A stretch of DNA of 64,000 nt from Hyaloperonospora brassicae (Eukaryota > Oomycota > Peronosporomycetes > Peronosporales > Peronosporaceae), in contig CANTFL010000173.1 in the NCBI GenBank assembly GCA_947650285.1, positions 181,202 through 245,201 on the forward strand, given 5' to 3'. Positions 1-64,000 of this stretch are shown piece by piece (the first letter of the stretch is position 1; the number at the start of each line of letters is the position of its first letter). Below the pieces are notes generated by a model that did no database searches, had not been told where the DNA came from, and saw nothing but the letters and a program-made list of their open reading frames with translations. The position numbers were made by a program, and so were the translations under genes.

Positions 1-75
1 AACTATTCACAACCATCAGTACACACAACCAACAACAAATCCACAGCTGCCATGCTCTACCCAGCCCACGCTCAC

Positions 76-693
76 CTTTGCATTGGCCATAATCTCCAGC
101 AACGCTTCTTGGCATCCAGGTTCGTGCAGCAACGACACCAAATCTTTCTTCAGCGTCTCGTGCTCTCCACGTGCACTCCACTGCTCAATCACTTTCCCGA
201 GATCGACAAACAGATCCAACATCTGCTTCTTCTGCCGACTTGCCAGCAGCTCTGCCGTGTCCTGAGGCACCACGTCCGCTTCCGTGTACCTGCTACTACA
301 ACGCGTCGTGTCCTCCCCATTGTCCACAGCAGCGACAGCCTCCCGCGTCGTGGCCACGACAATGATCTTGCACACGGCAGCAGCCGCGCCCTTTCCAGCA
401 GCGATAGCCAGCTCCCGCATCAGACGGAACGCTTCGTCCAGCTCCACGTCGTTCGTGATGCGCACTTGTTCCTGGTCGTCGTCAATGTAGTACAGACGCA
501 CGTCACAGAGCGGCGCCGCGAGCTCGGGGAAGATCCAGCGCACGTAGTCGCGCAGGTCGCGGAAGCTCAAGTGCTCCGCGTTGACGCCGATCGACGTGCG
601 GCCGGGAAGCGACGCGAGCGTCTGGCGCACGGCCGCGACCTGCACGCGGCGCATGTCCTGTTTGGCTGTCCACGAGATCTTGAGCGTCGTCAT
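76..693 (-). CDS. PB1-domain protein, first exon (partial gene)
   Basis: First exon of a gene that continues past the left edge. I chose the Met at 693 (MTTLKISW...), because the in-frame Met at 711 only adds a short translation of an AG-repeat leader. Residues 3 to about 110 look like a PB1 domain: an N-terminal strand with a basic residue (LKISW), and an acidic OPCA-like motif (YYIDDDQEQVRITNDVELDE) with the spaced Asp/Glu residues used to dock onto a basic partner. A linker and helical stretch follow (about 150-206). At 71-80 the minus strand reads CAAAG|GTGAG, a canonical splice donor in phase 0. Past it the frame adds only 19 low-information residues, so I infer splicing. PB1 domains mediate dimerisation in scaffold proteins and kinases, including NBR1/p62-like autophagy receptors. 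Which family this is depends on the missing 3' part. Confidence 0.72.
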
Positions 694-733
694 GAGAGAG
701 AGAGAGACCACTTGATCAGCTGACTTGTTCTTT

Positions 734-787
734 GTCTTCTTCTTCTTCTTCGGCTCTTCTTCTTCTTCTTCTTCTTCTTCTTCTTCT
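734..787. repeat. (TTC)n microsatellite
   Basis: TTC/CTT trinucleotide run with one short interruption (cggct near 752), followed by a few TG repeats. It lies just upstream of the PB1 gene, so on that gene's strand it is a GAA-rich leader or promoter tract. The run between 694 and 712 is a separate short AG repeat. Confidence 0.9.
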
Positions 788-1299
788 GTGTGTGTCGTTT
801 CTGGATAGAGAACAAATGTGCTGTTGTGGAGGGAAGGACGGCCGGGGTCGCACGAAGAGCATGCGATAGGCTGTACGCAAGGCTTTCCACATTCTCGGAA
901 ACGTCGGGCTGGAAAAGCAAAAAAGACAGACTCGAGTCGCGTGGCACCGTTTCAAACGGTCGCATGCTGCATTCGTATGCTGCATGGCTCGATCGTTAAC
1001 CTGCTTTTTCGGTTTAGACGATGTGGGTGCGAGGTTTTTTCGATCTGCAGTGTTCGTGCTGGACAACATCGTCAAGGTTTCGTGTGGTCAAGTGGCATGT
1101 TAGCATAGTGCTCTAAGCAGAACCATACGGGCGAATGTCCGTGACAGCCATGTCGACGTTGGCACATGAGTCGAGCGCGCCAAGGCTTGTTGTAATGACG
1201 ATCGTAGGTTGGGATGCAGATTCGTTTAGTGATACAGCATTGACCAGATGACTGACGTTAATTGTTTGTTCCGAATAACTGACTGACCAGCTCTACACT
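788..1299. other. Intergenic region upstream of the PB1 gene
   Basis: No supported gene. Several overlapping ORFs on both strands are short and low-complexity. It presumably holds the promoter of the minus-strand PB1 gene. I did not find a convincing Inr-like element. Confidence 0.5.
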
Positions 1300-1626
1300 T
1301 CTTTGCAACGAGCCGACACGACTAATCACAGACCACAATTATGTGCCGTGCTTCACAGACGTTGCTTTGCGTATCGTACATCCGTCTTACACAGCAGTCC
1401 AAGTACATTATACGCTTTGAGAGTCCCACCCAATGTAGTTGCGCGCTCGATTGATGCCCATTGCTTCACACATGCATTGTATTCGTTCGATCCTTGTGAT
1501 TTCGTGAGAATGTCCGCGAGTTGGTACTTCATCTCTTTGTAGATTACACATGATCACACCTATGCCGTTATCTCACAAATTGACAGCGAGAAGACCCACA
1601 TGCTTAGTCGTCGCGTGGTTCCCCGG
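1300..1626 (-). pseudogene. Ty1/Copia polyprotein C-terminal remnant
   Basis: Read on the minus strand, 1626 to 1300 gives the end of a Copia RNase H region: a block resembling the conserved RTKHI motif (TTKHVGLLAVN) and then KYQLADILTK, which matches the (V/M)ADIxTK motif near the end of Copia polyproteins. Stops and frame changes interrupt it. It is the downstream part of the fragment at 2110-2578, separated from it by a solo LTR, and the order and strand agree. Confidence 0.7.
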
Positions 1627-2109
1627 TGTAACGGGGTTACACGTCGGCTGGTAGTCGACGATTGGTGTGGTGCACACAAGAGAGGGGGTACCCTATAAAG
1701 TAATATTAGAACACAGTGAGTGTATCAATTGTTGAAGACTGATGTCTGTCATCAATTGATTGCGAGATCTTTTGAGAGGTTATTTAGGACATAAGTGAGT
1801 AGGTTATTTACTTTGTTCTAAGGTGTTCTTTTAGGTTAATTAAAGAAATATGAATTCAGTTCCCCTTTTGATCAACATAAGACACGTGCCTTGCGAGGCG
1901 TCTTGATCGGAAGAGCTAGCAACGCCTGTAAAGGTAGCTACTCTTGAGCACTCTGTGCTGTAATTCTCTTGAATCGTTTGGTCCCCCTGGAACAGGGACC
2001 GTAAGCTCTCTGAGCTTGTTGACTCTCTGAGTCGGGTTCGTAGAACCAAAGTTGCTCGTAAGAGCGTTAAGTCTTCCTCTGACTTAAGGAGCTGTGTAGC
2101 TCCGCTACA
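1627..2109 (-). mobile_element. Solo LTR, Gypsy family B
   Basis: The reverse complement of this 483-bp stretch matches the LTRs of element B (15700-16176 and 22765-23241) along its full length. It runs from TGTAACGGGGTTACAC at the left end to TCCGCTACA at the right. No internal element sequence is attached, so it is a solo LTR left by LTR-LTR recombination. It sits inside the Copia remnant. I see no matching 5-bp target duplication (CCCGG left, CTCTG right). Confidence 0.85.
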
Positions 2110-2578
2110 CTCTGTGTTCGTGGCAAGCTCGATATCTCCTTATTTATCTTTCCAAGTAATCGTTTAATTTATCTGTTTAAACCAGATCAGACATCGTTGG
2201 TCTTACCACAGTAAGTTCTGTGCACATGCTTATAACCATGTGCTCAGCGTACCCAGCTTGTGAGGTACGCAGAGCCATTCTACGTTGGTGCCTTGACCTA
2301 CATGTAATCAGTTCGCCATCAATAAGTAACAATGCTCGACTCGCAGACCTGCAGTCGTCCAAGTTGTCTCCCCAATTCTTATCGCTGTAAACGAATGACC
2401 GCTTTGGGGTGCTATTGATGATGTCGTATATTCCGAATGTTGACATCGATTATAAGTATCGCAAACGGTTTATTGCTGCCTACCAGTGCTGTGATTCAAA
2501 ATTCAATGTAAAAGGCCTAAGCTAACGAACGGCAAGTGATCCTCCGACTGTGTGCGTGTTGCGGCATACAGCAATTAC
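2110..2578 (-). pseudogene. Ty1/Copia RNase H remnant
   Basis: The minus strand encodes a decayed Copia RNase H: HWQAAINRLRYL near 2480-2560 (compare the HWxAAKRxLRYL motif), then YSDKNWGDNLDDCRSAS (compare YSDADWA...DRKSTSG) and a later block ending AGYAEHMVISMCTEL (compare STAEAEYMAL). The longest open piece is 2177-2446. Frame breaks make it non-functional. Its left end is cut by the solo LTR at 2109 and its right end by the A1 LTR at 2579. Confidence 0.78.
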
Positions 2579-2971
2579 TGTAACGGGGCAGCCCGTTACA
2601 TGGAAGTGTCACTTTATAAGAAAGTGACTACAAAGAATATTAAGTGAATATTCTTTGAACAATATCACCGATAATGGTGATGTTGGTGAAGCGACCAAAG
2701 GGTCTGCTCATTGGTTGATATCGTGATGATATCAACCCACCAACCGCCGCAGGACGCGCGCAATGAGTGGTGACGAGACGTCACTATACAATCAGTTATA
2801 TTAGCATAATTAAGTCAGGTTCAACAGAGAGACAGTAGCAAAAAGACTTAATTATATTAATACAACAGTTTTACTTTTCCCTTGTCTACGCTTCCTCGTT
2901 TGCCTCGTGTACGTCTGTCGGGGCACCCGAAACCCTTGCGTTAAGTTCACGCAAGGGTGTGCCCCGTTACA
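2579..2971 (+). repeat. 5' LTR of Gypsy element A1
   Basis: 393-bp LTR with inverted ends TGTAACGGGG...CCCCGTTACA. Its sequence resembles the A3 LTR (62705-63096), not its own 3' LTR at 9714-10104. For example, its 5' part reads CAGCCCGTTACATGG where the 3' LTR has AACCCCGTCACATGG, and many other positions differ. Two LTRs of one insertion should start identical, so A1 looks recombinant. Confidence 0.9.
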
Positions 2972-2973
2972 CC

Positions 2974-2983
2974 TGGTAGCACT
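2974..2983 (+). other. Primer-binding site of A1
   Basis: TGGTAGCACT starts two bases after the 5' LTR. The same ten bases occur two bases after the 5' LTR of A2 and of the unrelated element B. TGG complements the CCA end of a tRNA, so the primer tRNA should end in AGTGCTACCA. Confidence 0.7.
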
Positions 2984-3021
2984 TTGTAGTCCTACCAGCG
3001 ACCACCTCCACATCATCCACC

Positions 3022-4557
3022 ATGAACATGATGGATGATGAGGAGACCTTTCACGCCACGCGTGAAGGGTTTACCCATTTGAGTGATAAAAAATGGAGTG
3101 CGGTAGAACGAATGAGTTCTACCGTAGGCGAGGTCGCTATTAGCGCCATGTTGGAGTCTCTAGAAAGATACCAACAACATACCGCTATAGCCAAGTTCAT
3201 CCAAAGTGAACTTGTCGCCGAAAGGGAGAAATTAGCCTTGCTTCACCAGCAAGGCTCTCAACAGGCCGAGCAGTTGAGAGAACTCGGTTCTCAACAGACA
3301 GAGCTGTTGAGATAGCAGCAATTCCATGCTGCTGTGGGCGGGACGGCACATGCGCGTCGTCCCGAGGTCATGAAGGTTGACATCTCCAAGTACAGTGGAG
3401 TCCCGGAGGAATCCCTGTTACTATGGTTTGTCGAACTCGACAGAGCCTAAAGGGCTCGTCGCGTCGCAGATGAGCAAACGAAGCTCACATTTGCTCAAAT
3501 CCCTTTGGCAGAGCGTGCCAAAACTTGGTCCCTGGGGCTCGAGAGTAGCGACCAAAATGTGTTTAGGTCGCTAGATGACTTCAAGTTCCGGCTCAGACAA
3601 ACGTTTGAGCCGCCACGAGCTGAGTTCAGGGCTCGTTCTGAGATCCTGAAACTCAAGCAGGGTAAGCGTGATGTGCACGCTTACGCTCAACATATACGAC
3701 TCCTAGCGAGTAGTGTAACTGCTAACCCAGTTCATGAACACACGTTGATTACGGTGTTCATGCAAGGGCTCGCAGAAGGGACCGTCAGGAGCCACCTGTT
3801 CCGCCTTGAGCTGAATATGCTGGAAGAAGCGATATCACCCGCGGAACAGGAAGACTTTAGCATGAGACAGGCTCATGTTAACTCAAACTCTTATCGTCCA
3901 CCAAGACGACAAGAGATCGGAGGTCCAGAACCAATAGACGTCTGCTATGTTGAGAGCGAGAGACCTCGCTCTTCAAACAACAAGCGATTTCAGAAGTGCA
4001 ATCGCTCTCAGAATCTAGTGCACTACGCATACGAGTGTAGTGCTCCACGCCCAGTACCAAACAGTACCACAACAGCGAGACGGACCATCAAAAAATGGTC
4101 GGGGTCAGTAGGGGAGGAGCGCCCTACTGATCCAGCAACCTCAAGAGAATTTTCAAATCTCTTAACGAAAGTTGCTCCAGATACACAATCATTGCGTGTC
4201 TCTTCACCTGGTGACGACGTTTCGCTCATCACCTTGAAGTTGGAAGCTACAAATGATTTGTCGCTTCGTGTCCTAGTAGACTGTGGGGCGTCGAACAACT
4301 TTGTTCGTCGCCAGTCACTAGAGGGTCGCAGGCTCAAGTTCGTTGAGCGCGACATTCCCCTCACGAGGATGACGGTGCGCCTTGCAACAGGCGCATCGAT
4401 TACCGTTGAGAAACGTGTAGTAAGAATCCACTACACGTTAGAGGGCCAACAGTACGACGATGACTTCATCGTACTGGATCTGGATGACAAATTTGATGTC
4501 ATCCTGGGATTACCTTGGCTCAGAAAGTACGAGCCAAGGGTGAGCTGGCAGCATTGA
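3022..4557 (+). pseudogene. Gypsy A1 gag-protease, broken
   Basis: Gag starts at the ATG at 3022 (MNMMDDEETF), with a Gln-rich coiled region around residues 65-97. It is interrupted by TAG at 3313-3315, where copy A2 has CAG, and by TAA at 3448-3450, which A2 shares. Downstream, 3505-4557 stays open: a capsid-like region (DFKFRLRQTFEPP, AYAQHIRLLA, MQGLAEGTVRSHLF), then a zinc knuckle whose second Cys is Ser (CNRSQNLVHYAYEC). An aspartic protease follows with active site VDCGASNNF near 4278-4300 and the later DVILGLPWL motif. Protease and gag are in one frame. The element cannot make full-length Gag without suppression of both stops. Confidence 0.85.
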
Positions 4558-4560
4558 TCC

Positions 4561-6200
4561 GTGAAGATGCCTGCCACTAGTTCATCATATGGCCATCTGA
4601 TGAACATCTTGGAGCGTCCAAAAGCGTGTGGATGTTCTGCGAGTGAGTGCGATGGCCTCAATTGCGGTTCGGTCGTCATCACGACTGCGCAAGATCACAG
4701 TGTAGTTGATCACTACACTGTAAAGCAAGCTCCCGGCGGCTGTACAGAAGTACAGGCTGCGCCGAAGGTCCACCATTTGAATAAGTCGAGTGGACCGGGA
4801 CATGGATGCATGCCTAGCGGGCAGCATCTTAGAAGTAAGAAACCTGTTGCCTCCAAAGGGCATCATGGAAATCCTAGGTCGACTATGGAGTCGACCGTAG
4901 GGGATCGGTCCCTGCCTATGGTTGCACAGCCACAGTCAGAAAACGTCGAGGGAATAAGTCCCCACGTACTTGAGGAAGGAATTCCTCAAGAGTCACTTGC
5001 TGAAGGATCAGGCCCTCAGCAACCTGTGGAAAGAAGTTCCCAGGAAGTAACCGAGACGTTGAACGTCTTGGTAAATGATGGATCAAGCGTAGGCGCTTAT
5101 ACGCTTGATCTGATTGTGCCTCCGAAGTTAACTTCGGAGATAACTCAATTGCCAACGCTAGAACCGAAACGGTTCTTGCGTGATCTGCGTAGTGGCAAAG
5201 TCAAGCAGATCTGTGTACTCGTCGTGGAGGACGAGTACGTTACCGATATTAGATCGACAACGGTGTTTACTAGTACCGAGAGGGTTTTCAGCAGTTCATC
5301 GATGGACGAAAGTGTCATCGATGAGAAGACTCGGATTGAGAGATATAAATCTCAGTCCTGGAAGTCGCTTCAGGCTAATCCTTTGTATAAGGATTTGATC
5401 GAATTCAAGGATGTGTTCCCTGAATCCCTTGCGAGTTGCCTAAGGACAAAGGCACTCGACACGAGATCGAGCTCAGACCGGGCTCGATTTATTTTGTTAT
5501 GAAGGAGTGGCCACTGCCTCGTGAACAAGTGGTAGCGATCGACAAGTTCTTTGCCGATCGCTTAGCAGCGGGTCATGTGAGGGAATCAACATCCCCTCAC
5601 AGCTCTCCGACCTTCTGTGTGCGAAAGGCCACAGGAAAGTGGCGGATAGTGCACGCACTCAACACATTGAATGCTGCAACGGTACCGGCTCAGGCGCCGA
5701 TACCGAGGAAGGACGTAATCATAGATGGTATGTCAAAGAGTACCATCTTTTCGTCCGTGGATCTGATGGATGGGTTCTATCAGATCCGCATGCGTGAACG
5801 GGATGTTCCGTACACTGCAGTGAGCACCCCCAGCGGTATGCTGTGGGAGTGGCTAGTGATGCCACAGGGGCTGAGCAATTCCCCTGCTACTTTTAACAGA
5901 GGTGTTACAAATCTGTTGAGACCGGTGCGAGACTTCGCACCGATTTACTTCGACGATGTGTTCGTCCATATCCGGGCTATGGACGAAAAGACGGACGTTG
6001 AAGTTCACAGAGCTCACGTTCATCAAGTCCTTCAACTTATGCGCAAGCATAAGTTGTATGCCAACCTCAAGAAGTGTATGTTTTCGGCTAGCGAAATACC
6101 ACTTATTGGGTGTATCGTGGGTAAACACGTTTACGCCCTGATCCCGAAAAGATCAAGGCGATCACCGACTGGCCAGTGCCAGTCGATGTCAAGGGACTAA
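4561..6200 (+). pseudogene. Gypsy A1 linker and reverse transcriptase, frameshifted
   Basis: After the protease stop near 4555 comes a Ser/Gln-rich linker (4561 to about 5430), then reverse transcriptase. RT motifs include WRIVHALNTLNAAT, SVDLMDGFYQIRM, LVMPQGLSNSPATFNR and the catalytic YFDDVFVH at 5946-5969. Against A2 this copy lacks four bases near 5430, so the linker ORF (to 5502) and the RT ORF (from 5436) are in different frames. A second frame change near 6128, shared with A2, separates RT from RNase H. The YFDD box is the usual active site with Phe at its variable position. Confidence 0.88.
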
Positions 6201-6841
6201 GGAAGCTCCTAGTTCAAGCGGCGTACTTGCACAAGTACTCTCGCAACTACGTCGAGATGACTGTTCATCGTTCTTGCTTGCTCAAGAAAAATGTCAAGTG
6301 GTCATGGAACGCTGATTGCCAGCGTTCCTTTGAGGGTATCAAGCAAAGCTTGATGCAATCGCCGATCTTGGCGATTGCAGATCAGGACAGACCATTTCAT
6401 GTGGTCTGTAACGCCAGCTATTTTTCAATCGGCTGCGCGTTAATGCAGTTTGTTGCAGATGGCGAGAAGCGCGTCATCTGTTATCAGTCGCGTCAGCTGC
6501 AAGCAGCTGAGAGTAATTACCCAGTGCATGACAGGGAATCCCTTGCCATGAAGTACGCACTGGCTAAGTTCCGCGTCTATCACTTGGGAGATAGACCGTT
6601 TGTTGTCTATACGGACCATGCGTCATTACGCACGGCCGTAAACAGCCCACACCACTCGCAAAGAATGGCGAGGTGGCTGTCTTTCTTCGCGGAGTATAAC
6701 TTCTCCGTGGAGTATAAACCAGGACGACTCAATGCCGTCGCTGATGCGCTTTCGCGCCAGCCCAATTTTGAGCCGGAAGCACAAATCAACAGTGAGGATA
6801 AGCCCACTGTTGCGACACTGTCAGTCAGTGTCCCGTCGTAA
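6176..6841 (+). pseudogene. Gypsy A1 RNase H domain
   Basis: The 221-residue ORF covers the RT connection and RNase H: KNVKWSWNADCQRSFEGIK, DRPFHVVCNASYF (first catalytic Asp position replaced by Asn), ESNYPVHDRESLAMKYAL with the conserved Glu, FVVYTDHASLR with the second Asp, and NAVADALSRQP. It ends at TAA at 6839-6841, after which the same frame continues into the spacer before integrase. A2 has the same stop, so the break predates the copies. Confidence 0.85.
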
Positions 6842-8997
6842 AGCTTACTTGACGATGTACGAAAAGCATACGCGGAAGATAAGGATCTTCTGCGATTGAT
6901 GGATCATCTGTTGAATTCATCCAGTAAATCATTGAAAGACTTACCGGGTTTGTACCGATCCTCCTCGGATCGGTACACAACGCGTAACGGACTGTTATGT
7001 AACAGTTGTTGACGTCGACACGCCTCGTGTCGTCGTACCCGCTCATCATGATTTGCGTTTATGCATCATGTATGAGTGTCACGATGCCTCAACAGGTGGC
7101 TATCGTGGTAGAGAAAAAACTTACCTCACGGTAAGTCGTGACTTTTACTGGCCACGCCAGTATCAGTTTGTCCGCAAGTACATACGTGCTTGCGAGGTTT
7201 GTCAACGGGTGAAGCCTCGTCCTTCCTCCCGTGCACCATTGCAACCTCTACCGGTCCCGTCGGAGTGCTGGCAGTCCGTTCCAATGGACTTCGTCTTCGA
7301 TTTTCCCGAAGACGCTCACAAGAATAATGGTATTCTTGTGTTTGTCGACCGATTCAGCAAGATGGTCCATCTTTCTGCCGTACCCGAGTCCATCCCACAC
7401 TTGGCTGTGCTCGTGTCTTTCTTGACACGATCTCCCAACTCCACGGCTTGCCCCGTGAACTCGTATCCGACCGTGACCCTCGGTTCACGGCGGAATTTTG
7501 GCAATCCGTGTTCCGTTCTCTCGGAACACGATTGACGATGTCCACTTCTGACCATCCCGAAACAGATGGTCAGACGGAACGTGCGAACCGTGTCCTCGAA
7601 GAGATCCTTCGAGGATATGTCCTCTCGTTTTCGAGTTAGAGCGAATTCCTACCCATGGTGGAATTCGCCATCAATAATTCGGTGCATGCTTCCACACAGC
7701 ACACACCGTTTCACGTGAATGTCTTACGCCATTCACGTGTGCCCGCCCTTCTAGAGTGTGATTCTTGGGTAAGGGGGGAGGGACTCGCTCGAGCAAAAAC
7801 CGTTTTGGCTCTTGCTCATCACGTGTCGACGCTAACGTCGTCACGTATGATGCCGATGTCGATCAAGTCGACATCGATGAAGAAGGTCACCTCAATAATA
7901 GCGGCGACGCTATTACTGACTCGGATGATGATGACGATGCTGGTATATTCAGCATCGTCAACGATTATGCCAGCGAGGGAGAAGACAACCTCGCTGAAGA
8001 AGAGAGCAATCTCTTAGCAGTGCGCACGAAGCGCACTGAAAGACGAAACAAAGAGTCAGCAGAGAACTTCCTGCTGACTCGAGAAGCGGTAGTCCGTTTC
8101 GTTCAGGACGCCATCGCAAATGCGGTGGTCTGTCAGAAACGGAACGCAGACAAGAATGGAAGAGCAAATGTTCTTTCATTTAAGGTCGACGACCTAATAC
8201 TGCTGTCTACGGTAAACTTACCTGGACATACAGTCACTAGTGTCGGCAGTAGTAAACTACTGCCGAAGTACATTGGGTCATTTCGAGTGTTGAATCGCAA
8301 GGGCAATGCATACACACTCGAATTGCCACGTAAGATGCGCACGCATCCTACGTTTTACGTGGGGAGGCTCAGGCCGTACTGTCAGTACGAGCCTTCTTCT
8401 TCCGATGAAGATAGACCCCACGTTCAAGAACATCCATCAAGTTCTTGCGTTCGCGCTCCAGACGATCCGTCTGGTTGCGCAGATATGATACCTCGGAACT
8501 CAACCGAGATATCTCCCCGCGAGCTGTCGCCAGCTCGCCGAATAGGGAGCGGACATCCCGCTCGATCTGAAGCTGCGCTGTGGCATAATCGGTGCGATCC
8601 TTCGCCCGATCAGCCTCGTGATTCTTGCGGTTCTTCCGCGTGGTATCAGTCAAAGCGTAGCGCCGGTCGCGCTCGTGCTTTAAGTCATCGCGCAATTCAT
8701 CGATTGCGCGATCCATCTCGTAAGGGTCGAGATGGTGAACTGAATCATCTGGAGGAGGTCTTTCCTCCTCCACCACATCATTTGGTGGATGCTCACGGTG
8801 ATCAACGCTTCCTAGTGGCACCGGTTGGCGTTCGCTTTTCGAACCTGAGGCGTGTCGCCTCAAGTTTTTTAAGCCAACCTTCTCGTCCAAAATCCTTGAC
8901 ATTTTGGACGAAGGCGTTCCACGCAGCCAAAAGCGAGGCCTTGTCACACTTTTGGTTGCCGTTGTACCATCGATGTCTAAGGAAGACATCGAGATAA
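6842..8997 (+). pseudogene. Gypsy A1 integrase, fragmented
   Basis: Integrase in several frames: zinc-binding end with CEVCQRVK near 7190-7215, core with DFVFDF and VFVDRFSKM, SDRDPRFTAEF near 7465 and TDGQTERANRVLEEIL near 7565, which together carry the D,D,E triad. ORFs 7053-7535, 7448-7639 and 7765-8997 are offset by indels. A stop follows FSS near 7637. After the core comes an Asp/Glu-rich stretch (about 7830-8030), then a C-terminal domain (VDDLILLSTVNLP, YVGRLRPYCQYE). The tail includes EEVFPPPPHHLVDAHGDQ, which resembles the start of a chromodomain, but the rest of a chromodomain is not there. The last 630 bases overlap the antisense ORF. Confidence 0.82.
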
Positions 8998-9581
8998 AAT
9001 TCTTCCTCAGCGCGAAAGTTACTCGCGCTGAGATCCAAGCCGTGAAGCTCAGTCGCATCGAATAGGGGTATTCGATGGTGTTGGCTTGTCTTGTGATACT
9101 ATCCATTGATGAGCCGTTCAGGCAAACTCCACGGCTTCAGCTCATCACGCTTCACAGTGGTACCCTTATCGGTACCACGGTTGTCAGTATGACGTTGGCT
9201 TGCACCATCGTCAAGTCGCTCGTGCGAAGGAGCACGAGCTGATCGCGGTGATGAGCAATCATACTCATCATCAGACTCATCATCACTGCCGAACAGACTG
9301 TGACGCATGTCACGAGTCCGTACGTCCGGCAGTGTCGTGGATAAATGAGGCACCGCAGGTGAACGCGATGCCTCCAAAGGCTTTTCCGAATCAGACACGT
9401 CTGACCCGCCAGAATAGATGACCTCTATGTCAGGGTCATCATGCGCACGCGGTGTGATACCGCGTGCACCTGCAGCACCTGTTGCTGCAGGCGGAGAACG
9501 AGCAGCAGACGACGAATCGTCTGCCGCAGAGGCTGGCACAGCAGCGGGCTGTGCGTGTGTTGAGTCATTCCGCATAGACAT
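8369..9581 (-). pseudogene. Antisense ORF of Gypsy A1 (acidic, coiled-coil protein)
   Basis: Minus-strand coding region at the 3' end of A1, convergent with pol. The conserved start is the ATG at 9579-9581 (MSMRNDS). An Ala/Ser and Asp/Glu-rich N-terminal part runs to SLPERLING and an in-frame TAG near 9099. The same frame continues through a compact block (SNFRAEEEFYLDVFLRHRW, FVQNVKDFGREGWLKKLEA) to TGA near 8802. A different frame then carries a strongly heptad-like, Arg/Glu-rich coiled coil (ERDVRSLFGELATARGEISR, RLERERKNLMDVLERG) ending at 8369. The matching region of A3 has no stop at the TAG position. I know no family for it. It could be a captured host gene or an element-encoded accessory protein. 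Confidence 0.6.
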
Positions 9582-9699
9582 GTTAACTATGCGAGGTAGG
9601 GTGGAAAGTGAATGGAACGGACCCAACAAGTGCTCCCTGTCCCAATGGTGCCCAACGGGTGGCCGCCATTATTTTCGATAGTCACACGATGACTATCAG

Positions 9700-9713
9700 T
9701 TAAGGGGGGGTGA
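9700..9713 (+). other. Polypurine tract of A1
   Basis: TTAAGGGGGGGTGA lies directly before the 3' LTR. Gypsy elements prime plus-strand DNA synthesis from such a purine run. A2 and A3 have the equivalent tract. Confidence 0.75.
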
Positions 9714-10104
9714 TGTAACGGGGAACCCCGTCACATGGAAATTGTCATTTGAAAGATACTGACAATAAAGAATATTAAGTTGAATATTCTTTGAACAATG
9801 TCACCAATAGTGGTGATATTGATGAGTCGACCAAAGAGTCTGTTCATTGGTTGATATCGTCAAGATATCAACCCACCAATCGCCGCAAGACGCGCGCAAT
9901 GAGTGGTGAGTAGACGTCGTCATACATTCAGTTAGATTAGTATAATTAAGCTAAGTCAAACAGAGAGACAGTGGTTAAAGACTTAATTATATTAATACAA
10001 CCGTTCTACTTTTCCCTTATCTACACTTCCTCGTTTGTCTCGTGTACGCTTGTCGGTGTACGATACCCTTGCGTTAAGTTCACGCAAGGATGTACCCCGT
10101 TACA
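9714..10104 (+). repeat. 3' LTR of Gypsy element A1
   Basis: 391 bp, TGTAACGGGGAACC to CCCCGTTACA. It closely matches the A2 3' LTR (25824-26214) in inverse orientation and differs at many positions from the A1 5' LTR. The right flank TCGTG does not match the left flank ATTAC, so there is no target duplication. Confidence 0.9.
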
Positions 10105-11200
10105 TCGTGTCGATGTTTCCTCTCTTAATCGGCATGCATATGGATCACTTTCCAGCAACGCAAACATGCTTTTTGTACATCTTGATGGGAACGCGTCTAG
10201 CTGTCAATACTTGACCGATGTCGTTGGTCGGGCGTACAACCAGTGATTGATACCTGGTTAAGTACCACCATTTTGCCATTGAGATGACCTATCGTGCGGA
10301 TCGGCCCAGAATGTTTGTATCATTCAGCGCATTTAGCTTTGTACGATTTCATCTTTAAATGTTATAACAATACTTCGTCACGACAGTGACTTACTACTCT
10401 AAGTCCATGTTGTCGGTAGCCTCTTTTTCTTATCCCATGCATGGTCCTGGTCCTGAGTTCGATACGAAGAGTATCAAATTGTGCCGAGGCACTTGCAAGG
10501 GTGACATCAGCACTTATTTCTTTAATCGGACTGCAAATCAGCTTCAATTGGCTTACGTCGTCATTTCGCACACGAATTGATGTCTCATGTCAATCAGGTT
10601 GGTACACTAGTATATCTCGAGATTAGTAGGCCAGAGCAATGGAGCGCAAGCAGTTCTCCTGTACCAGAGCTGCCTCGTTTTCACATCTCAATAAGTTTGC
10701 ACAGAAACTTCTTGGTCCAACCAGTCTACTGTAAACGTTACGGCAACGCCATGTCCCTACTCCCTAAAATATTGGTATGGTTATTCAGGATCTCTGAACC
10801 ATCTAAATAAAGTATCTGTCTTTTATGATGAATGCATAGCCACGAACTTCATCGGCTACAACGTCGCCAGCCGCTGGGCTACATCATAGTAGCTGTGTAA
10901 TGTCGTCTTCATCTCTCGCTTGAAATGCATACATATACTTCTTTGTGCCCTTGATTATCCGACAAGCACCTCTGAATGCCTGACAATGTTGGCTTGTTAG
11001 CTTGAACAAATGCACTTGTGCACAGCTGAGTAGAAGTAGAAGTAAGGTATATTTAATAGTAATACTTCGATCGTTAATGCTTCAATATATGCCTGCACTG
11101 CAACTTGACCATATACCGATGACGTCCGTCTTCATGTTCATCCCAATCGCCGTTACGTATTGCATCCGTATCATACTGCTCCAACGTCCATCTTGTCGCG
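10105..11200. other. Mosaic region with Copia scraps and a short duplication
   Basis: No intact gene. The minus strand of about 10740-11000 reads like a broken Copia RNase H (RIIKGTKKYMYAF, then GDVVADEVRGYAFII) with stops. Positions 10376-10545 recur at 12730-12900 in the same orientation with small differences, so this is a short direct duplication. The rest shows nothing I can assign. Confidence 0.5.
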
Positions 11201-11355
11201 TCGTCGCTTCACCTGTCGATCCTCGTCTCTCCCTGTCCCGACGGTCAGATTGTCACCTCGTCGCTTCACCTGTCGATGCCCGTCTCTCCCTGTCCCAACG
11301 GTAAGATAGTCACCTCGTCACCTTGTCTGTCGATCCCTGTCTCTCCCTGTCCCCT
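11201..11355. repeat. 57-bp tandem repeat, about 2.7 copies
   Basis: Units start at 11201, 11258 and 11315 and share TCGTCGCTTCACCTGTCGAT and CTCTCCCTGTCCC, with a few substitutions. 57 is a multiple of three, so the plus-strand ORF 11002-11304 shows a 19-residue repeat. That ORF has no other sign of being a gene. Confidence 0.85.
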
Positions 11356-11830
11356 ATGACAAGCTGTTGAACAACCCGACAACCAGGTAAGACCGTAACA
11401 TGCTACAGCCCTTGACCATAGTGACATGAAAACCTATCTTGCACAGTCGATTCTAGCAGAATGTGCCGAGCAAAAGTCTGCAGCACTTTAACCTAGCTGT
11501 TCTACAGTAATTGATCGCCCACAATAGATTGCTTGGGCGTGTTGCGGTGTCCCAGTGACAAACCTTGGATGCGAGAGAGTCAGTTTTTTGACCTGTTTGC
11601 GTGGTAGAGAGGCAACGAGTAGTTAAAGGAAAAGGAAGAATCAAAACACTCTAAAGTCGTCGGTAAGTTGTGGCTGGGTGTTTAAGAAACAGTTACGATG
11701 TTCAACGAGTTTCTTTTTTACGCAACTTTGGGGTGTTGGAATGTGGCGACATAGTCAGAATAGTCATACACGGTGGCACGCCGGGTCCGTCCAAGAATAC
11801 TAGGTGACACAAGATTATGGAGACAAAAAC

Positions 11831-12712
11831 GAAAAGATAAAACAAGGCGACAATAGATCATGGCTAAATATGTATAATTAAAAAAATCAGGCATATCCAG
11901 CTTAAGCTTTCGCGACGCTACGCACATAACATACTTTGTTCAAGACCTGACGGATGCGGCGACCTGATGTAATTGCTGTTGTCCAGGGAAAAGTTGGTCT
12001 GTCGCATCAATCCCATTGTAGCCTGACGTTTTCGTCGGTTTTATACCAAGAAAAAGGCTCACCCATTTTTGCCATCTCAAAATGTTCGTTTGGTGTATGA
12101 TTGGTGTACTTCAGCACTGTCGCTGCTGTTGGTGAGATCAAGGTTATTAACACATTTTCGCCACGCAAATCGTGGTGGTTGAGAGTTTCTATTTTCATGG
12201 TTATGTTAACGATGTGCTAGATCACGGTATATCTTAACCCATGCCGTGAGTGCCGGTGGGCGGCCCGGAGGCTGACCGTGAATAAGGCCAGAAAAGATTG
12301 GCACTCCTGTGGGCTCGTGCTCCAGCCACAATGCATGAATAAAGCATGGCACCAGCTGGCGCGGTCGCTACTGTGCGATGCTCTCACTCCGCGACCGCAC
12401 TCAGGTGGCAGACACAGGTGGTCCAATAACTTGTTGTGATCCCACGGATATCGATGGATGCCGCGCGATAGACAGAATCATTTCTATCCGTCCACTGCTT
12501 CGCTTGGCATATCGTGGAAAGGATTTTCTACATTCGTTTTCACACGCGTTCTGCCTCCAACACATCGTCCTAGAATCGCTCCTTTAAAGTCTCTGTACGG
12601 TGCGCCGGTATATTGTGGACGTGTATGCTTGCACAAGCTACCTTGAATTGTTGAGTACGCTGGCAGGACGCTCGTTTCCCTGTCAAATGCGAGAACAGTT
12701 TGGTTCAAAGTG
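11831..12712. repeat. Segmental duplication X, copy 1
   Basis: About 880 bp that recurs in inverted orientation at about 36608-37482 with few differences. It contains a short ORF (12007-12198, minus, 63 residues beginning MKIETLNHHD) that differs by one residue in the other copy. Because the whole block is near-identical, that conservation does not show coding. No known domain recognised. Confidence 0.75.
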
Positions 12713-12901
12713 TCCCGGCGCAAGGCCGGACCCACAATATATCGTCACGACAGTGACTTGTTACGTTACGTTTATGTTGTCGGTATCCTCTTTTCTTATC
12801 CCACGCATGGTTCTGGTCCTGAGTTTGATACGAAGAGTATCAAATTGTGCCGAGGCACTTGCAAGTGTGACATCAGCACTTATTTCTTTAATCGAACTGC
12901 A

Positions 12902-13434
12902 TATAGCGGAGCTACACAGCTCCTTAAGTCAGATGAAGACTTTAATGCTCAACGAGCAACTTTGGTTCAAAGAACCCGACTCAATGAGTCAACAGCTCAG
13001 AGAGCTAAGGTTTGGTTCAAAGAACCCGACTCAAAAAGTCAAAAGGCTCAGAGATCTTACGGTCCCTGTTCCAGGGGGACCAAACGATTCTGAGAATCGA
13101 CGCACAGAGTGCATGAGGAGTAGCTGCCTTAATAAGGTGTTGCTATCTCCTCAATGATCACAAGACGCCTCAAAGAGGCACGTGTCTATCGGATAAAAAT
13201 GGGAAATGAACATCATTCCTTATTTTAATCTAAAAGAACACCTTTTAACAACGTAATTAACCTACTCGCTAATGTCCTAAATAAACCTCTCAAAAGATCT
13301 CGTAATCAATGGCTGACAGACATCAGTCTTCAACATTTGATACTGTGTTCTTATACTATTTTAAAAAAGGGAACCCATCCCTTGTGTACACCACACCTAT
13401 TGTCGACTACCAGTCGACATGTAACCCCGTTACA
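12902..13434 (+). mobile_element. Solo LTR, Gypsy family B, with internal duplication
   Basis: Matches the family-B LTR from TATAGCGGAGCTACACAG to GTAACCCCGTTACA, in the same orientation as the LTRs at 15700 and 22765 on the plus strand. It is 533 bp rather than 477 because of extra sequence that includes a 50-bp tandem duplication (12961-13010 and 13011-13060, each starting TTTGGTTCAAAGAACCCGAC). It is older than the B element, with many differences. It interrupts the 10376-like duplicated sequence on its left and abuts a fragment of the effector-locus flank on its right. Confidence 0.85.
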
Positions 13435-13785
13435 TGTGATCCAAAAAGGCTTTGGTTGGGTTATGGCGCATGATTGGTGTTTAACCCTGTATTGATGGTG
13501 ACACATGTAAGCGTGCACTGGAACTACGCCTTGACAACGGTGCGTAGTGAGTTCTCACGTGCTTGCGTCTAGTGTTACAGAGCTTTTGCTACATTGTCTT
13601 TTATACCGGTAGTCCCCGACGAGACAACTTTCATTTGCAATCAAGGTAAAGATCAAAGATGCAGTGTATTATTTGCTGTTGCATGCAGGTGACTGACTAA
13701 TAGGAGAAAGTAATATGAGGATCCGGGACGTCTGTGTAGTGCTTCAACGCGCAAAAGGCGGGTAGCACGTCAAAAGTCAATTATT
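13435..13785 (+). repeat. Third copy of the effector-gene downstream flank
   Basis: This segment is a near copy of about 61012-61365 (same orientation) and of about 24008-24362 (inverted). In those two places it lies just downstream of the effector-like gene. No coding part of the gene is attached here: the left side ends at the solo LTR and the right side loses similarity after CAAAAGTCA. Confidence 0.8.
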
Positions 13786-15120
13786 TTACCTGTGTGTGTT
13801 GGTTCTCGCTCGTGCTAGGAGACTAGTTAGACCTTTTGTTAATAGAACACAACGCTGCGTACTTCCGACGTCACGTACACATGGCGTGAGGAATCGGGAG
13901 GAAGTAAACAGAACTCCAGGGCTTTTTTTAGGGGGAAGGTAGAATTGTATTTACTGAAGCTATGTTTTGTTAATAAACCATCTTTGTATTGATTTAACTA
14001 TATCAAACATCAATCTCCTATGTTAGTCTCTTGCCACCACCCATTGCGCGCGTCCAGCAGCGATTGGTGGTTCATCTGATTGATGTACCGTGTACATCAA
14101 CTATAAAGTGGAGTACCCTAAGAATATTATCTTCGGGGGTAACATTTCGTCACCATCACCTCGTCTCTAGTGATGTTGATTAAATATGGTCTTATTAGAG
14201 GATATTTGAAAATTGAAACGTTCGAAATAATTTTATGTAATGGGATCTCTCCGTTACACAAATGCAATTGTTTAGCAAAAAGTAGTCTACGGACATGCTC
14301 ATCATACAACACTATGCTGAGACAACTTATACGGGTCGTGATTTTTGTTAAGCCTGCGGTTCGTATGTGCTCCAAGCGATGTTTGGTTCGAAAAATATTT
14401 TATATACTATTTCCAATTCAAATTTATTGAAAGCTTAAAGGGCTGTGATTTTACCGTTTTTTCGTATTTTGTAAGCTTTTAATTATTCGATTGGGCTAGA
14501 TAATGTCTAGATGTCGAGCGATGCTGCATGCCGACGGACACATGCGACAACCTCTACACGGCATTATACAATCGAGAAGCAGTCCACGCCCGCAGCACGA
14601 ATGAACGCATGATTTTACCCATAACTTGTACGTGCACGACCATCACGGAAGAAATATTGATGCGCCACCAATCAGGATGTCGTTAATGAATGACCTAACC
14701 TTTCCGTCAGCGGTCTTCTCGCTGCATCGATAGGCCATCATTACGTTGAAAACCCTGCTGGTTATTATTACAATCGATATCAACCGAATCCATCGTCAGT
14801 TGCAGATCGATAAACGCACGAGGCGCTAGAGTGCGCATGCTTTTTGTTGCTCGCTGTCCACTTTTTCGATTTGCAAAGGACACACGAGAGCGTAAATTTC
14901 ATTCCTTGACAATCAAGTCATTGTTACTTCTTCAAACAAACGGAATGAATAGTACAATAGTCTATTTACGTGCTCGTAGTACAATGCAGAAGCGCGGAGA
15001 CGAGATCGACACAAGCTGACGTTGTCATATTTTCGCAAAATAAAAACACATCGATGTAAGCAATACACACTTGAGAGTGCAAGTATGACTGACTGACGCG
15101 ACACACACACAAACCTGGTC
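13786..15120. other. Non-coding region with a possible LTR scrap
   Basis: No supported gene. Around 14035-14110 the sequence CATTGCGCGCGTCC...GCGATTGGTGG resembles the middle of the family-A LTR, so a diverged LTR fragment is likely at about 13960-14160. The part from 14830 to 15120 lies upstream of the broken effector gene and has no partner at the other locus, where an A3 LTR sits instead. Confidence 0.45.
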
Positions 15121-15293
15121 CAAGTCTTCAGTGCGCACCAGGTGGTGCTACCATCGTCAAACCTGCCGAAGAGATTGCGGTCTGTTTCTGAGCCTATATG
15201 GGAGAAAAGCGCAAGATTTATCACCACGATTTGAAAGCCCCCTGTCCAATGAAAATGTCCCGTCATCGGACTGGTCTGCGAGCTGCACCTTCC

Positions 15294-15309
15294 GTTCTCT
15301 TTTCAATTT
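15294..15309 (+). promoter_or_regulatory. Inr-like core promoter of the broken effector gene
   Basis: GTTCTCTTTTCAATTT resembles the oomycete Inr consensus (GCTCATTYYNCAWTTT) and is followed by CTCTTTCA. It lies about 35 bases before the ATG at 15342, so the upstream in-frame ATG at 15198 would be outside the transcript. The intact copy has the same element at 62519-62534. Confidence 0.6.
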
Positions 15310-15699
15310 GCTCTTTCACCCCAAGACAAACGCACTCGACGATGCGCGCCCGCCGCTTCGTACTTGTGACTTGCACTGCGACTTTGACAGGCAGTACGAG
15401 CGCTATAGAGCCATCCAGCCCTACAATGACGAAGATTGAACCCGAGGCCGTCATTCGTTCCGCGCACGCCGACCACAATGGCGTCGCTTTCAAGAAACCG
15501 CAAGAGCTACACAACCACGAGGCTGGCAAAGAAAGGATGGGACTTGCGGTATATAACGACGAAGCGATAGAAGCGACAACACATGAGCTTGTAAACGCAT
15601 TCTTCAGAAGTCTTCAAGCCAAGGCCGGACCCTCTACAGAGACTAAGTCAGTGGCGTCCTTCAAAGATGAGCTCGGTCACTATATTGCGATAGAATTTG

Positions 15700-16176
15700 T
15701 GTAGCGGAGCTACACAGCTCCTTAAGTCAGAGGAAGACTTAACGCTCTTACGAGCAACTTTGGTTCTACGAACCCGACTCAGAGAGTCAACAAGCTCAGA
15801 GAGCTTACGGTCCCCGTTCCTAAGGGACCAAACGATTCAAAAGAATCACAGGACATAGTGCTCAGGAGTAGCTACCTTCACAGGTATTGCTAGCTCCTAT
15901 CGATCAAAGACGCCTCGTAAGGCACGTGTCTCTTACTGATCAAAAGGGGAACTGAATTTTTATTTCTTTGATTAACCTAAAAGAACACCTTAGAACAACG
16001 TATTTAACCTGCCCTAAATAACCTCTTAAAAGATCTCGCAATCAATTGATGACAGACATCAGTCTTCAACAATTGATACACTCAATGTGTTCTAAAATTA
16101 CTTTATAGGGTAACCCTCCTCTCTTGTGTGCACCACACCTATCGTCGACTACCAGCCGACGTGTAACCCCGTTACA
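15700..16176 (-). repeat. 3' LTR of element B
   Basis: 477 bp on the plus strand from TGTAGCGGAGCTACACAG to CCCCGTTACA. The left end is a small palindrome (TGTAGC-GGA-GCTACA). Relative to pol it is the downstream LTR. Target duplication ATTTG at 15695-15699. Confidence 0.93.
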
Positions 16177-16190
16177 CCCTCCCCCACCAG
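16177..16190 (-). other. Polypurine tract of element B
   Basis: On the minus strand this is a G-rich purine run (GGTGGGGGAGGG) ending at the 3' LTR, as expected for second-strand priming. Confidence 0.7.
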
Positions 16191-16284
16191 ACTGACGCTA
16201 CCACCAAACGTCAATCGGCTTCTTTCCTCGAAGAGGTCGGTGTGTGTGTGTGCTTAACCTCGCGGTTCCTAAACTCGAAACACC

Positions 16285-17586
16285 ATGGCTTTGCCACCCA
16301 ATGAAACTCGGACTCTTCCCTCTTACCTCGACTTCAATGAGGATGTGGACTATGGTAGTGATACCAGTGTCCATGGAGATGACGGGATATCATCCCACTC
16401 CGCTGTACCTGAAGCTCGTCCTCTTACAGCATCGAATCCGTTCGTTGAACGTAGTGATATCACCGCGCCAGTGGCGCAGCATCATACAACAAATGCAGAT
16501 GAGAACATCATCACGAACCCGCTAGATGAGCAACAGCAGCTGATCCGTCAGCGTGAGGAGCGTGCTCTACGTCGCACTCATACCCAGGCGGTTATTCGAA
16601 ACCAAAGTGGTTACGTGTTCTCAACACCAGACGTGGAGCAACGCCTCCGTCAAACGGAAGGCCGTAGCCTTGCAACATGGGCCATTGGCCCCGAGGCTAC
16701 GTCGCCAGAAGATATAGCCTTTCGCCAGGCTCTAAATGAGAGGTATCTCGAACCAGCCTATACCACGCAAGGTCAGTACCTTGCACACCTTGAGAGTCTT
16801 TCTCGTGGTGTTTCGGTTCGACCGATAAAGGGCGTGCCCATCTTGTTGTTCGCTGGCGAACAGCCCGAGGAGGAGGACAATGAGTTCATCCGTTGGGTGT
16901 ACCGCAAGCGGCATCTTAGCAGTTTGCCAACGCTGCGGGCCAGCGCCGATGTGGCTGACGTTCGTCTGGAACGGAAGATGCGGTGTGAGTATGCCAAGCT
17001 CAAGGCCAGAGGCCAGTTGCATACACGTACGCGTTATGCTCCGGCTACAATGGTAGCCACGGGTCACGACACTAAGGTGCGAAGCAACACGCCACCTCCC
17101 ACCACTATTGGTGAGAAGCGTTATCGCTCGCAAGGCGACCCTGGCCACGATGTTCAAATACATCCACGGCGTAAGGGCAGTCCTGCCGAAGGGGTATCTC
17201 ATGCTCCCACGAGTTCTCTGACTCCGGGTACCCTCGCCACTTCACCGGATACTGGTATTGGCCACAACGACGACGTCGCTGAAGGAGTCGCTCCACATGG
17301 AACTGGTGGTTCCCTTACTCATCGAGCAGCGTCGGTGGCGGTCGGGGTACCGAAGGAAGAGCATGAGAAGGTGATCCGTGAGCTGAGTGGTCTCCGAGAG
17401 ACATTGGGTAAGACCCAGAATGAACCCGGCGCGATGCAAGCCCGTGTTCAGGCGTTGGAGTTGGCCTTAGCCCGTGTGGATGGTCAGCTTGACCTCCTGG
17501 TTCGGATGCAACAGTCGACGTCAAGGCCTTATTTCCAGGCGCAAGCGCCTCCGAGTTCACATGGGACGGGTCCCGATACGGGTTAA
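16285..17586 (+). CDS. Antisense ORF of element B, 433-residue coiled-coil protein
   Basis: A single uninterrupted ORF on the strand opposite to pol, starting at an ATG in good context (ACCATGG) about 108 bases inside the 3' LTR. The N-terminal 100 residues are acidic and Ser/Pro-rich. A block at about 130-250 (SLATWAIGPEATSPEDIAFR ... RLERKMRCEYAKLKARGQ) looks folded. A Pro/Gly-rich linker follows, then a coiled coil at about 357-410 (EEHEKVIRELSGLRETLG, MQARVQALELALARVDGQLD). It overlaps the integrase end, linker and chromodomain on the other strand. No known family recognised. While gag and pol are broken, this ORF is intact over 1.3 kb, which argues for selection or recent function. Family A has a similar ORF in the same place. 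Confidence 0.7.
   Translation: MALPPNETRTLPSYLDFNEDVDYGSDTSVHGDDGISSHSAVPEARPLTASNPFVERSDITAPVAQHHTTNADENIITNPLDEQQQLIRQREERALRRTHTQAVIRNQSGYVFSTPDVEQRLRQTEGRSLATWAIGPEATSPEDIAFRQALNERYLEPAYTTQGQYLAHLESLSRGVSVRPIKGVPILLFAGEQPEEEDNEFIRWVYRKRHLSSLPTLRASADVADVRLERKMRCEYAKLKARGQLHTRTRYAPATMVATGHDTKVRSNTPPPTTIGEKRYRSQGDPGHDVQIHPRRKGSPAEGVSHAPTSSLTPGTLATSPDTGIGHNDDVAEGVAPHGTGGSLTHRAASVAVGVPKEEHEKVIRELSGLRETLGKTQNEPGAMQARVQALELALARVDGQLDLLVRMQQSTSRPYFQAQAPPSSHGTGPDTG
17105..17296 (-). CDS. Chromodomain of element B pol
   Basis: ERLLQRRRRCGQYQYPVKWRGYPESENSWEHE in two pieces: ERLLQRRRRCGQYQYPVKWR and GYPESENSWEHE match the core chromodomain pattern (YxVKWRGYPxxxxSWE). This identifies B as a chromovirus, whose integrase tail binds modified histones or related marks. 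It is in another frame from the preceding integrase ORF (17315-17818), so it is probably not made as part of Pol in this copy. The plus-strand ORF runs across it. Confidence 0.8.
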   Translation of the reverse strand: MERLLQRRRRCGQYQYPVKWRGYPESENSWEHEIPLRQDCPYAVDVFEHRGQGRLASDNASHQ

Positions 17587-19355
17587 GCAAGCCAACGTAT
17601 AACACTGAAGGCGTGCGCAGTTTGCGCGGAAAGTTGAGCGTGTACGCCAATCCCTTCTTAGCGATGACCGTGAACGGCCCAATGAAGGTTTTTAGCATTG
17701 AGTAGAACTTGGTCTCCGACCTTATAACGTTCAATATATCCTCTGCCTTTAACATCAGCTTGCTCCTTTTGTCTACCTTGGCTATCAGCCAGTGCATCAC
17801 GCACGTGTCGTAACACATTCAAGCGCGTTGCGAGAAACTCGATTACCTGTTTATGAACAGTAGCAGGGCTGATATCTGCAATCCGATCGGCCATCTCTCC
17901 CCCACCAAGCCCTGAACCACGCAGTGGTAGCGTTAACGGAACGCGAGGGTGTGTGAGACCGTTCACGTAGAACGGAGTAAAGCCTGTAAAGGCATGAACA
18001 GCGTTGTTCAACGCAAACTCAACAACAGGGAGCATCGAACTCCAACGTTTCGGTGTATTAGCGCAAACACTGCGCAATATGTCACCGATAACGCGGTTGA
18101 ATCGCTCGGTTTGATCATCTGTCTGCGGATGATCCGTTGTGGACACGTCCAAACGTGTGCCGAGCACCTTGAAGATGGACTTCCAAAACTTCCCAGTGAA
18201 GCGAGGGTCTAGGTCAGAGACAATTGCCACAGGCAAGCCGTGTTGTCGAAACACTCGATCGATAAACAGCGTAGCTGTACCTTCACCATCAAAGGTATCT
18301 GGCACAGCCGCCAAGTGAGCCATCTTGCTCAAACGGTCAACAAAGACCACAATACCCGTATTGCCTTGCCCATCTTTCGGCAGACCGAACATGAAATCCA
18401 TGCTGATGCACTCCCAGCACCCAGAGGGTATAGGGAGACTAGCGAGCGGCGCAGCCGCATGAGCTGAGGGTTTCACCCGTTGACACGTTTCGCACGTACG
18501 CACATATGTGCTTACCCATTTGTAAAGTTTGGGCCACCAATAATATTGGCTCACGGCGCTATATGTCTTTTCTCGACCGAGATGACCGCTCACCGCAGTA
18601 TCATGCGCCTCATAGAGGATGCGATACTTCAATTCCTCATCATGATGGACAACGATACGGGGAGTATTCTCCATATCTGTGCTATAGCACAACAGGCCTT
18701 GATCGATGGAATATCGATGTAGCCTCGCACGCAATCGTGCCGAAAATTTAATGTCTGAGTCGTTAAATTCCTCGCTCCCCAGAGCACGTAGCAAAGCTAC
18801 ACAATGTTCATCTTTGGCATATGCCGAACGAATGAAGTCTGTGACCGATGATGACAGAGTCGTAACATGAGCAAGCTCATAGTCAGGCCTGCGTGACAAC
18901 GCATCATCCAGAGAATTCTGCTTGCCCGGCTTATACTTCACCTCGAAGTTGTATTCCGCAAAGAATGAGAGCCAACGGGCCATTCGCTGAGAGAGATGTG
19001 GCGACTGGGTCGCAGTGCGTAATGACGCATGATCTGTAAAGATCACAAAAGGCTTAGAGCTAAACAGATGAACTCTGAATTTAACTAAAGCATACTCCAT
19101 TGCAAGTAGCTCTTTGTCATGAACAGGATAGTTCTTTTCTGCGGCCTTCAGCTGTCGGGACTCAAACGCAATGATGCGTTCCCGTCCATCATTATCTGTT
19201 TGTAACAGAGCACTGCCGATGACAAAGTCAGATGCGTCACAGACGACACTGAAAGGCCGATCAGGATCGGGCAAAGCCAAGATTGGCGCATGAAGTAGGC
19301 TCTCTTTTACAGCCGTAAAGGCTTCCTGCTCGGTGTTCGTCCAACACCATTCCAC
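17315..19355 (-). pseudogene. Element B RNase H and integrase, frameshifted
   Basis: ORF 17658-19355 (565 residues) starts in the RT-RNase H connection (EWCWTNTEQEAFTAVKES), then RNase H (DRPFSVVCDASDF, DKELLAMEYAL, FVIFTDHASLR, LDDALSRRP). Integrase follows with an HHCC end (HDTAVSGHLGREKT ... CETCQRVK) and core (ISMDFMFGLP, SDLDPRFTGKFW, TDDQTERFNRVIGDIL: D, D, E present). Near 17690 the frame changes and the C-terminal domain continues in 17315-17818 (IGPFTVIAKKG, YVGLLNPYRDPS). The linker that follows is Ser/Pro-rich and lies opposite the antisense coiled coil. Confidence 0.87.
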
Positions 19356-20524
19356 ATCCTTTTAAGGAGATTGGATAATGGTCGAGCCATGTCTGCATAG
19401 TTTGCACTATTCTTGTGTAAGTAATAGGCAAGACCAAGCCACTTACGCAAGTCCTTCTGGTTCTGAGGAACCGGCCAATCGACTATGGCTTTTATCTTAG
19501 CGGGATCCGGTCAAAGACCACGCTTCCCGAAGAAGCACCCTAAAAAGGGAATCTCTTGTGTACCAAAGATGCACTTAGAGGCGTTGGCATACAACTTGTT
19601 TGTGCGCATGCACTCGAGCACTGCTCGTAAATGGTCGATGTGACTATCCACATCAGACCGGCCGTTCATAGCACGACTATGGACAAAGATGTCATCAAAG
19701 TAGGTCTGTGCATAACCTCGTTGAGGACGAAACAGTTGCGTCACAAGACGATTGAACGTAGCTAGCGCGTTTGACAAGCCCTGTGGCATAACTAGCCACT
19801 CCCAGAGCACACCGCTCGGGGTACTTACTGCTGTGAGCGGAATATCTTTCTCACGCATGAGTAATTGGTAATAACCATCGACTAAATCGGGTGCACTGTA
19901 CATCGTACATCCCACCATATTGTTCTGAAGAACATCTTTCCGAGGGATTGTTGTCTGAGCCGGGATCGTGGCAGCATTAAGCTTATAGTAAGCATGAACA
20001 ATGCGCCACTTTCCATTGGGCTTTCGAACACAAAATGTGGGCGTGGAATGAGGAGATTTGCTCTCACGAACCATGCCCGCTGCGTGCTTTGCACGTAAGA
20101 AGTCGTCAATGACGTCGCACTGTTCCTTCGGTAAAGGCCACTGCCGTGTTACGCAGTATTTAGTTCCAGGAACCAAGTCAATTTCATGACGTACACCTCT
20201 ATCGGGAGGTAAGCCGGACGGTGGGTTGTGACACACCACGTCCTGAAACTCCTTTACCAAAGGATAGAACGGATCAAGAGAATCCTTAAGGATCGAAGAT
20301 CCACTACGGGCATTTAATGCCGCCTTTGTGTCCTCAAGGACAGGCTCGTCCAATAACGAGGATGAGTTCAACTCAATATCTGGTCGAATGACCACTAACT
20401 CGGATAATTCTCCTGCCTGTAAGGCTTGGCTAAATTCGCCGTCAGACATTTCGTCTAGTTCAAAGAGAGTGTCCATAGGTGGAAGAGTCTCAAGACTAAT
20501 ATTGCCATCGAGCTGGCCAGTCAA
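19356..20524 (-). pseudogene. Element B reverse transcriptase, with stop and frameshift
   Basis: RT motifs: PLPKEQCDVID, TPTFCVRKPNGKWRIVHAYY, LVDGYYQLLMREKDI, LVMPQGLSNALATFNR and catalytic YFDDIFVHS with YFDD at 19691-19702. The frame ends at TGA 19511-19513 where the family continues (after GKRGL), then resumes and is broken again near 19360 by a one-base frame change within a run of A/T. RT and RNase H would therefore not be made as one chain. Confidence 0.88.
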
Positions 20525-21585
20525 CCCATTAAAAGTGTATATATTGTGTAATTACTATTATCACTTCGTGACTTCTTATACGTTGGGCGCTTCACAGTGG
20601 CCACCTTACGCTGGAATCGTTTCCTCACAGAAACCGTACGCCTCCTAGAGGCCGGGACAGTCGGGTCCCCGTGATTGCTATTTGTCTTAGCACGCTCTAG
20701 ACGAGAGCTCATGTCTTGAACTACATCTGGTGAAGTGTTACGTAACTTAAACACTTCACCCAGTGGATTTACATGGACCACTTCACGTACAGCATTCGGG
20801 CCTAGCCCTGAACACTCTGGCTTCTCGCCATTAATGTCATTACCGACATTCAGTGAGGTGCCATCACGGCCGTCCTCACTCTGTGTATTTTCACGTGCCA
20901 CCGCACTTACATCAGAGGAATTACATTCTTGATGTTTCGTCCCTGGGTCAACCATGCTTGACGCATGCAGTGACTCATTATCACAACGAGTATCACTCAA
21001 CGTAGTACAACTCTCTTTAAACATATTAGAAGAGCTCCGCTCAACATTCATTTCATGTACATTCGAGTTAATCAACTCCGACATACCAATGTCCAGCACA
21101 TTGACATCTTCCGTCAATGGCTCGCGCCAATAGCGCTTTTGTTGTCTAGCAAAGGTGGGTTCATGACTCTCCAAAACTCCACTAGGAACATTGCGCGTTG
21201 CGCCTAAGGTCTTAGACCTCCAATCGATCCATGGTTCATGGCGTTCAAGCCATGCCATGCCTAGGATGAGATCGTATCTCGAATCCAAGTCCAGGACGAG
21301 ACAGCGTTCTGTGCTACCAAAGTCCAAAAACCTCACGCCCAAGCTCAATGGAACTTTAGGCACAGTAACGCGACTACCCGTCGCTAACCGAACAGTGATG
21401 GAATTACCATCGTGCGCTTTGAGCGCCTCAGCATATTGCTGACTCCCCTCAAGGGAACGGCGTCTAGCATAGTTGCATGACGCCCCAGAATCGATTAATA
21501 TCGACCAGTGCTTCTCAAAGCCTTTAGCTATCGCCTTAGCGACTAACAAGCCAGGCTTGTATCCACGCTCTGTGCTTGCTGGCAC
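20521..21585 (-). CDS. Element B aspartic protease and linker
   Basis: A 354-residue ORF. The active site is LIDSGASCNYARRRSLEG (DSGA) about residues 31-48, and the second conserved region is YDLILGMAWLERH about residues 105-118. A Ser/Asn-rich linker leads towards RT. This ORF overlaps the RT ORF by four bases (20521-20524) in another frame, so it may have needed frameshifting or re-initiation, or an indel has split a single pol ORF. Confidence 0.8.
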   Translation of the reverse strand: MPASTERGYKPGLLVAKAIAKGFEKHWSILIDSGASCNYARRRSLEGSQQYAEALKAHDGNSITVRLATGSRVTVPKVPLSLGVRFLDFGSTERCLVLDLDSRYDLILGMAWLERHEPWIDWRSKTLGATRNVPSGVLESHEPTFARQQKRYWREPLTEDVNVLDIGMSELINSNVHEMNVERSSSNMFKESCTTLSDTRCDNESLHASSMVDPGTKHQECNSSDVSAVARENTQSEDGRDGTSLNVGNDINGEKPECSGLGPNAVREVVHVNPLGEVFKLRNTSPDVVQDMSSRLERAKTNSNHGDPTVPASRRRTVSVRKRFQRKVATVKRPTYKKSRSDNSNYTIYTLLMG

Positions 21586-21671
21586 GGAGCTCTGTGGGGC
21601 TACGCCCTGTGTTGCTCTACCTCGTAGAGAAGTGACAGAACTAAGTTCTACCCCAGTAGGCCGCCCCGCGC

Positions 21672-22712
21672 CTACTGGGTGTCGACGTTTCCCCGTGCCA
21701 TACCAAGTTTCTGGTTGAGGCTGGGGTTTCGACCCGTAGGAGTCGTTCGTTGCTTACGCAAAGGACAAGTGGGACGTAGATGTTTAGTGCTTCCGCACAT
21801 GTAACAGCGTCTCACCTCCTGTCGTTGCTCGGCAACATGAAGCTCAGCTTCACCTTCATCTTGAGCGTTGCTGAGATCCATCGGTTCGGGCTTACAGTAA
21901 GCTGAGCTACTTGCTGAGGTTGCCCTCGCATAGCTTGGGTTGTACCCATTCCAACCAAGTCTGGCTGACTTAAAGTTATGCTCAGCATTCTGAGCGATGC
22001 TCACAGCCTCCTGAAAAGTCGAGGGATGGACTTAAAAGACCTCGGTCCTGGCAATGCCAGTGCGAAGACCTTCCATGAAGACTGTCACGTAGACGGTCTC
22101 AGGGAGAGGGTCGGACTGCATGGCAGCCATCAGAGTTCTCAACTCCTGGACATAGTCCGTTAACTCGTTCTTACCCTGACGGGTAGACAAGAAGCTTGAG
22201 TGCACGCGATATGCCTGGTAAGGCGGCGAGAAAACTCAAAAAAGGTCCAGCTTAAGCGAATCCCACGTGGGAAACGCCAAGTTGACCGACGTGCCACACG
22301 TCAAAGCCTACTCTCTCGCTCTACCATCGAGCTTAGAGATAGCCAACGAGACCCGCTGGTTCTCAAGTGAGATGAGACCAGAGTCCATGGCCATCTCAAT
22401 CTCACGGATCCAGAGGGTAAGGTTTTCCCCCTCCTTCCCGGAGTAACATTTAACGTCCACCCGAAAAGGACGAGGCTTAGCCTCTTCTGGTGGCATAGCC
22501 ACATAGCGTGTCGGCATAGCCGACGCTACTTGGTTTTGAACCTGGCCCAACAGGGCCGTTTCATACTGCATAAAGGCCTCGACTCGTGCGTTGAGCACAT
22601 CGGGACCTTGTGCAGCGAGAAACTCCACGTACTCAGGGCCTACGGCCGCGGTCAGCTTATCAAGCGCGACCTTTTGGGCCTCAAAGAGGGGTGTGGATTG
22701 CACCATCCTCAC
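21672..22712 (-). pseudogene. Element B gag, frameshifted
   Basis: N-terminal gag is 22308-22712 (MRMVQSTPLFEAQ... with the capsid-like stretch YSGKEGENLTLWIREIEMAM and LDGRARE). The middle, about 22005-22307, lies in other frames. The C-terminal part is 21672-22004 and holds an intact zinc knuckle CYMCGSTKHLRPTC (CX2CX4HX4C) that would bind RNA. Frame changes near 22310 and 22010 prevent one full-length Gag. Confidence 0.82.
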
Positions 22713-22752
22713 AGAGGATCAGTCGTAACGACTCAGGCGTAGATTGACTACT

Positions 22753-22762
22753 AGTGCTACCA
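22753..22762 (-). other. Primer-binding site of element B
   Basis: On the minus strand TGGTAGCACT starts two bases after the 5' LTR, the same ten bases and the same spacing as in family A. Past the tenth base the two families differ. Confidence 0.7.
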
Positions 22763-22764
22763 AG

Positions 22765-23241
22765 TGTAGCGGAGCTACACAGCTCCTTAAGTCAGAGGAA
22801 GACTTAACGCTCTTACGAGCAACTTTGGTTCTACGAACCCGACTCAGAGAGTCAACAAGCTCAGAGAGCTTACGGTCCCCGTTCCTAAGGGACCAAACGA
22901 TTCAAAAGAATCACAGGACATAGTGCTCAGGAGTAGCTACCTTCACAGGTATTGCTAGCTCCTATCGATCAAAGACGCCTCGTAAGGCACGTGTCTCTTA
23001 CTGATCAAAAGGGGAACTGAATTTTTATTTCTTTGATTAACCTAAAAGAACACCTTAGAACAACGTATTTAACCTGCCCTAAATAACCTCTTAAAAGATC
23101 TCGCAATCAATTGATGACAGACATCAGTCTTCAACAATTGATACACTCACTGTGTTCTAAAATTACTTTATAGGGTAACCCCCCTCTCTTGTGTGCACCA
23201 CACCTATCGTCGACTACCAGCCGACGTGTAACCCTGTTACA
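22765..23241 (-). repeat. 5' LTR of element B
   Basis: 477 bp, nearly identical to 15700-16176. It ends CCTGTTACA where the other ends CCCGTTACA. The target duplication ATTTG follows at 23242-23246. Confidence 0.93.
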
Positions 23242-23881
23242 ATTTGAGGACACTGATAAAGGACGCGCTCATCTAGCCGATATGTATGCGAGGCGAGATC
23301 CGAATGAACTAGCACATTTGCTTAAAGTGGTCCACGGAGTATACCGCGCGCATCAGGAAGAAACGGCGTTGGCGGAAATTATGGAGGAAATGCAACGATT
23401 CGACACGCATCCTCTCGCGGTCCTCAGGATGATCATTCCCATTTATAAGGACGTTGGTAACTCCGAGAGACCTTCGGCGGACATAGTTTTCGAGCAACTG
23501 AAGGAGTACATCAAGATGTACAACGCGAAAAGACCAGACGAACCACCCATCGCGATGCTTCTGACGTTATTTGAGGGCTTTGGTAATTTGGCGAGACTCA
23601 AATCTTTTTTGTCGGACGTGAAGCCCAACCCCAACTATGCTCAAGAAGTCAATCGTATGGAACAGTTGCTGGCTGAGTTCCAGATGAGACTTGTCAACAT
23701 GTTCGATGCTCTTGCTCTTGAGGTGGGGATCGCACCACAGGGACAGCGTTTCTTAGCAAACCACAACATGGAGTCATTCATGACATACATCTGGAGAATC
23801 ATTAATTTACTTCCTCCGGGCCGTCAGAATATCTTCGCGGAACTAAAGGTGATGTCGGAGGCAAATCCGGCTGCCATTTGA

Positions 23882-25823
23882 TGGAAAGAGAAGAAAAAGT
23901 GAGCATTTTCGTACCATCTAAAGCACTTTTGTGTGTAGCGCTGCTTCATAGTCGGACGCAGGACGCGTGGAGAGCTTAGTCACGCGTACTTTGCTACGGC
24001 AAAATGATTGATGCAAAGGTCAATCAAGTGACTTTTGACTTGCTACCCGCCTTTTGCGCGTTGAAGCACTACACAGACGTGCCGGACCCTCATATTACTT
24101 TCTCCCATTAGTCAGTCACATGCATGCAACAGCAAATAATACACTGCATCTTTGATCTTTACCTTGATTGCAAATGAAAGTTGTCTCGTCGGGGACTACC
24201 GGTATAAAAGACAATGTAGCAAAAGCTCTGTAACACTAGACGCAAGCACGTGAGAACTCACTACGCACTGTTGTCAAGGTGTAGTTCTAGTGCACGTTTA
24301 CATGTGTCACCACCAATACAGGGTTATACACCAATCACGCGCCATTTCCCATCCAAAGCCTTTTTGGATCACGAGTCCATGTATGCATCGTCTGCGCAGC
24401 ACGTTCTCAGAAGCATCGTATCAAGATTTGTTGAGCAGACGATGCATGCATGGACTTGCGATCCAAAAATGGTAAGGTTGTTTCAGTTTCGGACAGCTAT
24501 TGTTTGAGCGTCGTCCGGCATGATTCTAGCTCCGTTATCGCCATTAGTCGGAACAAGATAGCAACATTGCTTGGCTAGCTGTGCTTACGAATCTGCATGC
24601 TGCATATAAATTTCACAGCTCGTTTGTGCAATTACCTTCTGTGACAAACTTGCTCAGTCGTTGTGAACGTATAAAATATTGGCCATGTCGCGAGCGTCGA
24701 AAGCGTACATTTACGACCAAGCTGAAAAACGATGGTACATGTCATCATTTGTGCAGCGATTTCGTGAGCCAGTAGTGAGTTCTTATCATGACGTAAATAT
24801 GCATCAACACTTGGGAGTTAGAGCGTGTATGATCAACATCTTGATTCATTCGTGAATACAATCGATAGAGCCGCCTTCTACAAGCAACAGTGTAAGTGAG
24901 AGCTCCTGGTAAGACGATATACGCAAGGTAGTAAAACCATGACGATCCGAATACTAAGTAGCAAGCATAGCCAGTATAAGATACCTTTCCAATAGCGGTG
25001 AGGTACGTGTGCCGTAATTGCTGTATTAGGTACGCAAATCAGGGCGTATAAAGTACGAGAAACAGTGGCTGACACGTGTCAGGCACCTGGCTGGTATACG
25101 TATAGCTATCATTCTGGACAAAATTGGCAAAAAGCTCACAAAAAGTACGAGTACACCTCAAGATAGGAAACTCGGAAAAACGCATTCAATAATCACGAAA
25201 ACAGATACAAACCACAAGATAGATAGTATAAAAATTGTGCATCACGTCGTAACAGATAAATGGGACACCACAGGATTGAAAACTGACAAAAGCGCATCAA
25301 AAGTTTAATAAAAATACAATGAACACACATTGATAGGTGTGACGGAGTAGTAAATGCATACGAGACAGAGAAATAAACAAATATACAGCTCTGATGCATA
25401 CTATTCGATGATTTTTTTGGATGCAAGAGACCACATCCGACTACATGTTGATATTCTGGAAATTATTTATAGAGGCGATTTGTGCCACGCCAGTGCTTTG
25501 CCACATGATACATCAACTCACAACAGCATCATTATTATGTCATGTCCTCGCAGGGATACTGACCATGAATTTATTTGCCAACATGAAGTGCAAAAAATGT
25601 GCTACGTGTTTCATGTATAGTGAGAGGGACGAGATGCTACACTTGTGTGCAAAATGCCATCCACTGCAAACAGCAACATTTCGTCGATCTTCATAGAGAA
25701 TCCATTCTACGCTATCAGAGCCAACATAAGCATCACTAACTCCACCCTGATCCTTTGCTTTATTGGCGACATACCCCAACATTACCTGTTATCTAGCGTG
25801 TATTAAACCTTCTATATACGCTA
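23882..25823. repeat. Downstream flank of the broken effector gene (segmental duplication E, copy 1)
   Basis: Near-identical in inverted orientation to about 59579-61493. Short ORFs on either strand (for example 25193-25426 and 24878-25075, minus) are copied in both places, but at this level of identity that is not evidence of coding, and I support no gene. The block ends exactly at the A2 LTR (25824), while the other copy continues past the equivalent point. Confidence 0.8.
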
Positions 25824-26214
25824 TGTAACGGGGCACACCCTTGCGTGAACTAAACGCAAGGGTATCATACACCGACAAGCGTACACGAGGCAAACGAGGA
25901 AGTGTAGATAAGGGAAAAGTAGAACTGTTGTATTAATATAATTAAGTCTTTAACCACTGTCTCTCTGTTTGACTTAGCTTAATTATACTAATCTAACTGA
26001 ATGTATGACGACGTCTACTCACCACTCATTGCGCGCGTCTTGCGGCGATTGGTGGGTTGATATCTTGACGATATCAACCAATGAACAGACTCTTTGGTCG
26101 ACCCATCAATATCACCACTATTGGTGACATTGTTCAAAGAATATTCAACTTAATATTCTTTATTGTCAGTATCTTTCAAATGACAATTTCCATGTGACGG
26201 GGTTCCCCGTTACA
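25824..26214 (-). repeat. 3' LTR of Gypsy element A2
   Basis: 391 bp, TGTAACGGGGCACACCC to GGTTCCCCGTTACA on the plus strand. Almost the same as the A1 3' LTR, inverted. Left flank CGCTA. Confidence 0.9.
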
Positions 26215-26228
26215 TCACCCCCCCTTAA
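26215..26228 (-). other. Polypurine tract of A2
   Basis: TCACCCCCCCTTAA on the plus strand, which is the purine run TTAAGGGGGGGTGA on the element strand, directly next to the 3' LTR. Confidence 0.75.
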
Positions 26229-26346
26229 CTGATAGTCATCGTGTGACTATCGAAAATAATGGCGGCCACCCGTTGGGCACCATTGGGACAGGGAGCACTT
26301 GTTGGGTCCGTTCCATTCACTTTCCACCCTACCTCGCATAGTTAAC

Positions 26347-27559
26347 ATGTCTATGCGGAATGACTCAACACACGCACAGCCCGCTGCTGTGCCAGCCTCT
26401 GCGGCAGACGATTCGTCGTCTGCTGCTCGTTCTCCGCCTGCAGCAACAGGTGCTGCAGGTGCACGCGGTATCACACCGCGTGCGCATGATGACCCTGACA
26501 TAGAGGTCATCTATTCTGGCGGGTCAGACGTGTCTGATTCGGAAAAGCCTTTGGAGGCATCGCGTTCACCTGCGGTGCCTCATTTATCCACGACACTACC
26601 GGACGTACGGACTCGTGACATGCGTCACAGTCTGTTCGGCAGTGATGATGAGTCTGATGATGAGCATGATTGCTCATCACCGCGATCAGCTCGTGCTCCT
26701 TCGCACGAGCGACTTGACGATGGTGCAAGCCAACGTCATACTGACAACCGTGGTACCGATAAGGGTACCACTTTGAAGCGTGATGAGCTGAAGCCGTGGA
26801 GTTTGCCTGAACGGCTCATCAATGGATAGTATCACAAGACAAGCCAACACCATCGAATACCCCTATTCGATGCGACTGAGCTTCACGGCTTGGATCTCAG
26901 CGCGAGTAACTTTCGCGCTGAGGAAGAATTTTATCTCGATGTCTTCCTTAGACATCGATGGTACAACGGCAACCAAAAGTGTGACAAGGCCTCGCTTTTG
27001 GCTGCGTGGAACGCCTTCGTCCAAAATGTCAAGGATTTTGGACGAGAAGGTTGGCTTAAAAAACTTGAGGCGACACGCCTCAGGTTCGAAAAGCGAACGC
27101 CAACCGGTGCCACTAGGAAGCGTTGATCACCGTGAGCATCCACCAAATGATGTGGTGGAGGAGGAAAGACCTCCTCCAGATGATTCGGTTCACCATCTCG
27201 ACCCTTACGAGATGGATCGCGCAATCGATGAATTGCGCGATGACTTAAAGCACGAGCGCGACCGGCGCTACGCTTTGACTGATACCGTGCGGAAGAACGG
27301 AAAGGATCACGAGGCTGATCGGGCGAAGGATCGCACCGATTATGCCACAGCGCAGCTTCAGATCGAGCGGGATGTCCGCTCCCTATTCGGCGAGCTGGCG
27401 ACAGCTCGCGGGGAGATATCTCGGTTGAGTTCCGAGGTATCATATCTGCGCAACCAGACGGATCGTCTGGAGCGCGAACGCAAGAACTTGATGGATGTTC
27501 TTGAACGTGGGGTCTATCTTCATCGGAAGAAGAAGGCTCGTACTGACAGTACGGCCTGA
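26347..27559 (+). pseudogene. Antisense ORF of Gypsy A2
   Basis: Same gene as in A1, here on the plus strand. It starts at ATG 26347 and has the in-frame TAG at 26827-26829. The frame reopens through 26890-27126 (SNFRAEEEFYLDVFLRHRWY), stops at TGA, and the coiled-coil part (to 27559) is in another frame. A2 and A1 share both breaks. The stretch GTTCCATTCACTTTCC at 26309-26324, just upstream of the ATG, loosely resembles an oomycete Inr element. If it is real, the ORF could have its own promoter in the element. Confidence 0.6.
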
Positions 27560-29039
27560 GCCTCCCCACGTAAAACGTAGGATGCGTGCGCATCTTACGT
27601 GGCAATTCGAGTGTGTATGCATTGCCCTTGCGATAAAACACTCGAAATGGCCCAATGCACTTCGGCAGTAGTTTACTACTGCCGACACTAGTGACTGTAT
27701 GTCCAGGTAAGTTTACCGTAGACAGTAGTATTAGGTCGTCGACCTTAAATGAAAGAACATTTGTTCTTCCATTCTTGTCTGCGTTCCGTTTCTGACGGTC
27801 CACCGCATTTGCGATGGCGTCCTGAACGAAACGGACTACCGCTTCTCGAGTCAGCAGGAAGTTCTCTGCTGACTCTTTGTTTCGTCTTTCAGTGCGCTTC
27901 GTGCGCACTGCTAAGAGATTGCTCTCTTCTTCAGCGAGGTTGTCTTCTCCCTCGCTGGCATAATCGTTGACGATGCTGAATATACCAGCATCGTCATCAT
28001 CATCCGAGTCAGTAATAGCGTCGCCGCTATTATTGAGGTGACCTTCTTCATCGATGTCGACTTGATCGACATCGGCATCATACGTGACGACGTTAGCGTC
28101 GACACGTGATGAGCAAGAGCCAAAACGGTTTTTGCTCGAGCGAGTCCCCTCCCCCCTTACCCAAGAGTCACACTCTAGAAGGGTGGGCACACGTGAATGG
28201 CGTAAGACATTCACGTGAAACGGTGTGTGCTGTGTGGAAGCATGCACCGAATCATTGATGGCGAATTCCACCATGGGTAGGAATTCGCTCCAACTCGGAA
28301 ACGAGTGGACATGTCCTCGAAGGATATCCTCGAGGACACGATTCGCATGTTCCGTCTGACCATCTGTTTCGGGATGGTCAGAAGTAGACATCTTCAATCG
28401 TGTTCCGAGAGAACGGAACACGGATTGCCGAAATTCCGCCGTGAACCGAGGGTCACGGTCGGATACGAGCTCACGGGGCAACCCGTGGAGTCTAAAGACC
28501 GTGTCGAGAACGACACGAGCACAACCTTGAGCCTTGATCGACTCAGGGACGGCAGCAAGATGGACCATCTTGCTGAATCGGTCGACAAACACAAGAATAC
28601 CATTATTCTTGTGAGCGTCTTCGGAAAAATCGAAGACGAAGTCCATTGGAATGGACTGCCAGCACTCCGTCGGGACCGGCAGAGGTTGCAATGGTGCACG
28701 GGAGGAAGGACGAGGCTTCACCCGTTGACAAACCTCGCAAGCACGTATGTACTTCCGGACAAACTGATACTGGCGTGGCCAGTAAAAGTCACGACTTACC
28801 GTGAGGTAAGTTCTTTTCTCTACCACTATGGCCGCCTGTTGGGGCATCGTGACACTCATACATGATGCGTAAACGCAAATCATGATGAGCGGGTACGACG
28901 ACACGAGGCGTGTCGACGTCAACAACTGTATAGTACATAACAGTCCGTTACGCGTTGTGTACCGATCCGAGGAGGATCGGTACAAACCCGGTAAATCTTT
29001 CAATGATTTACTGGATGGATTCAACAGATGATCCATCAA
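26931..29039 (-). CDS. Gypsy A2 integrase with long acidic insert
   Basis: The longest pol ORF in the window (702 residues). Order: zinc-binding end (partly out of frame at its start; CEVCQRVK present), core with DFVFDF, VFVDRFSKM, SDRDPRFTAEF and TDGQTEHANRVLEDIL (D, D, E), an acidic insert of about 90 residues (DITDSDDDDDAG-like, about 27910-28110), a C-terminal domain (VDDLILLSTVNLP, YVGRLRPYCQYE), a Ser/Arg/Pro linker, and FPPPPHHLVDAHGDQRFLV. A chromodomain should begin there but does not. The last 630 bases overlap the antisense ORF. The first His of the zinc motif region is in another frame, so activity is doubtful. Confidence 0.82.
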   Translation of the reverse strand: MMDHLLNPSSKSLKDLPGLYRSSSDRYTTRNGLLCTIQLLTSTRLVSSYPLIMICVYASCMSVTMPQQAAIVVEKRTYLTVSRDFYWPRQYQFVRKYIRACEVCQRVKPRPSSRAPLQPLPVPTECWQSIPMDFVFDFSEDAHKNNGILVFVDRFSKMVHLAAVPESIKAQGCARVVLDTVFRLHGLPRELVSDRDPRFTAEFRQSVFRSLGTRLKMSTSDHPETDGQTEHANRVLEDILRGHVHSFPSWSEFLPMVEFAINDSVHASTQHTPFHVNVLRHSRVPTLLECDSWVRGEGTRSSKNRFGSCSSRVDANVVTYDADVDQVDIDEEGHLNNSGDAITDSDDDDDAGIFSIVNDYASEGEDNLAEEESNLLAVRTKRTERRNKESAENFLLTREAVVRFVQDAIANAVDRQKRNADKNGRTNVLSFKVDDLILLSTVNLPGHTVTSVGSSKLLPKCIGPFRVFYRKGNAYTLELPRKMRTHPTFYVGRLRPYCQYEPSSSDEDRPHVQEHPSSSCVRAPDDPSGCADMIPRNSTEISPRELSPARRIGSGHPARSEAALWHNRCDPSPDQPRDPFRSSARYQSKRSAGRARALSHRAIHRLRDPSRKGRDGEPNHLEEVFPPPPHHLVDAHGDQRFLVAPVGVRFSNLRRVASSFLSQPSRPKSLTFWTKAFHAAKSEALSHFWLPLYHRCLRKTSR

Positions 29040-29093
29040 TCGCAGAAGATCCTTATCTTCCGCGTATGCTTTTCGTACATCGTCAAGTAAGCT

Positions 29094-29759
29094 TTACGAC
29101 GGGACACTGACTGACAGTGTCGCAACAGTGGGCTTATCCTCACTGTTGATTTGTGCTTCCGGCTCAAAATTGGGCTGGCGCGAAAGCGCATCAGCGACGG
29201 CATTAAGTCGTCCTGGTTTATACTCCACGGAGAAATTATACTCCGCGAAGAAAGACAGCCACCTCGCCATTCTTTGCGAGTGGTGTGGGCTGTTTACGGC
29301 CGTGCGTAATGACGCATGGTCCGTATAGACAACAAACGGTCTATCTCCCAAGTGATAGACGCGGAACTTAGCCAGTGCGTACTTCATGGCAAGGGATTCC
29401 CTGTCATGCACTGGGTAATTACTCTCAGCTGCTTGCAGCTGACGCGACTGATAACAGATGACGCGCTCCTCGCCATCTGCAACAAACTGCATTAACGCGC
29501 AGCCGATTGCAAAATAGCTGGCGTTACAGACCACATGAAATGGTCTATCCTGATCTGCAATCGCCAAGATCGGCGATTGCATCAAGCTTTGCTTGATACC
29601 CTCAAAGGAACGCTGGCAATCAGCGTTCCATGACCACTTGACATTTTTATTGAGCAAGCAAGAACGATGAACAGTCATCTCGGCGTAGTTGCGCGAGTAC
29701 TTGTGCAAGTACGCCGCTAGACCTAGGAACTTTCTTAGTCCCTTGACATCGACTGGCAC
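29094..29759 (-). pseudogene. Gypsy A2 RNase H domain
   Basis: Same 221-residue ORF as A1 6176-6841 with few changes (GLAAYLHKYSRNY, DRPFHVVCNASYF with Asn for the first Asp, FVVYTDHASLR). It ends at the same TAA. It is separated from RT by the shared frame change near 29810-29820. Confidence 0.85.
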
Positions 29760-31378
29760 TGGCCAGTCGGTGATTGCCTTGATCTTTTCGGGATCAGGGC
29801 GTAAACGTGTTTACCCACGATACACCCAATAAGTGGTATTTCGCTAGCCGAAAACATACACTTCTTGAGGTTGGCATACAACTTATGCTTGCGCATAAGT
29901 TGAAGGACTTGATGAACGTGAGTTCTGTGAACTTCAACGTCCGTCTTTTCGTCCATAGCCCGGATATGGACGAACACATCGTCGAAGTAAATCGGTGCGA
30001 AGTCTCGCACCGGTCTCAACAGATTTGTAACACCTCTGTTAAAAGTAGCAGGGGAATTGCTCAGCCCCTGTGGCATCACTAGCCACTCCCACAGCATACC
30101 GCTGGGGGTGCTCACTGCAGTGTACGGAACATCCCGTTCACGCATGCGGATCTGATAGAACCCATCCATCAGATCCATGGACGAAAAGATGGTACTCTTT
30201 GACATACCATCTATGATTACGTCCTTTCTTGGTATCGGCGCCTGAGCCGGTACCGTTGCAGCATTCAATGTGTTGAGTGCGTGCACTATCCGCCACTTTC
30301 CTGTGGCCTTTCGCACACAGAAGGTCGGAGAGCTGTGAGGGGATGTTGATTCCCTCACATGGCACGCTGCTAAGCGATCGGCAAAGAACTTGTCGATCGC
30401 TATCACTTGTTCACGAGGCAGTGACCACTCCTTCGTAACAAAATGAATCGAGCCCGGTCTGAGCTCGATCTCGTGTCGAGTGCCTTTGTCCTTAGGCAGC
30501 TCGCAAGGCACGGATTTAAAGAACACATCCTTGAATTCGATCAAATCCTTGTACAAAGGATTTGCCTGAAGTGACTCCCAGGATTGGGACGCGTATCGCT
30601 CAATCCGAGTCTTCTCATCGAGGACACTTTCGTCCATCGATGAGCTGCTGAGAACCCGTTCGTTCTCTGCAAATACTGTTGCCGACCGAATGTCGGCCAC
30701 ATACTCATCCTCCGTGACGAGTATGCAGATCTGCTTGACTTTGCCACTGCGCAGATCACGCAAGAACCGTTTCGGTTCTAGCGTTGGCAATTGAGTTATC
30801 TCCGAAGTTACCTTCGGAGGCACAATCAGATCAAGTGTATAAGCGCCTACGCTTGATCCGTCATTAACCAAGACGTTCAACGTCTCGGTTACTTCCTGGG
30901 AACTTCTTTCCACAGGTTGCTGAGGGCCTGATCCTTCAGCAAGTGACTCTTGAGGAATTCCTTCCTCAAGTACGTGGGGACTTATTCCCTCGACGTCTTC
31001 TGACTGTGGCTGTGCAACCATAGGCAGGGACCGATCCTCTACGGTCGACTCCCTAGTCGACCTAGGATTTCCATGATGCCCTTTGGAGGCAACAGGTTTC
31101 TTACTTCTAAGATGCTGCCCGCTAGGCATGCATCCATGTCCCGGTCCACTCGACTTATTCGAGTGGTGGACCTTCGGCGCAGCCTGTACTTCTGTACAGC
31201 CGCCGGGAGCTTGCTTTACAGTGTAGTGATCAACTACACTGTGATCTTGCGCAGTCGTGATGACGACCGAACCGCAAGTGAGGCCATCGCACTCACTCGC
31301 AGAACATCCACACGCTTTTGGACGCTCCAAGATGTTCATCAGATGGCCATATGATGAACTAGTGGCAGGCATCTTCAC
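29735..31378 (-). pseudogene. Gypsy A2 linker and reverse transcriptase
   Basis: A single 547-residue ORF where A1 has two, because the four bases missing from A1 are present here. RT motifs as in A1, with YFDD at 29978-29989. It lacks a frame connection to RNase H downstream and follows the protease stop upstream. The linker (about 31378-30500) is Ser/Gln/Glu-rich and of unknown role. Confidence 0.87.
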
Positions 31379-31381
31379 GGA

Positions 31382-32921
31382 TCAATGCTGCCAGCTCACC
31401 CTTGGCTCGTACTTTCTGAGCCAAGGTAATCCCAGGATGACATCAAATTTGTCATCCAGATCCAGTACGATGAAGTCATCGTCGTACTCTTGGCCCTCTA
31501 ACGTGTAGTGGATTCTTACTACACGTTTCTCAACGGTAATCGATGCGCCTGTTGCAAGGCGCACCGTCATCCTCGTGAGGGGAATGTCGCGCTCAACGAA
31601 CTTGAGCCTACGACCCTCTAGTGACTGGCGACGAACAAAGTTGTTCGACGCCCCACAGTCTACTAGGACACGAAGCGACAAATCATTTGTAGCTTCCAAC
31701 TTCAAGGTGATGAGCGAAACGTCGTCACCAGGTGAAGAGACACGCAATGATTGTGTATCTGGAGCAACTTTCGTTAAGAGATTTGAAAATTCTCTTGAGG
31801 TTGCTGGATCAGTAGGGCGCTCCTCCCCTACTGACCCCGACCATTTTTTGATGGTCCGTCTCGCTGTTGTGAAAAGTACTGTTTGGTACTGGGCGTGGAG
31901 CACTACACTCGTATGCGTAGTGCACTAGATTCTGAGAGCGATTGCACTTCTGAAATCGCTTGTTGTTTGAAGAGCGAGGTCTCTCGCTCTCAACATAGCA
32001 GACGTCTATTGGTTCTGGACCTCCGATCTCTTGTCGTCTTGGTGGACGATAAGAGTTTGAGTTAACATGAGCCTGTCTCATGCTAAAGTCTTCCTGTTCC
32101 GCGGGTGATATCGCTTCTTCCAGCATATTCAGCTCAAGGCGGAACAGGTGGCTCCTGACGGTCCCTTCTGCGAGCCCTTGCATGAACACCGTAATCAACG
32201 TGTGTTCATGAACTGGGTTAGCAGTTACACTACTCGCTAGGAGTCGTATATGTTGAGCGTAAGCGTGCACATCACGCTTACCCTGCTTGAGTTTCAGGAT
32301 CTCAGAACGAGCCCTGAACTCAGCTCGTGGCGGCTCAAACGTTTGTCTGAGCCGGAACTTGAAGTCATCTAGCGACCTAAACACATTTTGGTCGCTACTC
32401 TCGAGCCCCAGGGACCAAGTTTTGGCACGCTCTGCCAAAGGGATTTGAGCAAATGTGAGCTTCGTTTGCTCATCTGCGACGCGACGAGCCCTTTAGGCTC
32501 TGTCGAGTTCGACAAACCATAGTAACAGGGATTCCTCCGGTACTCCACTGTACTTGGAGATGTCAACTTTCATGACCTCGGGACGACGCGCATGTGCCGT
32601 CCCGCCCACAGCAGCATGGAATTGCTGCTGTCTCAACAGCTCTGTCTGTTGAGAACCGAGTTCTCTCAACTGCTCGGCCTGTTGAGAGCCTTGCTGGTGA
32701 AGCAAGGCTAATTTCTCCCTTTCGGCGACAAGTTCACTTTGGATGAACTTGGCTATAGCGGTATGTTGTTGGTATCTTTCTAGAGACTCCAACATGGCGC
32801 TAATAGCGACCTCGCCTACGGTAGAACTCATTCGTTCTACCGCACTCCATTTGTTATCAATCAAATGGGTAAACCCTTCACGCGTGGCGTGAAAGGTCTC
32901 CTCATCATCCATCATGTTCAT
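31382..32921 (-). pseudogene. Gypsy A2 gag-protease, broken
   Basis: Gag starts at 32921 and runs to TAA at 32493-32495 (the stop shared with A1). The TAG of A1 is CAG here. Gag resumes to about 31809 with the same degenerate zinc knuckle (CNRSQNLVHYAYEC). Four extra bases near 31870 then shift the frame, so the protease (31382-31903, VDCGASNNF, DVILGLPWL) is separate. A1 is open across that point, so each copy has a lesion the other lacks. Confidence 0.85.
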
Positions 32922-32959
32922 GGTGGATGATGTGGAGGTGGTCGCTGGTAGGACTACAA

Positions 32960-32969
32960 AGTGCTACCA
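32960..32969 (-). other. Primer-binding site of A2
   Basis: AGTGCTACCA on the plus strand, TGGTAGCACT on the element strand, two bases from the 5' LTR. Confidence 0.7.
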
Positions 32970-32971
32970 GG

Positions 32972-33384
32972 TGTAACGGGGCACACCCTTGCGTGAACTA
33001 AACGCAGTGGTATCGTGCATCTACAAGCGTACAAGAGGCAACCGAGGAAGTGGTAGGTAAGACAGAGGCAACACTGTCTTAGGAAAAAGTAAAACTGTCG
33101 TATTAATATAATTAAGTCTTTAACCACTGTCTCTCTGTATGACTTAACTTAATTATACTCATCTAACTGAATGTATGACGACGTCTACTCACCACTCATT
33201 GCGCGCGTCTTGCGGCGATTGGTGGGTTGATATCTTGACGATATCAACCAATGAACAGAACTCTTTGGTCGACCCATCAATATCACCACTATTGGTGACA
33301 TTGTTAAAGAATATTCAACTTAATATTCTTTATTGTCAGTATCTCTCAAATGACAATTTTCATGTAACGGGCTGCCCCGTTACA
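32972..33384 (-). repeat. 5' LTR of Gypsy element A2
   Basis: 413 bp. It differs from the A2 3' LTR by scattered substitutions and by about 20 extra bases near 33061-33082 (GACAGAGGCAACACTGTC, itself an inverted repeat). The inner end reads GGGCTGCCCCGTTACA, like A3 and the A1 5' LTR, not GGGGTTCCCCGTTACA. Right flank CGAAC, no match to the left flank CGCTA. Confidence 0.88.
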
Positions 33385-33899
33385 CGAACTCCTCATTATC
33401 AATATCATCAACAGGTCGAACTGCATTTACGTGTTAAAGAAATCGATCCGAACCGTTCTCGGTGACATGATGCAATCTTTACGATACGAATTAACATTCC
33501 AAAATGCTTTTTTGTAGATTCAATCAAAGACCTGGGGAATTAGCGTGGGGGGACGCACCGACTGCTCGCTCGTGGGATGCCCATGTCACTTGATATACTA
33601 AGTGCAACCATTTGTAATAAGAGGAAAAGCAGAGTAGTCGTCGGGTACGAAAAGATGCGCCGCCGCAGATGCCTATAGGGTTTGGCCCCAAGTCAGTGGA
33701 TCTCTGCCAACATCGAAGAAATGCGGAAGGACCATTTCAATCGACTTGTAGAGAGACTGGAACGCTTGATCGAGCGTCGAAGCTGTTCCTTTGAGCGCAT
33801 GGATAAATAGGATCGTAATCAAAACGTTATAACGTTGCGTGATTCCCATGGAGGCGCCTTTACCAACCATATGGCAATCGCGGGTAAGTTTCGTCCGGA
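33385..33899. other. Unassigned region between A2 and the LINE
   Basis: No supported gene. It may include decayed 5' parts of the LINE that follows, but I see no endonuclease motif. Confidence 0.4.
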
Positions 33900-36240
33900 T
33901 AGGTGTCGAATATAAGCTCCAGTCACTGGTCTGATTCCCTAGACGCTTTACCTACCGCTCTTCACGACTTTGTTACCGTTGAAACGGATAATATGCTTTC
34001 TAGTAGTAACAACGCACTGCTCCTTCGGTCAGTAACAAAGGCTGATGTGCTTTTGGCTTCTTATGGACTTAGCATGCACAAAGCAGCCGGGAAGGATGTT
34101 CTAAACAACGATCTCACAAGGGTACGGCTGCTATTATGGTTTAAGCGCTGATTCTCATAAGTAACAAATTTCTCTACGGGGTGAACCTCCCACCATCGTG
34201 ACTAAAGTCCTTAATTATTCCGCTTCGCAAGATCGACGACTCACCGACACCATAGATAATCGACCAATGTCGCTTTTGCAAATCAATTACAAGGTATTCG
34301 CTAAGGTCCTGGCGGCACGACGACATGTATCACTGCATTCGGTCATGATTGACTTTCATTAAAGTTTCGCTCAAGGTCGACGTAATGCCAAAACGGTTAT
34401 GATTATAATTTAGTATCTGACAACCCCAATGGACCAACCAGACGTGACCGTACCTCACAGCAGGTGTATTGTGTTGCTAAACTTCCGGAAGGCGTACAAC
34501 ACGGTTAAACGAGATTTCCTGCATAGAACAATTTGTCTGCTTTGGTTACATTGGTGCTTCGTTGATTTTGTCCGACGCATTCACACTGGTACTACAGCCA
34601 ATATTATTGTCAACGGGGAATATTTAGCGCCACCCCCGGTACGGTCCGGGATTCTGCAAGGCTGTCCTCTCGCGTCTCTCCTTTAATTATGGTCGTAGAA
34701 ATGTAAAATCTAGCACTTCACAGGATCCAATTCTGCCGGAGTTATCCGCTCCAAGGCGGCCAGAAATCACCCACCTCTTTTCAACTTTTGTGGATGACTC
34801 AACTCTGGTCTTGCACAAGATAAGCAATTTCCTTATAAATGAAACATCATTCGCTTCTTTGGATATTTATCTGGTCTCCATGTCCAACCGGCCAAGAGCC
34901 AGCAGATATTTATAAACCTAGTCATTAAGGTCGAACAGTATGAAGGCATTGCTGTGGTCCCGCCAGGGACGACGACGTGGTACATGGGTTACGAGATCGG
35001 GACAGGGTAGCTCATTAACAAAAAATGGGCCCTACACATCCAGCGTATTCAGGTTCGCCTTCTCACATCGACACGGTTAGAAACGAGTGTGATAAATTGC
35101 GTGTTGATACTCAACTATATCGTGCTACCGTACGTATTAATCACCGCCATTGTGTCTGACCTACCGCCATCAGCGAAGCTGTAGCTTAAAAAGTTATGTG
35201 AGCAAAATGTGTGGTCGCACGCGACGACGACTGAACGAAGTTGTCCAAAAATAACCCGTGGATGCTTGTGACAATAAAGAATGCGGATAGCATCGGCCTC
35301 TCCGACGAATCAGTGGCTCACAAGACACTAAGAACCAAGAATGCGATTACTTGGCCTACTCAAAACAAGACCGATCCACAGCGGCGTAGCGGGTCTGGGC
35401 TTTAGGTGACGATAGAGTAGGGGACACAGCTATCGTTAATCCGGCTGTTTTGTTTGAAGCGGTACTCACCGCAACGACGCTATAGAACGGTTTAGCGGTT
35501 GAGACAAGATCTTGGGGAGTGGGTGGCACCAACCCTAAAGCAGCTTATCCAAATTACAATTTGGGGCAACATGTATTGCAAGGCTTTGCTTGCAGGAGCC
35601 GCCAGCTGGCGGGATCAGGACAAATTTGTAATTATGTATCACAACACCTTTCCGCAACGCCCACTGGGTGGCGACGATTTGCCGGAAGTCATTCAGCGGT
35701 TTTATGATACATTTGACTGGACTTCGAACCCATGGATACGCGATTGCAGCGGCAGCATGCTGGCGGCCAGCAAGTACACCAAAAATTAAGGACTCTAAGT
35801 TAGAGACGCTCCACATATCGCGCATAGGCCCGTCGGAATTTGTCATGCACATGACTCGTCCAGAGACTCATCCGAGACCCACTCAGCTACGAAATTACGG
35901 CGCTGTGCGACAGTCTTACTGCTTTCATCACAAGGGTTACGCATCGGGGATAAATTAAACTCGAAATAGCCGCTGGTAATACGGCAAGCAACACCATTCA
36001 AGGCGTGCTATCACTGAAAATTTCAGGAACCCGGAATTATTGAAGGCCTAACGCCGGGATTCGAATAGGGATATGAACGGTCTGTAACGCTGCTTCAAGG
36101 TCACGATGGGCTACACTGGCTCGTAGAGGGGTCAATTCCACAACTTGACATTGGCTGTTCTATCGAACGCCAGCAGGCGATTACCGCACTTCGGCTATGG
36201 GTATGGTTTCAAAACGCACCCACGTCTTCACCATTTTTCG
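33900..36240 (+). pseudogene. Decayed non-LTR (LINE) reverse transcriptase
   Basis: Plus-strand fragments in LINE order: KAAGKDVLNNDL near 34080 (pre-RT), DNRPMSLLQINYKVFAKVLA near 34260-34315, then ORF 34429-34686 with LLNFRKAYNTVKRDFLHRTI and VRSGILQGCPLASLL, typical of LINE RT domains. Further on, WALHIQRIQVRLLTSTRLE near 35025 and ORF 35499-35789 look like the C-terminal region. Many stops and frame changes are present. The FADD-like catalytic box appears as FVDDSTLV near 34788-34812. No poly-A tail or target duplication found. Confidence 0.72.
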
Positions 36241-36607
36241 TAGTCCGTTCCGGATGTGACGCTTGATCGGTAGGTCACGAAGGCATTGTATGTCCAATTC
36301 TTCCGATAATGCAAGCAAGTATTCGCCGGAATCCTGCTAATTTTTATGCCTAAATGGACGCAAAGGCTGCACGGGACGAATGGCAAAGAGCTACGCTCTT
36401 GAAAACCCGGCGACACGTTTGGTCACATGATCATTACATCTCTGACTATCAAGTATGTACCGGTTGTACGGTCGCATTGGGCCAACTCAAACTGTTATAT
36501 GCTAAGCAGACCGAGGACAAAAGTTGTCGGAAGCTGTTGGAGAGCCACGGAAGTGTCGAGCCAATAATATATATGTTCGAGGTATGTCTTTGCGCTGTTA
36601 CTCTTTG

Positions 36608-37482
36608 TGCTAAACTGTTCACGCATTGGACAGGGGAATGAGCGTCATGACAGCGTACGCAACAATATATGGTAGCTTGTGCAAGCATACACGTCCACGA
36701 CATACCGACGCACCGGACAGAGACTTTAAAGGAGCGATTCTAGGACGATGCGTTGGAGGCAGAACGCGTGTGAAAACGAATCTAGAACATCCTTGCCACG
36801 ATATGCCAAGCGAAGTAGTGGACGGATAGAAATGATTCTGTCTATCGCGCGGCATCCATCGATATCCGTGGGATCACAACAAGTTATTGGACCACCTGTG
36901 TCTGCCACCTGAGTGCGGTCGCGGAGTGAGGGCATCGCACAGTAGCGACCGCGCCAGCTGGTGCCATGCTTTATTCATGCATTGTGGCTGGAGCGCGAGC
37001 CCACAGGAGTGCCAATCTTTTCTGGCCTTATTCACGGTCAGCCCCCGGGCCGCCCACCGGCACTCACGGCATGGGTTAAGATATACCGTGATCTAGCACA
37101 TCGTTAACATAACCATGAAAATAGAAACTCTCAACCACCACGATTTGCGTGGCAAAAATGTGTTAATAACCTTGATCTCACCAACAGCAGCGACAGTGCT
37201 GAAGTACACCAATCATACACCAAACGAACATTTTGAGATGGCAAAAATGGGTGAGCCTTTTTCTTGGTATAAAACCGACGAAAACGTCAGGCTACAATGG
37301 GATTGATGCGACAGACCAACTTTTCCCTGGACAACAGCAATTACATCAGGTCGCCGCATCCGTCAGGTCTTGAACAAAGTATGTTATGTGCGTAGCGTCG
37401 CGAAAGCTTAAGCTGGATATGCCTGATTTTTTTAATTATACATATTTAGCCATGATCTATTGTCGCCTTGTTTTATCTTTTC
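36608..37482. repeat. Segmental duplication X, copy 2 (inverted)
   Basis: Reverse complement of about 11831-12712 with few changes. Its right end abuts the truncated family-C element and its left end fades near the LINE. No gene supported. Confidence 0.75.
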
Positions 37483-37489
37483 TCTTTTG

Positions 37490-38800
37490 TGGCTACCTGA
37501 TCCTGCTGCAACAGCTCTGGAATCAACAAGAGAACTAGATCTACACATTTTTCGGAATTTGTAGCTGATCTGGGACAAATGAGCAACAACTTGTCCTGAT
37601 CGACCTCATATTCCTGCGCGATCAAGGCACATGATTACGCATACGCTGAGGAAATCGTGGATACATCCACAATCTGATAGATTTTTATATCGGAGATCCA
37701 ACTCTCTTCATCCAGCATTTGTTTGATTTGCTCGATTCGTATCTGTTGTGCAACCTCGTCATGGGAAATTTATAGTGAATGGCGTCATCGTGAGGCGGCA
37801 CGAGTAATTGCAGCTTCTCGCACCCTCTAAATCGTCTAGCGGGAATACAGCAACTCGTCTAGCCGATTTAAAGTTACTAGATCTTGGCGATCATGGTCAT
37901 CCACCACCATCCAACCCTTCTCCTTCTGCAGATCTTCACTTGCCCATCGATCTGCGCTCGCTGTCCAACCGCGTTTCACATGTATAAGATCATGCTTGGG
38001 ACAGGATCGGAGTTTCTACATCGCTTTAGGTTTCAGTAGTTGCAGAACTGGCGCCTTGCAATCGATCTCTCTACGCAATTCCTGACCACTAAATTCATAT
38101 CTTCACTTATGATCACTCGTCCCCTGGTATGATCAGTAAACCAATCAAAACATATAATTAGTCTTCCATACTCTGCTTCGTCGAGAGTTCGATCAGGGAC
38201 AGACCCAGACGCGGCGACCACAACCATTCAACCTGGTTTTCTCCATAAGATCGCACTGCATGCTCCTCATTTTTTTTGACTCTAACATACCCATCAAAGC
38301 GAGCCACCAAGAGATTTTCTTCCTCCATGATCGTAGGTGAAGACATACTGACCTTTCGCCTTGGTCGTTTCCTCGGCCTATCTCGAATAACATCTCATTC
38401 ACTTCTTGCCGAGTGGTTATACTCGCTGCCAGAGTACCAAATATCTCGTCTTCACCATTATCACATCGACAGATCTACGGTGCCCTTTTGACATTAATGC
38501 AGCTCATCGTCCTAATCTCCTATTAATGCCGAAAGATCAAGGCTACCAAGCAAAGGTAAAAAACGAGCCAACACGGTGATATCACGCGAAACCAGCACGT
38601 ATAGCATATGTCCAAAATTCTGTTTATTGCCAGTACTTCCTTCTCCTCTATGCCATAGTTTACTTCGTTGAGATTTAGCGTGCAGCTTAAAATCTGACCA
38701 ACCATTAAATACGTCACGTTTCTGCAGCAATGCAGCCGTCACATCCCACTTGCTGGCATACAACACAATCACTGGCGGTGAAAACGAGTCAAAGTGTTTC
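37490..38800 (-). pseudogene. Gypsy family C RNase H and start of integrase region
   Basis: Minus-strand pieces of pol in several frames. ORF 38512-38772 begins MIVLYASKWDVTAALLQK, and the overlapping frame has EVNYGIEEKEVLAINRILD, matching RNase H of oomycete Gypsy elements. About 38033-38227 gives DRTLDEAEYGRLIICFD and RGRVIISEDMNLVVRN, a further conserved part. Near 37700-37920 come DDLVTLNRLDE-like and QQIRIEQIKQMLDEESWI stretches leading into integrase. The element is then cut off at 37488 by duplication X. Confidence 0.65.
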
Positions 38801-40160
38801 AGAATGGGTGTATTAGCAATCTTTTGTTTTTATAAATTAAATACGATTGGAGATTTCTCCCAGAGAATCCTGCCTTCCGGATCCTGATCGCCCATGGAAA
38901 GTGAATACCGATCGCGATCGTCCCAGAAATTGGGTGCGATTCCTGATTACCCTCAGAAAATGGGTGCGATTCCTGATCGCCCCCAGCAATGGGTTGCAAT
39001 TCCTGATCGACCCCGGAGACTAGGGACCGATCGCGATCGCCTTCATGGGCAATATGAAAAGGTCCAATTCTCTCTGCAACCTCCACTTTAATTGGGTCGT
39101 CATACGTCCGCCGAATTTCATGGAAGCCGGCTTCTCATACTTTGTACAGTACTGAGGCTTACACCGAAAAATCCCCGATGAATCGGCTGAAGTAGCTGAT
39201 GTTCCCAAGAAACGATTGCATTAATGTAGCAAAGTGAGGAAATTGTATTTTTACCGATGATCCTAGATCATTTGAATTCGCTTCTAATCCAGCCAGAGAC
39301 ACTTGATGGCCGAGGTAGTCTACCTTGAGTCGTCCCAGAAGCTCTTAGCCAAACTGGTCAATAATTTTACCGAATATATACGTCTAGCAATCGTTCCACT
39401 TTGCAGTAGATAGATTTCCACGCCTTGGACGGTATCATTTATCGTCGATGCATGAAATTCGACCAAGTACGGACGCCTTCATATTTGAATCCGGTTCCCC
39501 TTCAGTAAACACATCGATACGATCAGATGATCCCGAAGTGATCGTAGTTAGACGTATTTCAATCTTCAGATACCCATATAGCGCATTGTAAATCAGGCGT
39601 TGGTATATCAGCGGTGAACTCTTCATTCTAAACGGCATCCTTAACCATCCAAATAGGCATGATGGTGTAATAAACGCCGAAATAGTTCTGACTCGTTCCG
39701 TCATCTCCACCACATAAAACCCACTTGCCATATCTAAGGAACAGTACCACATGGCTTTATCCATATCCTGCAGCAAGTCGCTAATAAAAGGCATGGGGTG
39801 AACCATCAATCGTGTCATCTAGTTCACCCGTCTATAGTCTATACACAATCGAATATCTTTTCCATTTTCTTTTATGATCACCACGATTAGTAATGCCCAC
39901 AGAGAAGTGCACGGGCGAACTATCTGCGCCTTAAATAATCCTTTGATCAGAACAGCCACCTTTCGCTACATTTAAGTGCGACTGTTCTTACCCCTTGTGC
40001 AATCGGGGTAGCGTCTTCAACATTAGTACCACAGACTGCTTCACGAGCCGCATGGGGTAGGGCATTGTCTTTGCCGTTTAGCAGATAGCGATTCGCAGAT
40101 ATCAACTGCGGCAACTTCTCTTGATTACTCGACAGTGGCTCCCCTGGGTCGCCCACTTAA
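38800..40160 (-). pseudogene. Gypsy family C reverse transcriptase
   Basis: ORF 39435-39818 has MTRLMVHPMPFISDLLQDMD, WYCSLDMASGFYVVEMTERV and LIYQRLIYNALYGYL, clear Gypsy RT. Upstream, 39947-40156 has the pre-RT stretch ATPIAQGVRTVALK. The catalytic box reads CIDDK near 39440, so the residues after IDD are changed. Downstream frames give KVDYLGHQVSLAGLEA and MQSFLGNISYFSRFIGDFS (connection domain). Frames change often. This is a decayed copy of a lineage distinct from A and B. Confidence 0.78.
38932..39024. repeat. About 30-bp tandem repeat inside element C
   Basis: Three degenerate units starting GGGTGCGATTCCTGAT, GGGTGCGATTCCTGAT and GGGTTGCAATTCCTGAT, each followed by a C-rich part. It lies between the RT connection and RNase H of the decayed C element, where it adds an in-frame Gln/Asp/His-rich stretch to ORF 38799-39086. 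Confidence 0.75.
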
Positions 40161-41159
40161 ATGTCTTATACATATATCTCGGCCACAAGTATAACTACTT
40201 CCGCTATAATCGCCATGTGCTGATCGACATCCTCGGCGTACAACTCTCAACTTTCATTACGAAACGTCAAAACGGTAGGAGGTTCTGCATCCGTCCTTTC
40301 TTCACCGATCTCCACGGCTTTATCCCGTTACACCAGTCGATAACGATATTCCTGTAACTCACAATCTCTGATTACACTCCCGTCTGTCCAACAGCTAGAC
40401 GTACCTTGCACCATATCGCTAAAATCTCGCTTGATATCTTTAACTCCGACCGTCTTCACTTCAGGAATAAACTCCTCCTGCCGATCTCACGACTGACCGC
40501 CCTCCATGCCCCCTTGGATCGTAGATATCAACGAAGAGGCTTTCGTTGGCAGCTATAAATCTTCCTCGTGCTGCACACATCGCTCTTCTCCATCCTTCGC
40601 GATCTCGTCAGACTAATTTTTTCTGGACTATTTTGTCTGTCACCATGTATGGTAGGGTTCGCGTCTGTCTGATGGATGGGTCGTCTGCCCCCGATAATAT
40701 TCATTGCAATCGGTCTTCCCTAATACGGCTAGCTTCACGACTCTGTTAGCATCCCTCTACCTGGTTTGCACACACTAATCGTCTTGCGTCTCGTCATTTG
40801 TATGCGCCGTCATAATGATCTTGATCATTCGTTGGTTGTTCTTCATGGCGGGATCATAGCTCTCACTCTCATCTCGATATTGCATCAAATCTTCGTCGAT
40901 CAGGTGTCGATCAGGTTGTAACTCGTCAGCAATGCAGTCTTTTGCCTCTTCTTCTGTCTCCACCTCTTGGCATTTATAAATCTTTCTCGGCGTAGGATGT
41001 GATCGCTGATCAACCAATAGCCCTTTATACGCTCCGGGTGAGCCTTCTTCTCGATCGGCTGTATCCTCGAGCGCTGGCGGGTGTCATTCTTTTAACGTCG
41101 CGACCCCACAGATAGGACCTCCTGCGATTGAGGTATCATGTCCGCTACCATCCACATCC
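40161..41159 (-). pseudogene. Gypsy family C protease-RT linker
   Basis: The region between protease and RT of element C, in which I can only see acidic, Glu/Asp-rich short frames such as 40775-41017 (minus). No conserved domain recognised. Position and strand are the only grounds for assigning it to the element. Confidence 0.4.
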
Positions 41160-41834
41160 CTAATGGGGCCCCCAGCATAATATCAATTTGCGATCACATA
41201 AGTTTATGAGCTGTAGGTAGTTGATCCTTCCAGGCCCGGTTGTCTCGGTTGGTACCATTTCCACGTCTCGTCTTCCCCAAAATTTATCTCTTGGTGGCGC
41301 GACACCTACCCTGACTTCTGTTGGTTTGCCGACTGGTATTACCACGTGTTGCTCATTCAGGTTGATCACTTCAATTGTTGATCTATAGAGCGGCTTGTGT
41401 TCTGCCAGACCAATGTGTACTTCGTCGAGTATACATAGCGTCCCGTCCGCTAGATCCAAACGAATGCCCGCCGCGACCATGAAATCCATTTCTGTTGTAG
41501 CCTCTTGACCCAATTTATCACCGACCCATACGTCGAAATGATATACAGGTGAGCCTTCCAATGTGATATTGATGTTCGTGCGCCCATTTGTCGGGTATGC
41601 GTTTTTGCTGATACCGATATAATCTATGGTCTGGCTTTCGTCGACAATTCACCCTACCTTTCGAGCAAAGGTGGTGTCGATGATTGACAATTCAGCACCG
41701 AAATCGAACAGCATAGTGGCCTTCTCATTGGTGAGCTCGCCACTCGCTTTCGCCTGCTTAAACTGCTTTTTAGGGGTGTGGTATTTCCAATACCTACGTG
41801 TTTTCCCTGGTGCGAGATCAAGCTTTATCTTCAT
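41160..41834 (-). pseudogene. Gypsy family C aspartic protease
   Basis: Minus-strand ORF 41649-41834 includes MLFDFGAELSIIDTTFARKV, a retropepsin active site with DFGA in place of DTGA, preceded by a basic stretch. The next ORF, 41160-41561 (YHFDVWVGDKLGQEATTEMD, then FMVAAGIRLDLADGTLC), is the remainder of the domain and beyond. An in-frame stop near 41645 separates them. Loss of the catalytic Thr and the stop indicate an inactive copy. Confidence 0.72.
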
Positions 41835-41999
41835 GGCTGATTAGGTGTATTCATCACTTCTCCTTACACTTGGGATCGCGGAAACACAAGTTGAATCATT
41901 ACGCATATTAGCGATCGGCTCGGCCCGATCGTTAACCTCCTGATCCTTCAACTTCCTCTCAACAAACGCATACATGCGGAGACTGTAACGCTAGGTTTG

Positions 42000-42950
42000 T
42001 ACTGGATTCCATCCTGGCGATTGTTCTAGTTTAATATCTCTTCCGGCTCGTACTGGAAACATTCCTGTGTACTTGATATGTACATTCCAGTTGCGCATCA
42101 GATTGTCAAACGTTTCCCAATGGCACTTACCACTCTTGTGCATTTTACCACAAACAGCACACGCTCCGACACACTTTTCCGATAGATGCCCTTTGAGGCC
42201 GCACTTCTAGCAAGTTAACCACTTCCAGCAGCCCTGATCATTATGCTTGATCTATCCACAGTGGGTGCACGGTTTCTATCGTTCTACTTAATCACGTAGC
42301 TCTACCTGATCCGCCTTCTCATGCGACGTACGATGGTCTTGGTTTGACTTCACTTGATCGAAGGCAGCAGCTGCACAAACTCTACGCAAGTTCGCTTCAT
42401 CTTCCGATCCACTTGGCTTTGACTCCAGTCTGCTGCTGTCGCTTTCCACCCTGATCGCTCGTACTGCTCGAGTCGACGTTGACGGTATATGATCAGCGTG
42501 AGCTTTTAATCGCTATTGAAATTTGCCCGGTCGCATCGACGCCATCGTGTACCGGTTATTATCCGCTATTACGCTCGCAATGTTTCTTCCATTTCGTAAG
42601 CATCCGATAATCGCAGTATAGTCAACTGTTTTGCTCAATTGCGATCATCCAGTGTAGAAAAAAATGTTTCACATGTTCATGCCGCGTGGCGTGTCTGCCA
42701 TCACGAAATCGCGACGTTAGATCGGATCGCTGCACCTTTCAATTGGTTCTATCCTCCAGCGGGGCTCGGTCCGGTCGATTGCGCGCGTGCTAATTCCGTC
42801 CGGCACTCGATACTGCATATCCTCCATATTTTACCATGGGGAATTCCAGAAGATATTTCCCCGTGCAACGAGTAGTCCAACTCAGTTAAATGTTTCAATT
42901 TTGCGCCGGTCTTGTCAATAGATCACCAAAACCCAAACTTTTTTTCATCC
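42000..42950 (-). pseudogene. Gypsy family C gag with multiple zinc knuckles
   Basis: Read on the minus strand, 42650-42100 gives LRLSDAYEMEETLRA (a gag motif near 42590), then a Cys-rich region: CTHCG, CxKCGLKGHLSEKC and CAVCGKMHKSGKC between about 42280 and 42130, spaced like successive CCHC knuckles. Stops and frame changes are frequent. A variant of the same gag region appears again at 45732-45962, so at least two C elements are present. Confidence 0.68.
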
Positions 42951-43251
42951 GGTATTTGTTCATTGAGTAATGCCTACTTAGCTTTGCCGATCCAACATCT
43001 AGTGTGGTCTTTGACTCGCTCTTTGCCGTTACAATCTTTTAGTTTGCCGCTTACAGAGAAACGAATACGCCGAGAAGGCGGTCCTTGTTTATCGAGACTT
43101 GGGCAGGCACCAATAACAGACGCCTCAAGTTCTCCTGCTCTGACTTGTACGGCATATGTCTTCCGAGATCGTCAAAATTCGATCGGCCTTGACGCGATCT
43201 GACCGATTTCATCTCGACATCCGATAAAAAGTTTTTCGAGCTCTAGAAACA

Positions 43252-43584
43252 TTAAATGTGTGACTCGGATAATTTTCTTCGACAGACTTGACACCGTTGT
43301 CTCAGTTCGAAATGTTCCAAAAAGATATAGATAAAAGACAGCGGGTGTGCTTGGATAGCCGATGTGTCATCTCCGGAGGCGCGTATAGTAGCCGATCGCA
43401 ATCTAGCCTTAATTTCCTTGACGCAATCAAGCAGATTAATGATTTCACTGGGACCTAGCAAAATTTGCTGAATGCCGCACGAGGCATCTGACTGCATCTC
43501 GGATTCCGCTGAAGCATTCTGCGATGATCCGGTGTGGTATTCCTTCGTAAAGTCCGGGATCGCGGTATTCGATTGATCTTTCAT
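43252..43584 (-). CDS. Hypothetical ORF upstream of C gag
   Basis: A 110-residue ORF starting MKDQSNTAIPDF, Ser/Gln-rich at first and then helical (INLLDCVKEIKARLRSATIR). It starts about 60 bases after the end of the decayed ORF at 43645. I do not recognise it. It could be a leftover of gag or of an extra element gene. Confidence 0.35.
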   Translation of the reverse strand: MKDQSNTAIPDFTKEYHTGSSQNASAESEMQSDASCGIQQILLGPSEIINLLDCVKEIKARLRSATIRASGDDTSAIQAHPLSFIYIFLEHFELRQRCQVCRRKLSESHI

Positions 43585-43644
43585 CTTTCATCTTCCTGTA
43601 AGTAGGATCAGCAGCTCGTATAACAATCGAAATGCCTAGGTAAT

Positions 43645-44040
43645 TTACTCTTGATCACACTCCGACAATTTTCTCACATCGAACATCTCCTCCACACATC
43701 CAGCTTCATACAGATTCTTCATGATGCCGTGGATCGCCTCCAGCTTATTTGATGCACTTGCCGGTGTCGATACCGGACCTTGAATATCGTCGATCAGCTT
43801 TGGCTTCAGCACTTATAGTACTAAGTCGTTAAGTAGGAAATTCTTGAGTACTTCCCGCTCGTACGCCTTGGCCAATTCTTTACGTTGTCATCCTTCCGTG
43901 GTAATTTTGTCTTCCACGAACTTGAATGGCTTCGGGATCTTGATCTCCATTTGATCGTGTTGGTCGAATTCGGTCGTCGTTTTCTTCACCATCGCCGTCT
44001 TATAATTCGCTTTCTTCAGATCGCGAGTGTAACCTTAAAC
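43645..44040 (-). pseudogene. Decayed ORF of unknown function
   Basis: A coherent coding frame is visible on the minus strand for about 130 codons: EIKIPKPFKFVEDKITTEG, a TGA, RKELAKAYEREVLKNFLLND, a TAA, then KLIDDIQGPVSTPASASNKL and EAIHGIMKNLYEAGCVEEMF, ending at TAA 43645-43647. Two in-frame stops mark it as a pseudogene. It lies between an LTR-like repeat (44.1-44.6 kb) and C gag, so it may be part of element C. No family recognised. Confidence 0.5.
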
Positions 44041-44129
44041 GACTTTTGCTCGGTATTAACCGATAATTTATCACTCGCAAAGCGTGCTTTGTAGCGCGAT
44101 CCGCCGTGGTCCCCGAAGAGACCACATGA

Positions 44130-44560
44130 AGAGGTCGAGGTTTTGCGATGGGGTCGAGGTTCTGTCACGGTATGGAAATCTTCACACCACGATCGGGGTT
44201 GGTTTGATCACGTGGAATTCGCCACGCGATCACTTGTATGCTTGTGGGGTGCTCGATATGAGTCACCCTAATCTATAACAGATCGCCTTGTCCAAATGTA
44301 GACCTTTATTCGCGAGCCCTCTGACCACTTGAGCCGTCTCGCGATCTTGGATCCTCAATCACAAAGAGTTATCTGCACCCGGTCTCAGCACGGGTGTTGT
44401 TTGAGAGATCTTGATCCCTGGATTATCACTTTCTTTGAATATGTGAATTTTCCTTGACGTCGGATGGCCACTGATCCACCCGAAGCAGAAGTCGACACGT
44501 GTACTTTGAAGCAAATTGAGCTATATTTAATGGTTACCAAATAAACGCAACAATTCTATT
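44130..44560. repeat. LTR-like dispersed repeat R, copy 1
   Basis: Contains GGTGCTCGATATGAGTCACC, GAGCCGTCTCGCGATCTTGG and GTCGACACGTGTACT in this order. The same series in diverged form occurs at 47.97-48.23, 50.49-50.80 and 53.56-53.76 kb. Its position beyond gag suggests the LTR of family C, but I could not define the ends. Confidence 0.5.
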
Positions 44561-44739
44561 CCTATCCCCACGTCTTGGACATCGTTTCCTATGTGTCGCT
44601 CTCTCTAGGCGGTAGCGACCTTGCACTTGCGGGACACACATCTGATATACTCACCCTATCGCAGTCGCCCTTCTGGTCGCCGATCGTGTGGTGTAACCCA
44701 CAGTAGCCTCTCCAGATCACATACCTAATCACTGATCAC

Positions 44740-44960
44740 GATCTCGATCACCTTCTGATCGCGATAGCCTTGCTGATCGCGAACCACATGGTGTAGTACA
44801 CACTTTTCAAACGCGATCGCTTGTCGCGGTTCACATCAATCTGATCGTGATCACATAGCTGATCGCCGATCGCGATCTCGATCGCCTCCTTGATCTTGAT
44901 CGCCTCCTAGATCTCGATTGCCTCCTTGATCGCGATCGCCTTGCTGCTCGCTATTTTTTT
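44740..44960. repeat. GATCGC-rich degenerate repeat
   Basis: Repeated GATCGCGATC, GATCTCGATCGCCTCCTT and similar words, many self-complementary, at irregular 15-30 base spacing. Scattered shorter clusters occur near 38900, 39030 and 54100. Confidence 0.7.
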
Positions 44961-45659
44961 CTTGATCGACTGATCGTCAACGTAATCTTTCCCATGTCAA
45001 TAACCCCATCTCCAGAACTCGTACCCGTCATCCGTCATACTCTAACACGATACCGCATGTCCCACACTGCCAATCTAATTTCCATTTTTTTTGCACCGTC
45101 CAATGGACGTGATCCAACCATTTGTGGGACCGGCGATGCCAACCGTTAACAGACTCGGATATATCTGGAACGCGATTAGTTACCCTATCGCAAATTTTCC
45201 TAGTCGCTTTACCACATTATAATTGACGACAAGTGTTCCTTTTTGCCAACATGCTGACAAGTTAGCCTCTCAAAACTTCCACAATCATCATGCCCATCGA
45301 TCCGCAGGGTGTACACGACTTCTACTGTTTCCCACGAGATCGATATTTACAATCGGGATCTTGTAATCGTTTAACAGATTCCACTTCGCTTAAGTGGCCC
45401 TATAAAATTAGGTCGCGATGTAAAATCTTATGATCGTGTCCGTCCCCAAGTTCTTTATAACCTGTCGATCATAATGATATTATGAAATCTTTGCCTTATC
45501 CTGGGATTTGGATGTACACTCGGCGTCTATCCACATTTAATTCCAATCTAATTGGTCCTGAATCCTATCCGCTACTTTATTCTGTCTTCCATTAAAACGG
45601 TTTCACCTCCCGGGACATGTTTGTCGATGCCGGATACGAGCTGAAGCTCGATCACGGTC

Positions 45660-46550
45660 AAAACTAGCTTGATCCCATAGGCGCTTAATTTGATCAAAAC
45701 TTCGTGCGCTGGTAGGCGTGAATAATTTCTTTCACGTGGCTGCATATGTTAGTCGTAACAAAGTCGACTGCTTATCCAGATCGCGTTCGTCCAGTGTTTT
45801 AATAAAGTGTACCACATGTATGCGTCTCACAGCTGGCTTCCCCTCTCGGTTCAAGATCTTCGATTGGATCGCCGCCACGTTCAGCCGAAAAAAATACTTA
45901 AAATGAGTCTCTTCCAATAGATTATTTTGCGTGGTAGTATTTCCGATTCGTCGGAACGCCATCTTACTGTAACAGTCGCAAAACGTTCCATTTAGGGACT
46001 GTTATTTACGGAGAGTCTATCGACTTGGCTACCTAAACCGATATATCGGAGGTGCCGGTAGCAGATCACCGTATAATGACTCTTCGCTGCATGTACAGCT
46101 TTTTCACGCAAAAATGCAGACTTCTCCTTGCCTTTCCAACTTCAGACTCGATCTTTGACTCTCTGGACCTGTAAAATATTATCAAATCTCTGATTGTTGA
46201 TACGCTGATGCTCGGCGTCGTAATTTTACAGTTCCAACGGTCTTTTCAGTGTCCACCGGTGGTCGACTGATATCCTTATCTTTAGGATCATGGGGATTAT
46301 AATTGTAAGATAGACTTGTTATACCCCATATTCTACATCCTTTTTTCATCCGAAAAATTTGCTGCTGGAGCCGTAACAAATACCGTTGATCAAGTAGCCT
46401 CTGGTGGTCCAGCCTACGAAAATAATCTTCGCTATTTTCCATTGCTGCTTTGATGTACGACTGCAGCTGGTCACCGACTGGCTTGTGTGCATCGGTTGAT
46501 CTCGCCTCAATCGAGTGCATTCTGTCGTGGATTAATGAAGCACCGGACAA
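45660..46550 (-). pseudogene. Second family C gag fragment
   Basis: ORF 45732-45962 (MAFRRIGNTTTQNNLLEETH, RLNVAAIQSKILNREGKPAV, HVVHFIKTLDERDLDKQSTL) resembles gag of the decayed element at 42.6 kb, which has a matching TLDD...LRLSD region. ORF 46182-46550 (122 residues, helical, DYFRRLDHQRLLDQRYLLRL) lies upstream in the same direction and is probably the N-terminal region. The downstream part (protease, pol) is missing. Confidence 0.55.
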
Positions 46551-49380
46551 TTATAACGACAACCGTGGAGCATTTAATGAATGTTCTTTATACAAGCCCG
46601 TTATTATTGACGAGTACTTCGACTATACAGTATATCAACTTCTCCAAACTATCCGAACCGCAACTGAACCATCCACTGGTTAAACCTAGCATGCAACGGT
46701 CTACCGGCAGAGATCACATGGTTGCAACTCCTATTGTCTCTGCACATCGGAAAATTTGGATGTAGATTCCACGTCTTGTTTCAACTGCATGGAACGACGG
46801 ATTGCATGATATGGTTGGAAATTGATACATGACCTAACGCTGGCACTTTTAGAGAACCAAATGACTAGCTGCGCTTTTAGGACCACCAACAATAATAATT
46901 GGACAATCCCGTCTTTAAATACTTCCAGTTGTATTGTTTTTTCTGATTTCCACCTGCCAATCTTCGAGCCATCCCTTCATCCTTTCTATATCCTCCTTAA
47001 ACTTTAACGACTGCTAGGATATTGCCATAGTGCGAACTTATTACTTATATTTAGTATTGCAATCGCGTAGATTCAAATAAGTCGGCTCTCCCAGATTCGA
47101 TCTGTTATAGACATTTTTTGAAGGGTCGAATGATATATTCGCCCCGCTTTCGGTATATATCTTCTGCCCGGTAAGTTATGCTTTGTAATGATCCGCAGTG
47201 GTTTTCTAGAGACATTAGAGATTTAGTCCGCGGATATCATCAGGCCTCTCGGGGTACTCTACACGTACGCTGGGGTCGTACTTCTTAAAGGAACCTTACC
47301 CCTCATATATATATATAGGTATTTACGGAATAGTTATACTTCTAGCCCACCTAACTGTAACACACCCAATAGTGCGGGTTGGCATGCCGGTCATCACATT
47401 GGATGGTTGATTGTCGACATATTGGTCTATCTTCGGTCACGAGTGATCTATCCTCCCCCAACGGGTATCGACTTAAGTACCTCCCGGTCTCAGTTCCAGC
47501 TCTTTAGCACTCGATTAATGGGGTCGGTCCATATGGACCTTAAGAGGGGGTTGATCATTATTGTCGACTATGATAGGCGATATTTATCGTCAAGTTTTTT
47601 GCCATCAAATCCCCTCCTGGAATCTTGATAGTACGAGATATTTGATGTCCTCGCGTATACGGACATACCTCAGAATTTTACAGATCTATCCCAGGTTATG
47701 TTGTTATCTTTACAGCTTCAATCAAAGACTAACGGTAGAATATCGATCAATGGAATGGTTTGTCATCATTTCAAAACCATTGTGTTGGAGCAAAATTTAC
47801 CAAAGGGTTGATGTGATCTTGCCTCATACTGGCACCCAGATGACCGAATTTCGGAGATGTACTTTGTTTGCGAGATCAGTTCCTTCCTCACCTTGTGTAC
47901 CCATCGTTGAGGCAGGCTTCACCCTTCTCGGTAAATCGTGTTGATGCGGAACTTAATCGTGTTTGAAACTCAAGTGACCACGTGGAAATCTTCACGCAAT
48001 AAAAGGCCACTTGTAGGTGCTTGATATGAGCTTTCTAAATCTCAACGAGAAAGCCTTGTCTAATATTTAGGCCTGAATCTGATCGACCTTCTGACATCTT
48101 CAGCCGTCTCGCGATCTTGATCGCCTTGCTTTCTTGCTGTCCTCTATCGCAGTTGTCCTTATAATTTGATAGTTCTATACACACCCGGCCCAACCATCCA
48201 GGTGCGAAACTTTTGTAGACGAGTGGCGTAGCGCTTGATGTCGTCGGGAGGCCAAAGATCCAGCCCGGAAGAGATGACTCACGTCTATCGCAGTCAATTG
48301 AACTCGTTATTACTCTGAAACCAAACCATTGGTTCTAGCATCTAATTTAATCCTTGGCCAAATTTGGAGCTACTTCATCTTAGATCCGCGCGGTATATTT
48401 GGCCTTATCATCGGGAGGACAATTTAGGTATCCGCCCGACCGAAATTTTTTTTAAGACTCTTGCCTAGCTTGATCCACGTCGATTTTTCCTAATTACGTA
48501 ACCGAGCGCATCTATAAAATCGAAAGTCCATTCCTAGTCCATAAGTACCAAAGACTGTTACGGCTTGGACGCAAGGCACTCACGAAGCTTTGCAAGGCCA
48601 ATATTCGTTCCTTCCCGGAAATATGTCACGTCGAGCTCAGACGAAAAGCCACGTGATAGATCGGCTATTCTATGAGAGATTTGTGACATACTTCGATTCC
48701 GAATTGCCAAAATGAGTACCTGCTGGGGAGGTATCCACGCGTTTTGCGTAGAAGACAGTAAACTGAGCTCTGTTTCATGTTAGCGAAACAAATTACTAAC
48801 CTAAGACCTAGATTATCTATGAAACGGAAACTCGCCACGCGTCGTCCAATGGATTACTTTGTCTCTTGTGCATCTTTGGATACTAGATTCGGGCTTCACC
48901 TCTGACTCCGGTAAGGATAATATCTTGATTCGGACCCCCTCTTGGATCGGATCCCTTCTTAATTCGAATTACTTCTGGATTACGATCCCCTCTCGGATAG
49001 GATCCTCTCTTAGATCAGATCCATCCCCAGATTGTACCCGATAGTCGTTCTCCACCCATTCAAACCTCGTACCTATTCCGAGTAACACTGTAGCCAATCT
49101 TCAGTCCATTATCACACCATCATACGATCTTATTCTACCCACCCGTGGTGGCGGTTGGTACTCGGTAAACGTTTTGAAGTATCAATTTCATTTAATTTTT
49201 GTTCGATAATTGTCCGCTCCAAATAAGTGAATGATAAATTCTATGCTCCTGGTCTAGTTCTACCTCAATCATCTTCTCGTCCAGCAAAACATCAGATTCT
49301 TCGAAATACGTCATCTGGGATCGTACTAAAGCAATAATATCATAGTTGGAAAAGTGCTATCAGCAGTATTATGCTCGGTA
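46551..49380. other. Decayed region without genes
   Basis: AT-rich, with short ORFs only. It includes a diverged copy of repeat R at about 47970-48230, and a short tandem array of GGATCGGATCCC-like words at 48935-49025. I support no gene here. Confidence 0.5.
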
Positions 49381-49393
49381 ATATGTATTACTG

Positions 49394-49441
49394 TTCCAAG
49401 CTATGTCGAGTGTGCGTCATCCCACTCGACACAGCTTGGAA
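49394..49441. other. Near-perfect hairpin, 19-nt arms
   Basis: TTCCAAGCTATGTCGAGTG (49394-49412) and CACTCGACACAGCTTGGAA (49423-49441) pair over 19 bases with a single A-C mismatch (or G-U wobble on the other strand) around a 10-base loop. Outside the arms, partial pairing continues (ATTAC on the left, GTAAT on the right). It stands out in a region otherwise in decay. Confidence 0.7.
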
Positions 49442-52400
49442 TAATGGTAATCATACCCTTATGAATTTTGTATACGATGAATGAAAGCGACACTTTAATT
49501 GTGAATTCTTCTTTGATCAACAGACGGTAGACCCTTTTGCTCTCAGCGCATCATTCGATGAGACAGCAAAAAATTATGCGCTTGAGCTTTTTACAATTTC
49601 CTTTTATGTGGGTCTGCTCTTCGACCAATACGATTAACTTTGATGCTCAAGGTCTTTTACCTAGTACTCCAGCTCGTGCGGAGTCGAAAATGCACTTGCT
49701 TTGTTCATGAATAAAAAGAAACACTATTTTGCTCACAGCTTCTGTATACCAAATATTCAGTTTCTTTATGTAGTGCAACATGCTACGTGCGTTCCCATGA
49801 TCGTAAAACTTGTATTTTCATCCACTCTAATTTGCTAAGAACTGTATCAAATGAAAAATTTGCTATTGTATAATACCGTTATGGATGCATTATTTAATTA
49901 CCTTGATGTTTATATATTACTATTCAAGTAAGTTCGCCGACACATTTACGCTACATCTATTGTTTTTGTCAAGCGCTCAGAATTTTCTTTAACCTTTCCG
50001 CAAATTCACTCTTATTCTTAGGAAGTGATTTACCGCAAAATTTATCAATTCAGCCACCGAATTAAGTATGGACTTGGCACCAATCATTGATAGATTTATA
50101 ATAGACCCATCGAGATTGTGTGAAGTGTGTTAGTTCCCGAGAAGTCTTATTTTATGTTGGAAAAAAGAGAACGTCATTATTGCTTATTAACAATGCAGCA
50201 CCAGCATATAGTTCTGTCACCTTCTTTCACGTTCGGTGTGCCTTTTGTAAAGTTTGGTTTAATTCGATCGCTCTTTGAGAAGTCGATATCAAATTTCCAC
50301 GGGCGCCTGGACGACCGGCTAACGGAGGGGGTACGTTGATTACGTGATAAAAAATTCGTTATACTTGTATACCCATCGGTAGGGCGGGTTGAAATCTTTC
50401 AGAAGTACCCGATTCGATGCCGAAAGTGACCGATTTATAGATTCGGGATATCAATTATAAACCTTCACACTATAGTATAGTGTGGGTGATTCTTCATGTC
50501 AGTCGCCCTGGTCGGATTCCGATCGCCTTGCGTAACTGTTTTGATTGATCTACGTACTCTCTGACTACTTAATTCGTTTCGCAATATTACACCATTGCAT
50601 TTACTGGATTGCTGAGCCCATTCCAGTTTAATATTTGCATAAAAGATTCTTTGATCCCTGGCCAAGCAATTCAGGTATGTCACTTTATTTAAGTATGCAG
50701 CTTTCCCGACGTGAGTTGGCCAGCAATTTAAACCGTAGTAGATGTCGACACATGTACTAAGAAGATAATTTGACTTTAACTAATGGTAACAGATTCGAGT
50801 CGAAAACAAAAATATCAAAAAGCTTAATTATATCACATACGTCTGAGGCCACAGTCTTCCTTTTAGAAATATCGAGCCGTCGTGCCAATGTAAACCAAAC
50901 TAAGATTACCCACTCTTCGATTTTAGCGTGGTACACGTCCGATTTTTACGCAGCAGGCCTAGGATAGCAATCGTGTTCTGATGTCGTGATCGTAGGTAGG
51001 TATAGCGGTTTCTGTTTAATTCACATTAGATTACGTAGTTAATCTTGTGTACTTCAAAGTTTTTATTGGGCTCCCAAAGAGATCACGATCTGATAAGTTT
51101 GGGTACACATTCGTGGGACACCCATTCATGATCTTATTCTTCAATTAGAGACCATTCGGGCTTAGCTTACGCTGGCTATCCGTGCGCTTCCAAGCTCAAA
51201 TAACCGGAATTATATTGCGATTTGTTTATTTAAGAGCGAAGCGTCTTTACGAATGCGAATTTACTCATTAGTTCACTCGGGCATGCAAAAGCCTCCTCAT
51301 ACTTTCTGCCTCAAATTTTATCACAAAACTAATTTATTCGGATGACAGCCAATTGGGAATGCTAAACCTACCTTTTTTATTATAAAAAGAACAGCGGCCA
51401 CATTAGATCATAAACGAAGAGCGCTATAACTAGATATTTAAATAACACTCCGCGCTTCATTTTACCGAAAGCATCCTTCCGTTCAGTTTTGGGTTATATA
51501 GCATATCCATGATGATGTTATTTATATTGTAACTGCAGGTGTGGTTTCATTATCCCTCTTTCATGTATCTTTAACTTCCAACCAACAGCGAACTTCATAT
51601 TCGTGGCATCGTACAGGATCTAGTAGTATTTGGCTAGACATTAAACGTACAAAATCACTAACATCTGCTGGAAGAGCGCATAGTTGTATCAAAGAATCAC
51701 GTTCTTTTTCCACGACTGAGCGTTTTCTTTCTTAGATATTTCCGTTTCTCTGCATTTACCATATGCGTAAGGTTTGAGAGCACACGATTTTTTATGAAAA
51801 CGGCACAAGGCCCTAATTGTTATCTTGTAGATTTTGTGCCCAGAACAACTGGTAGCCCATCGTGGTCCGATCAACAACCAAGATCCTTATATTTAGCATT
51901 AGTTTTTTGTTTTTGATGGAATTCTATATCGGCTGCAAGAATGTCACACCCATTTGAGTGATCTCGAACGGAATGTTGTTAAACGATATTTTTATAAGTA
52001 AAATTACATTAAAGGGCATGTTGGAGTCCCGTAAAAGAGACCCTTAAAATCCATTTTGAACATATACATCTAGTTCGAACCTTTTGCAAAAAAGAATATA
52101 GCATTTACCCGCTAGCAATAGAATCAACAAAGATAGCATTTGGGATAGTTGGATATATAATAGGCCTCGACATTAAGTCTTTCGACACCCAGGCGTCAAT
52201 TGAAACTACTGCGGTCTATCCCGCCTGGAGATGTTTGTATTACAGAAAGCTGTTGCCATCGACTGCTCGGCGTGCAATTTGAACCATGACGATGCTAAAA
52301 CAGGACGCTTGGTGCTCGCAGAACTGTGCCTCGGTGTTTATAGTGCCACTGCGGACTGAGGCGTCCGACACGTGCGAAACGACACACAAGATAAGGAGCG

Positions 52401-55400
52401 CATATAAAACCTAGACGTTAGGTACCCGCCGAATTGCGCTGCGGGAGTTAACCAGCTATTGCGGGCAAAGACGTGCAACACGACGCACAATGAGTAAAAG
52501 CTGTTTCGATGACAGCGACGGATTTGAGCGGCGAGCGGACGTCTGGTAAATGACAGATGAACCAAAACTTTTCAAAATTATGGCGGAAGTGAGGAAACTG
52601 TGCGTGCGAAGAGGAAGCAATATGACAGAGGTCATAATCGATACTACGGCTTTGATGAAATTGGGGTATGCCGATGAGAGGTAATATGAGATCAAAGTGG
52701 CTGTTTCGGACGAGATGGGAAGAGTTCTGATATCAAATCTCAGGATTGGAGTCCAGATGACTGCTTATGAGCCGTGAAAGCAGTCGGGCTGCACTCGGCA
52801 GGGTGGCCATTCGACTGACAGCTAATTTTTCTTGCACACGCACTGTTCAGACTTTTTGCGCGTGAGGCTCTACTCCTGCAGTGACGCGACTTGGTCACAC
52901 TCCTCAGCGCACTAAGTACGGCCTTCCGACCGCCGAGCTTCGACGCCAAGTTCGGTCGACTCGGTGCCCATAGACGTGATTGCTCGTCGATTGCGATTAC
53001 AAAAAGGTCGTCGCCTGTGGTGAAAATTTGCTGTGTCCATCTCTTATAGCCATCTCTAGTAACATTTTGCTATCGCAATTGGCTAAAAAGCCGTGATAGT
53101 CTATAAGCGCTCTTGTGCACGTTGATATTTTCCGCTATGCTCGAGTCCACTTGACCCGAAGGTTTACCTGCAAACGCAACAGCACCTCGTGCAAATACAG
53201 TGCTATCTTTATGTACCTTGTCATACGCCAATTTTGACGTTTAAAAAAGAGGACATCATATAGCTGCATAAGTAAGTGATGGCAAAAAATTAAAAGATTA
53301 AATTATTTTTATACCGGTTTGTACTGTGGTCAGTAGCTATCACAAGCTTCTTATGACACCAAGCCATCACCGCTTAGCGGGCTACCGACTGTCGGACGAG
53401 GTACTCCTGGTTTTGTGCTCATTTTCTTTCACAACTTATGTACCCCGTCGGCATCGCATTCTGCACTCATTTAGTTGTATTCGTGTAGATGCAAAACTTG
53501 ACCGTGTTTGGGATTGTCTGGCGATCGAACGAAAAACTACAAATGATCACGAGTTTAATTGTAGGGTGCTCGATATAAGTCACCCTTATCTCTGATAGAT
53601 TGCATTGATTAAAGTATATGCTTCATTTTCGAGCCTTCTGATCACGTAGGCCGCCTCACAATCTTAAATTATGCGTCCAATTTCAGTTAAAGGCGTTTGG
53701 AGGTATCTTGTACTCCCGGAAAAAAATTCAAGTGATAATTTAACGTTTGTTCGATCTGCTTAGACGTCGGAAGGCTTGAAAATCGTGCCCGGAAAGAGGA
53801 ACGATATATATACACAAAGAAATTAATTGATATATCCTTGAATTTTATACGACAAAAAGTCTAAACTTCTGACTAAGCCGATTCCGTTTGGAATAATCAA
53901 TCAACACGTGTCACCTCGTGCTGTCGAGACTTGATATTCCATCGTACTCGGTGGCTCACGAAAAATTACATTGACCTAATCTTCCCCAAATTACGGTGCA
54001 AGAGATCGCGTCACCGAAAATTACGTCTTTTGAGATTGTATCTGGAAAGTTCCCCTTGGCCAAGATCGTATCGTCCACAAATGCGTGCTTAGATTCGCAA
54101 TACCCGAGATCGCACCATCCAAGATCTCTTACCCTAAGATCGCAACTACCAAGTCGCGTTGCGCGGGATCGCGGTGTATGGTGATCTCAATGTTTGACTT
54201 ACACTAAAGCAAAAACTTAACACGATTGTAGCGCCATTGCATCGCACACTTCTGAAATCGCCTCACCAAAGTGATTTCCTTTTATAAGTCTTACCTATAC
54301 TAAATTGAGTCTGTCACTGACTTATTTATGTTTTTGCCGGAGCCGCTTTTGTGGACGGTGTCAAAAGCAAATAGCGATCAAACTTGGTTTTTGAAACTTC
54401 TTAATCACGGTGCTGTGCATAAGTCTGACAATCTTCACCCAGACCTTTACATTTGATGATTGAACAAGCTAATAGTCATCAACTCTTTTTGTCGGACATC
54501 GCTAAATGATTTTACTAATAGATCAGCGTCGCTCGAGGTAATTCCCTGGAGTAGTGGTGCAGTAGTCTAATATTTATGATGGTGACTGGCGATTATATCC
54601 CCTCATTTTGTACAATAATCTCTGAGAGTGACAATCGCAGTATCAACCCCACAGTAGCTGAAAAACTGCCACTACCTCTTAAATACCATAATTGGAATAT
54701 ACCGGATATATAGTGGGTCGTTCGCGTACTCGAATATACCTCACCAAGCCAACCAACCTAATTGATCAGCCGCTATTGACTATGTTGGCACGTAAGTAGG
54801 CCTTACAACCTCTTACGTTGCGTAATCCTAAACGAATTTGAGCTTTATGTCGATAGATTCGCGCGTGTAGACATCTCAACTGTTTTCAGATGAAAAAATA
54901 CGCTTGATCATCCATCTACATAGTTATCGGCAATGCTACGTCCGAATTTAGTTTTCTATTAAGTCAAAGAGTCCTTATACTTTTCGTCCAGTTTGTACGG
55001 TTGAAGAAATTTCTTCTTCCTTTTAAACAGAGAAAGGCCTATATTTGCGGCCTTTGAAGCATATACTCATGCCATTGGACCCAGAAATTTGCTGCTGGTC
55101 GATTTTCAGCTATCTATATATTCCGCAAAAATTAAGTCGCGCTTATAAGTAAGCTCCGAAGTAGAATTGTTCGCATTGAGATTTATTTAATCCGAATCTT
55201 AACTTTATTGTTATTTTTGGATACTTTACATTCCGCTTGATCAGCTTTGAGTAGCTAGCTAGATGTAAGCACATGCGCACGACGACTTGTTCCGGTTTTG
55301 GATTTGCATTGGCCTGATAAGATCAGCGTGCCAACCATAGCAGCGAACGACAATTGACTGTATGCTGAGAACCGGTACGGCTTCGTCTTAACTTTCTTTT

Positions 55401-57550
55401 GGAATTTGTGGGTGCCCGTAGCGCACATCATTATCATTGACATTTCCAATTGGTGTAGTCGCAATATTTGATTTCTGTTTTCCAAACCTTATTTACATCT
55501 CGTTAAAAACACGTTATTGTCCGATTAATAAGTATTTTCAACGAATAGTAACATTGAATTGTCAGATACTCTTCCACGATTCCCAAGGCCTTCTTCTGCA
55601 TTGTTACGAAGGGAAATATTTCTTGCTTTGTACGATCTTTATGCGTCTGAGGCGCCAGCAATATATCAACGTATACTTTAACAACAATATGACCTTCACC
55701 ATTAATTTTAAATCGATGCATTTGTCTGCCACAAATTGCACGAAGACTGCTAGTAACAATATCGATTGTAATAGCTCATACCAGAGCCGATCGGATTGTT
55801 GTATTTTATTAAGCTGAGCTATACTTGTTACACTACGTGTTTAGAAAACGATCCGTCTAAAATTCTTGAAGCCCGACCTCTTCCACAATCATGAGCAATA
55901 GTACATACAATTAAAAGTAGACTTTTGGATCTGTGGACGCCTTAACATATGCATTAGTCACATCTCCGGGTCGAGTTCAAACATCCCAGAGTTCTGACAG
56001 TAATGGTATGAACTCACTCGTCTTCCTGCCCATGACTGCGATGTATGTTAGCGGGCAGCTATCACCGAGCATATGTTCATTCCAGCGCGCCATCGTTGAT
56101 GCCTAAGTATACTCTTCTTAACCGTGTTCATCCGATTTTGACTCGAACACTTAAGTTCGTGTGAAGCAGCTTCAATTACTGGTGCGTGGAAACTACTTCC
56201 AAATGCCGTTTGCGACCAACTAATCCATTTCGTATATGTTTGCACGATCCCGTAGGACAACATATCCATTTTTATTGCGGCGTTCCCTTTTGGTTTAGTC
56301 CTCATGATATACTGCACCAATTTTCTCACGTGGCGGGTTTTTCTTGTCACCGTATCGTGTAACAATGATTAAATTATAGCCATCTGCCCCCGATCTGTCG
56401 ACTTTACATCAACTTAAGCGCTTAAATTGAGCTAATAAACATACACGGCTTATGTCGTACTTCTATTGATTCCTCTCAATGTACAAAGGTATTACTTGTG
56501 CTCGCGATCTTCTTTACGCCAATCTCTGTGTTGAAGCCGTTGCTTATCATGTGGAGCTACGCATTTGCCCCTGCGCTCAGTTTCATGATATTTTTAGAGT
56601 GATGTGTAGTACCAAACACTCTTTCTTTCGACGACAATACGCTGTGTTTTTTATTTTCATCATTTTGACCGAAAATGAGTCCCCCCTCGTCACGTTCGTC
56701 GAGTGTCTTGAGCTTCGTTGTACAGATAGCGTTACACGTTGATCTAAACATGACAATGTCTGGCAGCCTCGGCTAGACCTTCTTAATTATCTAAACTGGC
56801 TACAACTGATTTATGTTTCCTTGAGTCAGGCTTCTCTTTAAAATATAAGCTGCATTTCTGGCCGCGTCACCTTAATATTTAAAGTGGCAGCACGGACCAA
56901 AATACAATTTTTATAGGATGTTTGCAATCGTTTGGTTCATACGATATGCTTTTCGCTTCGATGATAGATTATCAACTTCCAAATGTTGTCGACGTACACC
57001 TTCGCTCTTGCTGAACGATTTTAAAACCTTGTAATCACTTTCTCTATCTGTTCAAACACAATATATTATGAAAAGTCATCTGCTTTTAGCAAGCGGGTGA
57101 CTGCTTAACCTGCTCTAACCCGCCTTTTTTTTAACTCGGGGAGAATTACTCGGCAGGATTTACTTATGTAATAAATTAAGTAAATTTTGTAGGTGTTGCA
57201 AAAAGTATTAAGCACAAATTTGTTTCCTTAATTCCGCTACAGATGACACCGCGTACAATGTCGATGGGTGTCTTTCGTCCTCAGTCCTTTTGTAATTGAT
57301 TGTTTAGTCGCTGTAAGCATTGTGTACATGTAAAGCACAACGGCCTAGATTTAGCCGTGATTTCGATCCCGCCTACAAGAAAAGAAAGTCATATGCCCAA
57401 TTACGGCTTATGGTAGGTACGCAAAGAGATGATGGAAATCCAGCAGACACACCGTCTATATATCGGGGTCTGGTATACTTGAAGTGTCACCAACCGCGGT
57501 ATCCGTGTGAAAATCGCCTTTCGTCGCATCATCCTCGACAACTTGCACTA
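49442..57550. other. AT-rich gene-poor region
   Basis: About 8 kb with no ORF above 126 residues and no domain I recognise. It holds diverged copies of repeat R at about 50490-50800 and 53560-53760, and a small perfect palindrome CACACTATA-G-TATAGTGTG at 50466-50484. The ORF 55437-55817 and others look like chance frames in AT-rich DNA. Confidence 0.5.
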
Positions 57551-58400
57551 CCTAAAACGTTGTTTGTGCCCTTGTTGTAATCAATGGAATTGATCTGTCG
57601 CCGCGGAGAAAACCACTGCGTCTTTTCATTGTAGGGTAATTCGCATCCCACATCCTTGAACGGCGCTGCAAAATATCAATCCATGGAAGATTCTCTGAAT
57701 GGAGTAATTTTCGAGGCTTGACTTGTCGAAATTCGCCATCTACGCCATTCATGAATTATATGATTTCTATCAGCTGGATTCGCATGCTCTATTCATTTCG
57801 GGTTGATCACCCATCAAAGCACTTCACCGCGTCGTGGTGCTGCGAGGACATTTTCACCGAGTGATGACATGACTCGCTGTCTAAAATTCACTGAGATTTG
57901 ACATCCACGCCATCTGCTACGGCCAACACGAGGATCATTTTATTCTTAATTAAAGGTTCGTGCCATAAAGTGAATATTTTACGCACTGGAAACACGAACT
58001 AGCCTTCTTACTCTCGCGCCTTGCTTAAAATCTGCGCGCTTCTTTCCTCCTTGAGCATGGCATCAGCTGAAATCGCCTTTGTTCATAGGCTAGCTGTATG
58101 ATCATTCATCTGGGTAAAACGCACCGATTTCCCCACCTTTCTCAGATATTCACTACACTGCGAATTCATTCGCGCCAGTAGATTACCTTGTAATGTACTC
58201 GCCGAACATGCATACTTAGCCATGGTCTCGAGCTCTTGATCGAAAATCGTACCAATATCGTCACGCAGAGCCATCAAATACAGCATGTGATGTCTCAGCA
58301 TTATTCGGCTACTCAATTCATAGATAATTTGTTCAGCTTTGCCTAAGATCGCTTTATAATGTTTGTACAGGTGCGATAAGTCCCAAAAAGAGAAACCCAT
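57550..58400 (-). pseudogene. Decayed gene of unknown function
   Basis: ORF 58083-58400 (105 residues) starts MGFSFWDLSHLYKHYKAI and reads like a genuine helical protein (EQIIYELSSRIMLRHHMLYL, DDIGTIFDQELETMAKYACS). After its stop the same or nearby frames continue with stops to 57552 (KIFTLWHEPLIKNKMILVLA, then GVDGEFRQVKPRKLLHSENL, PWIDILQRRSRMWDANYP). The even amino-acid composition differs from the AT-biased chance ORFs around it. I do not know the family. It may be a host gene or an element gene. Confidence 0.5.
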
Positions 58401-58691
58401 GTTTTATAATACGCACCCGACGTCATCACAAGGTCAAGTGGATCATCCACACACAGTCTACTTGTGGCTGATCGCTAATAGTAAGAGTGACTGAGCGAGG
58501 CTTTTTTACGCAATCTACCCCACCATTCCCAGCACTATCTAGATTAAGATCGACTGCTGTTCATCAGAAAGAATGTAAAATGACCCTAATTTAGGTATGC
58601 AATAAGGTCAAAAAAGACCAATACACGGTTTTGTTAGCGCCTCCGTCACTTATTTGTCTAGGTGCCAGTAGAGAGACCGGTCGCATCTTCA

Positions 58692-59012
58692 TTACGCCCC
58701 CAGAAAAGATACCAACATGTAGGCTAATGAAATACTAAAAATAGTCTTAAAACGTTGACCTGGATTTGAAAAGAATAATGACCCCAGTATGCATGGTATG
58801 TAAATGTATGTTATGTCATTTCCTTTATTATATGGGTACAGTCTTATACAAAAAGCGCCAGAATGACACTTCAAGATGAAAAAATATGGATCATCAAACA
58901 AAATTTCAAATCCTATAGAGTTGAACATGGTATATGTAAAAGCACCACAACATGTCGGAATTGATAGCAGGAAACATAATAGTCGAAAAGAAATAAAGAA
59001 TTTACATAGCAC
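58692..59012 (-). CDS. Hypothetical small hydrophobic ORF
   Basis: 106 residues, beginning MLCKFFISFRLLCFLLSIPT, which could serve as a signal peptide or membrane segment, with further hydrophobic stretches near the end. It lies in very AT-rich DNA where Phe/Ile/Leu-rich chance ORFs are common. No homology recognised, and I have little confidence that it is real. Confidence 0.2.
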   Translation of the reverse strand: MLCKFFISFRLLCFLLSIPTCCGAFTYTMFNSIGFEILFDDPYFFILKCHSGAFCIRLYPYNKGNDITYIYIPCILGSLFFSNPGQRFKTIFSISLAYMLVSFLGA

Positions 59013-59578
59013 ACTTTACTTTGATAATTTCAGAAAAATTAATATAAGGTGAGAAAGCAAAATTGAGCTCAAACAACGCAAAAAAAATAATTTACCACTA
59101 TCATAAACTATACGACAGTTTATACACGTACACGGGATCATTCTTACATATCTGTGCCTATCTCCTGGTGTTGATGCTCATGATTCATCACTCATGGCCT
59201 TTGAAATGCTTTGCCGTCGACCGACGCTTCGCACCAGGGTACCGGTGGATTGACAGTTAAAGCGTGATCGGAAATCGGTGTGTATCGTGCATTCAGTTCA
59301 CGTTGCTTCAAACACTTCTAGCAGATCTCAAGCTTGAAATTTTTCAATTCGCATGTGCCTTCTTGGCGGATTCGTTTCTAAATAAATGAGAGAGACATTT
59401 CCGTGCCGAAGTAAAGCTTACACAATGATATACAAGATGCGTTTGGTACGGCTCGAAGCGGCCTACACGATGGACGACCACATCAAGAAGAAACAGAGAA
59501 GTGGAGAGCTGGCGGATTGCTGTAGTACTTTCACACATAATTACGCGGGCTCTAGCGTATATAGAAGGTTTAATACAC

Positions 59579-61493
59579 GCTAGATAATAGGTAATGTTGC
59601 GGCATGTCGCCAATAAAGCAAAGGATCAGGGTGGAGTTAGTGATGCTTATGTTGGTTAGATAGCGCAGTATGGATGCTCTATGAAGATCGACGAAATGTT
59701 GCTGTTTGCAGTGGATGGCATTTTGCACACAAGTGTAGCATCTCGTCCCTCTCACTATACATGAAACACGTAGCACATTTTTTGCACTTCATGTTGGCAA
59801 ATAAATTCATGGTCAGTATCCCTGCGAGGACATGACATAATAATGATGCTGTTGTGAGTTGATGTATCATGTGGCAAAGCACTGGCGTGGCACAAATCGC
59901 CTCTATAAATAATTTCCAGAATATCAACATGTAGTCGGATGTGGTCTCTTGCATCCAAAAAAATCATCGAATAGTATGCATCAGAGCTGTATATTTGTTT
60001 ATTTCTCTGTCTCGTATGCATTTACTACTCCGTCACACCTATCAATGTGTGTTCATTGTATTTTTATTAAACTTTTGATGCGCTTTTGTCAGTTTTCAAT
60101 CCTGTGGTGTCCCATTTATCTGTTACGACGTGATGCACAATTTTTATACTATCTATCTTGTGGTTTGTATCTGTTTTCGTGATTATTGAATGCGTTTTTC
60201 CGAGTTTCCTATCTTGAGGTGTACTCGTACTTTTTGTGAGCTTTTTGCCAATTTTGTCCAGAATGATAGCTATACGTATACCAGCCAGGTGCCTGACACG
60301 TGTCAGCCACTGTTTCTCGTACTTTATACGCCCTGATTTGCGTACCTAATACAGCAATTACGGCACACGTACCTCACCGCTATTGGAAAGGTATCTTATA
60401 CTGGCTATGCTTGCTACTTAGTATTCGGATCGTCATGGTTTTACTACCTTGCGTATATCGTCTTACCAGGAGCGCTCACTTACACTGTTGCTTGTAGAAG
60501 GCGGCTCTATCGATTGTATTCACGAATGAATCAAGATGTTGATCATACACGCTCTAACTCCCAAGTGTTGATGCATATTTACGTCATGATAAGAACTCAC
60601 TACTGGCTCACGAAATCGCTGCACAAATGATGACATGTACCATCGTTTTTCAGCTTGGTCGTAAATGTACGCTTTCGACGCTCGCGACATGGCCAATATT
60701 TTATACGTTCACAACGACTGAGCAAGTTTGTCACAGAAGGTAATTGCACAAACGAGCTGTGAAATTTATGATGCAGCATGCAGATTCGTAAGCACAGCTA
60801 GCCAAGCAATGTTGCTATCTTGTTCCGACTAATGGCGATAACGGAGCTAGAATCATGCCGGACGACGCTCAAACAATAGCTGTCCGAAACTGAAACAACC
60901 TTACCATTTTTGGATCGCAAGTCCATGCATGCATCGTCTGCTCAACAAATCTTGATACGATGCTTCTGAGAACGTGCTGCGCAGACGATGCATACATGGA
61001 CTCGTGATCCAAAGAAGCTTTGGATGGGGAATGGCGCGTGATTGGTGTATAACCCTGTATTGGTGGTGATACATGTAAACGTGCACTAGAACTACACCTT
61101 GACAACAGTGCGTAGTGAGTTCTCACGTGCTTGCGTCTAGTGTTACAGAGCTTTTGCTACATTGTCTTTTATACCGGTAGTCCCCGACGAGACAACTTTC
61201 ATTTGCAATCAAGGTAAAGATCAAAGATGCAGTGTATTATTTGCTGTTGCATGCAGGTGACTGGCTAATGAAGAAAGTAATATGAGGGTCCGGCACGTCT
61301 GTGTAGTGCTTCGACGCGCAAAAGGCGGGTAGCAAGTCAAAAGTCACTTGGTTGACCTTTGCATCAATCATTTTGCCGTAGCAGAGTACGCGTGACTAAG
61401 CTCTCCACGCGTCCTGCGTCCGACTATGAAGCAGCGCTACACACAAAAGTGCTTTAGATGGTACGAAAATGCTCACTTTTTCTTCTCTTTCCA
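59579..61493. repeat. Downstream flank of the intact effector gene (segmental duplication E, copy 2)
   Basis: Inverted near-copy of 23882-25823. At the left end similarity reaches at least the point where A2 begins in the other copy (GCGTATATAGAAGG at 59555-59570) and then becomes unique. Part of it (61012-61365) occurs a third time at 13435-13785. No gene supported. Confidence 0.8.
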
Positions 61494-62486
61494 TCAAATG
61501 GCAGCCGGATTTGCCTCCGACATCACCTTTAGTTCCGCGAAGATATTCTGACGGCCCGGAGGAAGTAAATTAATGATTCTCCAGATGTATGTCATGAATG
61601 ACTCCATGTTGTGGTTTGCTAAGAAACGCTGTCCCTGTGGTGCGATCCCCACCTCAAGAGCAAGAGCATCGAACATGTTGACAAGTCTCATCTGGAACTC
61701 AGCCAGCAACTGTTCCATACGATTGACTTCTTGAGCATAGGTGGGATTGGGCTTCACGTCCGACAAAAAAGATTTGAGTCTCGCCAAATTACCAAAGCCC
61801 TCAAATAACGTCAGAAGCATCGCGATGGGTGGTTCGTCTGGTCTTTTCGCGTTGTACATCTTGATGTACTCCTTCAGTTGCTCGAAAACTATGTCCGCCG
61901 AAGGTCTCTCGGGGTTACCAACGTCCTTATAAATGGGAATGATCATCCTGAGGACCGCGAGAGGATGCGTGTCGAATCGTTGCATTTCCTCCATAATTTC
62001 CGCCAACGCCGTTTCTTCCTGATGCGCACGGTATACTCCGTGGACCACTTTAAGCAAATGTGCTAGCTCATTCGGATCTCGCCTCGCATATATATCGGCT
62101 AGATGAGCGCGTCCTTTATCAGTGTCCTCGAATTGTGTCGCAATATAGTGACCGAGCGCATCTTTGAAGGACGCCTCTGACTTAGTCTCTGTAGAGGGTC
62201 CGGCCTTGGCTTGAACCCTTCTAAAGAATGCGTTTACAAGCTCATGTGTTGTCGTTTCTATCGCTTCGACGTTATTCACCGCAAGTCCCATCCTTTCTTC
62301 GCCAGCCTTGTGGTTGTGTTGCTCTAGCGGTTTCTTGAAAGCGACGCCATTGTGGTCGGCGTGCGCGGAACGAATGACGGCCGCGGGTTCAATCTTCGTC
62401 ATTGTAGGGCTGGATGGCTCTATAGCGCTCGTACTGCCTATCAAAGTCGCAGTGCAGGCCACAAGTACGAAGCAGTGGGCGCGCAT
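61494..62486 (-). CDS. Intact effector-like secreted protein (EER motif, no RXLR)
   Basis: 330 residues. I chose the ATG at 62486 because it begins a good signal peptide (MRAHCFVLVACTATLIGSTSA, residues 1-21 with cleavage after STSA) and because an Inr-like element lies about 35 bases upstream. The longer frame from 62630 would start upstream of that element. EER is at residues 63-65, where the dEER motif of oomycete host-directed effectors usually lies, but no RXLR precedes it. The C-terminal part (about residues 100-330) is helical, with IPIYKDVGN, EQLKEYIKMYNAKRP and YIWRIINLLPPGRQ. WY-like packing is possible but not shown. The gene is probably secreted. Role in the host unknown. It is the inverted paralogue of the split gene at 15342-23880. 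Confidence 0.8.
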   Translation of the reverse strand: MRAHCFVLVACTATLIGSTSAIEPSSPTMTKIEPAAVIRSAHADHNGVAFKKPLEQHNHKAGEERMGLAVNNVEAIETTTHELVNAFFRRVQAKAGPSTETKSEASFKDALGHYIATQFEDTDKGRAHLADIYARRDPNELAHLLKVVHGVYRAHQEETALAEIMEEMQRFDTHPLAVLRMIIPIYKDVGNPERPSADIVFEQLKEYIKMYNAKRPDEPPIAMLLTLFEGFGNLARLKSFLSDVKPNPTYAQEVNRMEQLLAEFQMRLVNMFDALALEVGIAPQGQRFLANHNMESFMTYIWRIINLLPPGRQNIFAELKVMSEANPAAI

Positions 62487-62518
62487 CGTCGCGTGCGGTC
62501 GTCTAGGAGGGAAAGAGC

Positions 62519-62534
62519 AAATTGAAAAGTGAAC
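62519..62534 (-). promoter_or_regulatory. Inr-like core promoter of the intact effector gene
   Basis: On the minus strand GTTCACTTTTCAATTT, close to the oomycete Inr consensus (GCTCATTYYNCAWTTT), then GCTCTTTC. It predicts transcription start within about 40 bases of the ATG. The broken copy has the same element. Confidence 0.65.
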
Positions 62535-62704
62535 GAGTGGTGCAGCTCGCAGACCAGTCCGATGACGGGACCTTTTCATTGGACAGGGGGCTTTCAAATC
62601 GTGGTGATAAATCTTGCGCTTTTCTCCCATATAGGCTCAGAAACAGACCGCAATCTCTTCGGCAGGTCTTGACGATGGTAGCACCGCTTGGTGCGCACTG
62701 AAGA

Positions 62705-63096
62705 TGTAACGGGGCACACCCTTGCATGAACTTAACGAAAGGGTATCGGTGCCCCGCCAGACGTACACGAGGCGAAAGAGGAAGCGTAGGATAAGGAGAA
62801 AGTAAAACTGTTGTATTAATATAATTAAGTCTTTTTGCTACTTTCTCTTTGTTTAACCTGACTTAATTATGCTAATATAACTGAGTGTATGGTGACGTCT
62901 CGTCACCACTCATTGCGCGCGTCCTGCGGCGATTGGAGGGTTGATATCCACACGATATCAACCAATGAGCAGACCCTTCGGTCGCTTCACCAATATCACC
63001 ATGATCGGTGACATTGTTCAAAGAATATTCACTCAATATTCTTTGCTGTCACTTTCTTTAAAGTGACACTTCCATGTAACGGGCTGCCCCGTTACA
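62705..63096 (-). repeat. 3' LTR of Gypsy element A3
   Basis: 392 bp, TGTAACGGGGCACACCC to GCCCCGTTACA on the plus strand. It resembles the A1 5' LTR. It begins exactly where similarity to the upstream region of the other effector copy stops, about 170 bases from the Inr element, with the LTR and the effector gene on the same strand. Confidence 0.9.
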
Positions 63097-63112
63097 TCAC
63101 CCCCCATTAACT
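63097..63112 (-). other. Polypurine tract of A3
   Basis: TCACCCCCCATTAACT on the plus strand, the equivalent of the A1 and A2 tracts with one change. Confidence 0.7.
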
Positions 63113-63229
63113 GATAGTCAACGTGTGACTATCGAAAATTATGGCGGCCACCCGTTGGGCGCTATTGGGACAGGGAGCACTTGTTGGTTCAGTTCCGTTC
63201 ATAACTCAACCTGATCTCGCATAGTTAAC

Positions 63230-64000
63230 ATGTCTATGCGGGGTGACTCAGGGCACACAGAGTCTGTGCCTGTGCCAGCTTCTGCGGCAGACGATTCGTC
63301 GTCCGCTGCTCGTTCTTCGCCTGCAGCAAGAGGTGCTGCAGGTGCACGCGGTACAGCACCGCGTGCGCATGATGACCCCAACATTGAGTTCATCTACTCT
63401 GGCGAGTCAGACGTGTCTGACTCGGACAATGCTCCAGAGGCGTCTCACTCACCGGCGACGCCTCAGTATTCACCAAGGCCACTGCCGAACGAACGGACTC
63501 GTGAGTTGCATCACAGTCTCTTCGGCAGTGATGACGATGATCAGGGTGGTGAGGAATATTATTCCTTACTACCGCCGGCTCGTGCCTCTTCGCACGAGAG
63601 TGATGACGATGGCGTGAGCCGTCGTCATACTGACAACCGTGGTACCAACAAGGGTACCACTGTGAAGCGTGATGATCTGAAGCCGTGGAGTTTGCCCGAA
63701 CGGCTCATAAATACCTTGTCTCACGAGACAAGCCAACACCATCGAATACCCTTATTCGATGCGACTGAGCTTCATGGCTTGGATCCCAGCGCGAGTAACT
63801 TTCGCGCTGAGGAAGATTTTTATCTCGATGTCTTCCTTAGACATCGATGGTACAACAGCAATCAGAAGCGTGACAAGGCCTCGTTTTTGGCTGCGTGGAA
63901 CGCGTTCGTCCAAAACGTAAAGAATTTTGGACGAGAAGGGTGGCTCAAGAAACTTGAGGCGACACGCCTCAGGTTCGAAAAGCGAACGCCAACCGGTGCC
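63230..64000 (+). CDS. Antisense ORF of Gypsy A3 (open, partial at right edge)
   Basis: Reading from ATG 63230 (MSMRGDSGHTESV) the frame stays open for 257 codons to the end of the window. It passes the place where A1 and A2 have TAG: here the codons read CTC ATA AAT ACC, so the stop is absent. The N-terminal part is acidic (SLFGSDDDDQGGEEY), and the block FRAEEDFYLDVFLRHRWYN with NFGREGWLKKLEATRLRFEK is conserved with A1 and A2. The coiled-coil part, if present, lies beyond the window. This suggests that the stop in A1 and A2 is a lesion, not the natural end. Confidence 0.7.
   Translation, partial: MSMRGDSGHTESVPVPASAADDSSSAARSSPAARGAAGARGTAPRAHDDPNIEFIYSGESDVSDSDNAPEASHSPATPQYSPRPLPNERTRELHHSLFGSDDDDQGGEEYYSLLPPARASSHESDDDGVSRRHTDNRGTNKGTTVKRDDLKPWSLPERLINTLSHETSQHHRIPLFDATELHGLDPSASNFRAEEDFYLDVFLRHRWYNSNQKRDKASFLAAWNAFVQNVKNFGREGWLKKLEATRLRFEKRTPTGA

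What the first reader, a model, noticed from the sequence alone, without database searches (positions are those of the whole stretch)
16285..17586. Intact antisense gene in a chromovirus, opposite integrase tail and chromodomain
Element B has a 433-codon ORF on the strand opposite to pol, intact although gag and pol in the same copy are broken. It has its own ATG in good context and a C-terminal coiled coil. Antisense ORFs are known in some plant Gypsy lineages, but I know of none described for oomycete chromoviruses. It could be a captured host gene, a regulator of the element or a packaging factor.
Basis: partly seen in the sequence, partly recalled or inferred. Interest (0 to 1): 0.78.

Follow-up and report, generated by a model that had tools for sequence, protein, structure and literature searches.

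The report
Antisense gene overlapping a retrotransposon's chromodomain
A jumping element in a downy mildew carries a real extra gene on its opposite DNA strand, and part of that gene is written over the coding sequence of the element's own integrase tail, with both readings kept by natural selection.

Summary
Confirmed and extended. The 433-codon ORF (16285-17586, +) is a genuine antisense protein gene of a chromovirus family. Less damaged copies in the same genome show that pol ends at 17105-17107, so the two genes overlap tail to tail by 482 nt: the antisense N-terminal part lies beyond pol, its C-terminal part opposite the integrase linker and chromodomain. Between families B and B2 antisense dN/dS is 0.21 outside the overlap (other frames 1.30-1.55, one mirrored frame 0.34). 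In the overlap both frames are constrained (antisense omega 0.51, 95% 0.33-0.77; same pseudo-frame upstream in integrase 2.08). Homologues occur in Hyaloperonospora, Peronospora, Phytophthora and Albugo; 72 of 106 still fit a chromodomain in the same opposite frame, so the overlap is old. The model shows a confident globular domain and a coiled coil; the chromodomain lies opposite a disordered linker, the coiled coil opposite pol's low-complexity linker. A second chromovirus family in the window also has an antisense gene there (532-535 aa where intact, 629-nt overlap, same phase) without detectable homology. Best reading: an element-encoded accessory, probably regulatory, protein, like plant aORF-3R or retroviral HBZ in position. 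Transcription and function are not shown.

The parts
16285..17586 (+). antisense gene, 433 codons
   Evidence: purifying selection; homologues
16285..16503 (+). predicted disordered N-terminal part (residues 1-73)
   Evidence: pLDDT < 50; net charge -5 to -10 in the 5 of 8 homologues where the stretch could be placed
16612..17019 (+). confident globular domain, residues ~110-245; no fold match found
17029..17346 (+). predicted disordered linker of the antisense protein (residues 249-354), opposite the chromodomain
   Evidence: decoding
17353..17517 (+). coiled-coil helix of the antisense protein (residues 357-411), opposite pol's low-complexity linker
17105..17586 (.). 482-nt tail-to-tail overlap of the two genes; pol stop codon at 17105-17107 (-)
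   Evidence: omega below 1 on both strands
17150..17302 (-). chromodomain of pol (Pfam PF00385 found in copies L002 and L042, coordinates carried over from L002); in the window copy it is cut off by an in-frame stop at 17315-17317
17315..17818 (-). pol fragment: SH3_Tf2-1 (below Pfam cut-off in this copy) and low-complexity linker
17658..19355 (-). pol fragment: RNase H and integrase
19511..20524 (-). pol fragment: reverse transcriptase
20521..21585 (-). pol fragment: aspartic protease-like (RVP_2, just below cut-off)
22308..22712 (-). gag remnant by position (no Pfam gag match)
15700..16176 (-). LTR beside the antisense gene (3' LTR of the sense element)
22765..23241 (-). LTR beside gag (5' LTR of the sense element)
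16177..16284 (+). polypurine tract of the sense element (inferred from CCCTCCCCCACC next to the LTR) and antisense leader
   Evidence: last 100 nt before ATG 89% identical between families B and B2
26299..27559 (+). family A copy: broken antisense gene, now two ORFs 26299-26829 and 26822-27559
8369..9629 (-). family A second copy: same broken antisense gene (9099-9629 and 8369-9106)

Best explanation
The ORF is an accessory gene of an oomycete Ty3/Gypsy chromovirus, on the strand opposite to gag-pol, starting 108 nt inside the 3' LTR and converging on pol. SHOWN by sequence: it codes for protein under purifying selection; 482 nt are dual-coding, so the same DNA gives pol's linker plus chromodomain on one strand and the antisense protein's linker plus coiled coil on the other; the arrangement is kept in downy mildews, Phytophthora and Albugo. 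INFERRED: it is transcribed from a promoter in the U3 part of the 3' LTR or the leader; the protein has an acidic tail, a globular domain and a self-associating coiled coil; it works as a trans-acting accessory factor of the element, most likely on its transcription, silencing or nuclear steps, as proposed for plant aORF-3R proteins and shown for HBZ. The converging transcripts would also form double-stranded RNA over the overlap, so the antisense gene may dampen pol in cis.
For: dN/dS between B (9 copies) and B2 (4), 36 pairs: 0.21 (range 0.16-0.26) in the 265 codons outside the overlap; other frames 1.30-1.55, and 0.34 in the mirrored frame that shares the wobble base. Overlap, 40 pairs: antisense omega 0.43 (0.28-0.64), 0.51 (0.33-0.77) stratified by transition/transversion; pol 0.44 / 0.50; the same pseudo-frame in adjacent integrase 1.60 (1.14-2.44) / 2.08 (1.49-3.09). 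An open antisense frame over the overlap has probability about 0.011 given the pol protein. 82 homologous proteins in the first search, among them Hyaloperonospora, Peronospora, Albugo and Phytophthora ramorum; further Phytophthora species. 72 of 106 fit the chromodomain in the same opposite frame with z > 8; in the window ORF and 15 chosen homologues 51-63 of 65 residues fit, 0 of 500 shuffles as good. Several copies have the antisense ORF and, as far as the locus reaches, pol open (L002, L003, L042, L043, L047, L050). 50 of the first 60 of 110 integrase matches have the antisense gene beside them. Model: globular domain plus coiled coil. A second antisense gene in family A with the same layout and phase.
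Against: No transcript or protein evidence was available. Copies with a long open pol frame are not significantly more often stop-free in the antisense frame (11 of 13 against 22 of 37, Fisher P = 0.17). A basic NLS-like cluster is present in only 45 of the 74 homologues (of 130) where the segment could be located, and is weak in the window copy, so a nuclear site is not established. No known fold or family points to a function. The first 480 nt of the integrase control alone give 1.06 (0.61-2.23), not above 1. Among B copies alone the contrast is weaker (0.41, range 0.32-0.74, outside the overlap; 0.68, 0.40-1.26, inside). The copies used for B-B2 were chosen among those with an open antisense frame, a mild bias towards low values; not all have an open pol frame (L024 and L029 do not).
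Confidence: 0.62

Rival explanations
1. Chance open frame, or a shadow of chromodomain conservation, without a product.
For: The conserved stretch of the homologues around LAEGVPQTPMSS..GTLATSPDTG is opposite the chromodomain and is at least partly its shadow.
Against: About 270 codons lie outside sense coding and have dN/dS 0.21 over the 265 tested; in the overlap, changes silent in the antisense frame are favoured, the opposite of the control; many homologues align over the whole length.
Confidence: 0.02
2. Captured host gene kept as cargo.
For: Antisense orientation and lack of a known TE domain.
Against: Most homologues tested decode to a chromodomain opposite, so they are element copies (72 of 106); the named hits are uncharacterised, hypothetical or unnamed oomycete proteins, one with an SH3_Tf2-1 domain.
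Confidence: 0.05
3. Structural or packaging factor, or a factor of the integration complex, rather than a regulator.
For: Coiled coil and a globular domain of about 140 residues.
Against: No capsid or nucleocapsid similarity seen; its mRNA would run opposite to the packaged RNA (inference).
Confidence: 0.17
4. Counter-silencing protein that protects the element from host RNA silencing or chromatin silencing.
For: Tail-to-tail transcription would make double-stranded RNA; small RNAs of both orientations from Gypsy elements are reported in Phytophthora infestans (passages of PMC3522703). The antisense-only module differs far more between families than LTR and integrase, which would fit an arms race.
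Against: No similarity to a known silencing suppressor was seen in the Pfam and PDB searches; untested.
Confidence: 0.16

Closest known systems
Antisense additional ORFs between pol and 3' LTR (aORF-3R) of plant Ty3/Gypsy elements (Grande gene23, RIRE2, Retand, PvRetro13) and of Boty of Botrytis
   Same: Antisense to gag-pol, beside the 3' LTR, present in most copies, conserved between species, function unknown; gene23 is nuclear with its own promoter (PMC7264820, parts 1-2 of 3 read; PMC11963269, passages).
   Different: Retand is a non-chromovirus lineage with a pol-3' LTR region of 2.9-6.6 kb, mostly with the TRP28 domain; the main text of PMC11963269 has no occurrence of 'overlap'. Here the gene overlaps pol by 482 nt on the chromodomain, with an unrelated protein family.
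HTLV-1 HBZ / APH proteins and HIV-1 ASP
   Same: Antisense gene read from the 3' LTR side; HBZ has an N-terminal activation part and a C-terminal bZIP (passages of PMC10186651), similar in outline to acidic tail plus coiled coil.
   Different: No bZIP match; retroviruses; antisense promoter shown there, not here.
Chronos and other oomycete chromodomain LTR elements
   Same: Oomycete Ty3/Gypsy elements with a chromodomain (PMC5348765, passages).
   Different: Chronos has an extra plant-type RNase H, not seen in our Pfam scan of the pol pieces; the paper's main text has no occurrence of 'antisense'.

Membership tests
chromovirus (Ty3/Gypsy with chromodomain) | protease, RT, RNase H, integrase in Gypsy order between LTRs | tested here: met
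   RVP_2 (just below cut-off), RVT_1, RT_RNaseH, Integrase_H2C2 in order on the minus strand; LTRs
chromovirus (Ty3/Gypsy with chromodomain) | chromodomain at the C end of integrase | tested here: met
   PF00385 E 7e-13 and 3e-13 in two other copies (2 of 2 tested); cut off by a stop in the window copy
chromovirus (Ty3/Gypsy with chromodomain) | RT falls inside the chromovirus clade | not tested
   no RT tree was made
[quoted passage not shown]
   50 of 60 integrase places; it also runs into pol
Retand-type aORF-3R | TRP28 (PF04195) domain | tested here: not met
   no match at E <= 0.01 in 50 members; so not a Retand-type protein
aORF-3R (antisense additional ORF) | antisense transcript from its own promoter | not testable with these tools
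   no expression data
HBZ-type retroviral antisense gene | bZIP domain homology | tested here: not met
   no bZIP family among the matches
HBZ-type retroviral antisense gene | antisense promoter in the 3' LTR, nuclear protein | not testable with these tools
   position fits; no expression or localisation data
Chronos (oomycete) | additional plant/archaeal-type RNase H | tested here: inconclusive
   Pfam scan of the broken pol pieces shows only RT_RNaseH families

The most novel reading that the evidence does not exclude
Oomycete chromoviruses as a group carry antisense, dual-coded accessory genes: at least two families have unrelated proteins that use the same DNA, the same opposite phase and the same folding rule (disordered opposite the chromodomain, coiled coil opposite pol's linker), and these act as HBZ-like trans-acting regulators or counter-silencers of the element.
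Probability: 0.35. Interest if true: 0.9.

Novelty: new variant of a known kind. Interest (0 to 1): 0.78.

Why it matters
Long opposite-strand coding overlaps with selection measured on both strands are, to my knowledge, rarely documented in transposons (recalled, not searched exhaustively). Here one is found in a high-copy element (162 antisense places pooled from three capped searches) and in several oomycete genera, with an analogous, apparently unrelated case beside it. That gives a natural data set for asking how two proteins share one stretch of DNA (structured opposite disordered), and makes the old question of what antisense retrotransposon genes do testable. It also says that many 'uncharacterised' or 'hypothetical' proteins of downy mildew and Phytophthora annotations are this transposon gene.

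Tried and rejected

Rows dropped: of 62 loci 55 are distinct; B-B2 dN/dS used 13 of these, the overlap test 13 (an earlier version with 15 gave 0.39, 0.24-0.61), chosen for open antisense frames. Family A: 14 loci fetched, 13 aligned, 4 intact plus 2 window copies used. Decoding: 34 of 106 proteins did not reach z > 8; six of these had z 4.9-7.3; many look like truncated or gapped gene models, which I did not check one by one. The 24 proteins found later (P0107-P0130) were not decoded. Integrase adjacency: 60 of 110 listed matches used, lists capped by the tool.

Full report
WHAT IS THERE. The ORF exists as described: 16285-17586 on the plus strand, ATG start, 433 codons, in a context with A at -3 and G at +4. 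It lies inside a Ty3/Gypsy element whose gag and pol are on the minus strand. LTRs are 15700-16176 and 22765-23241, with 3 differences in 477 nt and a 5-bp target-site duplication ATTTG, so this is a young insertion. In this copy pol is in several pieces, one break being 50 nt that 28 of the 29 other copies in the alignment have (L027 ends before it).

COPIES. The tool calls the genome G000 (100.6 Mb, 898 contigs). One contig length (1,744,689) equals that of a contig bearing a Hyaloperonospora brassicae protein, so the host is very likely that species. A protein search listed 97 matches (of 1536 first-look candidates), 37 of them without a stop by my count. In the 30 best-scoring copies the antisense frame has 0-2 stops and the other five frames 5-28. 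A second family, B2 (about 63% protein and 77% DNA identity), was found with P0059 as query.

WHERE POL ENDS. In less damaged copies pol reads through SH3, a low-complexity linker and a chromodomain to a stop that corresponds to window 17105-17107; Pfam confirms the chromodomain in the two copies tested. The genes therefore overlap tail to tail by 482 nt in both B and B2. L002, L003, L042, L043, L047 and L050 have a stop-free antisense ORF and pol open to the edge of the locus, 657-658 codons. In the window copy an in-frame stop at 17315-17317 lies just before the chromodomain.

SELECTION. Outside the overlap (265 codons) antisense dN/dS between B and B2 is 0.21 (0.16-0.26 over 36 pairs). The other frames give 1.30-1.55, except the mirrored frame that shares the wobble base (0.34). 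Among B copies alone it is 0.41 (0.32-0.74). Inside the overlap ordinary dN/dS is confounded, so I classed each change as silent or not on each strand. Antisense omega (NN/SN, 40 pairs) is 0.43 (0.28-0.64), or 0.51 (0.33-0.77) after stratifying transitions and transversions; pol omega is 0.44 (0.29-0.70) or 0.50 (0.32-0.83). The same pseudo-frame in the integrase just upstream, where no antisense gene exists, gives 1.60 (1.14-2.44) or 2.08 (1.49-3.09); its first 480 nt alone give 1.06 (0.61-2.23), the next 480 nt 1.82 (1.08-3.40). By parts, antisense omega is 0.37 in the chromodomain part and 0.40 in the linker part, pol omega 0.23 and 0.62. Both genes are therefore constrained in the same DNA. 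Given the pol protein, an open antisense frame there has probability about 0.011.

HOW OLD. Named homologues come from Hyaloperonospora, Peronospora, Albugo laibachii and Phytophthora ramorum, and from further Phytophthora species. From an antisense protein one can compute which residues the opposite strand may encode. In the window ORF and 15 chosen homologues 51-63 of 65 chromodomain residues fit in the one expected frame, z 14.7-23.8, 0 of 500 shuffles as good. In the other two frames nothing comparable is seen; the highest is z 3.0 for P0066. Over 106 proteins 72 exceed z 8, among them proteins of P. ramorum, sojae, cactorum, idaei, fragariaefolia and citrophthora; the P. rubi and P. palmivora proteins are weaker or negative. 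The Albugo evidence rests on one protein, P0071. So the overlap itself is conserved from Phytophthora to Albugo. The unrooted tree does not decide between descent and horizontal transfer for Albugo.

WHAT THE PROTEIN LOOKS LIKE. The model (mean pLDDT 63.9, pTM 0.37) has a disordered N end, a confident globular domain around residues 110-245, a disordered stretch 249-354 and a long helix 357-411; the domain alone gives pLDDT 84.1, pTM 0.66. The chromodomain lies opposite the disordered stretch, and pol's low-complexity linker lies opposite the helix: each strand is relaxed where the other is structured. No family or fold match was found.

A SECOND CASE. The window holds two copies of another chromovirus family (A). 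Both have antisense ORFs at the same place, broken into two. Elsewhere in the genome this gene is a single ORF of 532-535 aa in four loci examined; it overlaps pol by 629 nt in the same phase, again with a run of coiled-coil type opposite pol's linker and a chromodomain at pol's end, seen by eye in the translation, not scanned with Pfam. Antisense-only pN/pS among these four copies is 0.42, against 1.98 and 1.06 in the two other plus-strand frames; the overlap test has few changes and is inconclusive. The A and B proteins show no detectable homology. Either the protein was replaced, or it diverged beyond recognition, or two families acquired such genes separately.

MODULE HISTORY. Between B (L002) and B2 (L043, L050) the LTR and most of the leader (550 to 50 nt before the ATG) are about 91% and 86% identical (my sums). 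By 100-nt windows the antisense-only part is 59-80% identical, the overlap 81-92% and integrase 83-96%. The jump sits at the pol stop. The antisense-only part thus looks older or exchanged between families; I have not tested recombination formally.

MECHANISM. Shown: a selected protein gene and a dual-coding overlap. Inferred: antisense promoter in U3 or leader, coiled-coil self-association, trans action on the element's expression, silencing or nuclear steps. The parallel with plant aORF-3R genes (PMC7264820, parts 1-2 of 3 read; PMC11963269, passages) and HBZ (PMC10186651, passages) is one of position and outline, not of homology. Nothing here shows a transcript.

Noticed in passing
window 8369-9629 (-) and 26299-27559 (+): Two copies of another chromovirus family carry a broken antisense gene; intact 532-535-aa versions exist elsewhere (L070, L071, L072, L074).
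   Followed up: partly
window 15198-15704 and 23189-23881: The insertion appears to interrupt a plus-strand ORF; an internal stretch of the left part looks like the hydrophobic start of a secreted protein (by eye only; possibly effector-like). The flanks were not joined.
   Followed up: no
L034, and B against B2 profile: Signs of mosaic elements: L034 is B-like in the antisense gene but its pol linker resembles B2; the antisense-only module is far more diverged than LTR and integrase.
   Followed up: partly
P0005 and L050: A Peronospora destructor protein sits at almost zero distance from own-genome B2 copies in the tree: horizontal transfer, contamination or very close families.
   Followed up: no
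P0106: A Phytophthora cactorum protein joins the antisense N part to the sense integrase SH3 tail in one frame: a rearranged copy or a gene-model artefact.
   Followed up: no
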